From Chloroflexota bacterium (GTDB taxonomy: Bacteria; Chloroflexota; UBA11872; VXOZ01), in contig JAAXIC010000025.1 of the NCBI GenBank assembly GCA_012270555.1, forward strand, positions 1 to 56,902: a stretch of DNA of 56,902 nucleotides. The letters are read 5' to 3'. The notes under the pieces were generated by a model, which was not told the DNA's origin, did not search any database, and saw only the letters and a list, made by a program, of their open reading frames with translations. Position numbers and translations under genes: made by a program. The stretch's first letter is position 1. The number at the start of each line of letters is the position of its first letter. Shown piece by piece: positions 1-56,902 of the stretch.

Positions 1-483
1 TGTAACCCATGTGTCCGGTCTATACACTCCCCAGGGAGAGGGAGTCTTCTCGCCTGCTCTCGCCAGGGAGAGGGGGCAAAGCGCGCCCAATGAGCGTACC
101 GCCTTGACCTTGATGCGACAGCATTGGGCTCTAAGCCTCTCCCCCAAGAGAGGGAACTCCTGAAGCTCAGCTCAGGTGTAGCCACACCATCCAGTCTTAT
201 CCTCTGTCCTGAATCACTATGTCTGACGGTGTAGCTATGGCGTGATGCTGCGCGGACTTGCCTTGCCGGAGCTACACCTACTACTGTTTCTCAGAAACTT
301 GACGGGTGTATTGCAGCGTGTACACTATGGACTCAAATCGTGTAACTGCAGTAGTTTCTCGCAAGAGGTTTTTTCCGCGCGCTAGAACGGGTGGAGCGAC
401 CTTAAGAAAAATGTTTGGATTCGTGCGGTTCAGTTCAGCGAGAAATGCTGCACTAGGGATAGTCAAGCAAGGGAGGTATCACG
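1..483. other. Intergenic region with repeats and a promoter
   Basis: I see no gene here. Positions 27-76 and 136-155 hold copies of the CTCTCCCC/GAGAGGG repeat that recurs at 19121-19140 and 38113-38132. Positions 114-128 carry a TGCGACA-CATTGGG motif that recurs as the end of a candidate miniature element near 47 kb. The promoter of the downstream binding-protein gene lies at 299-326. Short open frames here start without ribosome binding sites and resemble nothing I know. Confidence 0.6.
299..326 (+). promoter_or_regulatory. Sigma-70-type promoter of the binding-protein gene
   Basis: TTGACG at 299-304 and TACACT at 321-326 are separated by 16 bases. The predicted start of transcription near 333 would leave an untranslated leader of about 150 bases before the GTG at 484. 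I found no obvious fold or operator in that leader. Confidence 0.5.
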
Positions 484-2463
484 GTGGTTAGATCATTGTG
501 GATGAGAGCGGCCATTTTCTTGGTCGCCATTCTCGCGGCTATTGCGCTGGCGTCGTGCGCTCAGGAGGCGCCGGCCGCGCCGGAGGCCATGCCGGAGCAA
601 GAAGCCGTGGAAGCGCCGGAGGAGATGGGCCCGTCGGTCTACCGCATGGGCATCTTTGAAGAACCTATTTCGCGCAATTACTGGAATTACTACGGCGGCC
701 CCGGCGGCTCGGTGTGGACGCAATACGTCCTGAGCGGTTGGACCGGCGCGCTCTACGGCTACTCGGACCAGAACTTCGAGTGGGTCCCGAGCTTGGCGGC
801 GGACTTCCCCACGGACCTCGCGAAAGAGACCGTGGACGGCACTGAGTACTGGACTACCGAGGTGCCAATCAGACAGGGCATCATGTGGAGCGACGGCGAG
901 GAGCTTAATGCGGACGACATCATCTTCACCGCGCACACCGTGCTCGAGATGGGCATCAGCGGTAACTTTGGCGCCGTGGTCGACCCCGCTTTCCTCGACC
1001 GCATCGAGGCCATCGACAGCCATCGCATCAAGATTTTCTTCAAGGCGGCCGACGCCGAGGGCAATCCCCAGACGCCCGGCCTGAGCATCTGGCAATTCGG
1101 CCTCGCCTTCATGCCGATTCTGCCCGAGCACTACTGGGCTCCCGTGGTGGCAGAGGCCAAGCAGGCCGGCGAACCGGAAGCACAAATCGAGGCGCTGATG
1201 GCGCACGTGCCTGAGAACGACCCCACCCTGGGCGGCTTCACGTTCGGCAAGTGGGAACCGGGCGCCTTCTTCGAGAACAGCCGGGCGGACAACTACTACG
1301 CCACCGGCTCCGTGATTACGCGGTATGCCAGCGGCGTCTTGCAGGAAGTCAACGAGCGGCTGGGCTACACCGCCACGTACTTCGGCGAGCCTGGCGGTGA
1401 CAAGGAATTGGAGTACACGGTTGGCCCCCACGTGGACTCCGCTCTCTTCAGCATCTATGGCAACCAGGATGCCGCCATCTTGGCACTAACCAAAGGCGAC
1501 ATTGACTACGTCTTCAATCCCCTGGGTCTGGAGAAGGGCTTCCGCGAGCGTATTCAAGCGGCGGGCGACCTGGAAATCGTCTCCAATCTGGACAACGGCA
1601 TGTTCTATCTGGGCTTCAACGTGCGTAAGGAGCCCATGAGCATCCGTGAGTTCCGGCAAGCGGTGGCGATCATGATCGACAAGGAGTTTGTGACCCAGAC
1701 TGTGCTGCAGGGCGCGGCCATTCCTGCCTATTCCATGGTGCCGTCCGGCAACGCGGCCTGGTTCAACGCCGATACGGCCAAGATCGGCCAGGGCCTGACC
1801 AGAGGCGAGCGGTTGACGCAAGCCGTTGAATTGCTCAAGAGCGCCGGCTTTACCTATGAGGAAGAGCCGGAGATTAGCGAGGACGGCAACTTCGTGGCCA
1901 AGGCGGGCAAGGGTCTCAAAATGCCCGACGGCTCGGACGTGCCGGCTTTGACAATCATCGCGCCCAGCGCGGGTTACGATCCGCTGCGCGCCACGTTCGC
2001 CATCTGGATCGAGCGCTGGTTGAATGACGTCGGCATTCCGGTGCGCGCCAACCTGACCGGCTTCAACGTCATCGTGGGCGTGCTGTTCAGCGAGACCGTG
2101 CAAGAAGACCTTGACATGTGGATCCTGGGTTGGAGCTTGAGCCTCTTCCCGGACTACTTGGAGACCTTCTTTAACGGCCGCCGCGCGCCGGAGAACGAGG
2201 GCGGCTACAACTGGGGCGGCTACGCCAATCCCGAGTTCGACGCAATCTCGTTCAGCCTGCTCTCCGAGACTACCATCGAGGGGGCGCGCGACAAGGTATT
2301 CCAATTACAGGAATTCCTTGCCGAAGACCTGCCCTATGTGACGCTTTTCACCATTCCGAAGTTGGATTCCTACCGGCCATCCAGTGTCGACTTCCCGTAC
2401 ACTGAGGTCCTGGGCGGCTTGGAAGGTGTGGGCGGCATGCAGACGGCAGTGCAAGTAAAGTAA
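484..2463 (+). CDS. ABC transporter substrate-binding lipoprotein, family 5 (peptide/nickel type)
   Basis: This is a 659-residue extracytoplasmic solute-binding protein of the DppA/OppA type (SBP_bac_5) that should deliver oligopeptides or similar solutes to the importer encoded just downstream. The GTG start is chosen because GGGAGG at 471-476 sits 7 bases upstream. A hydrophobic signal (residues 9-23) ends in the lipobox LASC, with Cys25 as the lipidation site, followed by an Ala/Pro/Glu-rich linker to about residue 50. The rest has the typical length and composition of the family. It is separated from the permease genes by 487 bases that contain a hairpin and a second promoter, so the binding protein can be expressed independently of the membrane components. 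The substrate cannot be read from the sequence. Confidence 0.9.
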   Translation: MVRSLWMRAAIFLVAILAAIALASCAQEAPAAPEAMPEQEAVEAPEEMGPSVYRMGIFEEPISRNYWNYYGGPGGSVWTQYVLSGWTGALYGYSDQNFEWVPSLAADFPTDLAKETVDGTEYWTTEVPIRQGIMWSDGEELNADDIIFTAHTVLEMGISGNFGAVVDPAFLDRIEAIDSHRIKIFFKAADAEGNPQTPGLSIWQFGLAFMPILPEHYWAPVVAEAKQAGEPEAQIEALMAHVPENDPTLGGFTFGKWEPGAFFENSRADNYYATGSVITRYASGVLQEVNERLGYTATYFGEPGGDKELEYTVGPHVDSALFSIYGNQDAAILALTKGDIDYVFNPLGLEKGFRERIQAAGDLEIVSNLDNGMFYLGFNVRKEPMSIREFRQAVAIMIDKEFVTQTVLQGAAIPAYSMVPSGNAAWFNADTAKIGQGLTRGERLTQAVELLKSAGFTYEEEPEISEDGNFVAKAGKGLKMPDGSDVPALTIIAPSAGYDPLRATFAIWIERWLNDVGIPVRANLTGFNVIVGVLFSETVQEDLDMWILGWSLSLFPDYLETFFNGRRAPENEGGYNWGGYANPEFDAISFSLLSETTIEGARDKVFQLQEFLAEDLPYVTLFTIPKLDSYRPSSVDFPYTEVLGGLEGVGGMQTAVQVK

Positions 2464-2485
2464 CACCCCACGGCCGGTACGCCGG

Positions 2486-2515
2486 TGAGACCGATGCCCT
2501 CTAGCGTCGGTCTCA
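2486..2515 (+). terminator. Hairpin after the binding-protein gene
   Basis: A 9-bp stem (TGAGACCGA, 2486-2494, with TCGGTCTCA, 2507-2515) lies 23 bases after the stop codon. There is no T-run, so it could be a transcript-end or mRNA-stabilising hairpin rather than a strict intrinsic terminator. Confidence 0.4.
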
Positions 2516-2554
2516 TCAGGGATTGGACGAAGCTGTGGGTTATGCAAGACGCGG

Positions 2555-2580
2555 TAGGGGCACGATGTATCGTGCCCCTA
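2555..2580. repeat. 26-bp palindromic repeat, copy 1
   Basis: The arm TAGGGGCACGAT is followed by 2 bases and its exact reverse complement. The same arm recurs at 14067-14092 and, with two changes, at 26050-26075. All copies are intergenic. Confidence 0.85.
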
Positions 2581-2882
2581 CTCTTGTTTGTGGCTCGCGC
2601 CTGTCGCGCTTGTCACGCCCGTACCCCAGGAAATGCTAGCATCGGGCGCGCCGAAGGCATTGCACAGCCCCTGCCGGCGGAAGCGAAGGCTCCTTCTTCC
2701 GAGAAAGGGGTCGGTGTGAGAGGAAGTCCCCACACGGTACCGCCTTGCTTGGGTGAACTCGTCAGAGCCACACTAGGGCTACCCACGTGCCTATCGCGAC
2801 CGTGCACCAACGCCTGAATCTGAGGCCCTGGGCCTTGTCCTAACGCAAGTTTCTGCTATTCCTCGTATTGCCTGCGTTTGGT

Positions 2883-2911
2883 TTGACTGCATGACCGCAA
2901 GCGTGAATAAT
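2883..2911 (+). promoter_or_regulatory. Promoter of the dppBCDF-type genes
   Basis: TTGACT (2883-2888) and AATAAT (2906-2911) are separated by exactly 17 bases, 40 bases upstream of the first permease start. Confidence 0.55.
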
Positions 2912-2950
2912 AGGGCGCAATAGTCAATCACAAAGGGGTGGTGCCTGCGG

Positions 2951-4099
2951 ATGGCTCGCTATCTCATTAGCAGAACGCTGCAGATTCTGCTGACGCTGTT
3001 CGCGTTCATTTGCATTGTCTACTTCATCGTCAATGCGCAGCCGGGCGACATCAGCAACGTGTATGCGATGAATCCCGAATTGCCGCCGGACGCCCGGGAG
3101 CGGCTGCAAAACCAGTTTGGGCTCAACGAGCCGCTTTGGAAGCAATTCCTCGTATACGTGAGAAACGTCTTTACCGGCAGTTTCGGCGTATCGTTCAGCT
3201 TTTATCCCCGCACCGTCGCAGACGTCATTGCCGAGCGCCTGCCGCGCACGGTGGCGCTCTTCTTCACCGCCACGGTGTTTTCGTTCTACCTGGGATTTCT
3301 CTTGGGCAAGATCATTGCCTGGCGTCGTGGCGGCTGGACCGAGTACGCAACCACCATTGGCGGCGTGACGCTCTACACGGTCTTCACGCCCTGGTTCGCT
3401 CTCATGATGATCTGGCTCTTCGCCTTCAAGGCGGGGTGGTTTCCCATCGGCAAGTTCCTCGACCCCGTTCTCTGGCGAGATGCCCCGATTGAAGCGAACA
3501 CGCTGTTCGGCCGCATGATGCTCACAGCGCTGGCGCTTTCCATCGTCGTATTCGTCGTCTTTGTCATAACCACGCGGCTCCGTATCGCGGGGGCGCGGCT
3601 CATCCAACTTGGCAGCATCGTGGCCAGCGTGGCTGTGATGCTCGGAGCCTGGCGGCTGACGGGTCACGGTCATCTTGCCTGGGACATCGTCAAGCACATG
3701 GTCTTGCCGGTGCTCACGCTGACCCTTATTAGCTTTGCCGGCACCATGTTGCTCACGCGCAACAGCATGCTGGAGACGATGCGTGAGGACTTCGTGCTGG
3801 CGGCCCGCGCCAAGGGCCTGCCGGAAAAGGCCGTGCGGGATAAACACGTGGCGCGGAACGCTTTGCTTCCGGTGGTGACCAGCCTCGTCTTCAGCCTGGC
3901 GTTTGCCGTGGACGGCGGAGTCATCATCGAGTCGGTCTTCTCGTGGCCCGGCATGGGGCAGACATTGGTGTCGGCAGCGGTAGCGGAAGACTTGCCCTTA
4001 GCGGTCGGCGCGTTCGTGTTCGTAGGCATCTTCGTTTTGCTCGCCCACCTGGCGGTAGACGTGATTTACGTCTTCTTGGACCCAAGGATTAGGTATTAG
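2951..4099 (+). CDS. ABC transporter permease, DppB type
   Basis: This 382-residue inner-membrane permease belongs to the binding-protein-dependent dipeptide/oligopeptide/nickel importers. It begins with the family signature MARYLISRTLQILLTL and has an N-terminal transmembrane helix, a periplasmic loop, then the BPD_transp_1 helices. The coupling region facing the ATPases is visible around residues 270-290 (EDFVLAARAKGLPE, followed by RNALLPVVTS). AAGGGGTGG lies upstream of the ATG. The product is longer than many DppB proteins (about 310-340) because of an extra hydrophobic stretch around residues 185-235. Its TAG stop overlaps the next gene's GTG by one base, so the two are translationally coupled. 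Confidence 0.93.
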   Translation: MARYLISRTLQILLTLFAFICIVYFIVNAQPGDISNVYAMNPELPPDARERLQNQFGLNEPLWKQFLVYVRNVFTGSFGVSFSFYPRTVADVIAERLPRTVALFFTATVFSFYLGFLLGKIIAWRRGGWTEYATTIGGVTLYTVFTPWFALMMIWLFAFKAGWFPIGKFLDPVLWRDAPIEANTLFGRMMLTALALSIVVFVVFVITTRLRIAGARLIQLGSIVASVAVMLGAWRLTGHGHLAWDIVKHMVLPVLTLTLISFAGTMLLTRNSMLETMREDFVLAARAKGLPEKAVRDKHVARNALLPVVTSLVFSLAFAVDGGVIIESVFSWPGMGQTLVSAAVAEDLPLAVGAFVFVGIFVLLAHLAVDVIYVFLDPRIRY

Positions 4100-5049
4100 T
4101 GGCTGTAGACGTTGCCCCCCAAGAAGCCGCGCCTTCGATCCGGAAGGTGCGGCTCACCCTGGCCATGCGGAGCCTGCGCGAAAACTGGTCGCTCTTTCTC
4201 GGCACGCGCATTGGCGTAATCGGCCTCGTGATCATCATCTTCTATCTGGTGCTCGCCCTGGCCCATCCGATTCTCATGAACACCGTTTGGGAGGAGCGAG
4301 TCTACGATCCCGTTGTCGGCTATGCGTTCGATGAGACCCGCCAACCCGCGCCACCCAGTTGGAACCACCTGCTCGGCACCGATCCCCTGGGCCGGGATGT
4401 CCTCAGCCAGCTCATGCACAGCGCGCGGACCGAGTTTCTGCTGGGGCTGCTTGCTGCCGTCGTCACCGTTACCATTGGCACGACGGTCGGGGCAGTTGCC
4501 GCATATTACGGCGGCATCATCGATACGATATTGATGCGATTCGCCGATCTCATGGTCATGATGCCGGGAATCAGCATCCTCATCGTCTTGAGTGCACTGA
4601 TTGGCGTCGAGCACTTTGAACTGGCGCTCATCATCGGCATCCTCTCCGGTTTCGGCGGCGCCAGCATTCTCTTGAAGTCTCAGGCGCTTTCCGTGGTTGT
4701 CAAGCCGTATATCGAAGCCGCTCGTGCCGCAGGCGGCGGCCCGTTGCACATAATCTTCATTCACATAGTCCCGAATCTCTTGCCGCTCTCGTTCCTCTAC
4801 ATGATGTTCACGGTCACTGGCGCCATCTTTTCGGAAGCGATCTTGAGCTTCTTGGGCCTCCTGGACGTGCGCATGAGTTGGGGCCTCATGATCCACACCA
4901 CCGAAGCGGCCGGATACTTGCTGCAGGTCGGCGCATACTGGTGGCTCATCTTCCCGGCCAGTCTCTCCATTACGCTGCTCTGCACGTCGTTCTACCTCGT
5001 CGGACGAGCCATGGATGAGATCGTCAACCCAAGGTTGCGGCGTCTATGA
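4099..5049 (+). CDS. ABC transporter permease, DppC type
   Basis: This is the second permease subunit (316 residues) of the peptide-type importer. A cytoplasmic N-terminus precedes the first helix (about residues 35-55), followed by the DppC hallmark HLLGTDPLGRDVLSQLMH (about 91-108) and five further helices. The coupling loop reads EAARAAGGGPLHIIFIHIVPN. The GTG start at 4099 overlaps the previous stop, and its own TGA overlaps the ATG of the next gene (ATGA at 5046-5049). It should form a heterodimer with the DppB-type subunit. Confidence 0.93.
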   Translation: MAVDVAPQEAAPSIRKVRLTLAMRSLRENWSLFLGTRIGVIGLVIIIFYLVLALAHPILMNTVWEERVYDPVVGYAFDETRQPAPPSWNHLLGTDPLGRDVLSQLMHSARTEFLLGLLAAVVTVTIGTTVGAVAAYYGGIIDTILMRFADLMVMMPGISILIVLSALIGVEHFELALIIGILSGFGGASILLKSQALSVVVKPYIEAARAAGGGPLHIIFIHIVPNLLPLSFLYMMFTVTGAIFSEAILSFLGLLDVRMSWGLMIHTTEAAGYLLQVGAYWWLIFPASLSITLLCTSFYLVGRAMDEIVNPRLRRL

Positions 5050-6011
5050 GCGGATACCCTCTGCTAGCCGTCGAAGACCTCACGATGCACTATCAAACGC
5101 GTGCAGGTGAGGTGTGTGCGGTAGACGGCGTTTCGCTCTCGTTGGAGAGAGGGCAGTCGTTGGGACTGGTGGGTGAATCCGGCTGCGGTAAATCGTCTCT
5201 CGCCCTGGCGCTCTTAAGGCTCCAGCCGGAGAATGCCCAGATACTGCGGGGCAAGGTCCTGCTGGACGGCGTAGACCTGGTGTCACTCTCCGAAGAAGAG
5301 ATGCGCAAGTACCGCTGGAACCGCATTGCCATGGTCTTCCAGTCCGCCATGAACGCCTTGGACCCGGTGTACCGCGTGGGCGACCAGATTATCGAGGCGT
5401 TGGAACAACACAGCAATGCTGCCCGCCAAGACATGGTGGAACGCGTGGGCGAGCTATACAAGCTTGTAAACCTCTCTCCCAATTTCATTCAGCGCTATCC
5501 GCACGAATACAGCGGCGGTATGAAACAGCGCGCCATCATCGCCATGGCGCTGGCGTGCGAACCGGACCTGATCATTGCGGACGAGCCGACTACGGCCCTC
5601 GATGTCATCGTGCAGGATCACATTCTGCGTGAGTTTGGGAACATTCGTAAAGAGCTCAACATGAGCATGCTCTACATTTCCCACGATATGGCCGTCATTG
5701 CCGAGGTGAGCGATGTCGTCGCCGTGATGTATGCGGGCAAGATTGTGGAGTACGGCACGGCTGAGGAAGTGTTTAACAAGCCCATCCATCCCTACACACG
5801 GGCGTTGATGTCGGCGTTCCCCAGCGTAACCGGCGAGAAGCACGAATTAGCGACGCTGGGCGGTGAGCCACCGAACCCTCTGGACTTGCCAACCGGTTGC
5901 CACTTCCATCCCCGCTGCCCATTCGCGACAGAAGTGTGCGCGGAGCAGGAGCCGCCAACGGTGCGCCGCGGCGACCACTGGGCCGACTGCTGGAATCCAC
6001 CGGAGGACTAA
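5046..6011 (+). CDS. ABC transporter ATPase, DppD type
   Basis: This 321-residue ATPase powers the importer. Visible motifs are Walker A GESGCGKSS (about residues 39-47), Q-loop in MVFQSAMNALDP, the ABC signature YSGGMKQRA, Walker B LIIADEPTTALD and the H-loop YISHDMAVIAE. The C-terminus carries the oligopeptide-transporter extension with GCHFHPRCPF and further cysteines, typical of DppD/OppD proteins, some of which hold an Fe-S cluster. It starts inside the preceding stop codon and ends 4 bases before the next gene's ATG. Confidence 0.95.
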   Translation: MSGYPLLAVEDLTMHYQTRAGEVCAVDGVSLSLERGQSLGLVGESGCGKSSLALALLRLQPENAQILRGKVLLDGVDLVSLSEEEMRKYRWNRIAMVFQSAMNALDPVYRVGDQIIEALEQHSNAARQDMVERVGELYKLVNLSPNFIQRYPHEYSGGMKQRAIIAMALACEPDLIIADEPTTALDVIVQDHILREFGNIRKELNMSMLYISHDMAVIAEVSDVVAVMYAGKIVEYGTAEEVFNKPIHPYTRALMSAFPSVTGEKHELATLGGEPPNPLDLPTGCHFHPRCPFATEVCAEQEPPTVRRGDHWADCWNPPED

Positions 6012-6015
6012 GGCA

Positions 6016-7038
6016 ATGGCCGCAGCCGCACAACCGACCTCACCCAACGAGGATCGCCCCTTGCTCCAGGTGGAGGGATTGCGTAAACACTTTCCGGCGG
6101 GCTCCTCCCGTTTCCGCCGCAACGAGCGCTTCATTCACGCGGTTGACGACGTCAACTTCACGCTTGGGAGAGGTGAAAGCCTGGGGCTGGTCGGCGAATC
6201 CGGGTGCGGCAAGACTACCACCGGCAAGATGTTGGTGCGCCTGATAGACCCCAGCGACGGACATGTGATTTTTGACGACGGTACCGGCGAACCAACGGAC
6301 ATCGCGACGCTGCGCGGCAGGCCGCTGAAGGAATTCAGAAAACACGCGCAGATGATCTTTCAAGATCCCTACGAATCGATGAACCCCCGGCGCACGATCT
6401 TCGATACCATCGCCGAGCCCTTGCAGGTGCAAGACATCGGCACGTTGGTGGATCGCTTGGACCGCGTAATGGAGATGCTGGCTCTCGTCGGCCTCACGCC
6501 GCCGCGCACGTTCCTCTTCCGCTACCCGCACGAACTCTCCGGCGGTCAGCGCCAGCGCGTGGCTATCGCCAGGGCCCTCATCGTCGAACCGTCGTTCGTC
6601 GTGGCCGACGAGCCGACCTCGATGCTGGATGTTTCCGTGCGGACCGGCGTGATGCAGCTCATGGCAGACTTGGCCGACGGTCTGGGGATTGGGTATCTCT
6701 ACATCACCCACGATCTGGCAGTGGCCCGGTACATGTGCAGCCGCATTGCGGTGATGTATCTCGGCAAGATCGTCGAAATCGGCGACACGGAGGAGATCCT
6801 GCGCAGCCCGCAGCATCCCTATACCCAGGCGTTGCTCTCCGCGGTGCCGGTGCCCGATCCGACGGTGGCGCGCGAACCGGTCAAAATCAAAGGCGGCGTT
6901 ACCACGCTGATAAATCCCCCGGCCCAATGCCGCTTCTACCCGCGCTGCCCCATCGCCGACGACTACTGCGAAACCAACGACCACCCGCCCCTGGAACACA
7001 AAGGCCAAGAGCAGGAAGTCGCCTGCTACAAGGCGTAG
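6016..7038 (+). CDS. ABC transporter ATPase, DppF type
   Basis: This is the partner ATPase (340 residues). Walker A is GESGCGKTTTGK, the signature LSGGQRQRVAIARAL, Walker B FVVADEPTSMLD and the H-loop YITHDLAVARY. The C-terminal CRFYPRCPIADDYC segment is the oligopeptide extension. The ATG at 6016 is preferred over an in-frame upstream start at 5863 because homology begins only after it and the upstream part would overlap dppD by 149 bases. It completes a full importer with the lipoprotein and two permeases. No terminator was found in the 216 bases that follow. Confidence 0.94.
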   Translation: MAAAAQPTSPNEDRPLLQVEGLRKHFPAGSSRFRRNERFIHAVDDVNFTLGRGESLGLVGESGCGKTTTGKMLVRLIDPSDGHVIFDDGTGEPTDIATLRGRPLKEFRKHAQMIFQDPYESMNPRRTIFDTIAEPLQVQDIGTLVDRLDRVMEMLALVGLTPPRTFLFRYPHELSGGQRQRVAIARALIVEPSFVVADEPTSMLDVSVRTGVMQLMADLADGLGIGYLYITHDLAVARYMCSRIAVMYLGKIVEIGDTEEILRSPQHPYTQALLSAVPVPDPTVAREPVKIKGGVTTLINPPAQCRFYPRCPIADDYCETNDHPPLEHKGQEQEVACYKA

Positions 7039-7210
7039 CCTCGCGTGAAAGTGCACTGAGCAAGTTGCGCGCGTATCCGGTTCGCATCGGACAGGGTTCG
7101 CAAATTGACTGGACGCACACCGCTTTCCATAGGACACGGTCCCCTCTTCACAGGGCGTAATTCGCTTTCCATGAAATGCGTGCGAAAGTCCAAGCCGGTA
7201 TCCATTCATC

Positions 7211-7234
7211 CTTCGACAGGCTCAGGACGAACGG
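7211..7234. repeat. Dispersed CTTCGACAGGCTCAGGAC-type repeat
   Basis: This is a copy of the most frequent intergenic repeat of the window. Related copies lie at 23519-23574, 25482-25568, 40292-40320, 43921-44085, 46894-46941, 46979-47005 and 52905-53056. Confidence 0.8.
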
Positions 7235-7254
7235 ATACCGCTTCACTTACCCGT

Positions 7255-8400
7255 CTAGATATCCATCACCGCGCCGGTGTCGTCGCGGAGGTTCTTGAAA
7301 TAGTAGAAGCTGCGGGGCGGGTTGGCGGCGATGACGTCTTCGTCCAGGTCCACGCCCAGGCCGGGGCGTTCGGGCACGTGCAGGTAGCCGTCCTTGATCT
7401 GCCACGGCTCCTTGACCACGCGGTCGCGATAAGGCTGGCTGGAGACGTATTCCAGCGTGAGGTAGTTGGGCACGCTCATCCCGATGTGGGCCGCGGCAGC
7501 GGTGGAGACCGGCCCCATGGGGTTGTGGGGCGCGACGAGCACGTGGTGCACTTCGGCAAGCGCGGCGATCTTCTTCACCTCGGTGATGCCGCCCGCGTGG
7601 CAGAGGTCGGGCTGGATCACGTCCACGTACTGGCCCGCCAGCAGGGGCGCGAACTGCCACTTGGTGAAGTAGCGTTCGCCGGTAGCCAGGTCGATGCCCA
7701 GCTCCCGGGCGGTCTCGCGCACAGGCCGAAACGCCTCTATGTTGTCCGGCGGCACCGGCTCCTCGAAGAACGTGATGCGGCTGTCCTTGACGGCATGCAA
7801 TTGGCGCACGGCCTGGGCCGGGCGGCTCCTGCCATGGTTGTCAATCATCAGATCAACGTCCCGCCCGACGGCTTGGCGCAGAATGGCGATACGTTCGCCC
7901 AGGAGCGCCGCCGCCTGGTGGTCGCCCATGGGCTCATCGGTGGCCCACGCGCCGGTCTTCAGAGCGGTGAAGCCGGCGCCCACGAGTTGGCCGGCTTCCT
8001 GCGCAATGCGCCCGGCCTCGTAGATGCCGACGTGGGTATACAGACGGATGCGGTCGCGGGCGGGACCGCCGAGCAGGTGATAGACCGGTGCGCCGTAGTG
8101 CTTGCCCTTGATGTCCCACAGGGCCTGGTCTATGCCTGAGATGGCGGTGTTGATGACTACGCCGCCCTTCCAGAAGCCGTCCCTGTAGAGCGACTGCCAG
8201 AGCCGCTCGGTCTCCAGCGGGTCCTTGCCGACAAGCAACTCGCCAAGCTGTCCGATGCACGTGCGCACCGTGGCGTCCTTGCCCTCCAGGGTCGCCTCGC
8301 CCCAGCCGTAGAGTTCCGGCTCGTCAGTGGAGATCTTCACAAAGACCCAGTTGCGTGGCTCTCCCCACATGATGAAGGTGTCTACCGCGGTGATTCGCAT
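7255..8400 (-). CDS. Enolase-superfamily sugar-acid dehydratase, D-galactonate dehydratase-like
   Basis: This 381-residue mandelate racemase/muconate lactonizing family protein should abstract the alpha-proton of an acid sugar and eliminate water. The start is placed at 8400 because AAGGAG lies 7 bases upstream; longer in-frame starts run through a repeat. Metal and catalytic positions of the GalD group are visible: Asp187 and His189 in MIDNHGR, Glu213 in FFEEP, Glu242 in TGER, and His292 in APHNPMGP. The QPDLCHAGGITE strand also matches GalD. This pattern fits galactonate-type dehydratases better than racemases. It lies beside a Gfo/Idh/MocA gene on the same strand but 363 bases apart. The exact aldonate substrate is unproven. 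Confidence 0.88.
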   Translation of the reverse strand: MRITAVDTFIMWGEPRNWVFVKISTDEPELYGWGEATLEGKDATVRTCIGQLGELLVGKDPLETERLWQSLYRDGFWKGGVVINTAISGIDQALWDIKGKHYGAPVYHLLGGPARDRIRLYTHVGIYEAGRIAQEAGQLVGAGFTALKTGAWATDEPMGDHQAAALLGERIAILRQAVGRDVDLMIDNHGRSRPAQAVRQLHAVKDSRITFFEEPVPPDNIEAFRPVRETARELGIDLATGERYFTKWQFAPLLAGQYVDVIQPDLCHAGGITEVKKIAALAEVHHVLVAPHNPMGPVSTAAAAHIGMSVPNYLTLEYVSSQPYRDRVVKEPWQIKDGYLHVPERPGLGVDLDEDVIAANPPRSFYYFKNLRDDTGAVMDI

Positions 8401-8763
8401 GGAGATTCTCCTTGTGGCAATGGAAACTGGTGACTCTTCGCTCTGTACTGAGTGACTGGACAAGATGTCCGTCATTCCCGTGAAAACTCGCCCCCGCACG
8501 GGGGCGCGGAATCCATCTTCAGGCGGCACGAAAGCGGGCTGCACCATAAGGTAGCGCGCAGCTAAGGCTGCAGTGCGCCCACTCCCAACCGCTCCGCTAA
8601 TCGCGCTGCGGAACTGAGTGCGAGTCGATCTCTTACCCACTTTAGCTTCCTCGCATTCGCTCGGATAGACCCTGCCGGCATGCATCGAACCATATCCAGA
8701 ATTAATAGCGCCGATTGAGTAACCAGACCGCGGAGGAGTTGCCAGTCTTCGGCAACCAGCATC
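8401..8763. other. Intergenic region with ATTCCCGC-type repeat
   Basis: There is no supported gene. A variant of the ATTCCCGC...GCGGAAT repeat lies around 8470-8520, its two halves separated by a small CCCCCGCACGGGGG hairpin. Confidence 0.5.
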
Positions 8764-9798
8764 CTACTTGCTCGGAATGCTCACCCAATCACCCGAAGTC
8801 GCCGCCGCCTTGGCATGCAGTGTCACCTCCATGGTGCGGAGTACCTCTTCGGCACTGGCGTACGGCTCGCGGTCGTTGACCAGGGCATCCAGAAAGTCGC
8901 TGGTGGGCGTGTGTTGCAGCGGCGGGACATCCAGATCAAAGGGTTCTTTGTCGTCCAGCACCACGCGGACGCCGCCTTGCTTGTTGGGGCCGGAGGCTTC
9001 CAGGGTACCGGCCGTCGCAATCTCCGCCGTGCCGCGCGTGCCGGTAATGTAGAGGCGGTAATCACCGTGGTACGGCGCAGCCTCAGGCGTGAGCCAGTCG
9101 GCGACGACGATGCCCTTCATGCCGCCGTCAAAGTCCATAAGCGCGTGGGCATGGTCGTAGAGCTGCGGCAGGTCCGGAAAGCGCGTGTTGCCCTGCAGCG
9201 CCGCCACCCGCACCGGCTCCTGGCCGGAGAACCACCGCAGCGAATCAAAGTAGTGCACACCCAGGTCCACCAGCACACCGCCGTTCTGCGCCGCATCGAG
9301 TTCCCAGGGATTGCGCGTTTCGGGACGCAGCCGGTGCGGGCCAAAGCCGTACATGTGCACGATGTCGCCAAAGTCACCGGCATCCACCCGCGCTTTCAAG
9401 GCCCGATGGGGCGCGGAGAAGCGCTGGCTGAGCATCATCGAAAGACGCGCCTTGCCCTTGCGGTGGGCCGTCCGCACCTGCTTGAGCTGTTCCATTTCCG
9501 TGAGCAGCGGCTTGTCGGCGATGGCGTGAATACCGAGATCGAGACAGGCCGTCAACGCCCGGTATTTTGTGGAATTCGTCGTGACCACGCCCACGACCTG
9601 GGGCTGCTCTCGTTCGAGAAGCTGGCCGAAATCGGCATACACCGGCACGCTGTGCTCGGCTTCCACTCTTTCGCGAACCGTGGGGTCGTCTTCCGCAATG
9701 CCGACCAGCGTGACCGTCTCGTTTTCATCCACGGCCCGGATAAACTCGCTGACGTGACCGTGTCGCATTCCAATGACTGCTGCGCGCATAGTGCTCAT
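8764..9798 (-). CDS. Gfo/Idh/MocA family oxidoreductase
   Basis: This 344-residue NAD(P)-dependent sugar or cyclitol dehydrogenase has an N-terminal Rossmann fold (residues about 1-120; AAVIGMRHGHVSEFIRAV is a variant nucleotide loop) and a C-terminal alpha/beta substrate domain. The family's catalytic EKP is replaced by ADKP (HAIADKPLLTEME), and the usual GGG-x-x-x-D-x-G-x-H is present as NGGVLVDLGVHYFDSL. The ATG at 9798 is only 2 bases from AAGGAG, so the ATG three codons later (9789) may be the true start. The neighbour is a GalD-like dehydratase, which suggests carbohydrate catabolism. The substrate is unknown. Confidence 0.88.
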   Translation of the reverse strand: MSTMRAAVIGMRHGHVSEFIRAVDENETVTLVGIAEDDPTVRERVEAEHSVPVYADFGQLLEREQPQVVGVVTTNSTKYRALTACLDLGIHAIADKPLLTEMEQLKQVRTAHRKGKARLSMMLSQRFSAPHRALKARVDAGDFGDIVHMYGFGPHRLRPETRNPWELDAAQNGGVLVDLGVHYFDSLRWFSGQEPVRVAALQGNTRFPDLPQLYDHAHALMDFDGGMKGIVVADWLTPEAAPYHGDYRLYITGTRGTAEIATAGTLEASGPNKQGGVRVVLDDKEPFDLDVPPLQHTPTSDFLDALVNDREPYASAEEVLRTMEVTLHAKAAATSGDWVSIPSK

Positions 9799-10158
9799 TT
9801 CTCCTTTGGTTCAACATTCTGCGTTGCACAATTCCGTGGCTTGCTGCGGGCAAAGACCCGCCTGATTCTCTTGATCTAAGAGGCGGGGAACAAGCCCCCG
9901 CGCTACAAGGAGTGTGCCTGACCGGAATTCTCTGTGGGCCTAACATCGGGCTTACCACCACGCCCTCTTCTCCGCTCCGGTAGCACAGGTTTGCAACCTG
10001 TGCCCGACAACATGGGGCGGCGCTTCGCGGAAAACCCGGCCTGTAGACGGACAGTGGAACCAACCGCCTCACCTCATTCCTGAAGGTATCGCGCTACGTG
10101 CACCAGGATTGGCTGGACTAGTCTCGTCCGCACGCTCAATGTTTGCCCAGCACCTATT
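9799..10158. other. Intergenic region with two repeat families
   Basis: No gene seen. A GCGGGG-CAAGCCCCCGCGCTAC repeat lies at 9880-9906 and a GCACAGGTTTGCAACCTGTGC palindrome at 9979-10005. Similar elements recur throughout the window. Confidence 0.6.
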
Positions 10159-11340
10159 CTACTGTTCTGTACGACCTCTTGCAGCGGGCACACCCGTGAG
10201 CACCTGCTCCGGCTCCAGCTTTTCCATGCATTCGACCGTACCGTAGCGGCAGGTGGCAGGCTGACCGGTCTCCGGACGGTAGCACGGACTACAGAATATG
10301 GGGTGACGCCGCACGGCGTCAGGCTGACCGAACGGCCCGTACCGCTTCCAATTGGTAGGCCCGTACAATCCGACAACGCGCGTGCCCAGGGCTACGGCGA
10401 GATGCAACGGCCCACTATCGCTGCCAACCATGAGCGCGACCCGCTCCAATACGGCTGCGAGTTGACCGAGCGTCGTCTTGCCGGTCAGGACTAACGGCGT
10501 GCTCTTGCAGTCTCGGGCGATCTGCCGCGCCTCTTCAGCCTCATCCGGCCCTCCTACCAGCACAGCGTGGTAGCCCGCCCGGTGAAGTTGATCAATGAAT
10601 TCGACCCAATGGCGCTCTGGCCAGAGCTTGGCATACCCGTTCCGCGCACCGTGGCCGCAAGCCACCCAGATTGTATCGTTTTGTTCGGTCAGCGCCTCTT
10701 CCGCCCAAGCATGATCTGTTGAGCTTACCCAGGCTTCCATGTGGTCGGGCGTCGCCGCAGCGCCGGCCGCCTGCGCCACCGCCAAGGCACAATGCACCTC
10801 ATGACGGTCCTGCGGCAGACGGCTACCCACTGCGAGCAAGGTAAAGGAACCCGGTGGCGCTTCGTCTGCAAAACCCACCCGGTGCGGCACGCCGGTCAGC
10901 AGGCTAACAGTAGCCGCAGGCACTCCGTAGAGGCTCAGGCAGAGGTCGTAGCGCTGCGTGCGCAAAGTACGAATGAGCCGCCACGCTTGCTGCCATTGGT
11001 CAAGGGAGAATATACCGGGAAGGTGCGTGAGCGTGTGCTCGTCGAGGGTATAAACGTTGTCTACATACGGACATTCCGCGAGGAGAGGCGCGGTGCTGGG
11101 CGCCACCAGCACATCCAGCCGCGCATCGGGAAACCGCTGCCGCGTGTTACGAATCGCCGGAACGGAAAAGAGCACGTCGCCGATGAGATCGAGCCGGATG
11201 ATGAGGATGCGGTCGATGTTTTCGGGCTGGTATGGCTGCCGACCGTGCCGAGCGCGAGCAACCACGGCCAGCAAGGCGCAGAACAGCCACAGCACCACAC
11301 CGGCAGCACGGCGTGCAAAGTGTTTAAGTGAGGTACTCAT
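10159..11340 (-). CDS. Glycosyltransferase family 9 (heptosyltransferase-like), downstream copy
   Basis: This 393-residue GT9 protein is related to ADP-heptose:lipopolysaccharide heptosyltransferases. A possible membrane-contacting helix (about residues 12-27) precedes the family's first strand RILIIRLDLIGDVLFSVPAI. The donor-site region shows VACGHGARNGYAKLWP and GSDSGPLHLAVALGTRVVGLYGPT, the GT9 signature. Its ATG at 11340 overlaps the stop of the upstream GT9 gene (ATGA), so the two are translationally coupled. A much longer in-frame opening exists upstream but lies entirely inside the neighbouring GT9 gene. If the host lacks an outer membrane, the acceptor is unlikely to be classical lipopolysaccharide. 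Confidence 0.88.
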   Translation of the reverse strand: MSTSLKHFARRAAGVVLWLFCALLAVVARARHGRQPYQPENIDRILIIRLDLIGDVLFSVPAIRNTRQRFPDARLDVLVAPSTAPLLAECPYVDNVYTLDEHTLTHLPGIFSLDQWQQAWRLIRTLRTQRYDLCLSLYGVPAATVSLLTGVPHRVGFADEAPPGSFTLLAVGSRLPQDRHEVHCALAVAQAAGAAATPDHMEAWVSSTDHAWAEEALTEQNDTIWVACGHGARNGYAKLWPERHWVEFIDQLHRAGYHAVLVGGPDEAEEARQIARDCKSTPLVLTGKTTLGQLAAVLERVALMVGSDSGPLHLAVALGTRVVGLYGPTNWKRYGPFGQPDAVRRHPIFCSPCYRPETGQPATCRYGTVECMEKLEPEQVLTGVPAARGRTEQ

Positions 11341-12575
11341 GCGCGTGTGCTCGCTACGGTCTGTGCCAACAACTCCTGCGCCACTGCCGTCACCGCTGCC
11401 GGTTCTATGAACTGCATGCACGGGTGGTGCGGCAGCGCGGCGGCGGGCAACGCCAGGAACCCGCAGTGGCGGCAGGGAATTGACGACACCACCGTGCGGT
11501 GCCGCTCGCCCGGCCCCCACGGCCCGAACCGCGCGGGATCGCTCGCGCCGTACAGGGTCACGGAAGGCGTGCCCACGGCTACCGCGAGGTGCAGCGGTCC
11601 GGAGTCCGGCCCCAGCACAAGCGCGCAACGGGCATAGAGCGCGGCTAGTTCCCCCAATGAAACCTGTTCAACCAATAACACGCGGTCCTGCGGCAAACCG
11701 GCGGCGACTTCTTGCGCAAGCGCACGCTCACTGGGGCCAGCGGTTATGAGAAAGCATACGCTTGGGTCTTCTGCCAGCGCAGCGCCGACGGCATGCCAGC
11801 CGGAAGCCGCCCAATTCTTGATGGCCGCGCCGGAACCGGGGTGAATGGCGATACGCGTTACATCTGAAGGTTGTTCGGCAGCTTGCAGCATGGCTTCCGC
11901 CACCTGCTCATCCTCAGCCGAAAAGTCGAACTGCAAGTGCGTGCCAACATCCTCGACTTCAGCGCCAATGGTAGCTGCAGCGCGCGCCAAGCGCAGGTTG
12001 GACGCTGCTTGGTGTTCGTCGTCCCGTACCGGCTGCGCGTGAGTGAGGAACGGCGCGCACTCCGGCACGTTGAACCCCCACACGTAGGGAATTCCCGCAA
12101 AGGCCGCCAGCGCCGCGCCCCACCAGAAGTCGGCGCGGAGGTTGAGGGCAAGCTGATAGTCTTCACCGCGCAGGCGCTGAGCTTCTTCCCATAACTGGGT
12201 GTACGCCCGCAACTGCGGGTACGCCCGCAGTCCCTGCTGTGGTCTGGCACGATCAAAGCCCGGAAAGCGGCAGGTCAGAACGCGATCTACATACGGATTG
12301 TGCGCCAGAGCCGCTTCCGACCACGGACCCACCAACGCGGTGATTTCGCTCTCCGGAAAGGTGTGACGCAGCAGGCGCAACGCGGGCGTAATGAGCAACA
12401 CGTCGCCAATGTGGTCGGGGCGAATAACCAGGATACGGTCTACGTGGGCAGTGGGAAAGCGATACGGTCGCAAGAACCCCAACGCCCGCAAGAACCCACG
12501 CCGCACCCAGCGCCTGGCCGTTGATTCACGAGGCAGGAGCGTGCTTGGAAGCGGCTCAGGAAAGGATACATCCAC
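11337..12575 (-). CDS. Glycosyltransferase family 9 (heptosyltransferase-like), upstream copy
   Basis: This 412-residue GT9 enzyme has an extension of about 45 residues before the conserved VDRILVIRPDHIGDVLLITPAL strand-loop. The nucleotide-sugar site is seen as IAIHPGSGAAIKNWAAS and LGPDSGPLHLAVAVGTPSVTLYGAS. The proposed start is GTG at 12575, only 5 bases after the hisB stop; the nearby ATG at 12580 is in another frame. Cysteines in VSSIPCRHCGF and HPCMQFI resemble the C-terminal cysteines of many GT9 proteins. It forms a coupled pair with the following GT9 gene and appears co-transcribed with hisB. Confidence 0.86.
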   Translation of the reverse strand: MDVSFPEPLPSTLLPRESTARRWVRRGFLRALGFLRPYRFPTAHVDRILVIRPDHIGDVLLITPALRLLRHTFPESEITALVGPWSEAALAHNPYVDRVLTCRFPGFDRARPQQGLRAYPQLRAYTQLWEEAQRLRGEDYQLALNLRADFWWGAALAAFAGIPYVWGFNVPECAPFLTHAQPVRDDEHQAASNLRLARAAATIGAEVEDVGTHLQFDFSAEDEQVAEAMLQAAEQPSDVTRIAIHPGSGAAIKNWAASGWHAVGAALAEDPSVCFLITAGPSERALAQEVAAGLPQDRVLLVEQVSLGELAALYARCALVLGPDSGPLHLAVAVGTPSVTLYGASDPARFGPWGPGERHRTVVSSIPCRHCGFLALPAAALPHHPCMQFIEPAAVTAVAQELLAQTVASTRA

Positions 12576-12580
12576 CGCAT

Positions 12581-13174
12581 CTATTCCAATGATCCCTTGC
12601 TGCTGGGCACGGACTCTCGGCGGCGGGGGTCGAGTTGGACGGCCTGTGAGAGCGCACGGGCGAGGGCTTTGAATACCGCCTCGGCCTTGTGGTGGTCGTT
12701 TTCACCGGCCAGCAGGCGCACGTGGAGCGTCAGATTCCCTTGAATGGCAAAGGTATCCAAGAAGTGGGCAATCATCTCGGTCTGCAAGGTACCCAGCCTA
12801 TAGCCGGTCAGCGGCACGTCCACCGCAGCGGCACCGCGGCCGCTCAGGTCCACGGCGACCAGCGCCAGCGCTTCGTCCAGGGGCACGATAGCCGACCCCA
12901 TGCGCGTGATGCCGGCTTTGTCGCCCAAGGCCGCGTCGAGCGCGCGACCCAGGCAGATCGCCACGTCCTCGACAGTGTGATGCGAGTCGACTTCCAGGTC
13001 GCCGGTGGCCTTCACGTCCAGATCGAAGAGTCCGTGCGTGCTGAGCTGGCGCAGCATGTGGTCGAGCATGCCAATGCCGGTATCGACATCCGCCGCGCCC
13101 GAACCGTCGAGGCCAATCGTCACGGTGACGTTGGTTTCTTGGGTCTGTCGAGCGTATTGGCCAGTGCGATTCAT
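12581..13174 (-). CDS. hisB: Imidazoleglycerol-phosphate dehydratase
   Basis: This is HisB, which dehydrates imidazole glycerol phosphate to imidazole acetol phosphate in histidine synthesis (197 residues, normal for the monofunctional enzyme). The start at 13174 (MNRTGQYARQTQETNVTV) has AGGAG 11 bases upstream. Metal-binding motifs are complete: GIGMLDHMLRQLSTHG, DSHHTVEDVAICLG, and the second pair AHFLDTFAIQG and GENDHHKAEAVFKALARAL. Other his genes are not adjacent; hisD lies 0.9 kb upstream on the same strand, separated by an AllA-like gene. Two glycosyltransferase genes follow within a few bases. Confidence 0.96.
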   Translation of the reverse strand: MNRTGQYARQTQETNVTVTIGLDGSGAADVDTGIGMLDHMLRQLSTHGLFDLDVKATGDLEVDSHHTVEDVAICLGRALDAALGDKAGITRMGSAIVPLDEALALVAVDLSGRGAAAVDVPLTGYRLGTLQTEMIAHFLDTFAIQGNLTLHVRLLAGENDHHKAEAVFKALARALSQAVQLDPRRRESVPSSKGSLE

Positions 13175-13495
13175 TGAAATGCCTACTCCTCGAACCTCTC
13201 CGTGCAAGTGCCAAGGGTTTGTCAGGTCACGGGCGAAACGGTAATTGCTGTGATCCCGAGCACAGCGAGGAGACTAGAGCACTTGTTCTCAACAAAGGGC
13301 CATCAGAATGACGGGAAACAGTGGAATAGGGCTTTGTATACTTCCACACAACGCATGAGAGTCTTAACCTATTCGTCTGTTTGGCGCTGCCCACCAGTCT
13401 AGAAGATGGATTCCCGCTTTCGCGGGAATGACGGTTCGACGCTCTGTCCGCCCAATGCCCACTGGTTCGAGACTCATCGAGGCGTTTCCGCTTCC
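13175..13495. other. Intergenic region with ATTCCCGC palindrome
   Basis: No gene was recognised. A GATGGATTCCCGCTTTCGCG-type palindrome sits at 13404-13434, one of at least five related copies in the window. Confidence 0.55.
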
Positions 13496-13963
13496 CTAGC
13501 TCAGGTCAAACTGGAACACCAGGTCATCCTGCTCTTTGAAGTCGTACCCGTCGGTATATTCGCCTACTTTATCGCCCTGGATATTGATGTAGTCAATCGG
13601 CTCGCTCACCGCAAAGGGGGCGACATGCCAAGTGCCGACGTGCATCTGAATGGCCTTATCGCCCGGAAAGTGAAAGAGCGCCGTCTTCTCGGGATCGAAT
13701 GACTCCGGCGTTTCGCTGGGCGATCCCACAAAGAAGAGGCCGTCCTTCCCGCCCAAGGGAACGAACACCTGGGTCTCTTCCATGTGGCGATTGAGGAAGT
13801 GCGGCTGTTCTGCAGTGAGATCGCGCAGCGGGGCGTGCGTAATGCGCGCCGTGAGCACACCGTCCGTGCAGACGATCTCGCGGCGGTCCAAATTCAGAAT
13901 TCTTCCGAACGGCGCAAAGCTCTCATCGGTAAGCGGCTGGGGCTTGAGGGTAATCACGCGCAT
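13496..13963 (-). CDS. Ureidoglycolate lyase-like cupin protein (AllA family)
   Basis: This 155-residue protein resembles ureidoglycolate lyase, which splits ureidoglycolate to glyoxylate and urea in purine/allantoin breakdown. Family features include LTDESFAPFGRIL near the N-terminus, HFLNRHMEETQVFVPLGG (the conserved RH..TQ.F.P stretch) and GTWHVAPFAV, corresponding to the family's WHHPL region but with Val-Ala in place of His-Pro. Start 13963 is favoured over 13975 because GAGG lies 6 bases before it. No other allantoin genes are near, so the true substrate could be a different small carboxylate. It lies between hisB and hisD. Confidence 0.75.
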   Translation of the reverse strand: MRVITLKPQPLTDESFAPFGRILNLDRREIVCTDGVLTARITHAPLRDLTAEQPHFLNRHMEETQVFVPLGGKDGLFFVGSPSETPESFDPEKTALFHFPGDKAIQMHVGTWHVAPFAVSEPIDYINIQGDKVGEYTDGYDFKEQDDLVFQFDLS

Positions 13964-14066
13964 GGGATACCTCATTTCTCTTGTCTGGCAGTTTTCTTGA
14001 CCTGTATCTATGATACGTATTCCGGAGGCAGAGCCACAAGTTGCCGCGCCTGTTGGGCGGTTTCTG

Positions 14067-14092
14067 TAGGGGCACGATATATCGTGCCCCTA
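14067..14092. repeat. 26-bp palindromic repeat, copy 2
   Basis: Perfect palindrome with arm TAGGGGCACGATA, 13 bases past the end of hisD, where it could end or protect the minus-strand transcript. Copies at 2555-2580 and 26050-26075. Confidence 0.85.
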
Positions 14093-14105
14093 CGCCGAAA
14101 GGCGT

Positions 14106-15437
14106 CTAGTCCTGTCGTGCGCGCCGGCGCGCCGCACGGGCATGGGCGTGGAATCCTTCCGCCTCAGCGAGCGCAGCCGCCGGTTCGGCTATAGCGGCGG
14201 CAGACTCAGGATCAAGCGCGACAATGCTCGTGCTCTTATAGAATTCTTGCACGGTGAGCGGAGAAGAAAACCGCGCCGTGCCGCCCACCGGCATGACATG
14301 GCTTGGCCCCGCTATGTAATCGCCCAGCACTTCCGGCGAGGCGCTGCCGACGAAGATGCCGCCGGCATTGCGCACCTTTCCCACCCATTGCCAGGGCTCC
14401 TGGGTGAGCAAGCAGAGATGCTCCGGTGCATATTCGCTGGCTTCGTCTACGGCTGTCTCCAAACTATCCACTACTACGATGCCGCCGTTATGCTTTAAGG
14501 AATAGGCAGCCTCTTCCTGACGCGGCAGCGCTGCCAATTGCGCCGCCAGTTCACTCTCAACACGGGCGGCGAGATCGACGGAATCCGTTAGCAGCAGCGG
14601 CGTTGCCAGAAAGTCATGTTCGGCCTGAGCGAGCAAATCGGCGGCCGCCTCTGCCGGATCAGCCGCAGCGTCAGCCACAATGAGCGTCTCGGTAGGGCCG
14701 GGAAGCTGGTCGATGCCCACCTGTCCAAAGACCTTCTGCTTTGCCAGAATTACAAAGAGGTTGCCCGGGCCGAGAATTTTATCTACCTTCGGGACCTGGT
14801 CGGTGCCAAAGGCGAGGGCAGCGACGGCCTGCGCGCCGCTGATCTTGAAGACCCGGTGCACGCCTGCCACTGCTGCCGCTGCCAATTTGAGGGGGTGCAC
14901 ACTGCCGTCAGCGCGGCAGGGCGTCACAAGGACGATCTCTTCCACGCCCGCCACCCGCGCGGGCACGGCGGACATGAGCACCGACGAGGGATAAACCCGC
15001 TCGGTGCCGGGCGAGTAGATGCCCACCCGTTGCAGCGGCCGCACCATCTCGCCAAGTCCGCTTGCAAAGTCCATCCAGGAGTTGCGCCGTTGGCGTTCGT
15101 GATAGGCGGCAATACGCCCTTCCGCCTGCCGCAGCACGTCCAAGAGTGTGTCGTCAACTTCGCTGAGAGCCGCTTCAATTTCCTCGCAGGAAACTTCCAG
15201 CGGCTCGGGCGCAACACCGTCGAAGTGCTCTAAATACCGTCCGAGGGCAGCGTCGCCTTCTGCCTGCACGTCCGCCAGAATGCGGTCGACGACCTCACCG
15301 GGGGTAAGCGCGGCGCCAAAGACCTCCTGAATGCGCGCCGCCACCGGCGCGGGCATCTCCTCGCTGCCCAGCGGCTTGCGCTTGAGCACGGTCTCTCGTG
15401 CCTCTGCGAGGTTGGTGATGATGCGGGTAACGGGCAT
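14106..15437 (-). CDS. hisD: Histidinol dehydrogenase
   Basis: HisD catalyses the last two steps of histidine synthesis, histidinol to histidine with two NAD. The 443-residue protein has the expected length. Visible motifs: PGTERVYPSSVLMSAVPA, the NAD region LGPGNLFVILAKQKVFGQVG, GIDQLPGPTETLIVAD (where most family members have AGPSE), the zinc-ligand segment LAQAEHD (Gln271 and His274), APEHL with the catalytic Glu-His pair, GDYIAGPSHVMPVGGTARFS and the C-terminal EGFHAHARA. The ATG at 15437 is preferred because AAGGTG lies 6 bases upstream; that GTG at 15446 is an alternative start. A palindromic repeat follows the stop immediately. Confidence 0.96.
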   Translation of the reverse strand: MPVTRIITNLAEARETVLKRKPLGSEEMPAPVAARIQEVFGAALTPGEVVDRILADVQAEGDAALGRYLEHFDGVAPEPLEVSCEEIEAALSEVDDTLLDVLRQAEGRIAAYHERQRRNSWMDFASGLGEMVRPLQRVGIYSPGTERVYPSSVLMSAVPARVAGVEEIVLVTPCRADGSVHPLKLAAAAVAGVHRVFKISGAQAVAALAFGTDQVPKVDKILGPGNLFVILAKQKVFGQVGIDQLPGPTETLIVADAAADPAEAAADLLAQAEHDFLATPLLLTDSVDLAARVESELAAQLAALPRQEEAAYSLKHNGGIVVVDSLETAVDEASEYAPEHLCLLTQEPWQWVGKVRNAGGIFVGSASPEVLGDYIAGPSHVMPVGGTARFSSPLTVQEFYKSTSIVALDPESAAAIAEPAAALAEAEGFHAHARAARRRARQD

Positions 15438-15504
15438 GTATTGCACCTTGTTAACCGGTATTATTGCGGTTAGCTTTCAGAAGCGGAGGACAAGCCCCGT
15501 AATC

Positions 15505-15629
15505 CGTCATTCCCGCGAAAGCGGGAATCCATCTTCTCTGCCTAGTGGGTCTTGAACGCAGCCAATGGACAAGCCTTTACGTCTCGACGTGTCCGCCCAA
15601 AAGCGGGGGACAAGCCCCGCGCTACGAAG
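15505..15629. repeat. Two adjacent repeat elements
   Basis: An ATTCCCGCGAAAGCGGGAAT palindrome (15505-15536) is followed by an AAGCGGGGGACAAGCCCCGC element ending in GCTAC (15601-15629). A partial copy of the latter sits at 15481-15500. They occupy the gap between hisD and the phosphoesterase gene. Confidence 0.75.
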
Positions 15630-15685
15630 ACTCTGCTATGGTTGAGCGCGCCGTTTGCATGAGGACATCAATCGCGTCCCGCTTT

Positions 15686-16465
15686 TCAGACCACGTACTC
15701 CGCGATGCGTTCCAGGTAGCGGCGCGCGCTACCCGCCTCCGGCGGCACTGCGGACAGCATCTCCCGCACAGCGCCCTCGCCGTCATATGGCACAAAGCGG
15801 AATTCCACGTCCCAATCGCCGCCTGTGTGCGTCAGAACCGCGTAGCACGCGCGCGCGTCATGCTTGCGTTCGTAAGTATGGCCCACCGCACCGGGATTGA
15901 CTACCAGTATTCCATTATAGCGGCGTTCGACCCGCCGGTGGCTGTGAGCGCACAGGACGAGGCGCGCGGTTACGCCTTGGAGTTTGGCGTGGAGTTCGCT
16001 TTCCGTCGTGCTGGGCTGGTCCGGCCCCGGCGGTGTGGCATCAGGCGCGGGATAGATCGATTTCGTGAGACTACCGGGGGAACCGTGACAGAGCAGCGTA
16101 TCGTCGCTCTCGATGAGGGACAGAGACCGCTCGGTAGGCAGGTCGCGAAACTGCGCCACGCGCTCCACACCGATCTGCGCAATGGCCTGCCGCTTGAGAA
16201 ACAGCACCCCCTTGCCGGTGTCGTACTGCGAAAGGTCGGGGATTTCGTCGCCGAGTTGCCTCTGCAGACCCCGCTCCATGTTGCCCGCAATGCCCTCGTG
16301 TGGAATGTCGTCCAGCACATCCAGCACAGCGCGGTTGTGGGGGAACTTAATGATGCTATCCCCCAATACCACGACCATATCGGGCAATTGCAGTTGGAGG
16401 TCAGCTAACACTGCCTCAAGGGCATAGATGTTGCCGTGAATATCGGCGAGGACGGCAAGTCGCAT
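15686..16465 (-). CDS. Metallophosphoesterase, YfcE/calcineurin-like
   Basis: This 259-residue protein has the two-metal calcineurin-like phosphoesterase fold. The motifs are in order: ADIHGN at residues 8-13, LGDSI near 34-38, GNME near 61 (a variant of GNHD), CHGSP near 125, CAHSHRRVE and NPGAVG. It resembles the small bacterial proteins that act on phosphodiesters or protein phosphoserine; the natural substrate cannot be inferred. No strong ribosome binding site is seen before the ATG. It is a single gene between hisD and the HsdR_N-type gene. Confidence 0.88.
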   Translation of the reverse strand: MRLAVLADIHGNIYALEAVLADLQLQLPDMVVVLGDSIIKFPHNRAVLDVLDDIPHEGIAGNMERGLQRQLGDEIPDLSQYDTGKGVLFLKRQAIAQIGVERVAQFRDLPTERSLSLIESDDTLLCHGSPGSLTKSIYPAPDATPPGPDQPSTTESELHAKLQGVTARLVLCAHSHRRVERRYNGILVVNPGAVGHTYERKHDARACYAVLTHTGGDWDVEFRFVPYDGEGAVREMLSAVPPEAGSARRYLERIAEYVV

Positions 16466-16652
16466 GGCTGCGTTCCAGTGATTTCGCTTTGGGAAGGAGA
16501 GTGCTTACCGATTCTACTCTATGAGGCTGTTGAGAAGAAGCGGTAACGAATTCATGGTTAATCGATATCTGGTTCCAATAGTCGCGTGGTTAAAATCTTC
16601 CTTGACGGTGTGAGCTTGCAACAGGGGTAAGTCTGTGCAGGAATATCGGCGG

Positions 16653-17639
16653 TTAGTCGAACCGCACTTTGAACCCTGCTGTGTCCAGACCAATGTGGTT
16701 TATAATAGTGCGGGCATTGATAACTAAGTTCCGTGCACTGTAATTCTTCTCAATGTAAATGGGACTAATGTGGTGGGGTGCTGTGAACTCCTTTCCATCT
16801 GGATGAACAGGACTGGTAGCTACCAAATAGCGATTACTACCACTACGCTGAATGGGACAGTGCCCTCGATTCAGGCTATCGCTCTTCACTAGCCACCGTG
16901 CAACTTCAACCAGCACACCACTCCAACTCTTGATGGGATGCCGTGAATTATCTGGAAACTGGAGTTCAGATGGTGGTGGGGTCCCTCCTATCGGAACTAA
17001 CTCTGAAAGCGATTGCCACTCCTTATTGTTCGAAACATCTGTCGACGATTGAGATGTATCGGTTTGCGAAACAGACTGCGCCGGGGTAGTTGCTAGGGAC
17101 GGTGTGGGCCGTTGTGGATTCTCTTGCTCAATAATTGGAGCATGCCCGGGATCGGCTCTGCTTGCTTCCAAGCTAGGCCGCCAGAGTGCCAGTGCCTGCA
17201 GGCAAACTTCCGCAGTTGATTGGGTGCCTAGCTCAAGTGCAACTACGCGCTTTTCCTCAATTGGAACAGGTCGGTGCGTTTCGTAGATCTCCCAGTTATT
17301 GCCATCCGTCAGTGCGAAATGTCTGGTTCCTTTCTCAAGGCAGTACTGTATTCCTTGGGAGAGCACCGAATCGCTCAGTGAAGAGCCGAGACTCTTTGCT
17401 TCAACCATCATCGCCGGTTTGCCGTCGCTCCCCAAGAGCGCGTAGTCGGCTCGCCCAGTGCCAGACTTGTACTCGGGTATGACCAAAGACGGGTCAGCCG
17501 TATCCCAGCCAAGTTCGCGCAAGAGCGGGTCTATAAGTGCATAGCGGGTTAGAGCCTCACTTGCCCTGAGCGCGGCGCCATGATCCTGAATGCGCTTCTT
17601 GAGCGATTCGACCAGCGAGTGCAAACTATCTAGCGGCAT
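16653..17639 (-). CDS. Orphan type I restriction HsdR N-terminal-domain protein
   Basis: This 328-residue protein begins with an HSDR_N-type domain (residues about 10-160), including EALTRYALIDPLLRELGWDT. The PD-(D/E)XK nuclease core is intact: Asp65 in GRADYALL and Glu80/Lys82 in MVEAKSLG. A Ser/Thr/Pro/Gln-rich linker (about 165-220) leads to a C-terminal domain with KSWSGVLVEVARWLV and YIEKNYSARNLVINAR, which I cannot name. No helicase domain and no hsdM or hsdS gene is adjacent, so this is not a classical type I system. Start 17639 is chosen over 17651 because AAGAGG directly abuts the latter. Base composition looks more AT-rich than its neighbours, suggesting transfer. It may be a solitary defence nuclease. 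Confidence 0.8.
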   Translation of the reverse strand: MPLDSLHSLVESLKKRIQDHGAALRASEALTRYALIDPLLRELGWDTADPSLVIPEYKSGTGRADYALLGSDGKPAMMVEAKSLGSSLSDSVLSQGIQYCLEKGTRHFALTDGNNWEIYETHRPVPIEEKRVVALELGTQSTAEVCLQALALWRPSLEASRADPGHAPIIEQENPQRPTPSLATTPAQSVSQTDTSQSSTDVSNNKEWQSLSELVPIGGTPPPSELQFPDNSRHPIKSWSGVLVEVARWLVKSDSLNRGHCPIQRSGSNRYLVATSPVHPDGKEFTAPHHISPIYIEKNYSARNLVINARTIINHIGLDTAGFKVRFD

Positions 17640-17832
17640 GACGAGGATCATCCTCTTACTAGAGTGGTTTGGTCAATTCATCTCTACCATGTAAGCAGCT
17701 AGACTCTGTACTTGCAAGTGGGCGCGAGTTCGAGGCTTCTGCTGCTTAGTTGGTATTGGGGATCGACTCCTTGAATGAGCCCCAGTGCCGTGCTAGAGTG
17801 GCAGCACTGTGGGCGGCTGCCGCCAATGTTGG

Positions 17833-17859
17833 GCGCAGGTTACAAACCTGCGCTACCGG
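17833..17859. repeat. GCGCAGGTTACAAACCTGCGC palindrome
   Basis: This is a copy of the GCAGGTTTGCAACCTGC-type element that recurs at 9979-10005, 19007-19036, 26235-26280 (interrupted), 41447-41474 and 56870-56891. Confidence 0.8.
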
Positions 17860-17928
17860 GGGAGCGGTGCGTGGTGTCTTATCGGCTACTGCTCTGTCTT
17901 GTGTGTACGTAGAGGGAAGTCCGCATCC

Positions 17929-18978
17929 ATGAACGTCGAGCATGCTATTCCTAACGGTTCCTCCTTGGCGCTGGAGCCGGAGTATGCCCGCTTGGCGCAG
18001 CGTGCCGTCCGTTTCGTGCGCGCCCGAATTGGCCTCGTCTCCAACAATCAGCATCTCATCAGCAGCCCGGAGTTTTTCGAGAGCCGCGCGGTAATCCAGT
18101 CGCTGGTGACGAACGTACACGCAGTACCTGAGATTCCTTTCGTCGAGCCGCTGGATGCACGCATGTTCATCCTGGACCTGCCAGAGGCGGCACCGTCTGT
18201 GCAGGTTAGTGAAGACGAGGTTCTTGCCGTAGCGGACTTTACCTCTCTAGAAGCGGCCTGCTCGGACCGGCGCTGCTCGCTGTTTGGCAACCTGGGGCTG
18301 TTCTTTCGCTTTGCGCTGGCGGTGCTGGAGCGCCGCCACGGCATTTTCAGCTTCCATGCTTCCGCCATGTATCTGCCGGAGGAGAACGAACTGATGCTGG
18401 TGGTTGGCGGGGCCGGCGCGGGCAAGACGGTGTTCTTGCTGGAAGGATTGCGGCGCGGCTATCAGGTCTTCAGCACGGAAATGACGCACTTGGAGTTTCG
18501 CGGCGGCGACGTGGTCTTTCACAAGGGTTCGCTGGTGGACAACATCCGCCAGGGCAGCTTTGTTTATGACTTCCCCGATGCCGCGGAACGGCTCGGCCTC
18601 GAATTACCCGATATCGAAAACGTGTGGGCGCACAAGCTGGCCGTGGACCTTGCTCAAGTTGCACCGGATGTCGATGAACTGGTCAACCCCAGACTCTCCC
18701 TGCTCTTTCCCAAGATCGAATCGGGCCGCGAGACCGCCGTCGTCTCCGACGTGAAGCCGGGTCCCAAGATGGTGAAACTGCTCTTCGATAACGCTTCCGA
18801 GAAAATCGGCGGCACGGGCTTGCTCTACGATCGCATTCCCCTGCCCGGCACCGATGCGCCGGACATCGCGGCTAAACGCTTGGACGGCATGAACCGCTTG
18901 GTGCACGAGCATACAGACCTCATCGTCCGAGCCAAGGACATATTGGCAGGCACGCACAATTGCATGGAGGGACTTTAG
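17929..18978 (+). CDS. HPr kinase-like P-loop protein
   Basis: This 349-residue protein has an alpha/beta N-terminal half (1-135) without clear homology, then an HPr-kinase/PEPCK-like P-loop domain: FHASA at 142-146 and Walker A GGAGAGKT at 160-167, followed by LLEGLRRGYQVFSTEMTHLEF, where classical HprK proteins have a Ser-Asp-Asp (SDD) segment. This change and the absence of a recognisable HprK C-terminus argue against regulation of sugar phosphotransferase; no ptsH gene is nearby. The ATG at 17929 follows GAGGGAAG. The next two plus-strand genes encode phosphosulfolactate synthase and a LarA-family protein, so a small-molecule or protein kinase role in that cluster is possible but unproven. 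Confidence 0.7.
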   Translation: MNVEHAIPNGSSLALEPEYARLAQRAVRFVRARIGLVSNNQHLISSPEFFESRAVIQSLVTNVHAVPEIPFVEPLDARMFILDLPEAAPSVQVSEDEVLAVADFTSLEAACSDRRCSLFGNLGLFFRFALAVLERRHGIFSFHASAMYLPEENELMLVVGGAGAGKTVFLLEGLRRGYQVFSTEMTHLEFRGGDVVFHKGSLVDNIRQGSFVYDFPDAAERLGLELPDIENVWAHKLAVDLAQVAPDVDELVNPRLSLLFPKIESGRETAVVSDVKPGPKMVKLLFDNASEKIGGTGLLYDRIPLPGTDAPDIAAKRLDGMNRLVHEHTDLIVRAKDILAGTHNCMEGL

Positions 18979-19259
18979 GCAAGTGAGACTGGCCGGTTTC
19001 GCAAGCGGCGCAGGTTGCAAACCTGCGCTACCGGGGACGCGGGGCGCGGTGCTTTTTGTGATGGTGTCCAATGCGACGACATTGGGGTGCCCCTCACCCA
19101 AGCCCTCGCCCTCACCCTAACCCTCTCCCCCAGGAGAGGGAATCACTCGCCTTTGGGGAGGGAGCTGCTCATCTTGGAGAAAGGGAACTGTTCGCCTTGG
19201 GAAAGCGGGCTGTTAAAGCAGATGAATGCCTAGCTTTGAAAACAAGGAGTAAATGAGCT
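18979..19259. other. Spacer with three repeat types
   Basis: It contains the GCAGGTTGCAAACCTGC palindrome (19007-19036), a TGCGACGACATTGGGG motif (19072-19087) and a CCCTCTCCCCCAGGAGAGGG palindrome (19121-19140). I see no gene and no clear promoter. Confidence 0.65.
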
Positions 19260-20063
19260 ATGCCACAGGCCTGGGAAGGAATAGTCGATCCACCGGTGCG
19301 GACCCGTGTCACCGAGAAGCCGCGCGCGACCGGGTATACGATGGTGCTTGATAAGGGGCTTGGCTTGCACGCCACGGCCGATCTAATGCAGATGGCGGCC
19401 CACGTCATCGATTCGCTCAAGCTCACGTTCGGCACCTCGGCGTTCTACGAGGAGAGCGTGCTCCGCGAGAAAATCGCGCTTGTCCAGGAAGCGGGCGTGG
19501 ACATCTATCCCGGCGGCACGTTCTTGGAAGCGGCGGTGGCGCAGGGCAAGGTGGCCGAATACGTGAAGCGTGCGAGGGAGCTCGGCTTCAACACCGTCGA
19601 GGTCTCCGACGGCACCATCGAGATGGACGCCGCCACGCGCAGCGACATCATCAAGCGCGCCAAGGACGCCGGCTTCAAGGTGCTCACCGAGGTGGGCAAG
19701 AAAGACCCCAAGGACGCAATCGCCACGACCACCATGCACGAGCAGATTGCCGCCGACCTCGCCCAGGGCGCCTACAAGGTGATCGTGGAGGCACGGGAAT
19801 CCGGCCACGGCGTCGGCATCTTCGATAGCAGCGGTGACGTGCAGACCGACATGGTGGAGGAGATCCTGGGCGGCATCAACAACGTGGAAGACCTCATTTG
19901 GGAAGCTCCCATCAAGAACCAGCAGCAGTGGCTCATCTTAGAGTTCGGCCCCAACGTCAACCTGGGCAACATACCGCCGGAGGACATTCTAGCGCTGGAG
20001 GCACTGCGCTGCGGCATGCGGGGCGATACGCTGAAGCGCGCCTTGGCCGGCACGTGGCCGTAG
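19260..20063 (+). CDS. comA: Phosphosulfolactate synthase (ComA family)
   Basis: This 267-residue TIM-barrel protein belongs to the ComA family, which adds sulfite to phosphoenolpyruvate to give (R)-phosphosulfolactate, first step of one coenzyme M route and of sulfolactate formation. Almost every family block is visible: RATGYTMVLDKGLG, LKLTFGTSAFY, DIYPGGTFLEAA, GFNTVEVSDGTIEM, FKVLTEVGKKD, VIVEARESG, DLIWEAPIKNQQQWLILEFG, NVNLGNI and LRCGMRGDT. AAGGAG precedes the ATG. ComB (phosphatase) and ComC (dehydrogenase) are not in the window. Homologues such as plant HSA32 show the family is not limited to coenzyme M, so the product's use here is open. It is followed 71 bases later by a LarA-family gene. 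Confidence 0.9.
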   Translation: MPQAWEGIVDPPVRTRVTEKPRATGYTMVLDKGLGLHATADLMQMAAHVIDSLKLTFGTSAFYEESVLREKIALVQEAGVDIYPGGTFLEAAVAQGKVAEYVKRARELGFNTVEVSDGTIEMDAATRSDIIKRAKDAGFKVLTEVGKKDPKDAIATTTMHEQIAADLAQGAYKVIVEARESGHGVGIFDSSGDVQTDMVEEILGGINNVEDLIWEAPIKNQQQWLILEFGPNVNLGNIPPEDILALEALRCGMRGDTLKRALAGTWP

Positions 20064-20134
20064 ACGACAGTGGTTTATAGATAGCGCGGGCTCGCGTGGA
20101 CGGCAAAGCCGACAGACTTGAGGTTCGTTCTCAC

Positions 20135-21412
20135 ATGTCTTTAGCCACCTATGCCGTGAAATTTGGGGCGGGGAGCCTCACGTTTACCCTACCCACTGCG
20201 GCGGACGTGACGGTGATCGAGCCGCGCGCGGTCGCAGGTGTTGCGGACCCAATGGCTGAAGTGGATCAGGCACTCGGCGCGGCCTTAGCGCAGGGACGGC
20301 TGCGGCAGCCGGGCAGGACTGCCATCACCATCAGCGACGCGACCCGTCCGGTGCCGAACCATCTCATTCTGCCGCCGTTGCTGGCTAAGCTTCACGCGAG
20401 CGGTGCCAGCGATGAAGATATATGCATCATCGTCGGCACCGGCAACCACCGCCCGGCGACGCCGGATGAGTTTTCCAATCTCGTTGGCGCTGACATTGCG
20501 CAACGCTACCGGATGCTCTCCCACGTTTACGACGATCCGACGCAGCTTGTGCGGCTCGGTAAGACGAGCCGCGGTACGCCGGTCGTCATCAACCGGACGT
20601 TTGCCGAGGCGGACACGCGCATCGTCGTCGGCATGATCGATCCGCATCAGTTCGTCGGCTACACCGGCGGCTGCAAAGGCGCCTTCATCGGCCTGGCGGG
20701 CAGTGAGACCATTACCGCGAATCATTCCATGCTCAGCGATCCGGCGGCCAAGCTGGGCGTCTGCGCTGGCAATCCGGTGCGCGAGGACATGGATGAACTC
20801 ACCGACTTTCTATCGATAGGACTGGTTATCAACGTCGTTCTCAATACCGCCAACGAGATCGTGCGCGTCTTTGCGGGCGATCCGCACGATGTGCTCGCGC
20901 AGGCGGTGCCGCTGGTACAGGACGTGTGCGAGACGGCAGTGCCCCACCCAATGGACGTTGTTATCGCGTCTCCCGGTGGCTATCCCAAGGACATCAATCT
21001 CTATCAAGCGCAAAAGGCGCTGGCCCATGCCTGCGAATTAGTGCGCCCAGGCGGCAGCGTCATATTGGCGGCAGAGTGTCGCGAAGGGGCGGGAGACGAC
21101 CTCTACGAGGCGTGGATGGCGGCAGCCAAGACCCCACAAGACGTGGTGACGCGGTTCGAGCAAGAGGGCTTTCGCATGGGCGCGCACAAGGCGTTTCTCT
21201 TTGCCCGCAGCATGTTGAAAGCACGCACGTACCTTGTAGCTACCGGCGTCGCGCCCGACCAAGCGCGCAAACTCCACCTTGTGCCTGCGCCGACGGTCGA
21301 AGACGCGCAGGCTGTGGCGCTACAGGATGCGAGTAGCTCTCCGCGCATCGGCATCATGCCGCGGGCGTCATCAACCATTCCGCGCATCGCAGCGCCAACG
21401 CCGGTGGAATAG
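20135..21412 (+). CDS. LarA-family nickel-pincer racemase/epimerase
   Basis: This 425-residue protein belongs to the lactate racemase LarA superfamily, which uses a nickel-pincer nucleotide to racemise alpha-hydroxy acids. Key residues align almost without offset: SDATRPVP (67-74), His105 in GTGNHRPAT, His171 in DPHQFVGYTGG, cofactor-attaching Lys181 in GGCKGAF and His197 in TANHSML. GNPVRED and SPGGYPKDINLYQAQKAL are also typical. Start 20135 has GAGG 11 bases upstream; an upstream GTG at 20096 has none. LarB, LarC and LarE, needed to make the cofactor, are not in this window. Adjacency to ComA suggests 2-hydroxy-3-sulfopropionate or its phosphate as a candidate substrate, but this is inference. 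Confidence 0.9.
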   Translation: MSLATYAVKFGAGSLTFTLPTAADVTVIEPRAVAGVADPMAEVDQALGAALAQGRLRQPGRTAITISDATRPVPNHLILPPLLAKLHASGASDEDICIIVGTGNHRPATPDEFSNLVGADIAQRYRMLSHVYDDPTQLVRLGKTSRGTPVVINRTFAEADTRIVVGMIDPHQFVGYTGGCKGAFIGLAGSETITANHSMLSDPAAKLGVCAGNPVREDMDELTDFLSIGLVINVVLNTANEIVRVFAGDPHDVLAQAVPLVQDVCETAVPHPMDVVIASPGGYPKDINLYQAQKALAHACELVRPGGSVILAAECREGAGDDLYEAWMAAAKTPQDVVTRFEQEGFRMGAHKAFLFARSMLKARTYLVATGVAPDQARKLHLVPAPTVEDAQAVALQDASSSPRIGIMPRASSTIPRIAAPTPVE

Positions 21413-21466
21413 ACATGCTGCGTTCTCAAAGCCCACCGCGCGCTGGCCGCGGGTGATGGAGCGCCG

Positions 21467-21832
21467 TCAGCCAAAGAACAAGCGAATGAGGATACCGGCG
21501 ACGCCGACGCCCACCGTGACCGCTATCCCAAGTGCCCAGTGTATCTTGGTCGATATGCTGCTGAATCTCTCGTCCATGCGTTCGTTGACGCGGTCAATAC
21601 GCTCGTTAACGCGATCATTGACGCGCTCGATCGCAGCGTGAAGCTCCTGAGATTGGGCAGCGTTCTGTTCCGCCATGATGCGTCGCGTTTCCTCTTGGGA
21701 CGCCCGAATGGCTTCCGTCAAGGTTTCCTTTTGCGCGTCCAGTCTTTCCGTCAAGCGCGCCACGTTCAGCGATAAGGCGCTCACGGCCTCGCTGAGCTTC
21801 TCGATTGTGTCCCGTTCTATCTCGGTGGCCAT
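21467..21832 (-). CDS. Small coiled-coil protein with C-terminal membrane anchor
   Basis: This 121-residue protein starts MATEIERDTIEKL, has a long charged heptad-rich helix (about residues 8-95, including ERVNDRVNERIDRVNERMDE), and ends in one hydrophobic segment (about 99-119). The likely topology is a cytosolic or surface coiled coil held by a tail anchor, as in many small phage-holin-like or DUF1640-like proteins. The start at 21832 follows GGGAGAGG. Its 3' end faces the LarA-like gene. No function can be assigned. Confidence 0.7.
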   Translation of the reverse strand: MATEIERDTIEKLSEAVSALSLNVARLTERLDAQKETLTEAIRASQEETRRIMAEQNAAQSQELHAAIERVNDRVNERIDRVNERMDERFSSISTKIHWALGIAVTVGVGVAGILIRLFFG

Positions 21833-22130
21833 GCTGCCTCTCCCGCATCGATACACCCCAATCGTAGCACATTTCCTGAAAAGGGAGCTTACTGCGAGCA
21901 CTCACGCGGCCGGAGCGCCGCCTCGCGCGAAGGTGGTATGGTAGGAGGCGACGGGTGTGTGATCGGGTGTGGTAAGTCTGGCGCACCGCCGGTCAGGGTG
22001 ACGCTCGCGCAAAAACGTTTCCTGCCGAACGAGCGCCGTCGTTTTCTAGGCCGACGGGTGCTGTACGCGGCCTTCCGCCCTCCGCAATTTCCCCGCACGC
22101 GCATAGTTCGACAGTTCAAGGAGGTTCACA

Positions 22131-23483
22131 ATGGCTGCAGCCAACGGCCCATCCCCGGCAAATCTCAAGCAAGCAGTGAGCGAGACGATAGACGCCCAGT
22201 TTGGCGCGATCACCGGCATTGCGGGCCGCATCTTGCGGCACCCGGAAACCGGTTACAAGGAATTCGAGACCGCCGGAGTGGTGGATGAATGGCTGACGAG
22301 GCTTGATATTCCCCATGAAACAGGCATTGCCGTAACGGGCGTGAAGGCTGTCTTGGATACGGGGCGGCCGGGACCGACTGTGGCCATCATGGGCGAGTTG
22401 GACGCGCTGCCGGTGCCCGATCACCCCCATGCGAATCCCGAGACCGGCGCCGCCCACGCCTGCGGTCACAACAACCAGATCGCCTCCATGCTCGGCGCCG
22501 CCATGGGTTTTGCCCAGTCAGGCGTGCTCAACGATCTGTGCGGCAAGCTGGTCTTTATCGCGGTGCCGGCGGAGGAGTATGTGGAGGTCGGCTTTCGACA
22601 GTCGCTGCGCGACCGAGGCACCATTGAGTTCCTGGGCGGCAAGCCGGAGTTCATCCGCCTGGGGGCGTTCGATGACGTGGACTTTGCCATGATGGTGCAC
22701 ACAACCAGCAACGCCGAAGACGGCATCGTCTGCATGACCGGAACGAGCAACGGCACCGTGGCCAAGCACGTCACCTATCACGGCCGCGCCGCCCACGCCG
22801 CTGGCGCGCCGCACAGGGGTATCAATGCGCTGAATGCGGCTACGCTTGCTTTCACGGCAATTCAATTTCAACGCGAGACGTTCAAAGACGAGGACACGGT
22901 GCGCGCGCACTTCATCATCAAGCGCGGCGGCGAGGTGAATAACGTCATTCCGGCGCTCGTGCAGATGGAAGGCAAGGTGCGCGGCAAGACCATGGAGGCC
23001 ATGCTGGAAGCGAACGAGAAAGTGCAACGCGCCCTCAAAGCGGGGGCGCTGGCGACCGGCGCGACCGTGCACATCGAGACGTTTCCCGGCTACTTTCCGA
23101 TGATTCACCACACACCCCTGGCCGACCTCTACCGGGAGAATGCCATGGCGCTCGTGGGCGAAGAGAATATCAAGACACGCGACCACGGCACCGGCTCCAC
23201 CGACATGGGCGACGTGATGCACGTGGTGCGCGGCATCCATCCGGCGGCGGGCGGCGCGACCGGGACCGGCCACGGCAACGACTTCCTGCTCGCCGACGCC
23301 AACCACGCCATTATCAACCCGGCGAAGCTCATGGCCCAGACGGCAATCGACCTGCTGGCCAACGGCGCGGAAACGGCCCGCCGCGTAATGGAAGAGACCA
23401 AACCGCCGCTTTCGAAGGAAGAGTACCTTACCCAACTTCGCAGTCTCGCGCAGATCGAGGAGTACAACGGCGCGGAGAATTAG
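22131..23483 (+). CDS. M20 family amidohydrolase/aminoacylase
   Basis: This 450-residue zinc hydrolase is related to HipO, AbgB and other N-acyl or peptide-bond amidohydrolases. The catalytic domain shows GELDALP, HACGHNNQ (metal His and Cys), VPAEEY (general base Glu and metal ligand) and near the end GHGNDF. The lid domain carries GRAAHAAGAPHRGINALNAA, which supplies a His across the dimer. AAGGAGG lies 7 bases before the ATG, the strongest ribosome binding site in this part of the window. The insertion VGFRQSLRDRGTIEFLGGKPEF resembles that of the p-aminobenzoyl-glutamate-hydrolase-like branch. The substrate is unknown. Confidence 0.9.
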   Translation: MAAANGPSPANLKQAVSETIDAQFGAITGIAGRILRHPETGYKEFETAGVVDEWLTRLDIPHETGIAVTGVKAVLDTGRPGPTVAIMGELDALPVPDHPHANPETGAAHACGHNNQIASMLGAAMGFAQSGVLNDLCGKLVFIAVPAEEYVEVGFRQSLRDRGTIEFLGGKPEFIRLGAFDDVDFAMMVHTTSNAEDGIVCMTGTSNGTVAKHVTYHGRAAHAAGAPHRGINALNAATLAFTAIQFQRETFKDEDTVRAHFIIKRGGEVNNVIPALVQMEGKVRGKTMEAMLEANEKVQRALKAGALATGATVHIETFPGYFPMIHHTPLADLYRENAMALVGEENIKTRDHGTGSTDMGDVMHVVRGIHPAAGGATGTGHGNDFLLADANHAIINPAKLMAQTAIDLLANGAETARRVMEETKPPLSKEEYLTQLRSLAQIEEYNGAEN

Positions 23484-23518
23484 TTAGCATTCGTTTCAAG
23501 TGTGTAACGCGGTTCGGT

Positions 23519-23574
23519 CGTTCACCCTTAGACAGGCTCAGAGCCTGCCCCGTACCCGATACGGGGGCGAACGG
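23519..23574. repeat. Composite dispersed repeat
   Basis: It consists of a GACAGGCTCAGAGCCTG core joined to CCCCGTACCCGATACGGGG and GCGAACGG. The same two-part structure is found at 25482-25568 and 52905-53056. A related CTGAGGGCTGCGCG...TTGTTGAAGCAC stretch follows at 23590-23642. Confidence 0.7.
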
Positions 23575-23731
23575 AAGAAGCAATGAACCGTTCTGCTGAG
23601 GGCTGCGCGAAGCCTGGGCTTCAAAAAGCCCTTGTTGAAGCACAGTGCTCCGCCGGGCTACCGATCCTGATCCGGCTGACTCTGGGGTCTTGCAGCCGCG
23701 CCAGCCACCAAGCGCGCACTAAGGAGACACC

Positions 23732-25360
23732 ATGACCGCTTCCGGCCGCGCATCCCGCGTTCCCGGGTACACCTTCGCTGACACCCTCGACGCGCAGGAA
23801 GCCCAGCTTCGCGACAACCCGCTGGTGCGGCGGATGGCCGCCTCCCGCAAGGCGCTGGCGGGCGACCCCCACCGCCCACTGTACCACTTCGTCAGTCCCG
23901 AGAGCAAACTGAACGATCCCAACGGGCTCTGCTTCTGGCAGGGACGCTGGCATCTCTTCTACCAGGGCTTTCCACCGGAGGCCCCCCGGCCCCACTGGGG
24001 GCATGCCGTCAGCGACGACCTCATCCACTGGCGCGACTTGCCGTATGCCATCAATCCCGACCCGGAGGAGAGTTGCTACTCCGGCAGTACCCTCGTCGAG
24101 GACGACCGGGTCATAGCCATCTACTACGGGACGCAGGTTGGCAACATGGTCGCCGTCTCCAGCGACCCGCTGCTCCTCAACTGGGAGAAGGTCACGGGTC
24201 GGGCGGTCATCCCCATTCCGGATGACGACGGCTCGCCCAGGCAGTACACGGTCTACGACCCCTGTATCTGGCAGCGCGACGGCGTCTACTACTCCCTTTC
24301 CGGCGGCGCGGTGACCGACGGCCCCGGCGGCCGGCGCATTGCCGCCGACTTCCTATTCCGCTCGCGGGACCTGGAGACCTGGGAGTACCTGCACCCCCTC
24401 ACCGAGGATGACCGGTACACGCTGGTGGGCGACGACGGCGCCTGCCCTTACTTCTGGCCCATCGGCGACCGCCATATGCTCCTCTTCTTCAGTCACATGA
24501 GCGGCGGCCAGTATCTGCTCGGCGACTACGACACGGATCGCGACAAGCTGGTTGTCACCTCCCACGGTCTCTTCAACTTCGGTCCAGCAGTCCCGTCAGC
24601 TGTTCACGCTCCATCCGCAATGCCCGACGGCCAGGGCGGTATCATCGTCCTATTCAACATGAACGCTGGGTTCCCGTCCCCGGGCTGGGATCAGATAATG
24701 ACGCTACCCAGGCGTCTTACCCTGGCGGGTGACGACGACGTGCGGGTCGAGCCCGCCGGCGACATCGAGTCCCTCAGGCATAAGCACAGGCACGTCGGGC
24801 CGACGGAACTCCCCGCCAACGAGGAAGTGGTGCTGTCAGGCATCGAGGGCAGCGCGCTGGAATTGGCGCTTGAGCTCGACCCCGGCGCGGCGCCAATGGT
24901 CGAACTGAACGTCCTCCGGTCACCGGGCCGGGAGGAGTACACGCGCATCGCCTTCTACAAGGAACGCGGCTTCAGGGTACAGTACCCATCCGTCCGCCCC
25001 GGCGCGATCCACCACAACGGCCAAGTCGCCATTGGCGGCTACAAGAGCCCGTGGCCCGCGAGCCGCCACGAAAGCCTCCTGACCCTCGACACTTCCTACT
25101 CCTCAACCCTACCGGGCGCACTCTCCCGCGCTCCCGAGACGGCCCCTCTCCGGCTCGACCCGGACGAGCCGCTCAGGCTCCGGGTATTCGTCGACCGCAG
25201 CGTGATAGAGGTCTTCGCGAACGGCAAGCAATGCGTCGCTGTCCGCGTCTACCCCGGACGGGGCGACAGCACCGGCGTCTCCCTGCGCGCCCAAGGCAGC
25301 CCCGCCCAACTCCGCTCCCTCGACGCCTGGCAGATGCGGAGCATTTACCCGCAGCACTAA
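23732..25360 (+). CDS. GH32-like protein with altered catalytic motifs
   Basis: This 542-residue protein has the five-bladed propeller and C-terminal sandwich of glycoside hydrolase family 32 (fructan/sucrose hydrolases). The nucleophile motif is intact (LNDPNG, Asp62) and VFVDRSVIEVFANG near the C-terminus is typical of the sandwich. However, the transition-state-stabilising RDP triad reads Tyr-Asp-Pro (175-177, in TVYDPCIW), and the acid/base EC motif reads Gly-Ala-Cys-Pro (236-239), so the expected catalytic Glu is Ala237. Either another acidic residue (Asp234 or Asp235) substitutes, or the protein is a sugar-binding or differently acting relative. AAGGAG lies 5 bases before the ATG. No signal peptide is visible. 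Confidence 0.85.
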   Translation: MTASGRASRVPGYTFADTLDAQEAQLRDNPLVRRMAASRKALAGDPHRPLYHFVSPESKLNDPNGLCFWQGRWHLFYQGFPPEAPRPHWGHAVSDDLIHWRDLPYAINPDPEESCYSGSTLVEDDRVIAIYYGTQVGNMVAVSSDPLLLNWEKVTGRAVIPIPDDDGSPRQYTVYDPCIWQRDGVYYSLSGGAVTDGPGGRRIAADFLFRSRDLETWEYLHPLTEDDRYTLVGDDGACPYFWPIGDRHMLLFFSHMSGGQYLLGDYDTDRDKLVVTSHGLFNFGPAVPSAVHAPSAMPDGQGGIIVLFNMNAGFPSPGWDQIMTLPRRLTLAGDDDVRVEPAGDIESLRHKHRHVGPTELPANEEVVLSGIEGSALELALELDPGAAPMVELNVLRSPGREEYTRIAFYKERGFRVQYPSVRPGAIHHNGQVAIGGYKSPWPASRHESLLTLDTSYSSTLPGALSRAPETAPLRLDPDEPLRLRVFVDRSVIEVFANGKQCVAVRVYPGRGDSTGVSLRAQGSPAQLRSLDAWQMRSIYPQH

Positions 25361-25682
25361 GGCAGCCCATCTCGGCGCGGTCCTCGCTCGGCGAAGTCGT
25401 CGTTTGCGGCTTGCCAAGTGATGTACCGGCCTTATACGGACTAGAAGCCATCTCATAGATCGGCTCGCCATGCCGATGCGTGCTTCGACAAGCTCAGCAC
25501 GAACGGACTATTGGCGCTTCGGTTCGCCCCGTATCGAGTACGAGGCAGTCTCTGAGCCTGTTGAAGGGTAAGTCTGCGCAGTGCAATGCATTTGTGAGAT
25601 GAGTTCCAGTAACTTAAGTTGGCACTTGAGCCGAATTGTGTGGCGTCGACCGGGCACGGCTGGCTGCTCCGAACACCAAGCC
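25361..25682. other. Intergenic region with composite repeat
   Basis: It holds the composite repeat at 25482-25568 (CTTCGACAAGCTCAGCAC, then CCCCGTATCGAGTACG and CTGAGCCTGTTGAAGGG). I see no gene. Confidence 0.6.
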
Positions 25683-26015
25683 TTAGCCTTTGAGCACGAA
25701 GTAGACCATCACCGTGCAGGATTGGCCCGGCGCGAGTTCGCCCGCGAGCCGGAGCCAGTTGCCAAAGTGCGTTACCCGTGCCATGGTCAGCCCGTCCGGT
25801 TGCTCTGGAAGCCGTATGCGCGTGCCTTCATCGAGCCAACGAATGCCGTCCGGCGAAATCTGCACCGCTGCGCTATGCCCCGGAGCGCCGCCCCTGAGGA
25901 CGCGAATGAAGATCAGCGCCTCATCCGCCCAACCGGCCTCATACGGCTCGGTGGCAAAAGCGCCTTCCCACGCGACATTGCGCTCGACAACGGCGGTGTA
26001 GACCTGTCGCGGCAT
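25683..26015 (-). CDS. Conserved hypothetical protein, 110 residues
   Basis: I do not recognise this family. The protein starts MPRQVYTAVVERNVAWEG and is rich in beta-strand-like segments: EALIFIRVLRGG, SAAVQISPDGIRWLDEG, THFGNWLRLAGEL, and CTVMVYFVLKG. This suggests a small beta-sandwich resembling carbohydrate-binding or structural modules. It has no signal peptide. The next gene on the same strand (26433-27278), upstream in transcription, is also beta-rich, but 417 repeat-laden bases separate the two. Codon use matches the surroundings. Confidence 0.6.
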   Translation of the reverse strand: MPRQVYTAVVERNVAWEGAFATEPYEAGWADEALIFIRVLRGGAPGHSAAVQISPDGIRWLDEGTRIRLPEQPDGLTMARVTHFGNWLRLAGELAPGQSCTVMVYFVLKG

Positions 26016-26049
26016 GTTCTTCTTGCCCCCCTATGTTAGGTCAGCATCG

Positions 26050-26075
26050 TAGGGGCACAACATGTCGTGCCCCTA
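26050..26075. repeat. 26-bp palindromic repeat, copy 3
   Basis: The right arm is identical to the copies at 2555 and 14067, while the left arm carries two changes (TAGGGGCACAAC), so the palindrome is imperfect here. Confidence 0.8.
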
Positions 26076-26234
26076 CCTCCTGCAAACAGCCGGTATCCGC
26101 TTGCGTAATTCCCATGCAAACCGGATTCTAGCTTCGCGACGCGTGCGAATCCGTAAACCATGCCCGTTCCCTTGTGTGCCTTGACGAGTCTAGCGGTGAT
26201 TACCATGAACATAGACGGTTCAGGTGATTTCGCT

Positions 26235-26309
26235 CCGGTAGCGCAGGCCCTTCGGCAGGCTCAGGACAGGTTTGCAACCCCGTATCGAGTACGGGGCAGG
26301 CTCTGCGTC
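26235..26309. repeat. Nested repeat: one element inserted in another
   Basis: CCGGTAGCGCAGG (26235-26247) and AGGTTTGCAACCC (26268-26280) are the two halves of the element seen intact at 9979 and 19007. They are separated by CCCTTCGGCAGGCTCAGGAC, a fragment of a second repeat family, and flanked by AGG on both sides. Confidence 0.7.
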
Positions 26310-26432
26310 GGCGGCCGCCATGCCGACGCAGAGCTTTGCCCGTAAACGACATGCAGGAAAAAATACCGGAGGCGAGAGACAAGCCCCGCGCTACAGAATT
26401 CTTGCGCGTAACGTTGCCGTATGTAGCAACTC

Positions 26433-27278
26433 CTACTCTTCCAATGACAGTACGACAGAATCCAGGTAGAGGAACGCCCGCCTGTCGGTGGCGGTTTCCA
26501 CGAAGAAGGCGGTGTTCAGCATGCACCAGAGATCGGCGTCGGTCGGGGCGCGTATGGGTGATAGATCGGTCAGGTTAAACGTGTGGTCGTTGCACTGGAG
26601 CTCGCCGTAATTCATGGTATGCAGATCGCACGTGAACCGGAGATAGTGCCAGTTGATCTTCGTGGGCAGTTCGTTATAACACAGGCGCTGATTGGCGCCG
26701 GGGATGTCCTTCCAGCCTGTGGGCTCCAAGTGAAAGAAGGACTTGATCTCACCGCTATCGCCGACCACGTGGCGTGACGGTAGGTCGTCGCGGTATTGCC
26801 ACTGGTAACGCGGCCTACCGTCTTCAACATTGCAGTAGCGCAAGTGGGGCATAGCGCGCTGCGCGCTGTCCTGTAAATCGAAGAACACACCAAAGCTGCC
26901 GACGTCGTGATCGCCCAGCGTGAGCGCGCTCGGTTCCGGCTTGACCGCGAAGTAGCACTCCACTTGGATGCGTCCGCGCTTGCGCCACGTGGCGCGCTTG
27001 ACGGCCACCGCCAGGTGTCCGGCGCGAGCGCGCGTCGCGAGCTTGAGGGAGTACGTGCCGGCGAGCGACCCCGCCGTGCCCGTGTCCCACATGGTGGCGC
27101 TGCTAAGCATGGGCGGCCGCAGGTCGCGGAACGGCGGCAGAATGGTATCCAAGCTGCCTTCGTAGTTGCCGATCAACTCGCTCCAGCCGCACATCCCGGT
27201 GTCGAAGTCATCGGCAAACAGGATGCGCGCCAGCGGGTCGAATTTGCTGAGAAATGGGTCAGAATAGGCGCTTTTCAT
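26433..27278 (-). CDS. Conserved hypothetical protein, DUF6772-like
   Basis: This 281-residue protein begins LARILFADDFDTGMCGWSEL, a phrase typical of proteins with a lamin-G/concanavalin-like beta-jelly-roll that describe a 'sample' region. It is rich in aromatic residues (YRWQY-type strands, FHLEPTGWKDIPG, INWHYLRFTCDLH) and ends with FLYLDSVVLSLEE. There is no signal peptide. The ATG at 27278 is used; a TTG two codons upstream is possible, and no good ribosome binding site is seen for either. The resemblance to DUF6772 is from memory and is tentative. A carbohydrate-related role is suggested only by the surrounding GH32 and Gfo/Idh-type genes. Confidence 0.6.
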   Translation of the reverse strand: MKSAYSDPFLSKFDPLARILFADDFDTGMCGWSELIGNYEGSLDTILPPFRDLRPPMLSSATMWDTGTAGSLAGTYSLKLATRARAGHLAVAVKRATWRKRGRIQVECYFAVKPEPSALTLGDHDVGSFGVFFDLQDSAQRAMPHLRYCNVEDGRPRYQWQYRDDLPSRHVVGDSGEIKSFFHLEPTGWKDIPGANQRLCYNELPTKINWHYLRFTCDLHTMNYGELQCNDHTFNLTDLSPIRAPTDADLWCMLNTAFFVETATDRRAFLYLDSVVLSLEE

Positions 27279-27681
27279 TGGCAAATGCGCTTTCGGATCC
27301 TAACTGTGAGGTATGTTTGGCACACGTGAGCGCCTACAGAGACAGTGTCTTGCGGCCTTCCCAGCGTTTGACTAGGCCAAGTATAGCACTTCGTATCTCG
27401 GTGCCTGGGGTCGCAGTAGTTAGAGCAACTCGCGCCGGTCGCGCTACGACCGACCCAAAGCGACGGCGCATGATTAGTAGCACGAGGTGTGCTCCTCGCT
27501 TCGTCACGTGAACAATCCAGCGTAGCGCGGGGGCTTGTCCCCCGCTTCTTTGCGCGTGTGACACATATCACTTTGGTCAACGTAATGTGGACACACGGCG
27601 CCAACCGGCGAACGCGCGCAGAGGGCGAGTTTTCGCTACAATGAAGGCGTGGAGCATCTGTATCTCAAGGGGGAGCGCGCG
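27279..27681. other. Divergent intergenic region
   Basis: It separates a minus-strand and a plus-strand gene and should contain both promoters, but I find no convincing -35/-10 pair. A GTAGCGCGGGGGCTTGTCCC element lies at 27522-27548 and a CGAGG/CCTCG hairpin just upstream of it. Confidence 0.5.
27522..27548. repeat. GCGGGGGCTTGTCCCCCGC palindrome
   Basis: Related copies lie at 9880-9906, 15601-15629, 26370-26394, 41301-41326 and 56798-56818. Confidence 0.75.
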
Positions 27682-29064
27682 ATGAGCACGACGGTCGGGA
27701 CTTCCAAACGTACGCTTGACGAGTTCTTTGTAGAGCAATTTGCCGGTTCCGCCGCGCGCTTTCAAGAAGCCGTTGCAATCTTCCCCAATGGCGCAACCCA
27801 CGATGGCCGCGCGCAAAAGCCGTTTCCGCTCTATATCGAACGGGCGCAGGGCGCGCACAAGTGGGACGTGGACGGCAACCGCATTATCGACTTCCTAGTT
27901 GGCCATGGCGCATTGCTGTTGGGACACGCACATCCCGCTGTTGTCGAGGCCGTCACCGCCCAGATGCAGCACAGCACGCACTACGGCGCGGCCCACGAAC
28001 GCGAAATCGAATGGGGCCGCCTGGTGCAGCGCCTCATTCCTTCCGCCGAGCGCGTGCGCTTCACGGCTTCCGGCACCGAAGCCACCCTGATGTGCTTGCG
28101 GCTGGCGCGCGCCTACACCGGCAAGAGCAAAGTCATCAAGTTCGAGCACCACTTCCACGGCTGGCACGATTATGTGGTGGTGGATGAACCGCCTGCGCCG
28201 CCGCCCGCCGGTGTCCCGGCAGGCACTGCGGACTCCATGATGGTGCTCCCTGTGCATGATCCCGATCTTCTCGAAACCGTTCTGCGGGACGACCCCGATA
28301 TTGCGGCCGTCATCATGGAGCCCACCGGCGCGGGGTATTCCTCGTATCCGCTTGATCCCGATTTTCTGGCGGCCGTGCGCAAGCTCACGCTCGATTACGG
28401 CGTATTAATGATTATGGACGAAGTTATCACGGGGTTCCGCTGCTCCCCGGGCGGGGCGCAGGCGGCCACCGGCGTCATTCCCGACCTGACAAGCTTGGCA
28501 AAAATTCTGGCAGGCGGCCTGCCCGGCGGTGCGGTGGCTGGGCGCGCAGACATCTTGGCCCACTTGGAATACCGTGATGAACCGGAGTGGAACTCTCGCA
28601 AGAAGGTCCGTCACCAGGGCACGTTTAACGCCAACCCACTGTCGGCTTCCGCCGGCGCCACCGCCTTGGCCATCGTGGCCGAGGGCTGGCCGGCGCGCCA
28701 CGTGAACGATCTGGCCGCCATGCTGCGGGACGAAATGAACCAGGTGCTGGACGCTCACGGCCTCTCCGGCTGCGTCTACGGCACGTACTCCATGTTCCAT
28801 ATCTCGCTCTACAATCCCAGCAACCCCCATCGAAAGCAATCTCCGGACGACCGCACCCAGCCATTCGCCTCCATGCGAGAAGCCGATCCGGCGCTCTACG
28901 GCAAGATGAGGCGCGGCTTGCAGGTGCACGGAGTCGACCTCATGGGTGACGGCGGCATGCTTTCCACCGCCCATACCGAGGAAGACGTGCGCGAGGCCGC
29001 CGCGGCCCTGGATCGCACCATCGACCTCCTGAAACAAGAGGGCGCCATTCCGGGTGTCGGGTAG
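27682..29064 (+). CDS. Class III aminotransferase, glutamate-1-semialdehyde aminomutase-like
   Basis: This 460-residue PLP enzyme of the GSA-aminomutase/omega-transaminase group has a PLP-phosphate site at TASGTEATLMCLRLAR, cofactor ring Asp246 in MIMDEVITGFR, and the Schiff-base Lys274 in SLAKILAGGLPGGA. It is more like the 'aspartate aminotransferase family' relatives of HemL than authentic HemL. The ATG at 27682 has GGGGGAG 6 bases upstream; an in-frame GTG at 27649 has none. It stands alone, with an alpha/beta hydrolase gene downstream. The amino-group acceptor and substrate are unknown. Confidence 0.88.
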   Translation: MSTTVGTSKRTLDEFFVEQFAGSAARFQEAVAIFPNGATHDGRAQKPFPLYIERAQGAHKWDVDGNRIIDFLVGHGALLLGHAHPAVVEAVTAQMQHSTHYGAAHEREIEWGRLVQRLIPSAERVRFTASGTEATLMCLRLARAYTGKSKVIKFEHHFHGWHDYVVVDEPPAPPPAGVPAGTADSMMVLPVHDPDLLETVLRDDPDIAAVIMEPTGAGYSSYPLDPDFLAAVRKLTLDYGVLMIMDEVITGFRCSPGGAQAATGVIPDLTSLAKILAGGLPGGAVAGRADILAHLEYRDEPEWNSRKKVRHQGTFNANPLSASAGATALAIVAEGWPARHVNDLAAMLRDEMNQVLDAHGLSGCVYGTYSMFHISLYNPSNPHRKQSPDDRTQPFASMREADPALYGKMRRGLQVHGVDLMGDGGMLSTAHTEEDVREAAAALDRTIDLLKQEGAIPGVG

Positions 29065-29277
29065 CCGCGTCAGCACCGACAGCGCTTAGGCCGACGCCGG
29101 AAGTTGAAGATTCGGTTTTTGAGACATTCCCTCGGGCGCGGCAGCGTGCCTTGACTTTCTTTGCCTCCGCTATCCGGGAGACAATGCTACAATTGCCGCA
29201 ACGTGGGAAACCAGCTTGGACATTCCCACAGTGAACCATTAAGGCCTCCAGTCAAGAAAGGGTGAGAGCGCACTACC

Positions 29278-30267
29278 ATGAACGCTGCCGCCAACGAAGC
29301 CACGTATTCCGGGCCGGACCAGGAAATCTTCAGCCACGCGTTCTCCGACCCGATTATCGAGAGCGAGATGCTCTATCCGGCGCTCACGACGCTGGACTGC
29401 ATCTACGAGGCGAACTCGACACTGCTGATGCCGGTGGAGCACTTCTTCACGGCCTACGAGGACTTGGAGATAGAGGCGGCGGAAACATTGACGCTCGACG
29501 GCGGCGACACCCACCTTTTGCATGTTTCGTACACGCTGGGCGGCGCTACATATCACGGCTACGCCTACGCGCCCGCCGCGCCGGATACCGCTCAGCCCAC
29601 GTCATTGACCATACCGGGCAGCGGTCTCAACTGCTCCGAGCCCATCTACCGCAAGGATCCGGCAAGCTATCACGACGGCATCCTTGACGCACTCGGAGAC
29701 GGCATCACGAACTACGTCTTCATCAAGCCCAATGAGGACTGCCTGGCGTTCCACAACGGCGCGGGCAAGGTGAATGTCAACTTCTTCGTAAATTGGCTGC
29801 TGAACAACGCCACCTCCTATTCCGCCGCGTACATCGTGAGCTCCATGGCGATTACCAAGTACCTCCAGGGGCGGCATGACAGCGTGGTGGTTGCCGGACT
29901 CTCCCAGGGCGGCGGCGCGGCGCTGCTGACCTCGCTGCAGTCGCAGCCAACTGCCGCCGTCATCGCTTCCGGCTTCTCGGTCATCATGGAGCGCATCCAC
30001 TGGTCGGGACACAATCAGATCATCATCCCCGGCATCGGTCAGGCCTACAGCAACGAGAACGTGCGCAAGCAGATCAAGGCCTCGCCCACCCAGTTCCTCT
30101 TCACCTATGGCCGGCAGGAAAGCGTGATCTACCGCATCGAGGCGGAAGAGCGCTATAGCTGCGATTTTCTCGCCGAATGCCCTAACGTGCGCTGCGAATC
30201 CCACGACGACGGCCACATCTTCCATGTGGCGATAACGAACGATTTCCTCCGCAGCCTGAGTCTCTAG
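29278..30267 (+). CDS. Alpha/beta hydrolase
   Basis: This 329-residue serine hydrolase has a nucleophile elbow GLSQGG (Ser209) and a C-terminal candidate catalytic His313 in HDDGHIF. The preceding PGSGLNCSE may form the oxyanion hole. The N-terminal 90 residues (SHAFSDPIIESEMLYPALTT) form a cap or lid. No signal peptide is visible. The substrate is not inferable, but adjacent genes encode an aminotransferase and a DUF3604 protein on the same strand. A GGTGAGAG stretch lies about 14 bases before the ATG. Confidence 0.8.
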   Translation: MNAAANEATYSGPDQEIFSHAFSDPIIESEMLYPALTTLDCIYEANSTLLMPVEHFFTAYEDLEIEAAETLTLDGGDTHLLHVSYTLGGATYHGYAYAPAAPDTAQPTSLTIPGSGLNCSEPIYRKDPASYHDGILDALGDGITNYVFIKPNEDCLAFHNGAGKVNVNFFVNWLLNNATSYSAAYIVSSMAITKYLQGRHDSVVVAGLSQGGGAALLTSLQSQPTAAVIASGFSVIMERIHWSGHNQIIIPGIGQAYSNENVRKQIKASPTQFLFTYGRQESVIYRIEAEERYSCDFLAECPNVRCESHDDGHIFHVAITNDFLRSLSL

Positions 30268-30367
30268 CGCCAGTAGGTGCTTACACGGAGTGGTGCCGGA
30301 CGCTGGCGGGTGCCCTGCATGGCTAGTGACCCGTTCAAGCTGCACTGCATTGCGAGGCTAAGCACGA

Positions 30368-32320
30368 ATGAGCGCGACCGATCACTACACGGACGAGTGG
30401 ACGCCGCTTAATCCAGTAATTTTGGAGGCCCACCGCCCGCGGTCTGATGCAGTTGTGGCAGCGGCCTGCTTGCCAGAACAGGCAGCAGTGGGTTCGTGGC
30501 AGTGTGTGGCGATGCGCCTGAGACTCGGCGCGGAAGGGCTGAGGCAAGGCGACGTGCTCGTGGTGCAGTCCGTGACGCGGGGCTTGCAGTCGTGGCCCGC
30601 ATTGCAGACCGTCATGACTGCGGAAGCGGGATACACAACTGCTGCGGCGGAATCTGGAGAGCTGGTAACGTGTCAAGTGGACGGCCAACACGTACGCCTG
30701 ACCGTCCGGGATTCCCTTCCCGCCGGGGATACCATCGTTCTCACCTACGGCGACCGGCGCGCCGGAGGGCCGGGCAGTCGCATGACCCTGGCCGCCCTCC
30801 GCCAGTGGTTCCGCATTCTCCACGTGCCACAGGACGGAATCGGCGCGCACGAAGTGATTGCTGAGCCGCCGTACGTTGACCTCCTGCCGGCCCCGCCAGC
30901 ACAATTGGACGTCTTGGCGCCAAGCCGCGTGCGGCGGGGCGAACAATATACCCTCGTCGTCAAAGCGGTGGACGAACATGGCAATACTGCCGCGTCGCTG
31001 GCTCAACCCGCGACGATTTCTTCGGTGAACGGGGCTGAGTTCCCTGCCGAAATAGCGCTAAACGAACGTGAACGCGCTGCCGGGCGCGCAATGGTTATCC
31101 TGACTGAAAACATGCCGCCTACCGGGCGGCTGCGTCTCGTGGTACGCCATCCAGAAGGGGAAGCGGTGGGACGCAGCAACCCCGTGGAAGTAGTACCAGT
31201 CGACGACGCTTCCGATACCATCTATTGGGGCGATTTACACGCGCACACGTCCCACGGGCACGCGTATGGCGAGATCGCAGACCTTTACCACTACGCTCGC
31301 GATGAAGCCAGGCTCGACTTTGTGGCACACGTGGAGCACTACACCTGCGCCGGAGAGTGGTTGCATCCGTGGTGGCGGCGGCGCTATCCGGAATGTCAAA
31401 CAGTCACGGACTTCGTCGAGCGCTCCTGGCAGGAGCGGTTGGAGCAAGCGCGGCGGTTCGACACGCCGGGCCGGTTCGTACCGTTGCTGGGGTTCGAGTG
31501 GGCGCACACTACGGGACACCTCAACGGCTTTTTCCCGGGACTAGATGCGCCGCTCGTCTATCCCACGAGCTTTCGCGACCCGGCCATGACCCCCGCTCAT
31601 CTCAAAGAGCTACTCGCAGGCCACGAATGGTTCGGCGTGCCCCACCACACGGCCTTCCCGCTGGGTCGAGGCACACTGGGCGGGTTCCGCTGGGAGCACT
31701 TCGATCCGGAGACCATGCCCTGCGTGGAGATCGCGTCCAAGCAGGGGAATGGCGAATACTTCGGCGCGCCCTACGCGGCGTTGCCTATGGGTAGGGGCGG
31801 CACCGTGCGCGAGGGGCTGGCCCGCGGCTTGCGCTTTGGCTTCGTGGGCGCGACCGATACGAACATCGCGCGGCCGGGCTCGTTCACGGCCCAGGAGAAG
31901 CGCCAGCGGCTGCCGGGGTTGACCGCCGTGTTCGCGCCCTCACTGGAACGCGAGGCAATCTACAACGCAATTCGGCAGCGGCGCTGCTACGCGACGTTGG
32001 GTGGCAGACCCATCCTGCGCTTCAGCATCAACGGCGCTTTCATGGGCGAGTCGCTGCGACTGCCGCGCGCCGACGCCGTCAAGCACATCGTCTGCGACGT
32101 GGCCGGATCCGCAGAACTCGCGCGCGTGGAAGTCATCAAAAACGGAAAAACGTCCTTCCAGTTCGTAACCACAGACACCGGCACCCACAACCGCACCCCC
32201 GACTACCGCGAAGAATTCCCCGATACGACCCCCAGCCAAGCAGGCGACTACTACTATTTGCGCGTCCAGCAGTGCGACGGCGCGCTCGCCTGGTCCAGCC
32301 CGATTTGGATCGATCTCTAA
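30368..32320 (+). CDS. DUF3604/PHP-like metal-dependent protein
   Basis: This 650-residue protein carries, around residue 285, the sequence YWGDLHAHTSHGHAYG, the HxH metal motif of PHP-type phosphoesterases and of DUF3604. It continues with DFVAHVEHY, GFEWAHTTGHLNGFFP and GVPHHTAFPLGRG, further candidate metal ligands. The N-terminal 280 residues are beta-rich (a bacterial Ig-like or C2-like module is likely, as in VLAPSRVRRGEQYTLVVKAVDEHGN). A C-terminal beta domain closes the protein. No signal peptide is seen. Substrates of DUF3604 are not established. It follows the hydrolase by 100 bases. Confidence 0.82.
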   Translation: MSATDHYTDEWTPLNPVILEAHRPRSDAVVAAACLPEQAAVGSWQCVAMRLRLGAEGLRQGDVLVVQSVTRGLQSWPALQTVMTAEAGYTTAAAESGELVTCQVDGQHVRLTVRDSLPAGDTIVLTYGDRRAGGPGSRMTLAALRQWFRILHVPQDGIGAHEVIAEPPYVDLLPAPPAQLDVLAPSRVRRGEQYTLVVKAVDEHGNTAASLAQPATISSVNGAEFPAEIALNERERAAGRAMVILTENMPPTGRLRLVVRHPEGEAVGRSNPVEVVPVDDASDTIYWGDLHAHTSHGHAYGEIADLYHYARDEARLDFVAHVEHYTCAGEWLHPWWRRRYPECQTVTDFVERSWQERLEQARRFDTPGRFVPLLGFEWAHTTGHLNGFFPGLDAPLVYPTSFRDPAMTPAHLKELLAGHEWFGVPHHTAFPLGRGTLGGFRWEHFDPETMPCVEIASKQGNGEYFGAPYAALPMGRGGTVREGLARGLRFGFVGATDTNIARPGSFTAQEKRQRLPGLTAVFAPSLEREAIYNAIRQRRCYATLGGRPILRFSINGAFMGESLRLPRADAVKHIVCDVAGSAELARVEVIKNGKTSFQFVTTDTGTHNRTPDYREEFPDTTPSQAGDYYYLRVQQCDGALAWSSPIWIDL

Positions 32321-32389
32321 AGTAGATTAATCTCAGGAATGACACTAGAGTTGATTGAAGAGCCTCTATAGATGCCTATGGAGGATTCC

Positions 32390-32407
32390 ATGGTAGCAGG
32401 CAGTTAG
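32390..32407 (+). CDS. Five-codon mini-gene (MVAGS) ahead of the endonuclease gene
   Basis: ATG at 32390 is preceded by TGGAGG and 5 bases, the only good ribosome binding site in the region, but reads MVAGS and stops at 32405-32407. Two bases later a TTG (32410) opens the endonuclease frame and an ATG (32425) follows. It could be a leader that couples or limits translation of the endonuclease. Confidence 0.4.
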   Translation: MVAGS

Positions 32408-32424
32408 ATTTGCGTGTTGCTCTG

Positions 32425-33030
32425 ATGCCGATCAAGCGAAACACAGTAGACGTCGCTAAGTTCAATCGACATGGACACCTGCCGTATGATTTGCGCCTTC
32501 AGGACTTTCAGATGGCCATGCAGGATGTCTATGATTTCTTGTATGACGTCAATTCTCATCTTAGCGGGAGAGGATTGCAGCGACTCGACGACATGTTGCG
32601 CCCCGCCATCCTTTCGGGCGTCCTGTCTGACATGCTGACGGCCAGTCTCGCCAAACACTCCCGAGTGCTTACGGAAAACCAGTACCACAATGGACACCCG
32701 GACCTCGTTGTCCAAGGAGTCTATCCCAACAATGCAGTCAAGGCAGGCACTGAGGGTGTCGAGGTAAAGACAACCCGGAAGGCTGGGGGAGCCGTGGATA
32801 CACATGGAGCGCGCGAGCAGTGGATGTGCGTTTTCGTCTATCGCGTAGACGTGGAATCAGAGCCTGCGATTGAGCGGGAGCCTATGGCTTTTACCGAGGT
32901 TTATCTTGGGCACGTCAAGATAGAGGACTTTCGCAAGAATCCTCGTAGTGAGCTTGGCACTAGAACCGCGACACTCCATAGGGACGGCATTCAAAAGCTT
33001 CGCGAGAGTTGGGTCTACCGCGTGGACTGA
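32425..33030 (+). CDS. Type II restriction endonuclease, PD-(D/E)XK fold
   Basis: This 201-residue protein has the nuclease core Asp93 (HPDLVVQGVY) and Glu113/Lys115 (GVEVKTTRKAGG). An N-terminal helical segment (LQDFQMAMQDVYDFLYDVN) probably serves dimerisation or DNA binding. The identification is based on the core motif and on the facing methyltransferase gene. The ATG at 32425 has no ribosome binding site; TTG at 32410, just after a mini-gene stop, is a real alternative. Its 3' end overlaps that of the methyltransferase gene by 16 bases. I cannot assign a recognition sequence. The gene appears more AT-rich than its surroundings. Confidence 0.78.
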   Translation: MPIKRNTVDVAKFNRHGHLPYDLRLQDFQMAMQDVYDFLYDVNSHLSGRGLQRLDDMLRPAILSGVLSDMLTASLAKHSRVLTENQYHNGHPDLVVQGVYPNNAVKAGTEGVEVKTTRKAGGAVDTHGAREQWMCVFVYRVDVESEPAIEREPMAFTEVYLGHVKIEDFRKNPRSELGTRTATLHRDGIQKLRESWVYRVD

Positions 33031-34172
33031 CTCCCGTTCGGAGAGAATTGGATCAGCTTCGGAATCGCAGCGGTAGCCATCTCGAAGTAGCGTTCGTCCT
33101 TTTCCACCCCAACGCTCGCATAGCCTACGGCTTCTGCGGCAGCCAAGGTTGAACCTGCGCCAGCGAACGGATCCAGGATGATTCCTTCTCCCAGCGGCAA
33201 GACCGAACGCACAAGTTGACGCAAAAATGACTGTGGCTTCAGGCTTGGGTGCGGCGCCAAGTCGCGTTCGGCCTTCCTGGTGGGCGAGGAAGGAATGACG
33301 TCGCCAAATGGCTTTTCTTGAGACGGTCGGCGGAATCCGCCGGCCTTCCACTGCCGCAAATTATCTTGAACTCTGCCTTCGATGGGCTTCCGGTACACAA
33401 GCCATGGTTCCCACATGGAACGTGGCATCACGCTTACTTCGGAGAACTCATCGTGGGCCGCTTTGGGACGGTCGCCGCCCCGCATCGTCATGGTGAGCCG
33501 CACAATTTCCCCTCGTCGTTCCAGTCCGGCCTCCGCTAGCGCCGCAGACACCAAATAGGAAACAAGAGGGTTTGAAGCCACGATGACATGGGCTCCCGGA
33601 ACGAGCCTTGGTAACAATAGACGAGCCCACACAAAGAAGAAGGCACGGATGTGGTTAAGCTGAGTGTCGGTCAAAGTAGTAAACCGGGGCACAGGGGAGC
33701 GCGCATGACCGTCAAAAGACGGCGGGATCCGCCAGACGCCACCCCTTCCCTCACGCAGCTTGGCTTGCTGCTCGTCCGTATACTCGTGGAGTCCGTACGG
33801 CGGATCCGTAATGACTGCATGAATGCTGTTTGCAGGTTGTTGCTCCAGCCAGTCGAAGCAGTCAGCGTGAAAGAGAGTTGCGCGGCCAAAAGAGACTGGG
33901 GCTTGGGACGCCTCCATTGGAGGCATCGGTCGCTGTATTGTCGACGCCGAATCTTGACGAAGCGTGTACACCCCCCGTTCTTCTCGCGTGAACAACTGTG
34001 GCGTGTTCAAGCGAAGATAGGATCGAACAGAGGATTCCTTTACCGGCCCAACGACCTGAGAGACTCGGTCACCAATCTCCTTGGCTGTTAGACCCTTTGA
34101 GGTAAACGACATCACTTGAAAGATGCCGTCCCGGACTCGTCCCGGTGCTCTCCTGCTCTGACTATCTTCCAT
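33015..34172 (-). CDS. DNA methyltransferase with N-terminal HTH-like extension
   Basis: This 385-residue protein is a beta-class N6-adenine or N4-cytosine DNA methyltransferase: the catalytic DPPY (residues 123-126) precedes the S-adenosylmethionine motif DPFAGAGST (334-342). Residues 1-75 form an extra domain (SKGLTAKEIGDRVSQVVGP, then SSVRSYLRL and EERGVYTL) that resembles a winged helix-turn-helix. The promoter overlaps a perfect palindrome (34188-34203), so autoregulation via this extension is plausible. The ATG at 34172 lies only a few bases after the predicted transcription start. The convergent partner at 32425-33030 is the cognate nuclease by position. Confidence 0.9.
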   Translation of the reverse strand: MEDSQSRRAPGRVRDGIFQVMSFTSKGLTAKEIGDRVSQVVGPVKESSVRSYLRLNTPQLFTREERGVYTLRQDSASTIQRPMPPMEASQAPVSFGRATLFHADCFDWLEQQPANSIHAVITDPPYGLHEYTDEQQAKLREGRGGVWRIPPSFDGHARSPVPRFTTLTDTQLNHIRAFFFVWARLLLPRLVPGAHVIVASNPLVSYLVSAALAEAGLERRGEIVRLTMTMRGGDRPKAAHDEFSEVSVMPRSMWEPWLVYRKPIEGRVQDNLRQWKAGGFRRPSQEKPFGDVIPSSPTRKAERDLAPHPSLKPQSFLRQLVRSVLPLGEGIILDPFAGAGSTLAAAEAVGYASVGVEKDERYFEMATAAIPKLIQFSPNGSQSTR

Positions 34173-34182
34173 GGTAAGAGCA

Positions 34183-34211
34183 AGTATAGACGTCTGGACG
34201 TCTTAAGTCAA
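34183..34211 (-). promoter_or_regulatory. Methyltransferase promoter with embedded operator
   Basis: On the minus strand, TTGACT (34206-34211) and TATACT (34183-34188) are 17 bases apart. Between them lies AGACGTC-TG-GACGTCT (34188-34203), a perfect inverted repeat with a 2-base spacer. Transcription would start at about 34176, leaving a leader of about 4 bases. Confidence 0.7.
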
Positions 34212-34265
34212 GCGACAACTGTTACTTTTTTCGGTTCCCTGGGGCACGAATTATGCGAGACTTGA

Positions 34266-35156
34266 TCAAGGAATTACCACGAACGTTTCCAACGCCACGA
34301 AGACGAAGAACACCGCCGAGAGGGAGCTATTCACGTGAAAGAAGGCGGTGTTGATGCGGGAGAGATCGCGGGGATTCACGAGCAGGTGTTCCCAGATGAG
34401 CAATCCCGCCACGGCCGCGATGCCGAGCCAGTAGAAGAGGCCGAGACCGAGCAGTACGCCTACTGCCGCGAGGCACAGCGCGGTCGCCACGTGCGCTAGG
34501 GCGGAGAAGATCAGCGCGCCGCGTATGCCGAACCTCGCGGGGACGGAGTAGAGGCCCTCCTTCAGGTCGACCTCGTAGTCCTGGCAGGCGTAGATCATGT
34601 CAAAACCCGCCATCCAGGTCACGACTGCCGCGCCGAGCAGCACCGTGCTCCAGGCGAATTCACCCGTAACCGCGATCCAGCCGCCCATGGGCGCCATTGA
34701 GCCGGAGACGCCGAGCGCAAAATGGCTGAGCCACGTGAAGCGCTTCGTATAGGAGTAGAACACCAGCCAGAAGATTGCGATTGGCGAAAGCAGTACGCAT
34801 AGCCAATTGAGCATGGCCGCCGCAAAAACCATGAGCGCCAGGTTGAAGATGCTCGCTCCCCACATGAACTGCGGCGTGAGTATGCCTTGCGGCAGCGCGC
34901 GTATGGACGTGCGGGGATTGCGGCTGTCCAGGTGGCGGTCAATGATGCGGTTGAGAGACATAGCGGCGGTGCGGCCGGCAGTCATGGCTACCGTAACCCA
35001 GATGAACTGCCACCACGTGGGCAGACCCTCCGCGGCCAGCAGCATGGCGAGATAGGCGAACGGCAGGGTGAAGGCCGCGTGTTCGATCTTGATGGCTTCC
35101 AGGAACACCGGCACCTTGCGGATGACGGATCCCATGGACGTTGACGTCGCGCTCAT
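34266..35156 (-). CDS. mqnP: UbiA-family prenyltransferase, MqnP type
   Basis: This 296-residue membrane enzyme transfers a prenyl chain to an aromatic acid in quinone synthesis. The N-terminal KIEHAAFTLPFAYLAML is characteristic of MqnP, the prenyltransferase of the futalosine route to menaquinone. The Mg-diphosphate motifs are NRIIDRHLDSRNPRT (first Asp-rich) and DMIYACQDYEVD (second). Eight to nine hydrophobic segments follow UbiA topology. AGGA lies 5 bases before the ATG. It ends an operon with a TlpA-type protein and an M55-like gene. No other mqn gene is within the window, so the pathway assignment depends on family resemblance. Confidence 0.88.
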   Translation of the reverse strand: MSATSTSMGSVIRKVPVFLEAIKIEHAAFTLPFAYLAMLLAAEGLPTWWQFIWVTVAMTAGRTAAMSLNRIIDRHLDSRNPRTSIRALPQGILTPQFMWGASIFNLALMVFAAAMLNWLCVLLSPIAIFWLVFYSYTKRFTWLSHFALGVSGSMAPMGGWIAVTGEFAWSTVLLGAAVVTWMAGFDMIYACQDYEVDLKEGLYSVPARFGIRGALIFSALAHVATALCLAAVGVLLGLGLFYWLGIAAVAGLLIWEHLLVNPRDLSRINTAFFHVNSSLSAVFFVFVALETFVVIP

Positions 35157-35190
35157 TCTGTTCCTTTACATATTCAAACCCGCATGAAGC

Positions 35191-35781
35191 TTAACCGTCA
35201 TTGAGCATTTCCGCGAGCAGCGTTTCCATCGTCGCAAGCGGCAGTGGGCCTACGAATTTCGCGGCGATCTCGCCGTCCGGCGTAATGAAGTATGTCTCCG
35301 GTATGCCCGACACGCCGTATTCGATAGCAATCTTGCCTCTGGGATCGGGGCCGCTGGGGTAGGTTTGGCCGTAGACTTTGCGAAATTCGGCCGCGGCTTC
35401 CTCCGTATCCCAGAGGTTTATGCCGAGGATGATGACGCCGCGGTCCGCGTAGCGCTTGTGGGTCTCCTCCAAGGCAGGCGCCTCAACCCGGCAGGGGGCG
35501 CACCACGAGGCCCAGAAGTTGATGATCACCGGCCGGCCGCGAAAGTCACTGAGCCGCACCACGCGGCCGTCACTCAGCGTAAGCGCAAAATCCGGCGCCG
35601 GCCGGTCGTCCTGCCGAATCAGCGTGGGCTCCAAGTTTATGCCGGGCGAGAAGCCGGCCAGTTGCCCGCTTTGGGTAAGAACGTAATAGAGCAGCGCCAG
35701 CAGTCCCGCGACCATCGCCAGGAAGAGCGGTATGAGAATGTACCGCAGTGGAATGCTGCGCGGAGCCGCGGGCGCGCTCAC
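35191..35781 (-). CDS. TlpA/ResA-type membrane-anchored thioredoxin
   Basis: This 196-residue protein has one N-terminal transmembrane helix (about residues 13-36) and an extracytoplasmic thioredoxin domain with the CXXC motif NFWASWCAPCRVEAP. GVSGIPETYFITPDG carries the cis-Pro loop. Such proteins reduce disulfides, for example in cytochrome c maturation (ResA/CcmG). GTG at 35781 overlaps the TGA of the upstream M55-like gene by 4 bases, so the genes are coupled; the upstream TTG at 35796 would overlap by 19 bases. It lies 34 bases from mqnP, which fits a respiratory role. Confidence 0.9.
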   Translation of the reverse strand: MSAPAAPRSIPLRYILIPLFLAMVAGLLALLYYVLTQSGQLAGFSPGINLEPTLIRQDDRPAPDFALTLSDGRVVRLSDFRGRPVIINFWASWCAPCRVEAPALEETHKRYADRGVIILGINLWDTEEAAAEFRKVYGQTYPSGPDPRGKIAIEYGVSGIPETYFITPDGEIAAKFVGPLPLATMETLLAEMLNDG

Positions 35782-36578
35782 TGCGCGATCTCCCAAATGT
35801 GCTCGACCAGGTAGGCCAGATCATCGCCTCGAAAGACAGCGGTACGTCCATCGAGTCGTTCCTGCCGCCGCGAACTGAAAACACTCCGATCCCAGATTTC
35901 CGTATTCGTGACAGTTACCTGGATCTCATACGGCGGCTGCAATGCCAAGACCGGAGGGAGAGCGGCAGCAAACGCGCCCGCTACCGCTTCACTGAGTTCC
36001 GCGCGCACCACACCAGGGATACGCAGTTTGGCGGCTTGATACCCAAAGCCCCACTTGGTTATGCACGTCCGCGCGCCCAGCAGCAGCGCCTCCGCTTCGG
36101 CGCAGGCGTGATTGTCGCCGCTCACCAGCGCCACGGGTACATTCTGTGCGCCGCAGAGAGCGGCGTGGACGCCGATAGTGCCAAGCTCTCGTCCATCGAT
36201 GAGCACACGTGAAATGTCCGGCGCGAGAGTCTGGGCGAGCACTCCGCCCCAGGTGCCGGCCTTGGCGGGATGCCCCAGCAAGATTGCAGCATCCGCCTCA
36301 GCCAACTCGGCAAACCGCACCTGTTGGTGCTCGCCAAAGATATAGGTTGAGCCGGGGTGCAGCAGGTCTTCATGAAACGGCACGAGACCGGTGGCGTCAT
36401 GCACGACGATCTCCTGCGCCCCCGCACTCTGGGCTCCCTCCACGGCGGCTGAAATCTCGCGGGCCATCAAGCCGCGCGCTTCATCATGAAGAAAGGTAGC
36501 CTCGCTCTGCGGGTCCACTTGGTGGCGATGCACGACACCGGCGGTGCCAGCAAAGAGAGTGATAATGACGACTTTCAT
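35778..36578 (-). CDS. M55 (DppA-like) family protein lacking zinc ligands
   Basis: This 266-residue protein aligns throughout with D-aminopeptidase DppA: SAGAQEIVVHDATG, ILLGHPAKAGTWGG and VALVSGDNHACAEAEALL are clear family blocks. From memory of B. subtilis DppA, the five zinc ligands Asp8, Glu10, His60, His104 and Glu133 correspond here to Leu8, Ala10, Thr63, Pro104 and Thr134, all unable to bind metal. Thus it is unlikely to be a D-aminopeptidase. It is the first gene of an operon with a thioredoxin and mqnP, but no link to the peptide importer at the start of the window is seen. Confidence 0.8.
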   Translation of the reverse strand: MKVVIITLFAGTAGVVHRHQVDPQSEATFLHDEARGLMAREISAAVEGAQSAGAQEIVVHDATGLVPFHEDLLHPGSTYIFGEHQQVRFAELAEADAAILLGHPAKAGTWGGVLAQTLAPDISRVLIDGRELGTIGVHAALCGAQNVPVALVSGDNHACAEAEALLLGARTCITKWGFGYQAAKLRIPGVVRAELSEAVAGAFAAALPPVLALQPPYEIQVTVTNTEIWDRSVFSSRRQERLDGRTAVFRGDDLAYLVEHIWEIAQ

Positions 36579-36766
36579 GTAAGAGTCTCTTGTCGGATAC
36601 GCTGCAGCGATGCCTGTCTGCGGTTATGCGCTACCCGGCGTGGCAACAAACTGGGCACCGCGCGAAGATAGATTCCGCGCCCCCGCATGGGGGTGAGCTT
36701 ACGCGGGAATCACGGTTGAGCACGGCAGCATGATCTAACAGCCAAGCAGTCCACGTGACCGGCAGG

Positions 36767-37936
36767 TTACATCGTCGGCCCAATTCTATGCGGCGCAAAT
36801 TCGCGGTGTCCCAGGATTTCCGTAGCCGTCAGCAGGCCGTTGACGGTATCGAGCGTGAGGTCGAATAGCTGCTCGCCAAGCTCGCGGATGCTGGCAGTCC
36901 CATCCAGCACCGGCACGCCGGAGAAGTCGATATTATCCTGCATCTTTTCAACGGTTTGGGGATTGGCGCACACTTTGATGACCGGCGCCACGGGATTGCC
37001 CAGCGGCGAGCCGCGTCCGGTGGTGAAGATACAGATCTGCGCGCCGCCGGCAATCATGCCGGTGACCGATTCCGAATCGTAGCCCGGCGTATCCATCACC
37101 ACCAAGCCCTTCTTGCTGGGGTAGTCGGCATAGCCGATTACCTCCTCCAGCACGGTCGTGCCGCCCTTATAGATGCAGCCCAGTGACTTCTCCTCGATAG
37201 TTGTCAGCCCGCCTTGGATGTTGCCCGGTGCGGGATTGGCGCCGCGAATGTCGACGCCCATATTCAAAGCATCCTCTTCGGCTTTGCGCACCACGGCGAG
37301 GAGTTGCTCGCCGATCTCCGGCTCGCGGGCGCGCTGCGCGAAGATATGCTCCGCGCCGATGAACTCCGCCGCCTCGCTAATCATCACCGTGCCGCCGGCT
37401 TCCACCAACATGTCGGAGACCACGCCGACGACGGGATTACTTGACAGGCCGCTGGTGGTGTCCGAACCGCCGCATTCGGTCGCCAGGACAAGCTCTGAGA
37501 GGGGAAATTCCTCCCGCTGCATGGTGGAGAGCTTCGCCTGAAGCTTCTGCGCCATTTGCGCGCCTTCTTGGATGGTACGGATGGAGCCCCCCGCCTCCTG
37601 TATCACGATGAGTTCCACCGGCTTGCCGGTCTTCGCGATGCCCTCGGCGATGAGTGGCGCTTCCGCCGTCTCACAGCCAAGTCCTACGACGATAGCCGCG
37701 CCCACGTTCGGATTGCTGCCGGTCCCGACCATGGTGCGCACGAAGAGATCCGCGTCCGGGCCAAGCTGGCCGCAGCCGTATTGGTGAATGGTGGTCACCG
37801 CGCCGGGCACGAGTTCCGTAATGCGCTGCCCCACGGTAGACGAGCAAATCACGGACGGCAGGATTGCCAGATGGTTGCGAATTCCCACGCTACCGTCCGG
37901 TCTGGCGTAGCCTTGAAATGTCTCTGCACGTGCCAC
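36767..37936 (-). CDS. UxaA-family dehydratase, large subunit
   Basis: This 389-residue protein matches the large subunit/C-terminal domain of altronate/galactarate dehydratases (UxaA, GarD), also shared by sulfolactate sulfo-lyase SuyB. Family blocks are GYARPDGSVGIRNHLAILPS, HQYGCGQLG, NPNVGAAIVVGLGCE, CGGSDTTSGLSSNPVVG, GNIQGGLTTIEEKSLG, GRGSPLGNPVAPVIKVCANP and GHREFAPHRIGP. The small SAF-domain subunit (about 90 residues) that normally accompanies it is not in the window. GTG at 37936 has AAGGGG 8 bases upstream; a GTG at 37945 lies too close. It may dehydrate hexaric or hexonic acids, matching the GalD-like enzyme at 7255-8400. Confidence 0.87.
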   Translation of the reverse strand: MARAETFQGYARPDGSVGIRNHLAILPSVICSSTVGQRITELVPGAVTTIHQYGCGQLGPDADLFVRTMVGTGSNPNVGAAIVVGLGCETAEAPLIAEGIAKTGKPVELIVIQEAGGSIRTIQEGAQMAQKLQAKLSTMQREEFPLSELVLATECGGSDTTSGLSSNPVVGVVSDMLVEAGGTVMISEAAEFIGAEHIFAQRAREPEIGEQLLAVVRKAEEDALNMGVDIRGANPAPGNIQGGLTTIEEKSLGCIYKGGTTVLEEVIGYADYPSKKGLVVMDTPGYDSESVTGMIAGGAQICIFTTGRGSPLGNPVAPVIKVCANPQTVEKMQDNIDFSGVPVLDGTASIRELGEQLFDLTLDTVNGLLTATEILGHREFAPHRIGPTM

Positions 37937-38506
37937 GGTCTTCACCCCTTCTTGCGGCCTGCTGCGGTCTAGAGGCCGTTCGTGTGCGTTGTTTACTCTC
38001 GTATTGTACTCTTCTCGTCAAAACGGTGTTGCCGCCCCGGTGGAGATTCTTGCGTAGTTCTACCAAACGGTTTGCGCCAAGCTAAATGGATGCCGAATTC
38101 CCCTCACCCCGGCCCTCTCCCCGAGGAGAGGGAGACTCTTGGGTCGGCGGTCTGCGGTGGTGGCAGTTTCTAAAAGATTCCTGCGCCCACACCCGCTCGG
38201 CCCCTCCGCTCTCGTTTCCGAGGCGTGTACGCTCTTCAAGCTGCCAGGGCTTTATCTTTCCAACGCAAGAGATACTGAGTGCAGGCGTTTTTGCAAAGTT
38301 TCATGGCAATTAAGCAAAAAAGCGGCTATTTCTTGCACAAATCACGGCTCATTTGACATTAAAGAGTATGTAGCGTACGGTGAATCACTGTGCTAATGCA
38401 CAATTTTGCTTGATACGCTGCACGAGCAAATCAGTGAAGCGGAAACGGCACGTACGATTCGCCGAGAGAACCTGACTCTAGCGCTTTCAATGAGGAGACG
38501 ACATAC
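37937..38506. other. Intergenic region upstream of groEL
   Basis: No gene seen. It contains a CTCTCCCC/GAGAGGG palindrome (38113-38132), a promoter (38353-38381) and an inverted repeat over the predicted start of transcription (38389-38402). Confidence 0.6.
38353..38402 (+). promoter_or_regulatory. groEL promoter and possible operator
   Basis: TTGACA (38353-38358) and TACGGT (38376-38381) are 17 bases apart. At the predicted transcription start lies TGTGC-TAAT-GCACA (38389-38402), a perfect 5-bp inverted repeat. It is shorter than and different from the classical CIRCE element, but its position suits a repressor site. Confidence 0.5.
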
Positions 38507-40129
38507 ATGCCCAAGATCGTAATGTTCAGCGAAGATGCGCGCAACGCCCTGATGAGCGGCATTGAAATGGTTGCGGAAACGGTGCAAGCCACGCTTGGCC
38601 CCAAGGGGCGCAACGTGGCCCTGAGCTATCAGGAGAAAGTGCCAATTGTTACGCATGACGGCGTCACCGTTGCCAAAGAGATCGAGCTTGTCGACAACTT
38701 TGAGAACATGGGCGCGCAACTCATGATACAAGCCGCGAGTAAGACCAATGACATTGCGGGTGACGGCACCACCACCGCCACCGTGCTCGCGCACACGCTC
38801 ATTACCGAGGGTCACCGCCACATCGTTTCGGGCGCCAACCCCATGATCCTCAAGCGCGGTCTGGAGCAAGCCGCTCGAACCGTGGTCGAAGAACTGCGGA
38901 AGTCCGCTACCCCGGTGTCGGGCAAGGAGCAGGTAACGGAAGTTGCGACCGTTTCCGCGGGTGATACGGGCATCGGCGCGCTCATCGGCGAAGTGATGGA
39001 CAGGGTTGGTAGAGACGGCCTTATCACGGTGGAAGAGGGGCAGAGCCTTGGCATCTCCGTCGAGTACGCGGAGGGTATGGAATTCGATCAGGGCTTGCTC
39101 TCTCCGTTTTTCATCACCGATTCCATCAATATGAAGGCGGTGGTCGAGGACCCCTACATCTTCATTACCGACCGGAAGATTGAGTCACTGGAAGAGATCT
39201 TGCCGGTCTTGGAGCGCCTGGTGCAGCGCGGCGAGAAGAATCTGGCGATCATTGCCTTGGAGATGGATTCTCACGCTCTGGCAATGCTCATCACGAATAG
39301 GTCGCGCGGCATTCTGAATTGCCTGGCGGTGAAGGTGCCTGGCTACGGCGACCGGCGCAAAGAAATGCTGCGCGACATTGCCATCCTCACCGGCGGCACG
39401 TTGATCTCGGAAGAGGCCGGCAAACGCCACGATGAGGTGGAGATCGAGGATCTGGGCCGCGCGCGCCGGGTTGTGGCCGATAAAGACACCACTGCCATCA
39501 TCGAAGGGCACGGCGACCCGGATGCCATCGCGGCCCGCATCAACCAGATCAAGTCGCGCTTGCAAGACGGCGCGCCGGAGTTTGACCGCGAAAAGCTGGA
39601 GGAGCGCATCGCCAAGCTCTCCGGCGGCGTGGCGATCATCCACGTCGGCGCCGCTACCGAGATTGAGATGAAAGAACGCAGAGACCGTGTGGACGACGCG
39701 CTCTCCGCCACGCGTGCCGCGGTCGAGGAAGGGATCGTGCCCGGCGGCGGCGTCGCGCTTATCAACGCCATGTCCGGCCTGGATAGGTTGAAGCTGAAAG
39801 GCGATGAAGCGCTCGCCATTCCGGTCATGCGCCAGGCATTGGCAGCGCCGCTCAAGCGCATCGCCCACAACGCCGGCCTGGATGCGTCGGTGATCTCGCA
39901 GGAAGTGTTCCGCTTGGCAAAAAGCCGCCGGAACAAGAACATGGGCTACAACGTGCTGACGGGCGAGTACGTAGACATGATCGCGGCGGGCATTATCGAT
40001 CCGCTCAAAGTGGCGCGCTCAGCCGTGGAAAACGCGACCTCGGTGGCCTGCATGGTGCTCACGACCGAGGCGCTGGTCGCTGACGTGCCGAAAGAGGATG
40101 TCGTGTATGAGGGCGCGCCTGAGTATTAG
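38507..40129 (+). CDS. groL: 60-kDa chaperonin GroEL
   Basis: This 540-residue chaperonin has all family blocks: [12 protein letters not shown], the ATP site [11 protein letters not shown] and [92 protein letters not shown] and the C-terminal [16 protein letters not shown]. It begins [18 protein letters not shown], where canonical GroEL has FGEDAR. The C-terminus ends in EGAPEY without the Gly-Gly-Met tail. No groES is adjacent, so this may be a second GroEL paired with a co-chaperonin elsewhere. GAGGAGA precedes the ATG by 8 bases, and a terminator hairpin follows 21 bases after the stop. Confidence 0.96.
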
Positions 40130-40150
40130 ACGGCAGTGGTAGTTGATTGC

Positions 40151-40185
40151 GAAACAGCCCCTCCGTCGTGGAGGGGTTCGTTTCT
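40151..40185 (+). terminator. groEL intrinsic terminator
   Basis: A CCCCTCC/GGAGGGG stem (40158-40164 and 40170-40176) is extended by GAAAC/GTTTC and followed by TTCGTTTCTT. Confidence 0.75.
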
Positions 40186-40241
40186 TCCGGCACACCTCCG
40201 CACTAGCCTTGTACCTGCTGTCAATGATGGGCGCCGGCAAG

Positions 40242-40354
40242 CCCCTGTCGAAGTACGAAACGGCGATTCGCCAACTTTTCACGGTCCCATTCACCCTTCG
40301 ACAAGCTCAGGGCGAACGTTACGCGCCCAGACAAGAAGATTGTAAACAGGCTCT
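40242..40354. repeat. 113-bp dispersed element, copy A
   Basis: Reading the minus strand it begins AGAGCCTGTTTACAATCTTC and ends in CTTCGACAGGGG. An inverted, nearly identical copy with a 22-23 base insertion lies at 43892-44028. Confidence 0.8.
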
Positions 40355-40548
40355 CAGGAGGGGTCTGCGTTTCCTGTGTCGCTCTTGGTCCGTCGCCTCC
40401 GTCACCAACGAGCAATGCTTCCGTATTCTCAGCCCGGACATTTACCGTGGCGCCTGTGGGCTTCTTATGCGGCGAGAGTCCGTTTTTCCAAAGCAGGTGA
40501 TACTATGGAATTAAGGACCGTCTGTGCCGCTACGAAGGAGTAGAAGTC

Positions 40549-41169
40549 ATGAATAGGCGCGCATTGCTCATTGCTATTGGCTTGATCGTGGTCGTGGTTG
40601 GTGGTGCCGGAGCCTGGTGGCTGGGGTCGCCCTTATTCCTTGATCAGGTTGTTGAGGAAGAGTTGCCCTTTGAAATCCCGACGGAAGAAGAAACGGAGGA
40701 AATGTCCGAGGAAGAGCTCGCGAAAGTGTCCGCGGAGGTGATGGACGCGGCTGCCAAGATGCCGGACAAAGAGATGGAAGAAGAGATGCCGGAGATGGCC
40801 GATGATGCGCAACCGATAGTGGTGGCGCAAGGCCAGTTCCAGGATGCCGATGAGTTCCACAAAGGCGCCGGCACGGTGACGCTCTACCGCCTGCCGGACG
40901 GCACGCACTTGCTCCGGTTCGAGGACTTCCGCGTCACCAACGGCCCGCAACTCCACGTGCTGCTGGCAAACCATGCGCAACCGGTGAATCGGGCCGACTT
41001 GGAGGAGACGGGATATGTCGATCTCGGCGGGCTGAAAGGCAACGTGGGTAACCAGAATTACGAGATTGGGGCGAACATCGCCATCGACGATGTTAAGAGC
41101 ATCGTGATCTACTGCAAGCCCTTCCACGTGGTCTTTTCCACAGCCACGCTCAGCAGCGAAGGGAATTAG
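40549..41169 (+). CDS. Membrane-anchored DM13-domain protein
   Basis: This 206-residue protein has an N-terminal transmembrane anchor (about residues 5-26), a strongly acidic Glu/Met-rich linker (35-82, with EEELPFEIPTEEETEEMSEE) and a DM13 domain (about 92-203). The domain is seen in GQFQDADEFHKGAGTVTLYRL, LLRFEDFRVTNGPQLHVLL and VIYCKPFHVVFSTATL, with the conserved Cys. DM13 domains are thought to act in redox or electron transfer. AAGGAG lies 8 bases before the ATG. A hairpin follows the gene, and heme A synthase lies beyond it on the other strand. Confidence 0.85.
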   Translation: MNRRALLIAIGLIVVVVGGAGAWWLGSPLFLDQVVEEELPFEIPTEEETEEMSEEELAKVSAEVMDAAAKMPDKEMEEEMPEMADDAQPIVVAQGQFQDADEFHKGAGTVTLYRLPDGTHLLRFEDFRVTNGPQLHVLLANHAQPVNRADLEETGYVDLGGLKGNVGNQNYEIGANIAIDDVKSIVIYCKPFHVVFSTATLSSEGN

Positions 41170-41607
41170 GGTCAAACTTGCCCACCACATTTCCTTAAAT
41201 TTGATACCCCCGTGCCTAGGCACGGGGGTAATCTTCATTAGCGGTGCTCTAGGGAGCAAGTTTTCCAGATCTCTCGTACATCCCATGATGACAGTGACTT
41301 GTAGCGGGGGCTTGTCCCCCGCTTCTAAGGACGATTAGCCGACGGTTGGGAGGAAAAGACGGATTCCCGCGTGCGCGGGAATGACGGAGCGTATGGCGGT
41401 CCTGTTCACAAGCAGTGCCAGTCAGCGGTCAAGACTCAACCAATTAGGCGCAGGTTACAAACTTGCGCTACCGGATGAACAGATACCAACGAGGAAGATC
41501 GCAATGAACGCGACCTTCCTCGGCGTTTTTCACACTGCCACGAACCGAGACTTGGGGGATACCCAAGTCACACTTTCGTTGCGTGCTTCAGGTCCGGCAG
41601 CTTCGGC
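41170..41607. other. Convergent intergenic region with hairpin and repeats
   Basis: It contains a perfect palindrome (41205-41230), GCGGGGGCTTGTCCCCCGC (41301-41326), an ATTCCCGCGTGCGCGGGAAT element (41359-41387) and GCAGGTTACAAACTTGC (41447-41474). No gene is supported. Confidence 0.6.
41205..41230. terminator. Perfect palindrome between converging genes
   Basis: The arms TACCCCCGTGCCT and AGGCACGGGGGTA form a 13-bp stem without a loop. It can end transcription of the DM13 gene; no long T-run is present. Confidence 0.5.
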
Positions 41608-42558
41608 TCACGCGGGATCCGGCGCAGGCGAGGGCTGTGCCGGTGACGTTTCTGTTTTCTCAACAGGCACCGGCTGCTCGGCCTGGCGTGCCAACGGCCA
41701 GAAATAGAGCGCAGTAGCCGCAGCCACAATCAAGGCAGCCGTAAACACATGCGCTACCCGCAGCACCCCCGGCAGACCCAGCAGCACTTGCGTGAATCCG
41801 AGCGTAATCTGCACCGCTAGTAGAGCAAGGACCAAAAATCCCAGCAGTCTCGCGGCGCCTTGATCCACTCGAATGCGCCAGCCTGCCAGCAGGGCTAACG
41901 CGACCGAGAAGATGTAAGCGGAATAGCGGTGACCCATGTGCACTTCTTCCAGGAGGCGGGGTGAACCACCGCCGCCATTGCAACTCAAGATGCCATGGCA
42001 CGCAATCCCGGCCGACATGCCGACGACAAATGCCCCGGAAATAACCACAAGCAGTCCGGCAGCAATCGCAGCTATACCACGCCATTTAGGAAATCCATGC
42101 ACGCTGAGCGACCCGGTCTGCACCTGCACCGCGCCCATGACCATCAAGGAGATGAAGAGCATGGAAATCGTGAGGTGAGAACCCACGAGCAGCGCCGGCA
42201 GTTCCGTAAGTACCGTCACCGCGCCCAAGACAATCTGCACAACCAGCAGGCTCGCAAAAGCAAGCACGATGGGACGTATTTGGCTCAGGCGACCTTGGCC
42301 GAACCACGACTTGACCAACACCCAGATCACACCAACGGTCAAGAACAGCGCCATGAAGCGATGCACAAACTCGATGACCGCCGCGGTTTCGAAGGGCGGA
42401 ATAACTTGACCAGAACAGAGCGGCCAATCGGGACAGCCCAATCCCGACCCTGTCGCCCGCACCGCTGCTCCCCACAGTATGTGTATGAGAGCCAGCGAGA
42501 CGATGCTCCACAGTACCCACTTCACTCGCGAATCCGAGCGCTTTACTTCGTAACTCAC
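41608..42558 (-). CDS. ctaA: Heme A synthase
   Basis: This 316-residue CtaA/Cox15 protein converts heme O to heme A for aa3-type oxidases. Eight hydrophobic segments are visible. The four heme-ligand histidines occur in EFVHRFMAL, VGSHLTISM, HMGHRYSAYIF and RVAHVFTAA, and the EFVHR glutamate is present. Two cysteine pairs appear as GLGCPDWPLCSG and IACHGILSCNGG, as in Bacillus-type CtaA. The GTG start at 42558 has AAGGAGG upstream. A Pro/Ala-rich tail is appended at the C-terminus. CtaB (heme O synthase) and oxidase subunits are not in the window. Confidence 0.95.
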   Translation of the reverse strand: MSYEVKRSDSRVKWVLWSIVSLALIHILWGAAVRATGSGLGCPDWPLCSGQVIPPFETAAVIEFVHRFMALFLTVGVIWVLVKSWFGQGRLSQIRPIVLAFASLLVVQIVLGAVTVLTELPALLVGSHLTISMLFISLMVMGAVQVQTGSLSVHGFPKWRGIAAIAAGLLVVISGAFVVGMSAGIACHGILSCNGGGGSPRLLEEVHMGHRYSAYIFSVALALLAGWRIRVDQGAARLLGFLVLALLAVQITLGFTQVLLGLPGVLRVAHVFTAALIVAAATALYFWPLARQAEQPVPVEKTETSPAQPSPAPDPA

Positions 42559-42811
42559 CGTTTCCTCCTTGTGCGTTTCTTACCTACTACAGTGTAGCAC
42601 TTAAGCCGTTCTGACTGCATGAGCGCGAGACCTTCTCGATTTGCCAGTCCGGTGCATCCATGTCATTATCAGGGACGAAACCGTTGTGCCGGAACACGAT
42701 GAGTATACCGTACGACCATGCTTTCGCAGCACCTGCTGCGTGCAGGTCAAGCGCGTGAGCGTGTCGCGGTAGTATGCGAGATAGGGTTGAAAGCGTAAGG
42801 AGGAGGCACTC

Positions 42812-43834
42812 ATGCCGGATAGTATCAAGATCGTTGCCCTCGAATCGGCGCACCCCCACATACACAGTCTGATCAAACAGGCGCAAGAGCTGGATGGCGC
42901 GGAGTTCGTGGGCTTTGCCGACCCAAAGGCGGAACACCGCGAACGCACCAAAGAGCGCAATGGATTCGGTGACGATATGGTCTTTGCCGACTATGAGCGG
43001 CTTCTTGATGAACGCCAGCCGGACGCCGCGATCATCTGTTCAACGAATACCGACCACGTCAAGTACGTGGAGGCGCTGGCGCCCCGTGGCATCAACATCA
43101 TGCTGGAGAAGCCATTCGCGGCCAGTCTCTCCGATGCCGATCGCATGATCGCGGCGTGCGAGGAGCACGGCGTCACTCTGATGATCAACTTTCCCACGGC
43201 CTGGGGTCCGGCCTTGCGGCGGGCGCGCGAGATTGCCCAGTCCGGCGCCCTGGGGCAGATCTTTCAGATCGCCTTCCGCGGCGGGCACCTGGGGCCCACC
43301 GGCGACTTTGACACCTGGTGGTACCGCCCACAGGACGGCGGCGGCGTGCTGCTGGACTACTGCTGCTACGCGGCGAATGTCTTTACGTGGATCCTCGGCA
43401 AACAGCCCCGCCAGGTCTGCGGCATGGCAGATACGCTGGTGAAACCGGTGAGGTCGGAAGACAACGCCGTGCTGCTCTTGCGCTACGATGACGCCCTCTG
43501 CGTCAGCCAGGCTACCTGGACGCGCTTTGGACCCGAGCCGATCCACGGGCCGGTCGTAAACGGCACGGAAGGCAGTGTGACCATGGTTGGCCGAGAACAG
43601 CTCAAGCTCTGCACGCCGGAGAACCCCGAAGGCGACATCATCGACGTGCCACCGCTCGCCGAACCGCACATGCAGAACGGGCCGGCGTACTTCGTCCACT
43701 CGCTGCTAAACGGCACGCTCATCGAGACGCCCTGCGACGCCGCCTTCAACCGCGACGGCCAGGAAATTCTAGAAGCGGGCAAAATCGCGGTGCAGACCGG
43801 TGTGACGGTGAACCTGCCCATCCTGCCGGCCTGA
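42812..43834 (+). CDS. Gfo/Idh/MocA family oxidoreductase
   Basis: This 340-residue NAD(P)-dependent dehydrogenase has the Rossmann half (IKIVALESAHPHIHSLIKQA) and the catalytic EKPF motif (INIMLEKPFAASLSDADRM), followed by GGGVLLDYCCYAANVFTWI in place of the usual G-G-G-x-x-x-D-x-G-x-H. It differs from the other Gfo/Idh/MocA protein of this window, which lacks the EKP glutamate. AAGGAGG precedes the ATG. A hairpin terminator follows the gene. The substrate, probably a sugar or cyclitol, is unknown. Confidence 0.88.
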   Translation: MPDSIKIVALESAHPHIHSLIKQAQELDGAEFVGFADPKAEHRERTKERNGFGDDMVFADYERLLDERQPDAAIICSTNTDHVKYVEALAPRGINIMLEKPFAASLSDADRMIAACEEHGVTLMINFPTAWGPALRRAREIAQSGALGQIFQIAFRGGHLGPTGDFDTWWYRPQDGGGVLLDYCCYAANVFTWILGKQPRQVCGMADTLVKPVRSEDNAVLLLRYDDALCVSQATWTRFGPEPIHGPVVNGTEGSVTMVGREQLKLCTPENPEGDIIDVPPLAEPHMQNGPAYFVHSLLNGTLIETPCDAAFNRDGQEILEAGKIAVQTGVTVNLPILPA

Positions 43835-43853
43835 TCTCACTGAGAGAAGAGTG

Positions 43854-43889
43854 AGAGAGGGAATGCCAGTCATTCCCTCTCTCTTTGTC
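43854..43889 (+). terminator. Intrinsic terminator after the Gfo/Idh/MocA gene
   Basis: AGAGAGGGAATG (43854-43865) pairs with CATTCCCTCTCT (43871-43882) across a 5-base loop, followed by CTTTGTC. Confidence 0.75.
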
Positions 43890-43891
43890 TA

Positions 43892-44028
43892 AGAGCCTGT
43901 TTACAATCTTCTTGTCTGGGCGCGTAACGTTCGCCCTGAGCACTTCGACAGGCTCAGTACAGGCTTGTCGAAGGGTGAATGTGACCGTGAAAAGTTGGCG
44001 AATCACCGTTCGTACTTCGACAAGGGCT
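43892..44028. repeat. 113-bp dispersed element, copy B (inverted)
   Basis: This copy lies in the opposite orientation to 40242-40354. It contains an extra 22-23 bases around CACTTCGACAGGCTCAGTAC, which duplicate part of the element as a palindrome. Confidence 0.8.
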
Positions 44029-44118
44029 TTCGTAAAGCCCAGGCTGCGCGCAGCCGGCTGCGCGCAACCCTCAGCACGAACGGTATCTTTGGAGACTATT
44101 CCACGCTGTCTATACATC

Positions 44119-44148
44119 TTGACCTTAGATTATACCCCCCAGTAGTAT
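44119..44148 (+). promoter_or_regulatory. copA promoter with CsoR-like site
   Basis: TTGACC (44119-44124) and TAGTAT (44143-44148) are 18 bases apart. ATACCCCCCAGTAGTAT (44132-44148) lies across the spacer and -10; its ATAC...GTAT ends and C-run resemble copper-repressor (CsoR) operators. The palindrome is imperfect. Confidence 0.4.
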
Positions 44149-44283
44149 TAAGACAGCAGAACATTGGCACAACTCTATCCGACGGGATGATGCCACCAAA
44201 GGTGATGGCAGGTAGCGCGGCAGTGGACATAACGTATTGCTCTACACCGTAGCGCGAACCCTCGGAGCCATGAAAGCCAACCC

Positions 44284-46761
44284 ATGGCGACTACTGAACA
44301 GATACGTGAGAAAGAATCCTTCTCGCTGGCCGTGCAAGGCATGACCTGTGCCGCCTGTGTATGGCGGATCGAAGAAGCCGTCTCGCACGTCCCCGGCGTG
44401 GAAGAGGCGTCGGTGAATTTGGCGACGGAACGGGCGCAGATAACCTACGACCCGGTGCAAGCGACACCTGCCGCTATCGCGCAGGCGGTTACAGACGCAG
44501 GCTACGTACCGTCAGTCGTCAAGCGCACGCTGCGCGTCCACGGCATGCAGGACGCCTCGGCGGTGAACCGGGTGGAGGCTGCCCTCCGCGCCGTCCCGGG
44601 AGTCCTGCAAGCGGACGTAAATGTGGCGGCAGAACAAATCCTCATCGCCTATCTTCCCGACGTAACCGACGTGGCCGCGTGCCGGGAAGCTGTCGCCGGA
44701 GCCGGTTACACGCTGGAAGCCGCAGCGGACGGTGAGCCGGAAACCGACCAAGCCGCCCAAGCGCAAGCAGCCGATCGTAACGCGCAGCGCGCCTTGCAGA
44801 TTCGCTTGGGGATCTCTCTCGTGCTGTCGGTCATGGTTCTCCTGGGCAGCATGGGTGGAGCGCTGCTGCCGTTTCTGCGCGGTTCGGCGCTTGAGCACCC
44901 CTACCTGCTGTGGGCGCTGGCAACACCGGTGCAGTTCTGGGCGGGTTGGCGCTTTTACCGGGGTACCTGGGCTACGCTAAAGCACCTGACATTCGATATG
45001 AATGCGCTTATCGCCATCGGCACCAGCGCGGCCTATTTCTATAGCGCGACGGCCGTGCTGGCGCCGGGCTTCTTTGCCAGCCAGGCCGTGAATGGCGAAG
45101 TGCCTGTCTATTTCGATACGGCGGCGGTCATCATCACCCTCATTCTCTTAGGGCGCTACCTTGAGGCGCGTGCAAAGCGCCGGACCGCTGCCGCCATCCA
45201 CGCGCTCATGGACTGGCAACCGCAGACCGCGCAGGTGATTCGTAACGGCACGCCTGAGGATGTGCCGCTCGCAGCGGTAGCGGTGGACGACGTCATCCAG
45301 GTGCGGCCGGGCGAGCGCGTAGCCGTGGACGGCGTTGTCTTAGATGGGCAGAGCGCGGTTGATGAGTCCATGCTCACCGGCGAAAGCATGCCGGTGGAAA
45401 AAGGCCCCGGCGCGGAGGTTGTCGGCGGTGCGCTGAATACGACGGGTGCCTTCACGTTTCGCGCGACGCGGGTAGGCAAAGACACCGCGCTCGCACATAT
45501 CGTGAGACTAATCGAGGAAGCCCAGGGCTCCAAAGCGCCGCTGCAGCGACTGACGGACCGCATTGCCGCCTATTTCGTGCCCAGCGTGATTGCCGTCGCG
45601 CTGCTTACGTTCGTCGTGTGGTTTCTCGTGGGACCCGAGCCGGCGTTTACGCGGGCGCTGCTGGCCTTTGTAGCCGTGCTCATCATCTCGTGTCCGTGCG
45701 CGCTGGGTCTGGCGACGCCCACCGCCATCATGGTCGCCATGGGCGCTGGCGCGGCGCGGGGCGTGCTGGTGCGTGACGCGGAAGCCCTCGAACGCCTGCG
45801 CAGCGTTACCACGGTGGTGTTCGACAAGACCGGCACGCTCACGCAAGGCACGCCGGAGGTCACGAATGTGCTCGCGCAGCGCATGTCCGAATCGGAGTTG
45901 ATCCAGCTTGCCGCGGCGGCAGAACAATCCAGCGAGCATCCCTTGAGCCAAGCCGTGGTGCGCGCGGCGCAGGCAAGGTCCCTGGTAATCCCTCCCGCCG
46001 AGGACTTCATCGCCGCGCCGGGACGGGGCGTCCGCGCGGAGGTAGCCGGCAAGCTGGTGCGGGTGGGCAATCACGCCTACATGGCAGAGAGCGGCGTGGA
46101 CCCACAAGCGCTCGCCGCACTCGATGCGCAGGTGCAAGCATTCAACGACGTGGGCAAGACCGTGCTGCTGGTGGCTCTCGCTGGCGCGGTGGCAGGCATG
46201 ATCGCGGTCGCCGACACGCTCAAGCCAAGCGCCGCGCCGCTAGTGCAGACGCTGCGCGCGCGGGGGTTGGCAATAGTGATGCTCACGGGTGACGCGGCCC
46301 GCACTGCCCGCGCGATTGCCGCGCAACTCGGTATTGAACACGTCCTGGCCGAGGTCATGCCCGGACAGAAAGCGGCGGTTATCCAACAGCGGCAAGCGGC
46401 CGGAGAAGTGGTTGCCATGGTGGGAGATGGCATCAATGATGCCCCGGCGCTGGCCCGCGCCGACGTGGGCATTGCGCTGGGGGCCGGCGCCGACGTGGCG
46501 CTGGAAGCCGCCGACATTACGCTCATGGGCGATGATCTCGCCGGCCTGGATACGGCATTCACGCTTTCCCGGGCAACCCACCGCACCATCTGGCAGAATC
46601 TCGGTTGGGCGTTTGGCTACAACGTGCTCCTCATCCCGGTGGCGGCGGGGGTCTTGTACCCCGTATTCGGCATTGTGCTGAACCCCATGTTCGCGGCAGC
46701 GGCGATGGCGTTTTCTTCAGTCTCGGTTGTCATGAATTCTCTCCGCCTGCGGCGGCTCTGA
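44284..46761 (+). CDS. copA: Copper-exporting P1B-type ATPase
   Basis: This 825-residue ATPase exports Cu(I) from the cytosol. Two N-terminal heavy-metal domains are present: the first has GMTCAACV (Cys22 and Cys25), the second (about 82-150) reads GMQDASAV and so lacks both cysteines. Eight transmembrane helices follow, with the metal site CPC (470-472), phosphorylation motif DKTGT (Asp514), HP locus [10 protein letters not shown] and hinge [19 protein letters not shown]. The start has no strong ribosome binding site. An upstream promoter with a CsoR-like site suggests copper control; no csoR gene is nearby. Confidence 0.96.
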
Positions 46762-47317
46762 GGCGGCGGTTTGAGGCACGTCTCGACGCTGTATATGCTG
46801 CTTGCTCTTGGCTTGGACCAAGCAACGGGCCGAGATCTTCCGCTCTCATGCGAGGGAGGGGCAAGAGCCTAATGCTGTCGCATTAAAATCCGCGCCTGAG
46901 CCGTTCGCCCTGAGCTAAGTCGAAGGGTGAACGGCTCAGGCACGAGACCGTCGGTTTTGGGCCTTCTACGCTTCGTTTGTGCTTCGACGGGCTCAGCACG
47001 AACGGAGAAAACTGAAGCCATCCACTTTAGTGCGACACCATTGGGGCAAGAGCCTACCCGCACCCTTGCTTTCGCTGGACAGGCTCTGACATGGGGTCTC
47101 CTGCGGTTGACAATCGTCCGGCGGAAAGAAGGAGGGAGTAGCTCAGCGAACTACCCCCTCGTTTCGGACCGATTCAGCGCGGCCCCGACGTCTGTGCAGC
47201 CACGGTAGCCTGCCAGGGCTACGGCAACATTGTTGCTGTACAGTGCCCTCTCAGAGTTGCCCAATACCAACGAGATTCCGCGTATGGCGTGACTTCCAAA
47301 TGTCACCTAAAGGGTTA
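46762..47317. other. Intergenic region with a candidate miniature mobile element
   Basis: No gene is supported. Between two 14-base direct repeats (46858-46871 and 47043-47056) lies a 171-base segment with imperfect terminal inverted repeats, detailed separately. Further on, to 47317, I see nothing recognisable. Confidence 0.6.
46858..47056. mobile_element. Candidate MITE-like element with direct repeats
   Basis: GGGGCAAGAGCCTA occurs at both ends. Just inside the left copy is AATGCTGTCGCATTAAAATC; just inside the right copy, read on the minus strand, is AATGGTGTCGCACTAAAGTG, an imperfect terminal inverted repeat. The interior holds a near-perfect 18-bp stem (46894-46941) and another CTTCGACGGGCTCAGCACG repeat (46979-47005). 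It encodes no protein. Confidence 0.55.
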
Positions 47318-48706
47318 CTACTCCCTGTGCTCCTCGGGCCGACGGTCGATGATCTCTTGCAGGATTCGCGCCGATTCGCGCAGGCCCTCGGGCACGGTGA
47401 TCTCGCCTCTGAGTGCACTGTACCATGGCTGTTGCAGCGGTCCCCAGGCCTCGTTGAACTCCGGCAGGCGCAGGAAGTTGTGGCCTTCCTCGGCCCAGGC
47501 CTCGATGGCATCGTGGACATTCGTCCCTTCGAAGCGCGACGCCCAGCCGGGGTGAGAAGCGTGCTCGATGATGGACGGCCAGGACGTCCAGCCAAAGTAC
47601 TCGGAACCGGTGGCGCCCTCGTCCGACCCGAGCCACTTCAACAGCTCCCACACCGAGTCCTGCACTTTGGAAAGACCCATGATGGAGTGGGCATTGCCGA
47701 CCACGGTGGCCGTGCCCCGCTCGTTACGCGGCGGCCGAGTCACACTGAGCTTCTCGCCCAGATGCTGCTGGGAGGCGTTGTAGCGGAAGACGCCGTTGAA
47801 CTCCATAGCGATGTGCCCCAGCTCCAGAATGCCGATGCCGGAGCGTCCGGCCAGCAGCTCCCTGACCACTTCACTCGGCGGCGTGAACTGGTGTTTCAGG
47901 TGCAGGTCCACGTTGAACTGGGCGCCGGCGTGCGACTTAGGATCTTCGCCGTAGAGCACCGTATTGCCGTCCTCCGTCAACTCCTCTCCGCCAAAATTCA
48001 GCATGAAGGTGCTGGCCATGTAGAAGAGGCTGTTTTGCCCAATCCGCACGGCCCAGCGGTTGTCGTCGGGCTTGTGGACCTTCTGGCACATGTCGATCAT
48101 GTCGTCATAGGTCCAGTCGCCGCCTGGGTAATTCAGACCGGCTTCATCGAAGTACTGCTTGTTGAAGAGCACCAGTTCGCCGCCGGACTGGGTGGGGATG
48201 GCGTAGAGCTTGCCGGCCCAACTCCAGGCTTTGATGTCCGCGGGATAGTAGCGGGTGATGTCCACCTGGTCCCGCTGCATCAACGGGATGTGGTCGATGA
48301 ACATGCCGTTGAAGCCGCCGAAGAAGACCCAGTTTACTTGGTTCATGGAGATGTCCACGTCGGCCTCGCCGGCGGCAAAGGCGGTCTTGCGCCGGTCCCA
48401 GATGCCGCTGTACTCGCCGGGAATGACGTTGAACTCGACGTTCAGCGCCTCCTCGGCCTGCTTGAGCGTGTTCAGATACGGCGCATGACGACCGTCGGTC
48501 TCGGTGAAGTACTCGTCGATGTTGATGACCGGCGTCTCCATCATCTCCGTTTTTTCTTCGGCTTTAGCCTCGGATTCCTCTTCCGCTGCAGGCGCAGTTG
48601 TAGCTGCCGGCATTGCGCCGCACGCGGCAAGCGCCAGCACACTTGCCATGCCGCCGGCGCCAATGAAGAGGCGTCGTCTCGTAAAAGTGTCTGATCGTGC
48701 CTTCAT
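47318..48706 (-). CDS. Sugar-type extracellular solute-binding protein
   Basis: This 462-residue lipoprotein (SBP_bac_1 family) is probably a carbohydrate-binding component. Its N-terminus combines a twin-arginine-like motif (TRRRLFI, residues 9-15) with the lipobox LAAC (Cys29), so it may be exported folded and then lipidated. A Glu/Lys-rich linker follows (about 41-60). Start 48706 has GGAGG 9 bases upstream; an upstream TTG at 48730 would sit at the ribosome binding site itself. No permease or ATPase gene is adjacent, so its transporter partners must be elsewhere. It is related to the family of maltose/glycerol-phosphate binding proteins. Confidence 0.88.
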   Translation of the reverse strand: MKARSDTFTRRRLFIGAGGMASVLALAACGAMPAATTAPAAEEESEAKAEEKTEMMETPVINIDEYFTETDGRHAPYLNTLKQAEEALNVEFNVIPGEYSGIWDRRKTAFAAGEADVDISMNQVNWVFFGGFNGMFIDHIPLMQRDQVDITRYYPADIKAWSWAGKLYAIPTQSGGELVLFNKQYFDEAGLNYPGGDWTYDDMIDMCQKVHKPDDNRWAVRIGQNSLFYMASTFMLNFGGEELTEDGNTVLYGEDPKSHAGAQFNVDLHLKHQFTPPSEVVRELLAGRSGIGILELGHIAMEFNGVFRYNASQQHLGEKLSVTRPPRNERGTATVVGNAHSIMGLSKVQDSVWELLKWLGSDEGATGSEYFGWTSWPSIIEHASHPGWASRFEGTNVHDAIEAWAEEGHNFLRLPEFNEAWGPLQQPWYSALRGEITVPEGLRESARILQEIIDRRPEEHRE

Positions 48707-49127
48707 CGCAAATGACCTCCTTTGGGTCAATGTCTTCCGTACGCTGAAGCTGCGCGCCGTTCAGCCACCGGGTGAAGAAGAAGACGAGGATCGGCTTAGG
48801 TGTCACAGCCCTTCCGAAGCGCCGTGTGTGTGACCTCCTTTCGACAAACATGCTACTAACAATTATCCTATCAATACGATATTGTACCACGGAAATGGCT
48901 CGTTTCCCATGTCAATAGCATAAAATTAGACGCTTTTGCTGCTTTTGAGTTTCTGCCGAATGGGCCGATGACCTGGCAGGCAACGTTGGCTGCCAGGCTT
49001 TCGTGGTGAGGAGGATGAGAGCGGGCTGGATTGAGTTGACAGAGCTATCGCCAGCGCCTATGTTCATTGCTAACACCTTGGCTAAACGGTATCGGCCGAT
49101 AAGCTCCACTAAGAGAAAGATGGCTTC
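48707..49127. other. Divergent intergenic region
   Basis: It lies between the binding-protein gene and the DUF6807 gene. An unusually AT-rich stretch around 48845-48895 includes, on the minus strand, TACAAT and TTGATA, but I cannot settle a -35/-10 pair. No gene is seen. Confidence 0.45.
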
Positions 49128-50288
49128 ATGGCACGCACGCAGTTTACGGTCCACGCCGGCAATCATCCTCGGCAACATTGTCCGGTTTGGGTAAATAGCG
49201 CGGGGCTTGATCCGGGCCGTGACTATGTGGTGGTGTCCGACGAGAGCAAAGCAGCGCTGCCCGCGCAGGCGGTGGAGACTGCGGACGGAGTCTGGCTGGC
49301 CTGGGTTATCCCCGCGCTTGAGGCCGATACGTCTCAGACCTTTTCGTTGGAAGAAGGCCCGAGCATAGGTGGTGTTGCCCTGGCCGACGGCAAGTACGGT
49401 TTAGACATTAATCTTACCGGCGATCTCTTTACCACCTATCACCATGCCGCCAAACACAACAAGCTGTTTCTCTATCCCGTGATCGGCCCTACCGGCCGGG
49501 GCATGACGCGCGGATACCCCATGGTGACGGATATTCCCGGTGAGAAGCATGACCATCCCCATCACAAGTCGATTCACGTGGCGCACGGCGACGTGAACGG
49601 CGTGGACCTCTGGAGCGAGCTCGATGACCACGGCTCCCAGCGCCACGCTGCTTTTCTCCCTGCCTTTGGCGCCGGCAGTACCTACGTCAGTGGACCGGTC
49701 TGCGGCGCGTTTCGCTCGCGCAGCCACTGGGTGAGCCGCAGCGAGCAACCCGTGGTGGCGGAGGAGAAACACGTGGTGGTGTATGCCCCCGCGCCGGACG
49801 CGCGCATGCTGGACATCGCCGTGACCCTGCGCGCCACCGAGGGCCCGGTGCGCTTTGGCGATACGAAGGAAGGCGCCATGCTCTCCGTGCGAGTCGCCAG
49901 CAGCATGGACGCTGACACCGACGGGCAGATCGAGAATGCCTACGGCGGCCGGGGCGAGGACGAGTGCTTCGGCGCACGCGCCCAGTGGATGGACTACGTG
50001 GGGCCGGTGGACGGCACGACGGTGGGCCTGGCGGTGTTCGATCACCCAACCAGCTTCCGCTACCCCACCTACTGGCACGTCCGCAACTACGGCCTGCTGC
50101 ACGCGAATTGCTTCGCCTGGCGCGAGTTCCTGGGCCACGCCGGCGTAGACGGCAGCTACGTCCTGCCCGAAGGTGCCCGCCTGCGGTGCAAATTCCGCGT
50201 GTATCTCCACACGGGCAATACGCAGGATGCGCGCGTGAAAGAGCGGTACCATGATTTCATCACCCCGCCGGTGGTGGAGAGTATGTAA
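49128..50288 (+). CDS. PmoA/DUF6807-family protein
   Basis: This 386-residue protein matches the so-called methane oxygenase PmoA family (DUF6807), which despite its name is mostly found in sugar-degrading loci: KLFLYPVIGPTGRGMTRGYP, KHDHPHHKSIHVAHGDVNGVDLW and VGLAVFDHPTSFRYPTYWHVRNYG are the conserved blocks. The DHPHH segment suggests metal or substrate binding. No signal peptide or membrane helices are visible, so it is not the membrane subunit of methane monooxygenase. It is followed by a membrane-protein gene 4 bases after its stop. Confidence 0.82.
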   Translation: MARTQFTVHAGNHPRQHCPVWVNSAGLDPGRDYVVVSDESKAALPAQAVETADGVWLAWVIPALEADTSQTFSLEEGPSIGGVALADGKYGLDINLTGDLFTTYHHAAKHNKLFLYPVIGPTGRGMTRGYPMVTDIPGEKHDHPHHKSIHVAHGDVNGVDLWSELDDHGSQRHAAFLPAFGAGSTYVSGPVCGAFRSRSHWVSRSEQPVVAEEKHVVVYAPAPDARMLDIAVTLRATEGPVRFGDTKEGAMLSVRVASSMDADTDGQIENAYGGRGEDECFGARAQWMDYVGPVDGTTVGLAVFDHPTSFRYPTYWHVRNYGLLHANCFAWREFLGHAGVDGSYVLPEGARLRCKFRVYLHTGNTQDARVKERYHDFITPPVVESM

Positions 50289-50292
50289 CCCT

Positions 50293-51081
50293 ATGTTGGC
50301 ACTTTCATCTATAGGTGAGAGTGAGTTTGAGGCCGCGGGTAGAGCTACCACCCTGTGGGCGGTTGCCGGCCTGGTCCTGGGCCTATTGGCCGTTTTGCTT
50401 GATCTGGCGGGGCAGTTTGTCTCCGAACTCTTCTTCTTGAACACGGCCGCGACCTCGTGCGGACTTGCGGGAGTGGTACTATCCAGCAAGGCGTATTTTG
50501 ACGCTCGTGAAGAGGGGAGCTTCTCGGGAATGGCAGTAGCCGGCATGGCGCTCAATGGAGTCTCTCTTCTTGGTGGATTCGCGATATCTGGATTTCAGAC
50601 GCTGTGGCGGGCTCCTCTCGTCATTGCCGTCTCTGTTCTGGTACTGCGGCAACTTCGGCTCTCCTATCCCTTAACGTGGCGAGGCTTGACGTGGATGCGG
50701 GGCATCCACGATGATCGCGCTCCTGCGGCTGATGAGAAGGCGAGCGAGCTATGCCTCGTTTTGACTCAGGAGGAATACCGGAGACTGGCCGTAATTGGGT
50801 TGTATCTTGGCATCGCTTCCCTGAGCCTGACATTCTTACCGGCCGTTGTTCTCCTATGGGAATCCCAGGTGCGATTTTGGGTACCCTTTTGGCTGATGGG
50901 TATCCGAATTGGGTTCCTATGTCACGTGGTGGGAGTGTGGTTCTGCGGCCTGGCGTTTCTAAAGTTGCTGCAAGGGGGCGGCCTAACCAGATCAGCGGTG
51001 GCAGGATTCATGGTCAACCTTGCGCTTGCCTTGTTCTTGCTCGTCGGCCTCTTAACCGCCTATTTCATGACGGTGCGATAG
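50293..51081 (+). CDS. Multi-pass membrane protein of unknown function
   Basis: This 262-residue protein has about six to seven hydrophobic segments (for example TTLWAVAGLVLGLLAVLLDLAG and GFMVNLALALFLLVGLLTAY). Residues 153-163 are hydrophilic and acidic (DEKASELCLVLTQEEYRR). It resembles small DUF4190-type membrane proteins in its first half, but I cannot name it. The ATG at 50293 is used because upstream in-frame starts lie inside the preceding gene. It may be translated with the DUF6807 gene. Confidence 0.6.
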   Translation: MLALSSIGESEFEAAGRATTLWAVAGLVLGLLAVLLDLAGQFVSELFFLNTAATSCGLAGVVLSSKAYFDAREEGSFSGMAVAGMALNGVSLLGGFAISGFQTLWRAPLVIAVSVLVLRQLRLSYPLTWRGLTWMRGIHDDRAPAADEKASELCLVLTQEEYRRLAVIGLYLGIASLSLTFLPAVVLLWESQVRFWVPFWLMGIRIGFLCHVVGVWFCGLAFLKLLQGGGLTRSAVAGFMVNLALALFLLVGLLTAYFMTVR

Positions 51082-51147
51082 CGGGGCGAATCTCATGGTA
51101 TCTTATGTAGTTCTGGTGCGGCACTCACAGACCGGTTAGGTATAACA

Positions 51148-52857
51148 ATGGCAAACAACAACAGAGAATCTGACATAACGCAAGAAATCAACGTTTCCGT
51201 ACCCATGCGCGACGGCACGATTCTGCGGGCCGACGTGTACCGTCCCGAGGCGCCGGGCACGTATCCCGTGCTGCTCTGCCGCACGCCCTATGATAAGACC
51301 GATCAAGGCATCGGCCAGGAGCTTGCGCGGCGTGGATACATCGCGGTGGTGCAGGACGTGCGGGGCCGCTACGCTTCAGACGGCGAATTCCGCCCCGGCT
51401 TCTACCGCGCCGACGTCAACGACGACGTGGACGGCTACGACACGGTAGAGTGGGCCGCGCGCCTGCCCGGTTCCACCGGCAAAGTGGGCACCTATGGCGG
51501 CTCCTACAACGGCTGGACGCAATGGGAGCTGGCCCACACGCGCCCGCCGCACCTGGCTACCATGATTCCCAGCGCCATCGCCGCGAACCTGCTCGACCGC
51601 GAACTGGGCGGGGTGCTGCGGCTCGGCCGTGTGCTGTGGTGGACCGTCAACTCGCTGGCGCCGGACCTGCGTATCCACATCGGCGATACCAAAGGGCCCA
51701 CCACGAATGCCGACGCGGAGCACATTTGGCTGGAACAGGACCGCAGCAAGTGGCTGTGGTACCTGCCGCTGCTGGAAATCCCCGACGACGTGCTCTCCGG
51801 CATGAAGGTGCACTTCCACCATTGGCTGAACGACCATGCCCAAGACCATTTCGGCTTCCTGCAGAAGCACAAGAATGTTGACGTTCCGGTCCTGAGCGTA
51901 ACGGGCTGGTACGACCAGCAGATCGGCACCATCAAGCATTTCACCGGCATGCAGGCCAACGGCATGACGGCCCACGCCCGCGAAAACCAATACCTCATCA
52001 TCGGCCCGTGGACGCACACGACCGCCGATTTGACCCGCACGGTGGGCGCAGTGGACTTCGGCCCCGCGGCGGAGCGGGACTACTACGCTATCGCCGACGC
52101 CTGGTATCGCGCGTGGCTCAAGGACGACCCCAGCGGCATCGCCGACTGGCCGCCGATTCAACTCTTCATCATGGGCGCGAACACCTGGCGGAGCGAAAAC
52201 GAGTGGCCGCTGGCGCGCACGCAGTACACTGACTTCTACTTCCACAGCGGCGGCGACGCGAATACGCCGTTTGGGGATGGCGTGCTTTCGCGGGAAGCGC
52301 CCAGCGGGGAGCCGCCGGATAGCTACACGTACGACCCGCGCGACCCCGTGATGACGCTCTACACCGGCCCCGGCCAGCAGGAGCCTCACGATCAGCGGGC
52401 GCTGCAGCACCGGCGCGATATCCTGAGCTACGCCACGCCGCCGCTGGAAAGTCCGCTGGAGGTCACCGGCCCGATCACGGTCACGCTGTGGGCGGCGTCA
52501 TCGGCCCGCGATACGGACTTTGTGGTCAAGCTGATGGACGTGTGGCCGGACGGCTTCACCCAAGAGCTCTGCCACGGCATTGTGCGCGCCCGCTACCGGG
52601 AGTCCTATACGGAACCTACGCTCATCGAGCCGAACGCGGTCTACCAGTACACGATTCAGGTGAATCCCACGAGCAATTGCTTCCTGCCCGGCCACCGCAT
52701 GCGGATCGACATCTCCAGCAGCGATTTTCCAAACTTCGACCGCAACCACAACACCGGCGCCCACGAATACGCCGACGGTGAACTGGTCACTGCTCACCAG
52801 ACGATCTTCCACGATCACGCCAGGCCGTCGCACGTGACGCTGCCGGTGATACCCTGA
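51148..52857 (+). CDS. CocE/NonD-family serine hydrolase (X-Pro dipeptidyl-peptidase-like)
   Basis: This 569-residue protein has an alpha/beta hydrolase domain with nucleophile Ser119 in GTYGGSYNG, the usual N-terminal VPMRDGTILRADVYRP and DVRGRYASDGEF. DTDFVVKLMDVWPDGF begins the C-terminal beta-sandwich of the family. Members cleave acyl esters (cocaine esterase), beta-lactam acyl groups or X-Pro dipeptides. There is no signal peptide and no strong ribosome binding site. The substrate cannot be inferred. Confidence 0.9.
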   Translation: MANNNRESDITQEINVSVPMRDGTILRADVYRPEAPGTYPVLLCRTPYDKTDQGIGQELARRGYIAVVQDVRGRYASDGEFRPGFYRADVNDDVDGYDTVEWAARLPGSTGKVGTYGGSYNGWTQWELAHTRPPHLATMIPSAIAANLLDRELGGVLRLGRVLWWTVNSLAPDLRIHIGDTKGPTTNADAEHIWLEQDRSKWLWYLPLLEIPDDVLSGMKVHFHHWLNDHAQDHFGFLQKHKNVDVPVLSVTGWYDQQIGTIKHFTGMQANGMTAHARENQYLIIGPWTHTTADLTRTVGAVDFGPAAERDYYAIADAWYRAWLKDDPSGIADWPPIQLFIMGANTWRSENEWPLARTQYTDFYFHSGGDANTPFGDGVLSREAPSGEPPDSYTYDPRDPVMTLYTGPGQQEPHDQRALQHRRDILSYATPPLESPLEVTGPITVTLWAASSARDTDFVVKLMDVWPDGFTQELCHGIVRARYRESYTEPTLIEPNAVYQYTIQVNPTSNCFLPGHRMRIDISSSDFPNFDRNHNTGAHEYADGELVTAHQTIFHDHARPSHVTLPVIP

Positions 52858-52904
52858 GCGGGCGGTTCGCAGGGCTTCAGCGCCGTAACCGTCGTGAGTC
52901 CCAT

Positions 52905-53056
52905 ACCGTTCGTACTTCGACAAGGGCTTCGCGCAGCACTCAGCACGAACGGTTTGTGGTCAAAGTGAAAGCGATTCCGTTCGCCCCCGTATCACGTACG
53001 GGGCAAGCTCTGAGCCTGCGTGTCCTGAGCTTGTCGAAGGGTCGAAGGGTAAACGG
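52905..53056. repeat. Composite dispersed repeat
   Basis: A CGTTCGTACTTCGACAAGGG / CTCAGCACGAACGG palindrome (52905-52952) is followed by CCCCGTATCACGTACGGGG and TGTCCTGAGCTTGTCGAAGG. It fills the gap between the CocE-type and dehydrogenase genes. Confidence 0.75.
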
Positions 53057-53128
53057 ACTTAATGAGGAAGCCAATGGGATGAATCTTTTTAGTTGAATCA
53101 GCAGTCATAACCGGAGGTCCATCCAACA

Positions 53129-54184
53129 ATGCGCGCGCTGTACTCGAACAATCGCGGTGAAATGTATCTCAAGGAAGTGCCCGAGCCTACGCTGAAGGGC
53201 TCCGGTGTCGTTATCCGAACACTCGCCTCGGTCTTTGGGGCCGGTTCCGAAATGGCGGGCGTGGCACGCCGCCGCAAGGCTCTGGAAGAAGGCAAAGACC
53301 CCGGACCATTCAGCGAAAAGCCCCACAGCTACCAATCCGCCGGAGAAATCCTACAGGTGTCCGACGATCTTCAAGACCGCTTCCAACCGGGCGATCTGGT
53401 GGCCGCGACCGGCGGCGGTTTTGGATTTCACGCCGAGATGGGCTACGTGCCCAAGCACTCGTTTGCCAAGATTCCGCCGGGTCTGCCGCCTATCGAGGCC
53501 GCCACCACAAACGTCGGGCTTACGGCGTTCCACGCCATGCGCCGCGCCGTGCTACTGCCGGGCGAGACGGCGGTGGTGCTTGGTCTCGGCATGGTGGGGC
53601 AGATCACGGCGCAACTGGTGGGCATGGTGGGCGCGCGTGCCCTGGGCGTCGACCTGCACGAATTCCGGTTGGCGAAGGCCCGCGAACTCGGCGCGGTGGC
53701 CACGGCCAGCGGCTCTGACGACGAAGTAGCCGCGGCGGTGGACGCATTCACCGGCGGCAGAGGCGCGGACGCGGTCTTCATCGCCACCTCGGCGCGCGTC
53801 CGTGGGCCGGCTTCTCTGGCGGTGCGGCTGGTGCGGGAGAGCGGCCGCGTGTTGCTGATCGGGCGCGTGATCTGGGACTTCACGCCCACCCACCCAGACG
53901 CCGACCCCCACACCAAGGAAATCAACATTCATTGGGTGAACGGACGCGGTCCCGGCAGCCGCGAACGCGACTACCTGCGCGGCGAGGGGGACTATCCTTC
54001 ACGCTTCGTGCCCTGGGACCAGGAGCGCAACTTGCAGGCTCTCCTTGATCTCCAGGCGGCAGGCAAGGTGCGTGTAGGCCCGCTCATCACCCACCGTTTC
54101 CCGTTCGCTCAAGCTCCCGCGGCGGCGGAGGTCGCGATCAGTCTGCCCACGGAAGCGCTCGCCGTGGCGTTGGAGTACGACTGA
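53129..54184 (+). CDS. Zinc-type/MDR alcohol dehydrogenase-like protein
   Basis: This 351-residue medium-chain dehydrogenase/reductase has the NAD(P) site AVVLGLGMVGQITAQLVGMVG (about 150-170). The catalytic zinc ligands of alcohol dehydrogenases are not seen: the usual GHE segment reads HSYQSAGEI, and the four-cysteine structural lobe is missing. It is therefore probably zinc-independent. RGPASLAVRLVRESGRVLLIGR is typical of the family. GGAGG lies 11 bases before the ATG. Substrate unknown; it may act on sugars or other secondary alcohols. Confidence 0.85.
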   Translation: MRALYSNNRGEMYLKEVPEPTLKGSGVVIRTLASVFGAGSEMAGVARRRKALEEGKDPGPFSEKPHSYQSAGEILQVSDDLQDRFQPGDLVAATGGGFGFHAEMGYVPKHSFAKIPPGLPPIEAATTNVGLTAFHAMRRAVLLPGETAVVLGLGMVGQITAQLVGMVGARALGVDLHEFRLAKARELGAVATASGSDDEVAAAVDAFTGGRGADAVFIATSARVRGPASLAVRLVRESGRVLLIGRVIWDFTPTHPDADPHTKEINIHWVNGRGPGSRERDYLRGEGDYPSRFVPWDQERNLQALLDLQAAGKVRVGPLITHRFPFAQAPAAAEVAISLPTEALAVALEYD

Positions 54185-54315
54185 CGGCACGGCGCTCATC
54201 ACCACGCCGCCGTTGGATATGACCGGCCCCGAGTGGCGATAGGGGAAATTAAGCGCATTGGAGAAGGCCGCTTGCATTGAGGCATGCGGAACCGGTTGTG
54301 CTCAGGCAGCGCGGC

Positions 54316-54462
54316 TTAGGCTTCCGCGTACCGCTCCGGCTCCCGCTCGAAAGCCGCCAGGCAGTGGCGGCAGCAGAAGTAGTAGACGGCGCCTCGGTAC
54401 TCCACTTTGTGTTCGGCTGTTGCCGGGTCCAGCGATTCATTGCAGGTCGCGCACTTTGCCAT
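54316..54462 (-). CDS. Small YHS-domain protein
   Basis: This 48-residue protein has the YHS/TRASH zinc- or copper-binding pattern: Cys4 and Cys7 in KCATCNESL and Cys30, Cys31 and Cys34 in YYFCCRHCLAAFERE, ending EPERYAEA. AAAGGGA lies upstream of the ATG. Such small proteins are thought to bind soft metals. It is not next to copA, which lies 7.5 kb upstream. Confidence 0.8.
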   Translation of the reverse strand: MAKCATCNESLDPATAEHKVEYRGAVYYFCCRHCLAAFEREPERYAEA

Positions 54463-54831
54463 GCCGGCATCCCTTTCCGCTCTGTCTGCATTCCGGATAT
54501 GCGCGCAGCGTCTGTTACTACGTCGAGCACACTGCGCCTCGTGCTTTACCCATTCTACGCAATTTTCGCTGCCGGTTTCAGCGGCATGCGTCCTGCACCG
54601 CGGCGCGGGGCGAGAGGAAAGAGAACGCGCCCGGCTCACTGCGGTTCAGATACACCCGCGCACAAGATTGATGTTAAGCGCCAGAGCCGGTGTCTGGAGC
54701 AGACACCGGCTCTGGCTGTCATCTAGTGAGGCTGTGCGGGCCCCGTGACCGCTCGCGCGCGGCGGTCAAGCCATTGTGCTGGCGGTCACCGCGGCAACGT
54801 GCGTACCCCGGAACCCTACAGCCGTTGCGCA
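54463..54831. other. Intergenic region with a long hairpin
   Basis: It contains one very stable hairpin (54680-54716), described separately. No gene is supported. Confidence 0.6.
54680..54716 (-). terminator. 16-bp perfect hairpin after the secreted-protein gene
   Basis: The arms GCCAGAGCCGGTGTCT (54680-54695) and AGACACCGGCTCTGGC (54701-54716) are separated by 5 bases. It lies 115 bases past the minus-strand stop at 54832. There is no T-run. Confidence 0.5.
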
Positions 54832-56358
54832 CTATTTGGAGTGGCAATTCGGATAGTTCGGGTCCTCCGCTGTGCCGCTCGGCGGCAACGGCGCTCCGAT
54901 ATAGGCGCGGCGGAAGAAACCGGCATCGGCCGCGGTCACGTCGCACCAGTAGAGGCCCTCCGCCTGGAACGTCGGAATATCGGGGATCCAATGCCACGAG
55001 CCGCTCCGGAACACGTAGATTCTGCCATCGGTGTTAGCATCGAAGCGGCGCGCCAGTTGGTTCTCCGCCGGACGCGTTTCGTCCAAGATGATGGCGCTCA
55101 AGACGCCCACCGGGACCGTGTAGGGCGGCTGGTTCACGACATCCCACGGCACCGCGAACCGCTCGGGGCTTTCGGGGGAAATCCACATGCGCACCACCTG
55201 GTTGTCGGACTCGCGCCGCACCACGGCGTAGGTCTGGCCGCCCCGGGCCAAATCGCTGTCGCGGATGTAGCCGCGCGGATTGAAGCTGCGGCCGCCGTTG
55301 GGCGCAAGGTAACCGGGTGTCAAGATGAAGTCCCGCCCCCCGTCATGCCGGTCGACGTGGAGGTAGTCGCCAAGGTCCGTAACCGTCGCCGCGATCGAAG
55401 TCCCGACAACTCTTGTCGTAGGCGTTGGCGTCACCGCCGGCGTCGGCGTCGGTGATGCCGTTCGGCCGATAGATTCGGACCAACTGAAGGTTTCCTCGAA
55501 GTTAGTGTCGAGGTCAGGAGGATTGCCATCGTCGTCTCGCAGGTCGCTAAATGTGATGTCGAACTCATAGGAGAACTCGATCCGCGTGGCTTCTCCGTCA
55601 TCCTCGGTCAACGTGTAGGTGACCGGAGGCAGATCGCTCTGTGCCTCAGTTTTGAGCGGTCGAATGACGATGGTTCTCCTGATGGTTGAGGCGCCACCAA
55701 TCTTGCGGTCGTTCGCATCATACAACTGCTTTTGGATGCGCACCGGCTTCGATCTAAAGAGCCAATACTTGCCGGTGGTTACCGCCAGCGTGAACGTGAC
55801 CTTCTCACCCTCGGCAATCCGAGGAGGCGCTTCCATGTCCATGACCACGTTTACCTCGGAAGAGTCGTCACTACTGGTGGTCCGACCCTCCTTGACCACG
55901 ACAATAGGAACCTTGTTGCTCTTGATGATGGCAGTACCAGCGTGAACAGTGTTATCGGTGTGCCCCGGCGTAAAGGAGAGACTGAATTGAATGAGAGCGG
56001 TGCGCCGCGCGGCGCCGGCCAGATCACTGGGCTGAACAGTGTATTCAACCTCCTTGGTGGTTATCGTCCTGCCTCCTACCGTGAGGGCCTCACCCAGTAC
56101 AGTAGGGGTATAGCCGGACCCGGCTGACAGTAAGGCCTTGGCAAGGACGTTGTGCTGACCCGTCGTTTGCACAAGCACAGAAAACGTCAGGTTGGTGCCA
56201 GGCGTTATCGTTACCGCATCGTCAATCAGACTGATCGACAACACAACGTCATAGTCGTCGCCTTGCGTGGGAGCAGTATGCGCGGACACCGTCAGCAGCG
56301 AGGCGCCCAGCAACACAAGCGCCAGCAAGACGCTCAACAAACGAGACACGGGTCTCAC
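54832..56358 (-). CDS. Secreted protein with beta-rich repeats and Pro/Thr linker
   Basis: This 508-residue protein has a signal peptide (cleavage likely after Ala26, VSA-HT). Residues about 30-300 hold two beta-rich, DUF11-like segments (for example ITPGTNLTFSVLVQTTGQHN and IAEGEKVTFTLAVTTG). A linker TPTPAVTPTPTT (about 304-315) leads to a C-terminal domain (320-508) with a conserved-looking GYIRDSDLARGGQTYAVVRR segment and a pair of cysteines (Trp-Cys-Asp and Asn-Cys-His near the end). No anchor is visible. The GTG start at 56358 follows AGGATAGGG. It may be an extracellular structural or adhesion protein; no family is certain. Confidence 0.75.
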   Translation of the reverse strand: MRPVSRLLSVLLALVLLGASLLTVSAHTAPTQGDDYDVVLSISLIDDAVTITPGTNLTFSVLVQTTGQHNVLAKALLSAGSGYTPTVLGEALTVGGRTITTKEVEYTVQPSDLAGAARRTALIQFSLSFTPGHTDNTVHAGTAIIKSNKVPIVVVKEGRTTSSDDSSEVNVVMDMEAPPRIAEGEKVTFTLAVTTGKYWLFRSKPVRIQKQLYDANDRKIGGASTIRRTIVIRPLKTEAQSDLPPVTYTLTEDDGEATRIEFSYEFDITFSDLRDDDGNPPDLDTNFEETFSWSESIGRTASPTPTPAVTPTPTTRVVGTSIAATVTDLGDYLHVDRHDGGRDFILTPGYLAPNGGRSFNPRGYIRDSDLARGGQTYAVVRRESDNQVVRMWISPESPERFAVPWDVVNQPPYTVPVGVLSAIILDETRPAENQLARRFDANTDGRIYVFRSGSWHWIPDIPTFQAEGLYWCDVTAADAGFFRRAYIGAPLPPSGTAEDPNYPNCHSK

Positions 56359-56902
56359 AGTTCCCTATCCTTTCACTAGAACGCCTGCTTCCTTAGAGCA
56401 GAACAGTTTCCAATTGCAAAGCAGAATGCAAACAATCGAATGAGATACCCCATTCCGGGATACTTGAGCAGCGCGTGGGTGAATAGACTCCCTTCTTGGT
56501 GGCTATTCCGCGCAGTGGCGGAATCGTGCGTATATATCACAGTCTCCGGCCGGTAGACGAGGGAGATCGTTGCTGGCCTGGTCGGTAGCGCCAGGAGCAC
56601 GGTACGCTAATGCAGAACACATCTCACTGATCTTCATGCGCACCACCAGCGTCCACCTCCGCACCGCAGTGTACGGCAGGGCGGGCGTACGCTTGTTGGA
56701 CTTACGTTTTAAAGTGTAGCAGAGCGCGCCCTGCGCTGCAAGACACCCCTCAGCGTTTCCGCCCTACGGCCCCTTTTCCTCCTGGGGAAAGCAGCCCGTA
56801 GCGCGGGGGCCTGTCCCCAATGTTGTCGCATTAACTTTCAAGGAACATGGCACTCTCATTGCCTTACATTTCCGGTAGCGCAGGTTTGCATCTCGCCGGG
56901 AG
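56359..56902. other. Distal intergenic region with repeats
   Basis: I see no supported gene. A GTAGCGCGGGGGCCTGTCCC element lies at 56798-56818, directly followed by CCAATGTTGTCGCATTAA (56816-56834), the terminal motif of the candidate element at 46.9 kb. A GGTAGCGCAGGTTTGCA fragment lies at 56870-56891. The window ends inside this region. Confidence 0.55.

Follow-up and report, generated by a model that had tools for sequence, protein, structure and literature searches.

The methyltransferase locus of this Chloroflexota contig raises the question of whether a palindrome situated within the gene's own promoter is an operator, and whether the reader of that operator is the N-terminal domain of the methyltransferase itself. 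The locus lies in a window of 56,902 nucleotides, which is the whole stretch of DNA that was analysed. Comparison with relatives points to an affirmative answer: the 14 bp element is very probably the operator of a self-regulating beta-class methyltransferase that has a built-in autorepressor.

At the promoter level, the minus strand displays a −35 hexamer TTGACT (34211–34206) and a −10 hexamer TATACT (34188–34183) that are exactly 17 nt apart, as described in the initial annotation. In a scan of positions 32300–34400, this pair is the top sigma-70-like match, at 10/12 (2 matches versus 0.9 expected in shuffled sequences), and no other good sigma-70-like promoter was found near the methyltransferase gene. 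The sequence AGACGTC-TG-GACGTCT forms a perfect inverted repeat at 34188–34203. It had been described as filling the spacer. This holds for the operator core, which is entirely within the 17 nt spacer at 34189–34202, but at one end the extended palindrome runs one base into the −10 box, sharing the final T of that hexamer. Toward the −35 box, 2–3 spacer bases are left free. The core reads GACGTC-TG-GACGTC on the plus strand and GACGTC-CA-GACGTC on the minus strand. As GACGTC is itself palindromic, the operator is a direct and an inverted repeat at once. The methyltransferase ATG (34172–34170) is 10 nt past the −10 box, i.e. ∼3–4 nt past the transcription start typically expected from such a box, and no Shine–Dalgarno sequence precedes it. 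This geometry agrees with the earlier proposal of an almost leaderless transcript that lacks a ribosome binding site.

The gene (33015–34172, minus strand) encodes a beta-class amino DNA methyltransferase of 385 amino acids, with matches to Pfam N6_N4_Mtase (2.4e-15) and PADLOC MTase_II (6e-111); its nearest fold is that of CcrM (6pbd). The catalytic domain is encoded at about 33057–33884 (minus strand), with a DPPY motif at residues 123–126 and motif I, DPFAGAGS, at residues 334–341. A gene on the plus strand (32425–33030) encodes a restriction endonuclease with the PD-(D/E)XK motif HPD93...E113-V-K115, numbered from the ATG at 32425; the entry in the open reading frame list begins at an upstream TTG, 32410. 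The endonuclease is 64–90% identical in relatives and its catalytic residues HPD...E-x-K are invariant. Its AlphaFold2 model has a pLDDT of 86, and the top 30 Foldseek matches are all restriction endonucleases, with EcoRV and NaeI the best, followed by BglI and SfiI (probability up to 1.00, with modest E-values of about 2e-3). The partner of the methyltransferase is thus an endonuclease with a predicted EcoRV/NaeI-like fold. An MTase_II-type methyltransferase and an adjoining PD-(D/E)XK gene together constitute a type II restriction-modification system, and the two genes are tail-to-tail, so that the beta-class enzyme of a convergent system proposed initially is indeed present. The 3′ ends overlap by 16 bp (33015–33030), which leaves no room for a terminator between the genes; overlap or abutment tail-to-tail is also found in relatives. 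The endonuclease is essentially full-length in 54 loci. At some 20 further loci it is missing or disrupted, and these still keep the operator. The target of control therefore appears to be the methyltransferase itself. No operator is found upstream of the endonuclease gene, and control of the endonuclease through an operator of its own was rejected on these grounds.

At the protein level, residues 1–75 (33948–34172, minus strand) had been suggested to act as an autorepressor that reads the palindrome, and in the AlphaFold2 model they form a predicted winged helix-turn-helix (wHTH). The order of elements over residues 12–71 is helix-helix-helix-strand-strand (helices 12–22, 30–41 and 46–56; strands 61–64 and 68–71), and the model has moderate confidence in this region (pLDDT about 71–83). 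The predicted recognition helix is helix 3 (residues 46–56, SSVRSYLRLN) and the predicted wing spans residues 61–71. Among relatives, the recognition helix motif SS[V/I]RSYL is invariant, as are residues P10, G11, R14, D15, S47, S48, R50, S51, Y52, L53, L55, N56, F61, G67 and Y69 of the domain. Searches of Pfam and the PDB with the wHTH sequence gave no significant match.

A scan of GTDB genomes yielded 80 relatives, 79 of which have upstream DNA; the contig of the eightieth starts inside the gene. The relatives are labelled as Chloroflexota, Acidobacteriota, Verrucomicrobiota, Planctomycetota, Nitrospirota, Pseudomonadota, Myxococcota, Thermodesulfobacteriota, Gemmatimonadota, Hydrogenedentota, Sumerlaeota, Methylomirabilota, Kiritimatiellota, Lentisphaerota and Bacillota. 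The initial annotation had suggested a search for the palindrome upstream of relatives with the same N-terminal extension, and GACGTC-NN-GACGTC is present between the −35 and −10 boxes in all 79, which span more than 12 phyla. Across a non-redundant set of 75 upstream regions, each of the 12 operator columns carries 2.0 bits, versus about 0.0–0.2 bits in the flanks, and only the two-nucleotide centre varies. Outside the operator, only TTGAC, found at the same column in about 62–70 of the 75, and TAnnnT of the −10 box stand out, and the rest is near random. The spacer is exactly 17 nt in 66 of the 79 relatives and 16–18 nt in 78. The start codon is 12–16 nt past the operator in most members, or 6–10 nt past the −10 box, and a leaderless or near-leaderless transcript would thus be a trait of the family.

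The operator also appears to be private to this system. When 400 Chloroflexota genomes were searched for the pattern of −35 box plus operator alone, 13 sites were found and 12 of these are directly upstream of a wHTH-methyltransferase gene. Copies of the operator number one per genome in 16 of 25 genomes, two in eight and three in one, which indicates a dedicated operator and not a regulon. A second copy is present in the genome of the window (C42:14836), within overlapping predicted open reading frames of 192 and 218 amino acids. The operator and wHTH-methyltransferase gene are carried on chromosomes, on plasmids and on two contigs of a viral collection (L251 and L255). These two are the only ones among 21 operator-like stretches found by pattern in viral contigs that precede a wHTH-methyltransferase gene, and the others look like chance occurrences. 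The version on a Klebsiella plasmid has no matches in E. coli genomes at megablast sensitivity.

Loci in which the two domains are separate, or in which one is absent, reveal which of them the operator accompanies. The wHTH is a separate small gene in five loci, those of Gordonia (L093, L094), Iamia (L095), Mycobacterium avium (L096) and a Chloroflexota genome (L116). In all five the operator precedes the wHTH gene, at 220–300 bp from the methyltransferase start. Methyltransferases that are 48–54% identical and have no wHTH are found on an Acidiphilium plasmid (L097), in a Halorubrum virus (L098) and at three other loci (L132–L134), and none has the operator upstream. These five are only distantly related, sit on long branches, and are too few to make a strong contrast by themselves. 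In a catalytic-domain tree, which is unrooted and has long branches, the wHTH-less enzymes fall outside one well supported group to which every fused or split form belongs. Within it, the split forms are interspersed with fused ones, which suggests that fission or fusion occurred more than once. A further locus (L118, 1476–1831) has two tandem wHTH relatives, with the operator a short distance before the leading one, and no methyltransferase is found before the contig ends. Further loci with a strong wHTH match likewise have the palindrome, and the operator is thus upstream of all wHTH enzymes examined but one. The exception (L131, genome G462) has one intact half-site, GACGTC-CT-GGCTCT, in a 17 nt spacer. 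It is the sole wHTH member seen with a decayed operator and represents a natural half-site mutant. The proposal that the N-terminal domain reads the operator is supported in that the operator follows the wHTH, and not the methyltransferase domain, when the genes are separate or the wHTH is absent.

Two neighbouring arrangements were also observed. On the Microvirga plasmid pMVF16-3 (L088, ∼1100–1300, minus strand), a second, divergent wHTH relative without a methyltransferase domain adjoins the fused gene. On the Acidiphilium plasmid pACMV5 (L097), a separate helix-turn-helix regulator gene (3192–3413) adjoins the endonuclease gene, suggesting that the control module has been replaced in this wHTH-less version.

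Could the two GACGTC sites instead be methylation targets, with the promoter shut by their methylation, as reported for CfrBI, and not by binding of the wHTH? Each half-site is a 6 bp palindrome, as type II targets tend to be, two copies are in the methyltransferase promoter, and in fused proteins conservation alone cannot separate the two domains. But where the wHTH gene is split off the operator accompanies it, and where the wHTH is missing so is the operator. Control by methylation also needs no pair of sites at an exact 2 bp spacing, and there is only about one such pair per genome. Counts of k-mers over about 2.5 Mb, drawn both from carriers of the system and from genomes that lack it, further show that GACGTC has an observed/expected ratio of 0.68–1.08 in genomes with both methyltransferase and endonuclease, mid-rank among palindromic hexamers. 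As GACGTC is not specially avoided, this gives no support to its being a methylation target, and it was rejected as the restriction target. Such a role is unlikely, and the operator and the methylation site are probably different sequences. In the same counts, CAGCTG is tenfold depleted in the genome of the window (G000, 0.4 Mb sampled; 5 seen versus 54.6 expected). It was not adopted as the target, as it is also depleted in a genome of the same genus that lacks the system and in unrelated Pseudomonadota; another selective force or restriction-modification system may be behind the depletion.

If the wHTH does read the operator, it might activate the promoter, or act as an activator-repressor switch in the manner of C proteins. 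The −10 boxes of relatives are moderate (mean match 4.0/6), which leaves room for activation, and C proteins are known to control the timing of restriction-modification systems, some with leaderless transcripts (PMC2997769, PMC5333194). Against this, the operator is between the −35 and −10 boxes, the −35 box is near-consensus (mean 5.3/6), and there is neither a second upstream operator nor one at the endonuclease gene. A 17 nt spacer, the length in most relatives, fits a repressor and not a MerR-type activator. Activation is therefore judged improbable, and the standard spacer together with a strong core promoter argues for repression. Less likely still is a separate host or phage regulator that reads the operator while the N-terminal domain serves DNA methylation only. 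Binding of the operator by this domain is predicted from sequence, which leaves room for another reader; however, the element occurs only with the wHTH, and it is invariant in many phyla and on chromosomes, plasmids and the two viral-collection contigs, which makes a common host regulator implausible. As to chance, the window has ∼100 perfect inverted repeats with arms of at least 7, partly nested, dozens of which are equal to or longer than the palindrome, and the palindrome alone is thus not improbable. Its significance stems from its conservation in relatives, and with 79 of 79 conserved at base-pair resolution, a functionless coincidence has a negligible probability.

Other repeats are present in the window. 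Near-identical 28 bp perfect or near-perfect palindromes, GTAGGGGCAC...GTGCCCCTAC, are found at 2554–2581, 14066–14093 and 26049–26076 and are either copies of a dispersed repeat or the termini of small mobile elements. Three similar 21 bp hairpins, GC(A/G)CAGGTT-nnn-AACCTG(C/T)GC, are at 9983–10003, 17833–17853 and 19008–19028. They may be recurring terminators or a further small element of the dispersed kind.

In the preferred reading, autorepression by the methyltransferase, the system would work as follows. When the system enters a new host, its methyltransferase gene would fire at once from the consensus-like sigma-70 promoter, yielding a leaderless or near-leaderless mRNA, and host DNA would become protected. 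As the enzyme accumulates, its wHTH domains would bind GACGTC-NN-GACGTC and exclude RNA polymerase from the methyltransferase promoter. Either one dimer or two could occupy the operator, since each half-site is itself a palindrome. Autorepression would then keep the amount of methyltransferase low and steady. The endonuclease gene would be transcribed tail-to-tail with it, from a promoter of its own that has no operator. With less transcription of the methyltransferase gene, the endonuclease gene may suffer less interference from antisense transcription or collision, and restriction may in this way be delayed until modification is complete. Timing of the endonuclease in this manner is plausible from the overlap of the convergent genes.

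That a methyltransferase can be its own repressor is already known for C5 enzymes. In the M.SsoII/M.Ecl18kI/M.EcoRII type, an N-terminal domain of ∼70 residues binds an inverted repeat in the enzyme's own promoter (PMC3978073, PMC3695355). In M.SsoII, the regulatory site bound by this domain differs from the methylation site, and the domain represses the methyltransferase gene and indirectly favours the endonuclease (PMC3978073). M.SsoII methylates cytosine at C5; the phage 434 repressor served as the model for its N-terminal region, and the endonuclease promoter is stimulated indirectly (PMC3978073, PMC3695355). The present enzyme resembles it in having a predicted N-terminal helix-turn-helix fused to the methyltransferase and an inverted repeat in its own promoter, autorepression being proposed here from sequence. 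However, it is an amino-methyltransferase of the N6_N4_Mtase class, and hence not of the M.SsoII/M.EcoRII family by descent. Its predicted domain is a wHTH and not a 434 repressor-like helix-turn-helix, its convergent endonuclease gene has an overlapping 3′ end and no operator, and it differs further in an operator kept across many phyla and in the version with a separate wHTH gene. CcrM and M.RsrI, beta-class N6-adenine enzymes, share the catalytic fold and the order of DPPY before motif I, and are the nearest PDB matches, but these reference chains are unmatched over the first ∼90 residues of the present methyltransferase.

The C-protein systems PvuII, AhdI, Esp1396I and Kpn2I have a small regulator dedicated to one restriction-modification system, with a convergent layout in several (PMC2997769, PMC5333194, PMC6237814), and the regulator transcript is leaderless in PvuII and AhdI (PMC2997769, PMC5333194). 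C proteins are separate helix-turn-helix regulators, usually co-transcribed with the endonuclease gene, that act on paired C-boxes (PMC2997769, PMC5333194, PMC6237814). The present family would share with them a dedicated DNA-binding regulator, a convergent layout and a leaderless or near-leaderless start, but its regulator is fused to the methyltransferase or stands before it, as do the five separate wHTH genes, which do not precede the endonuclease gene, and there is a single operator, in the methyltransferase promoter. In CfrBI-type systems, control is reported to be by methylation of promoter sites (reference 174 cited in PMC3874152). Palindromic sites in the promoter region are common to both, but the site here goes with the DNA-binding domain and not the catalytic domain, and there is no sign that GACGTC is methylated. 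In the literature searched, with REBASE and most subscription journals outside its scope, no description of the wHTH-methyltransferase family was found; neither were the catalytic class, predicted fold, convergent layout, operator sequence, cross-phylum conservation and split version as traits of an autorepressor.

A broader proposal, offered tentatively and with somewhat less than even confidence, is that the module is a host-independent switch. The wHTH and its 14 bp operator would have stayed matched through moves between more than 12 phyla, with the domain either fused or separate, and methyltransferase autorepression would time the endonuclease by relief of interference. Host-specific signals would not be needed by such a switch, because its promoter would be a generic sigma-70 one and its mRNA leaderless.

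The findings provide a sequence-level rule for one widespread restriction-modification family, in which operator, reader and promoter geometry are predictable from sequence. Autorepression, known from cytosine-C5 methyltransferases of the M.SsoII kind, would be extended to beta-class amino-methyltransferases whose DNA-binding domain has another fold. Since the same protein-operator pair is found in very different phyla, the safe expression of a mobile restriction-modification system in a new host becomes directly testable, and the operator and wHTH may serve as a broad-host-range repressor part.
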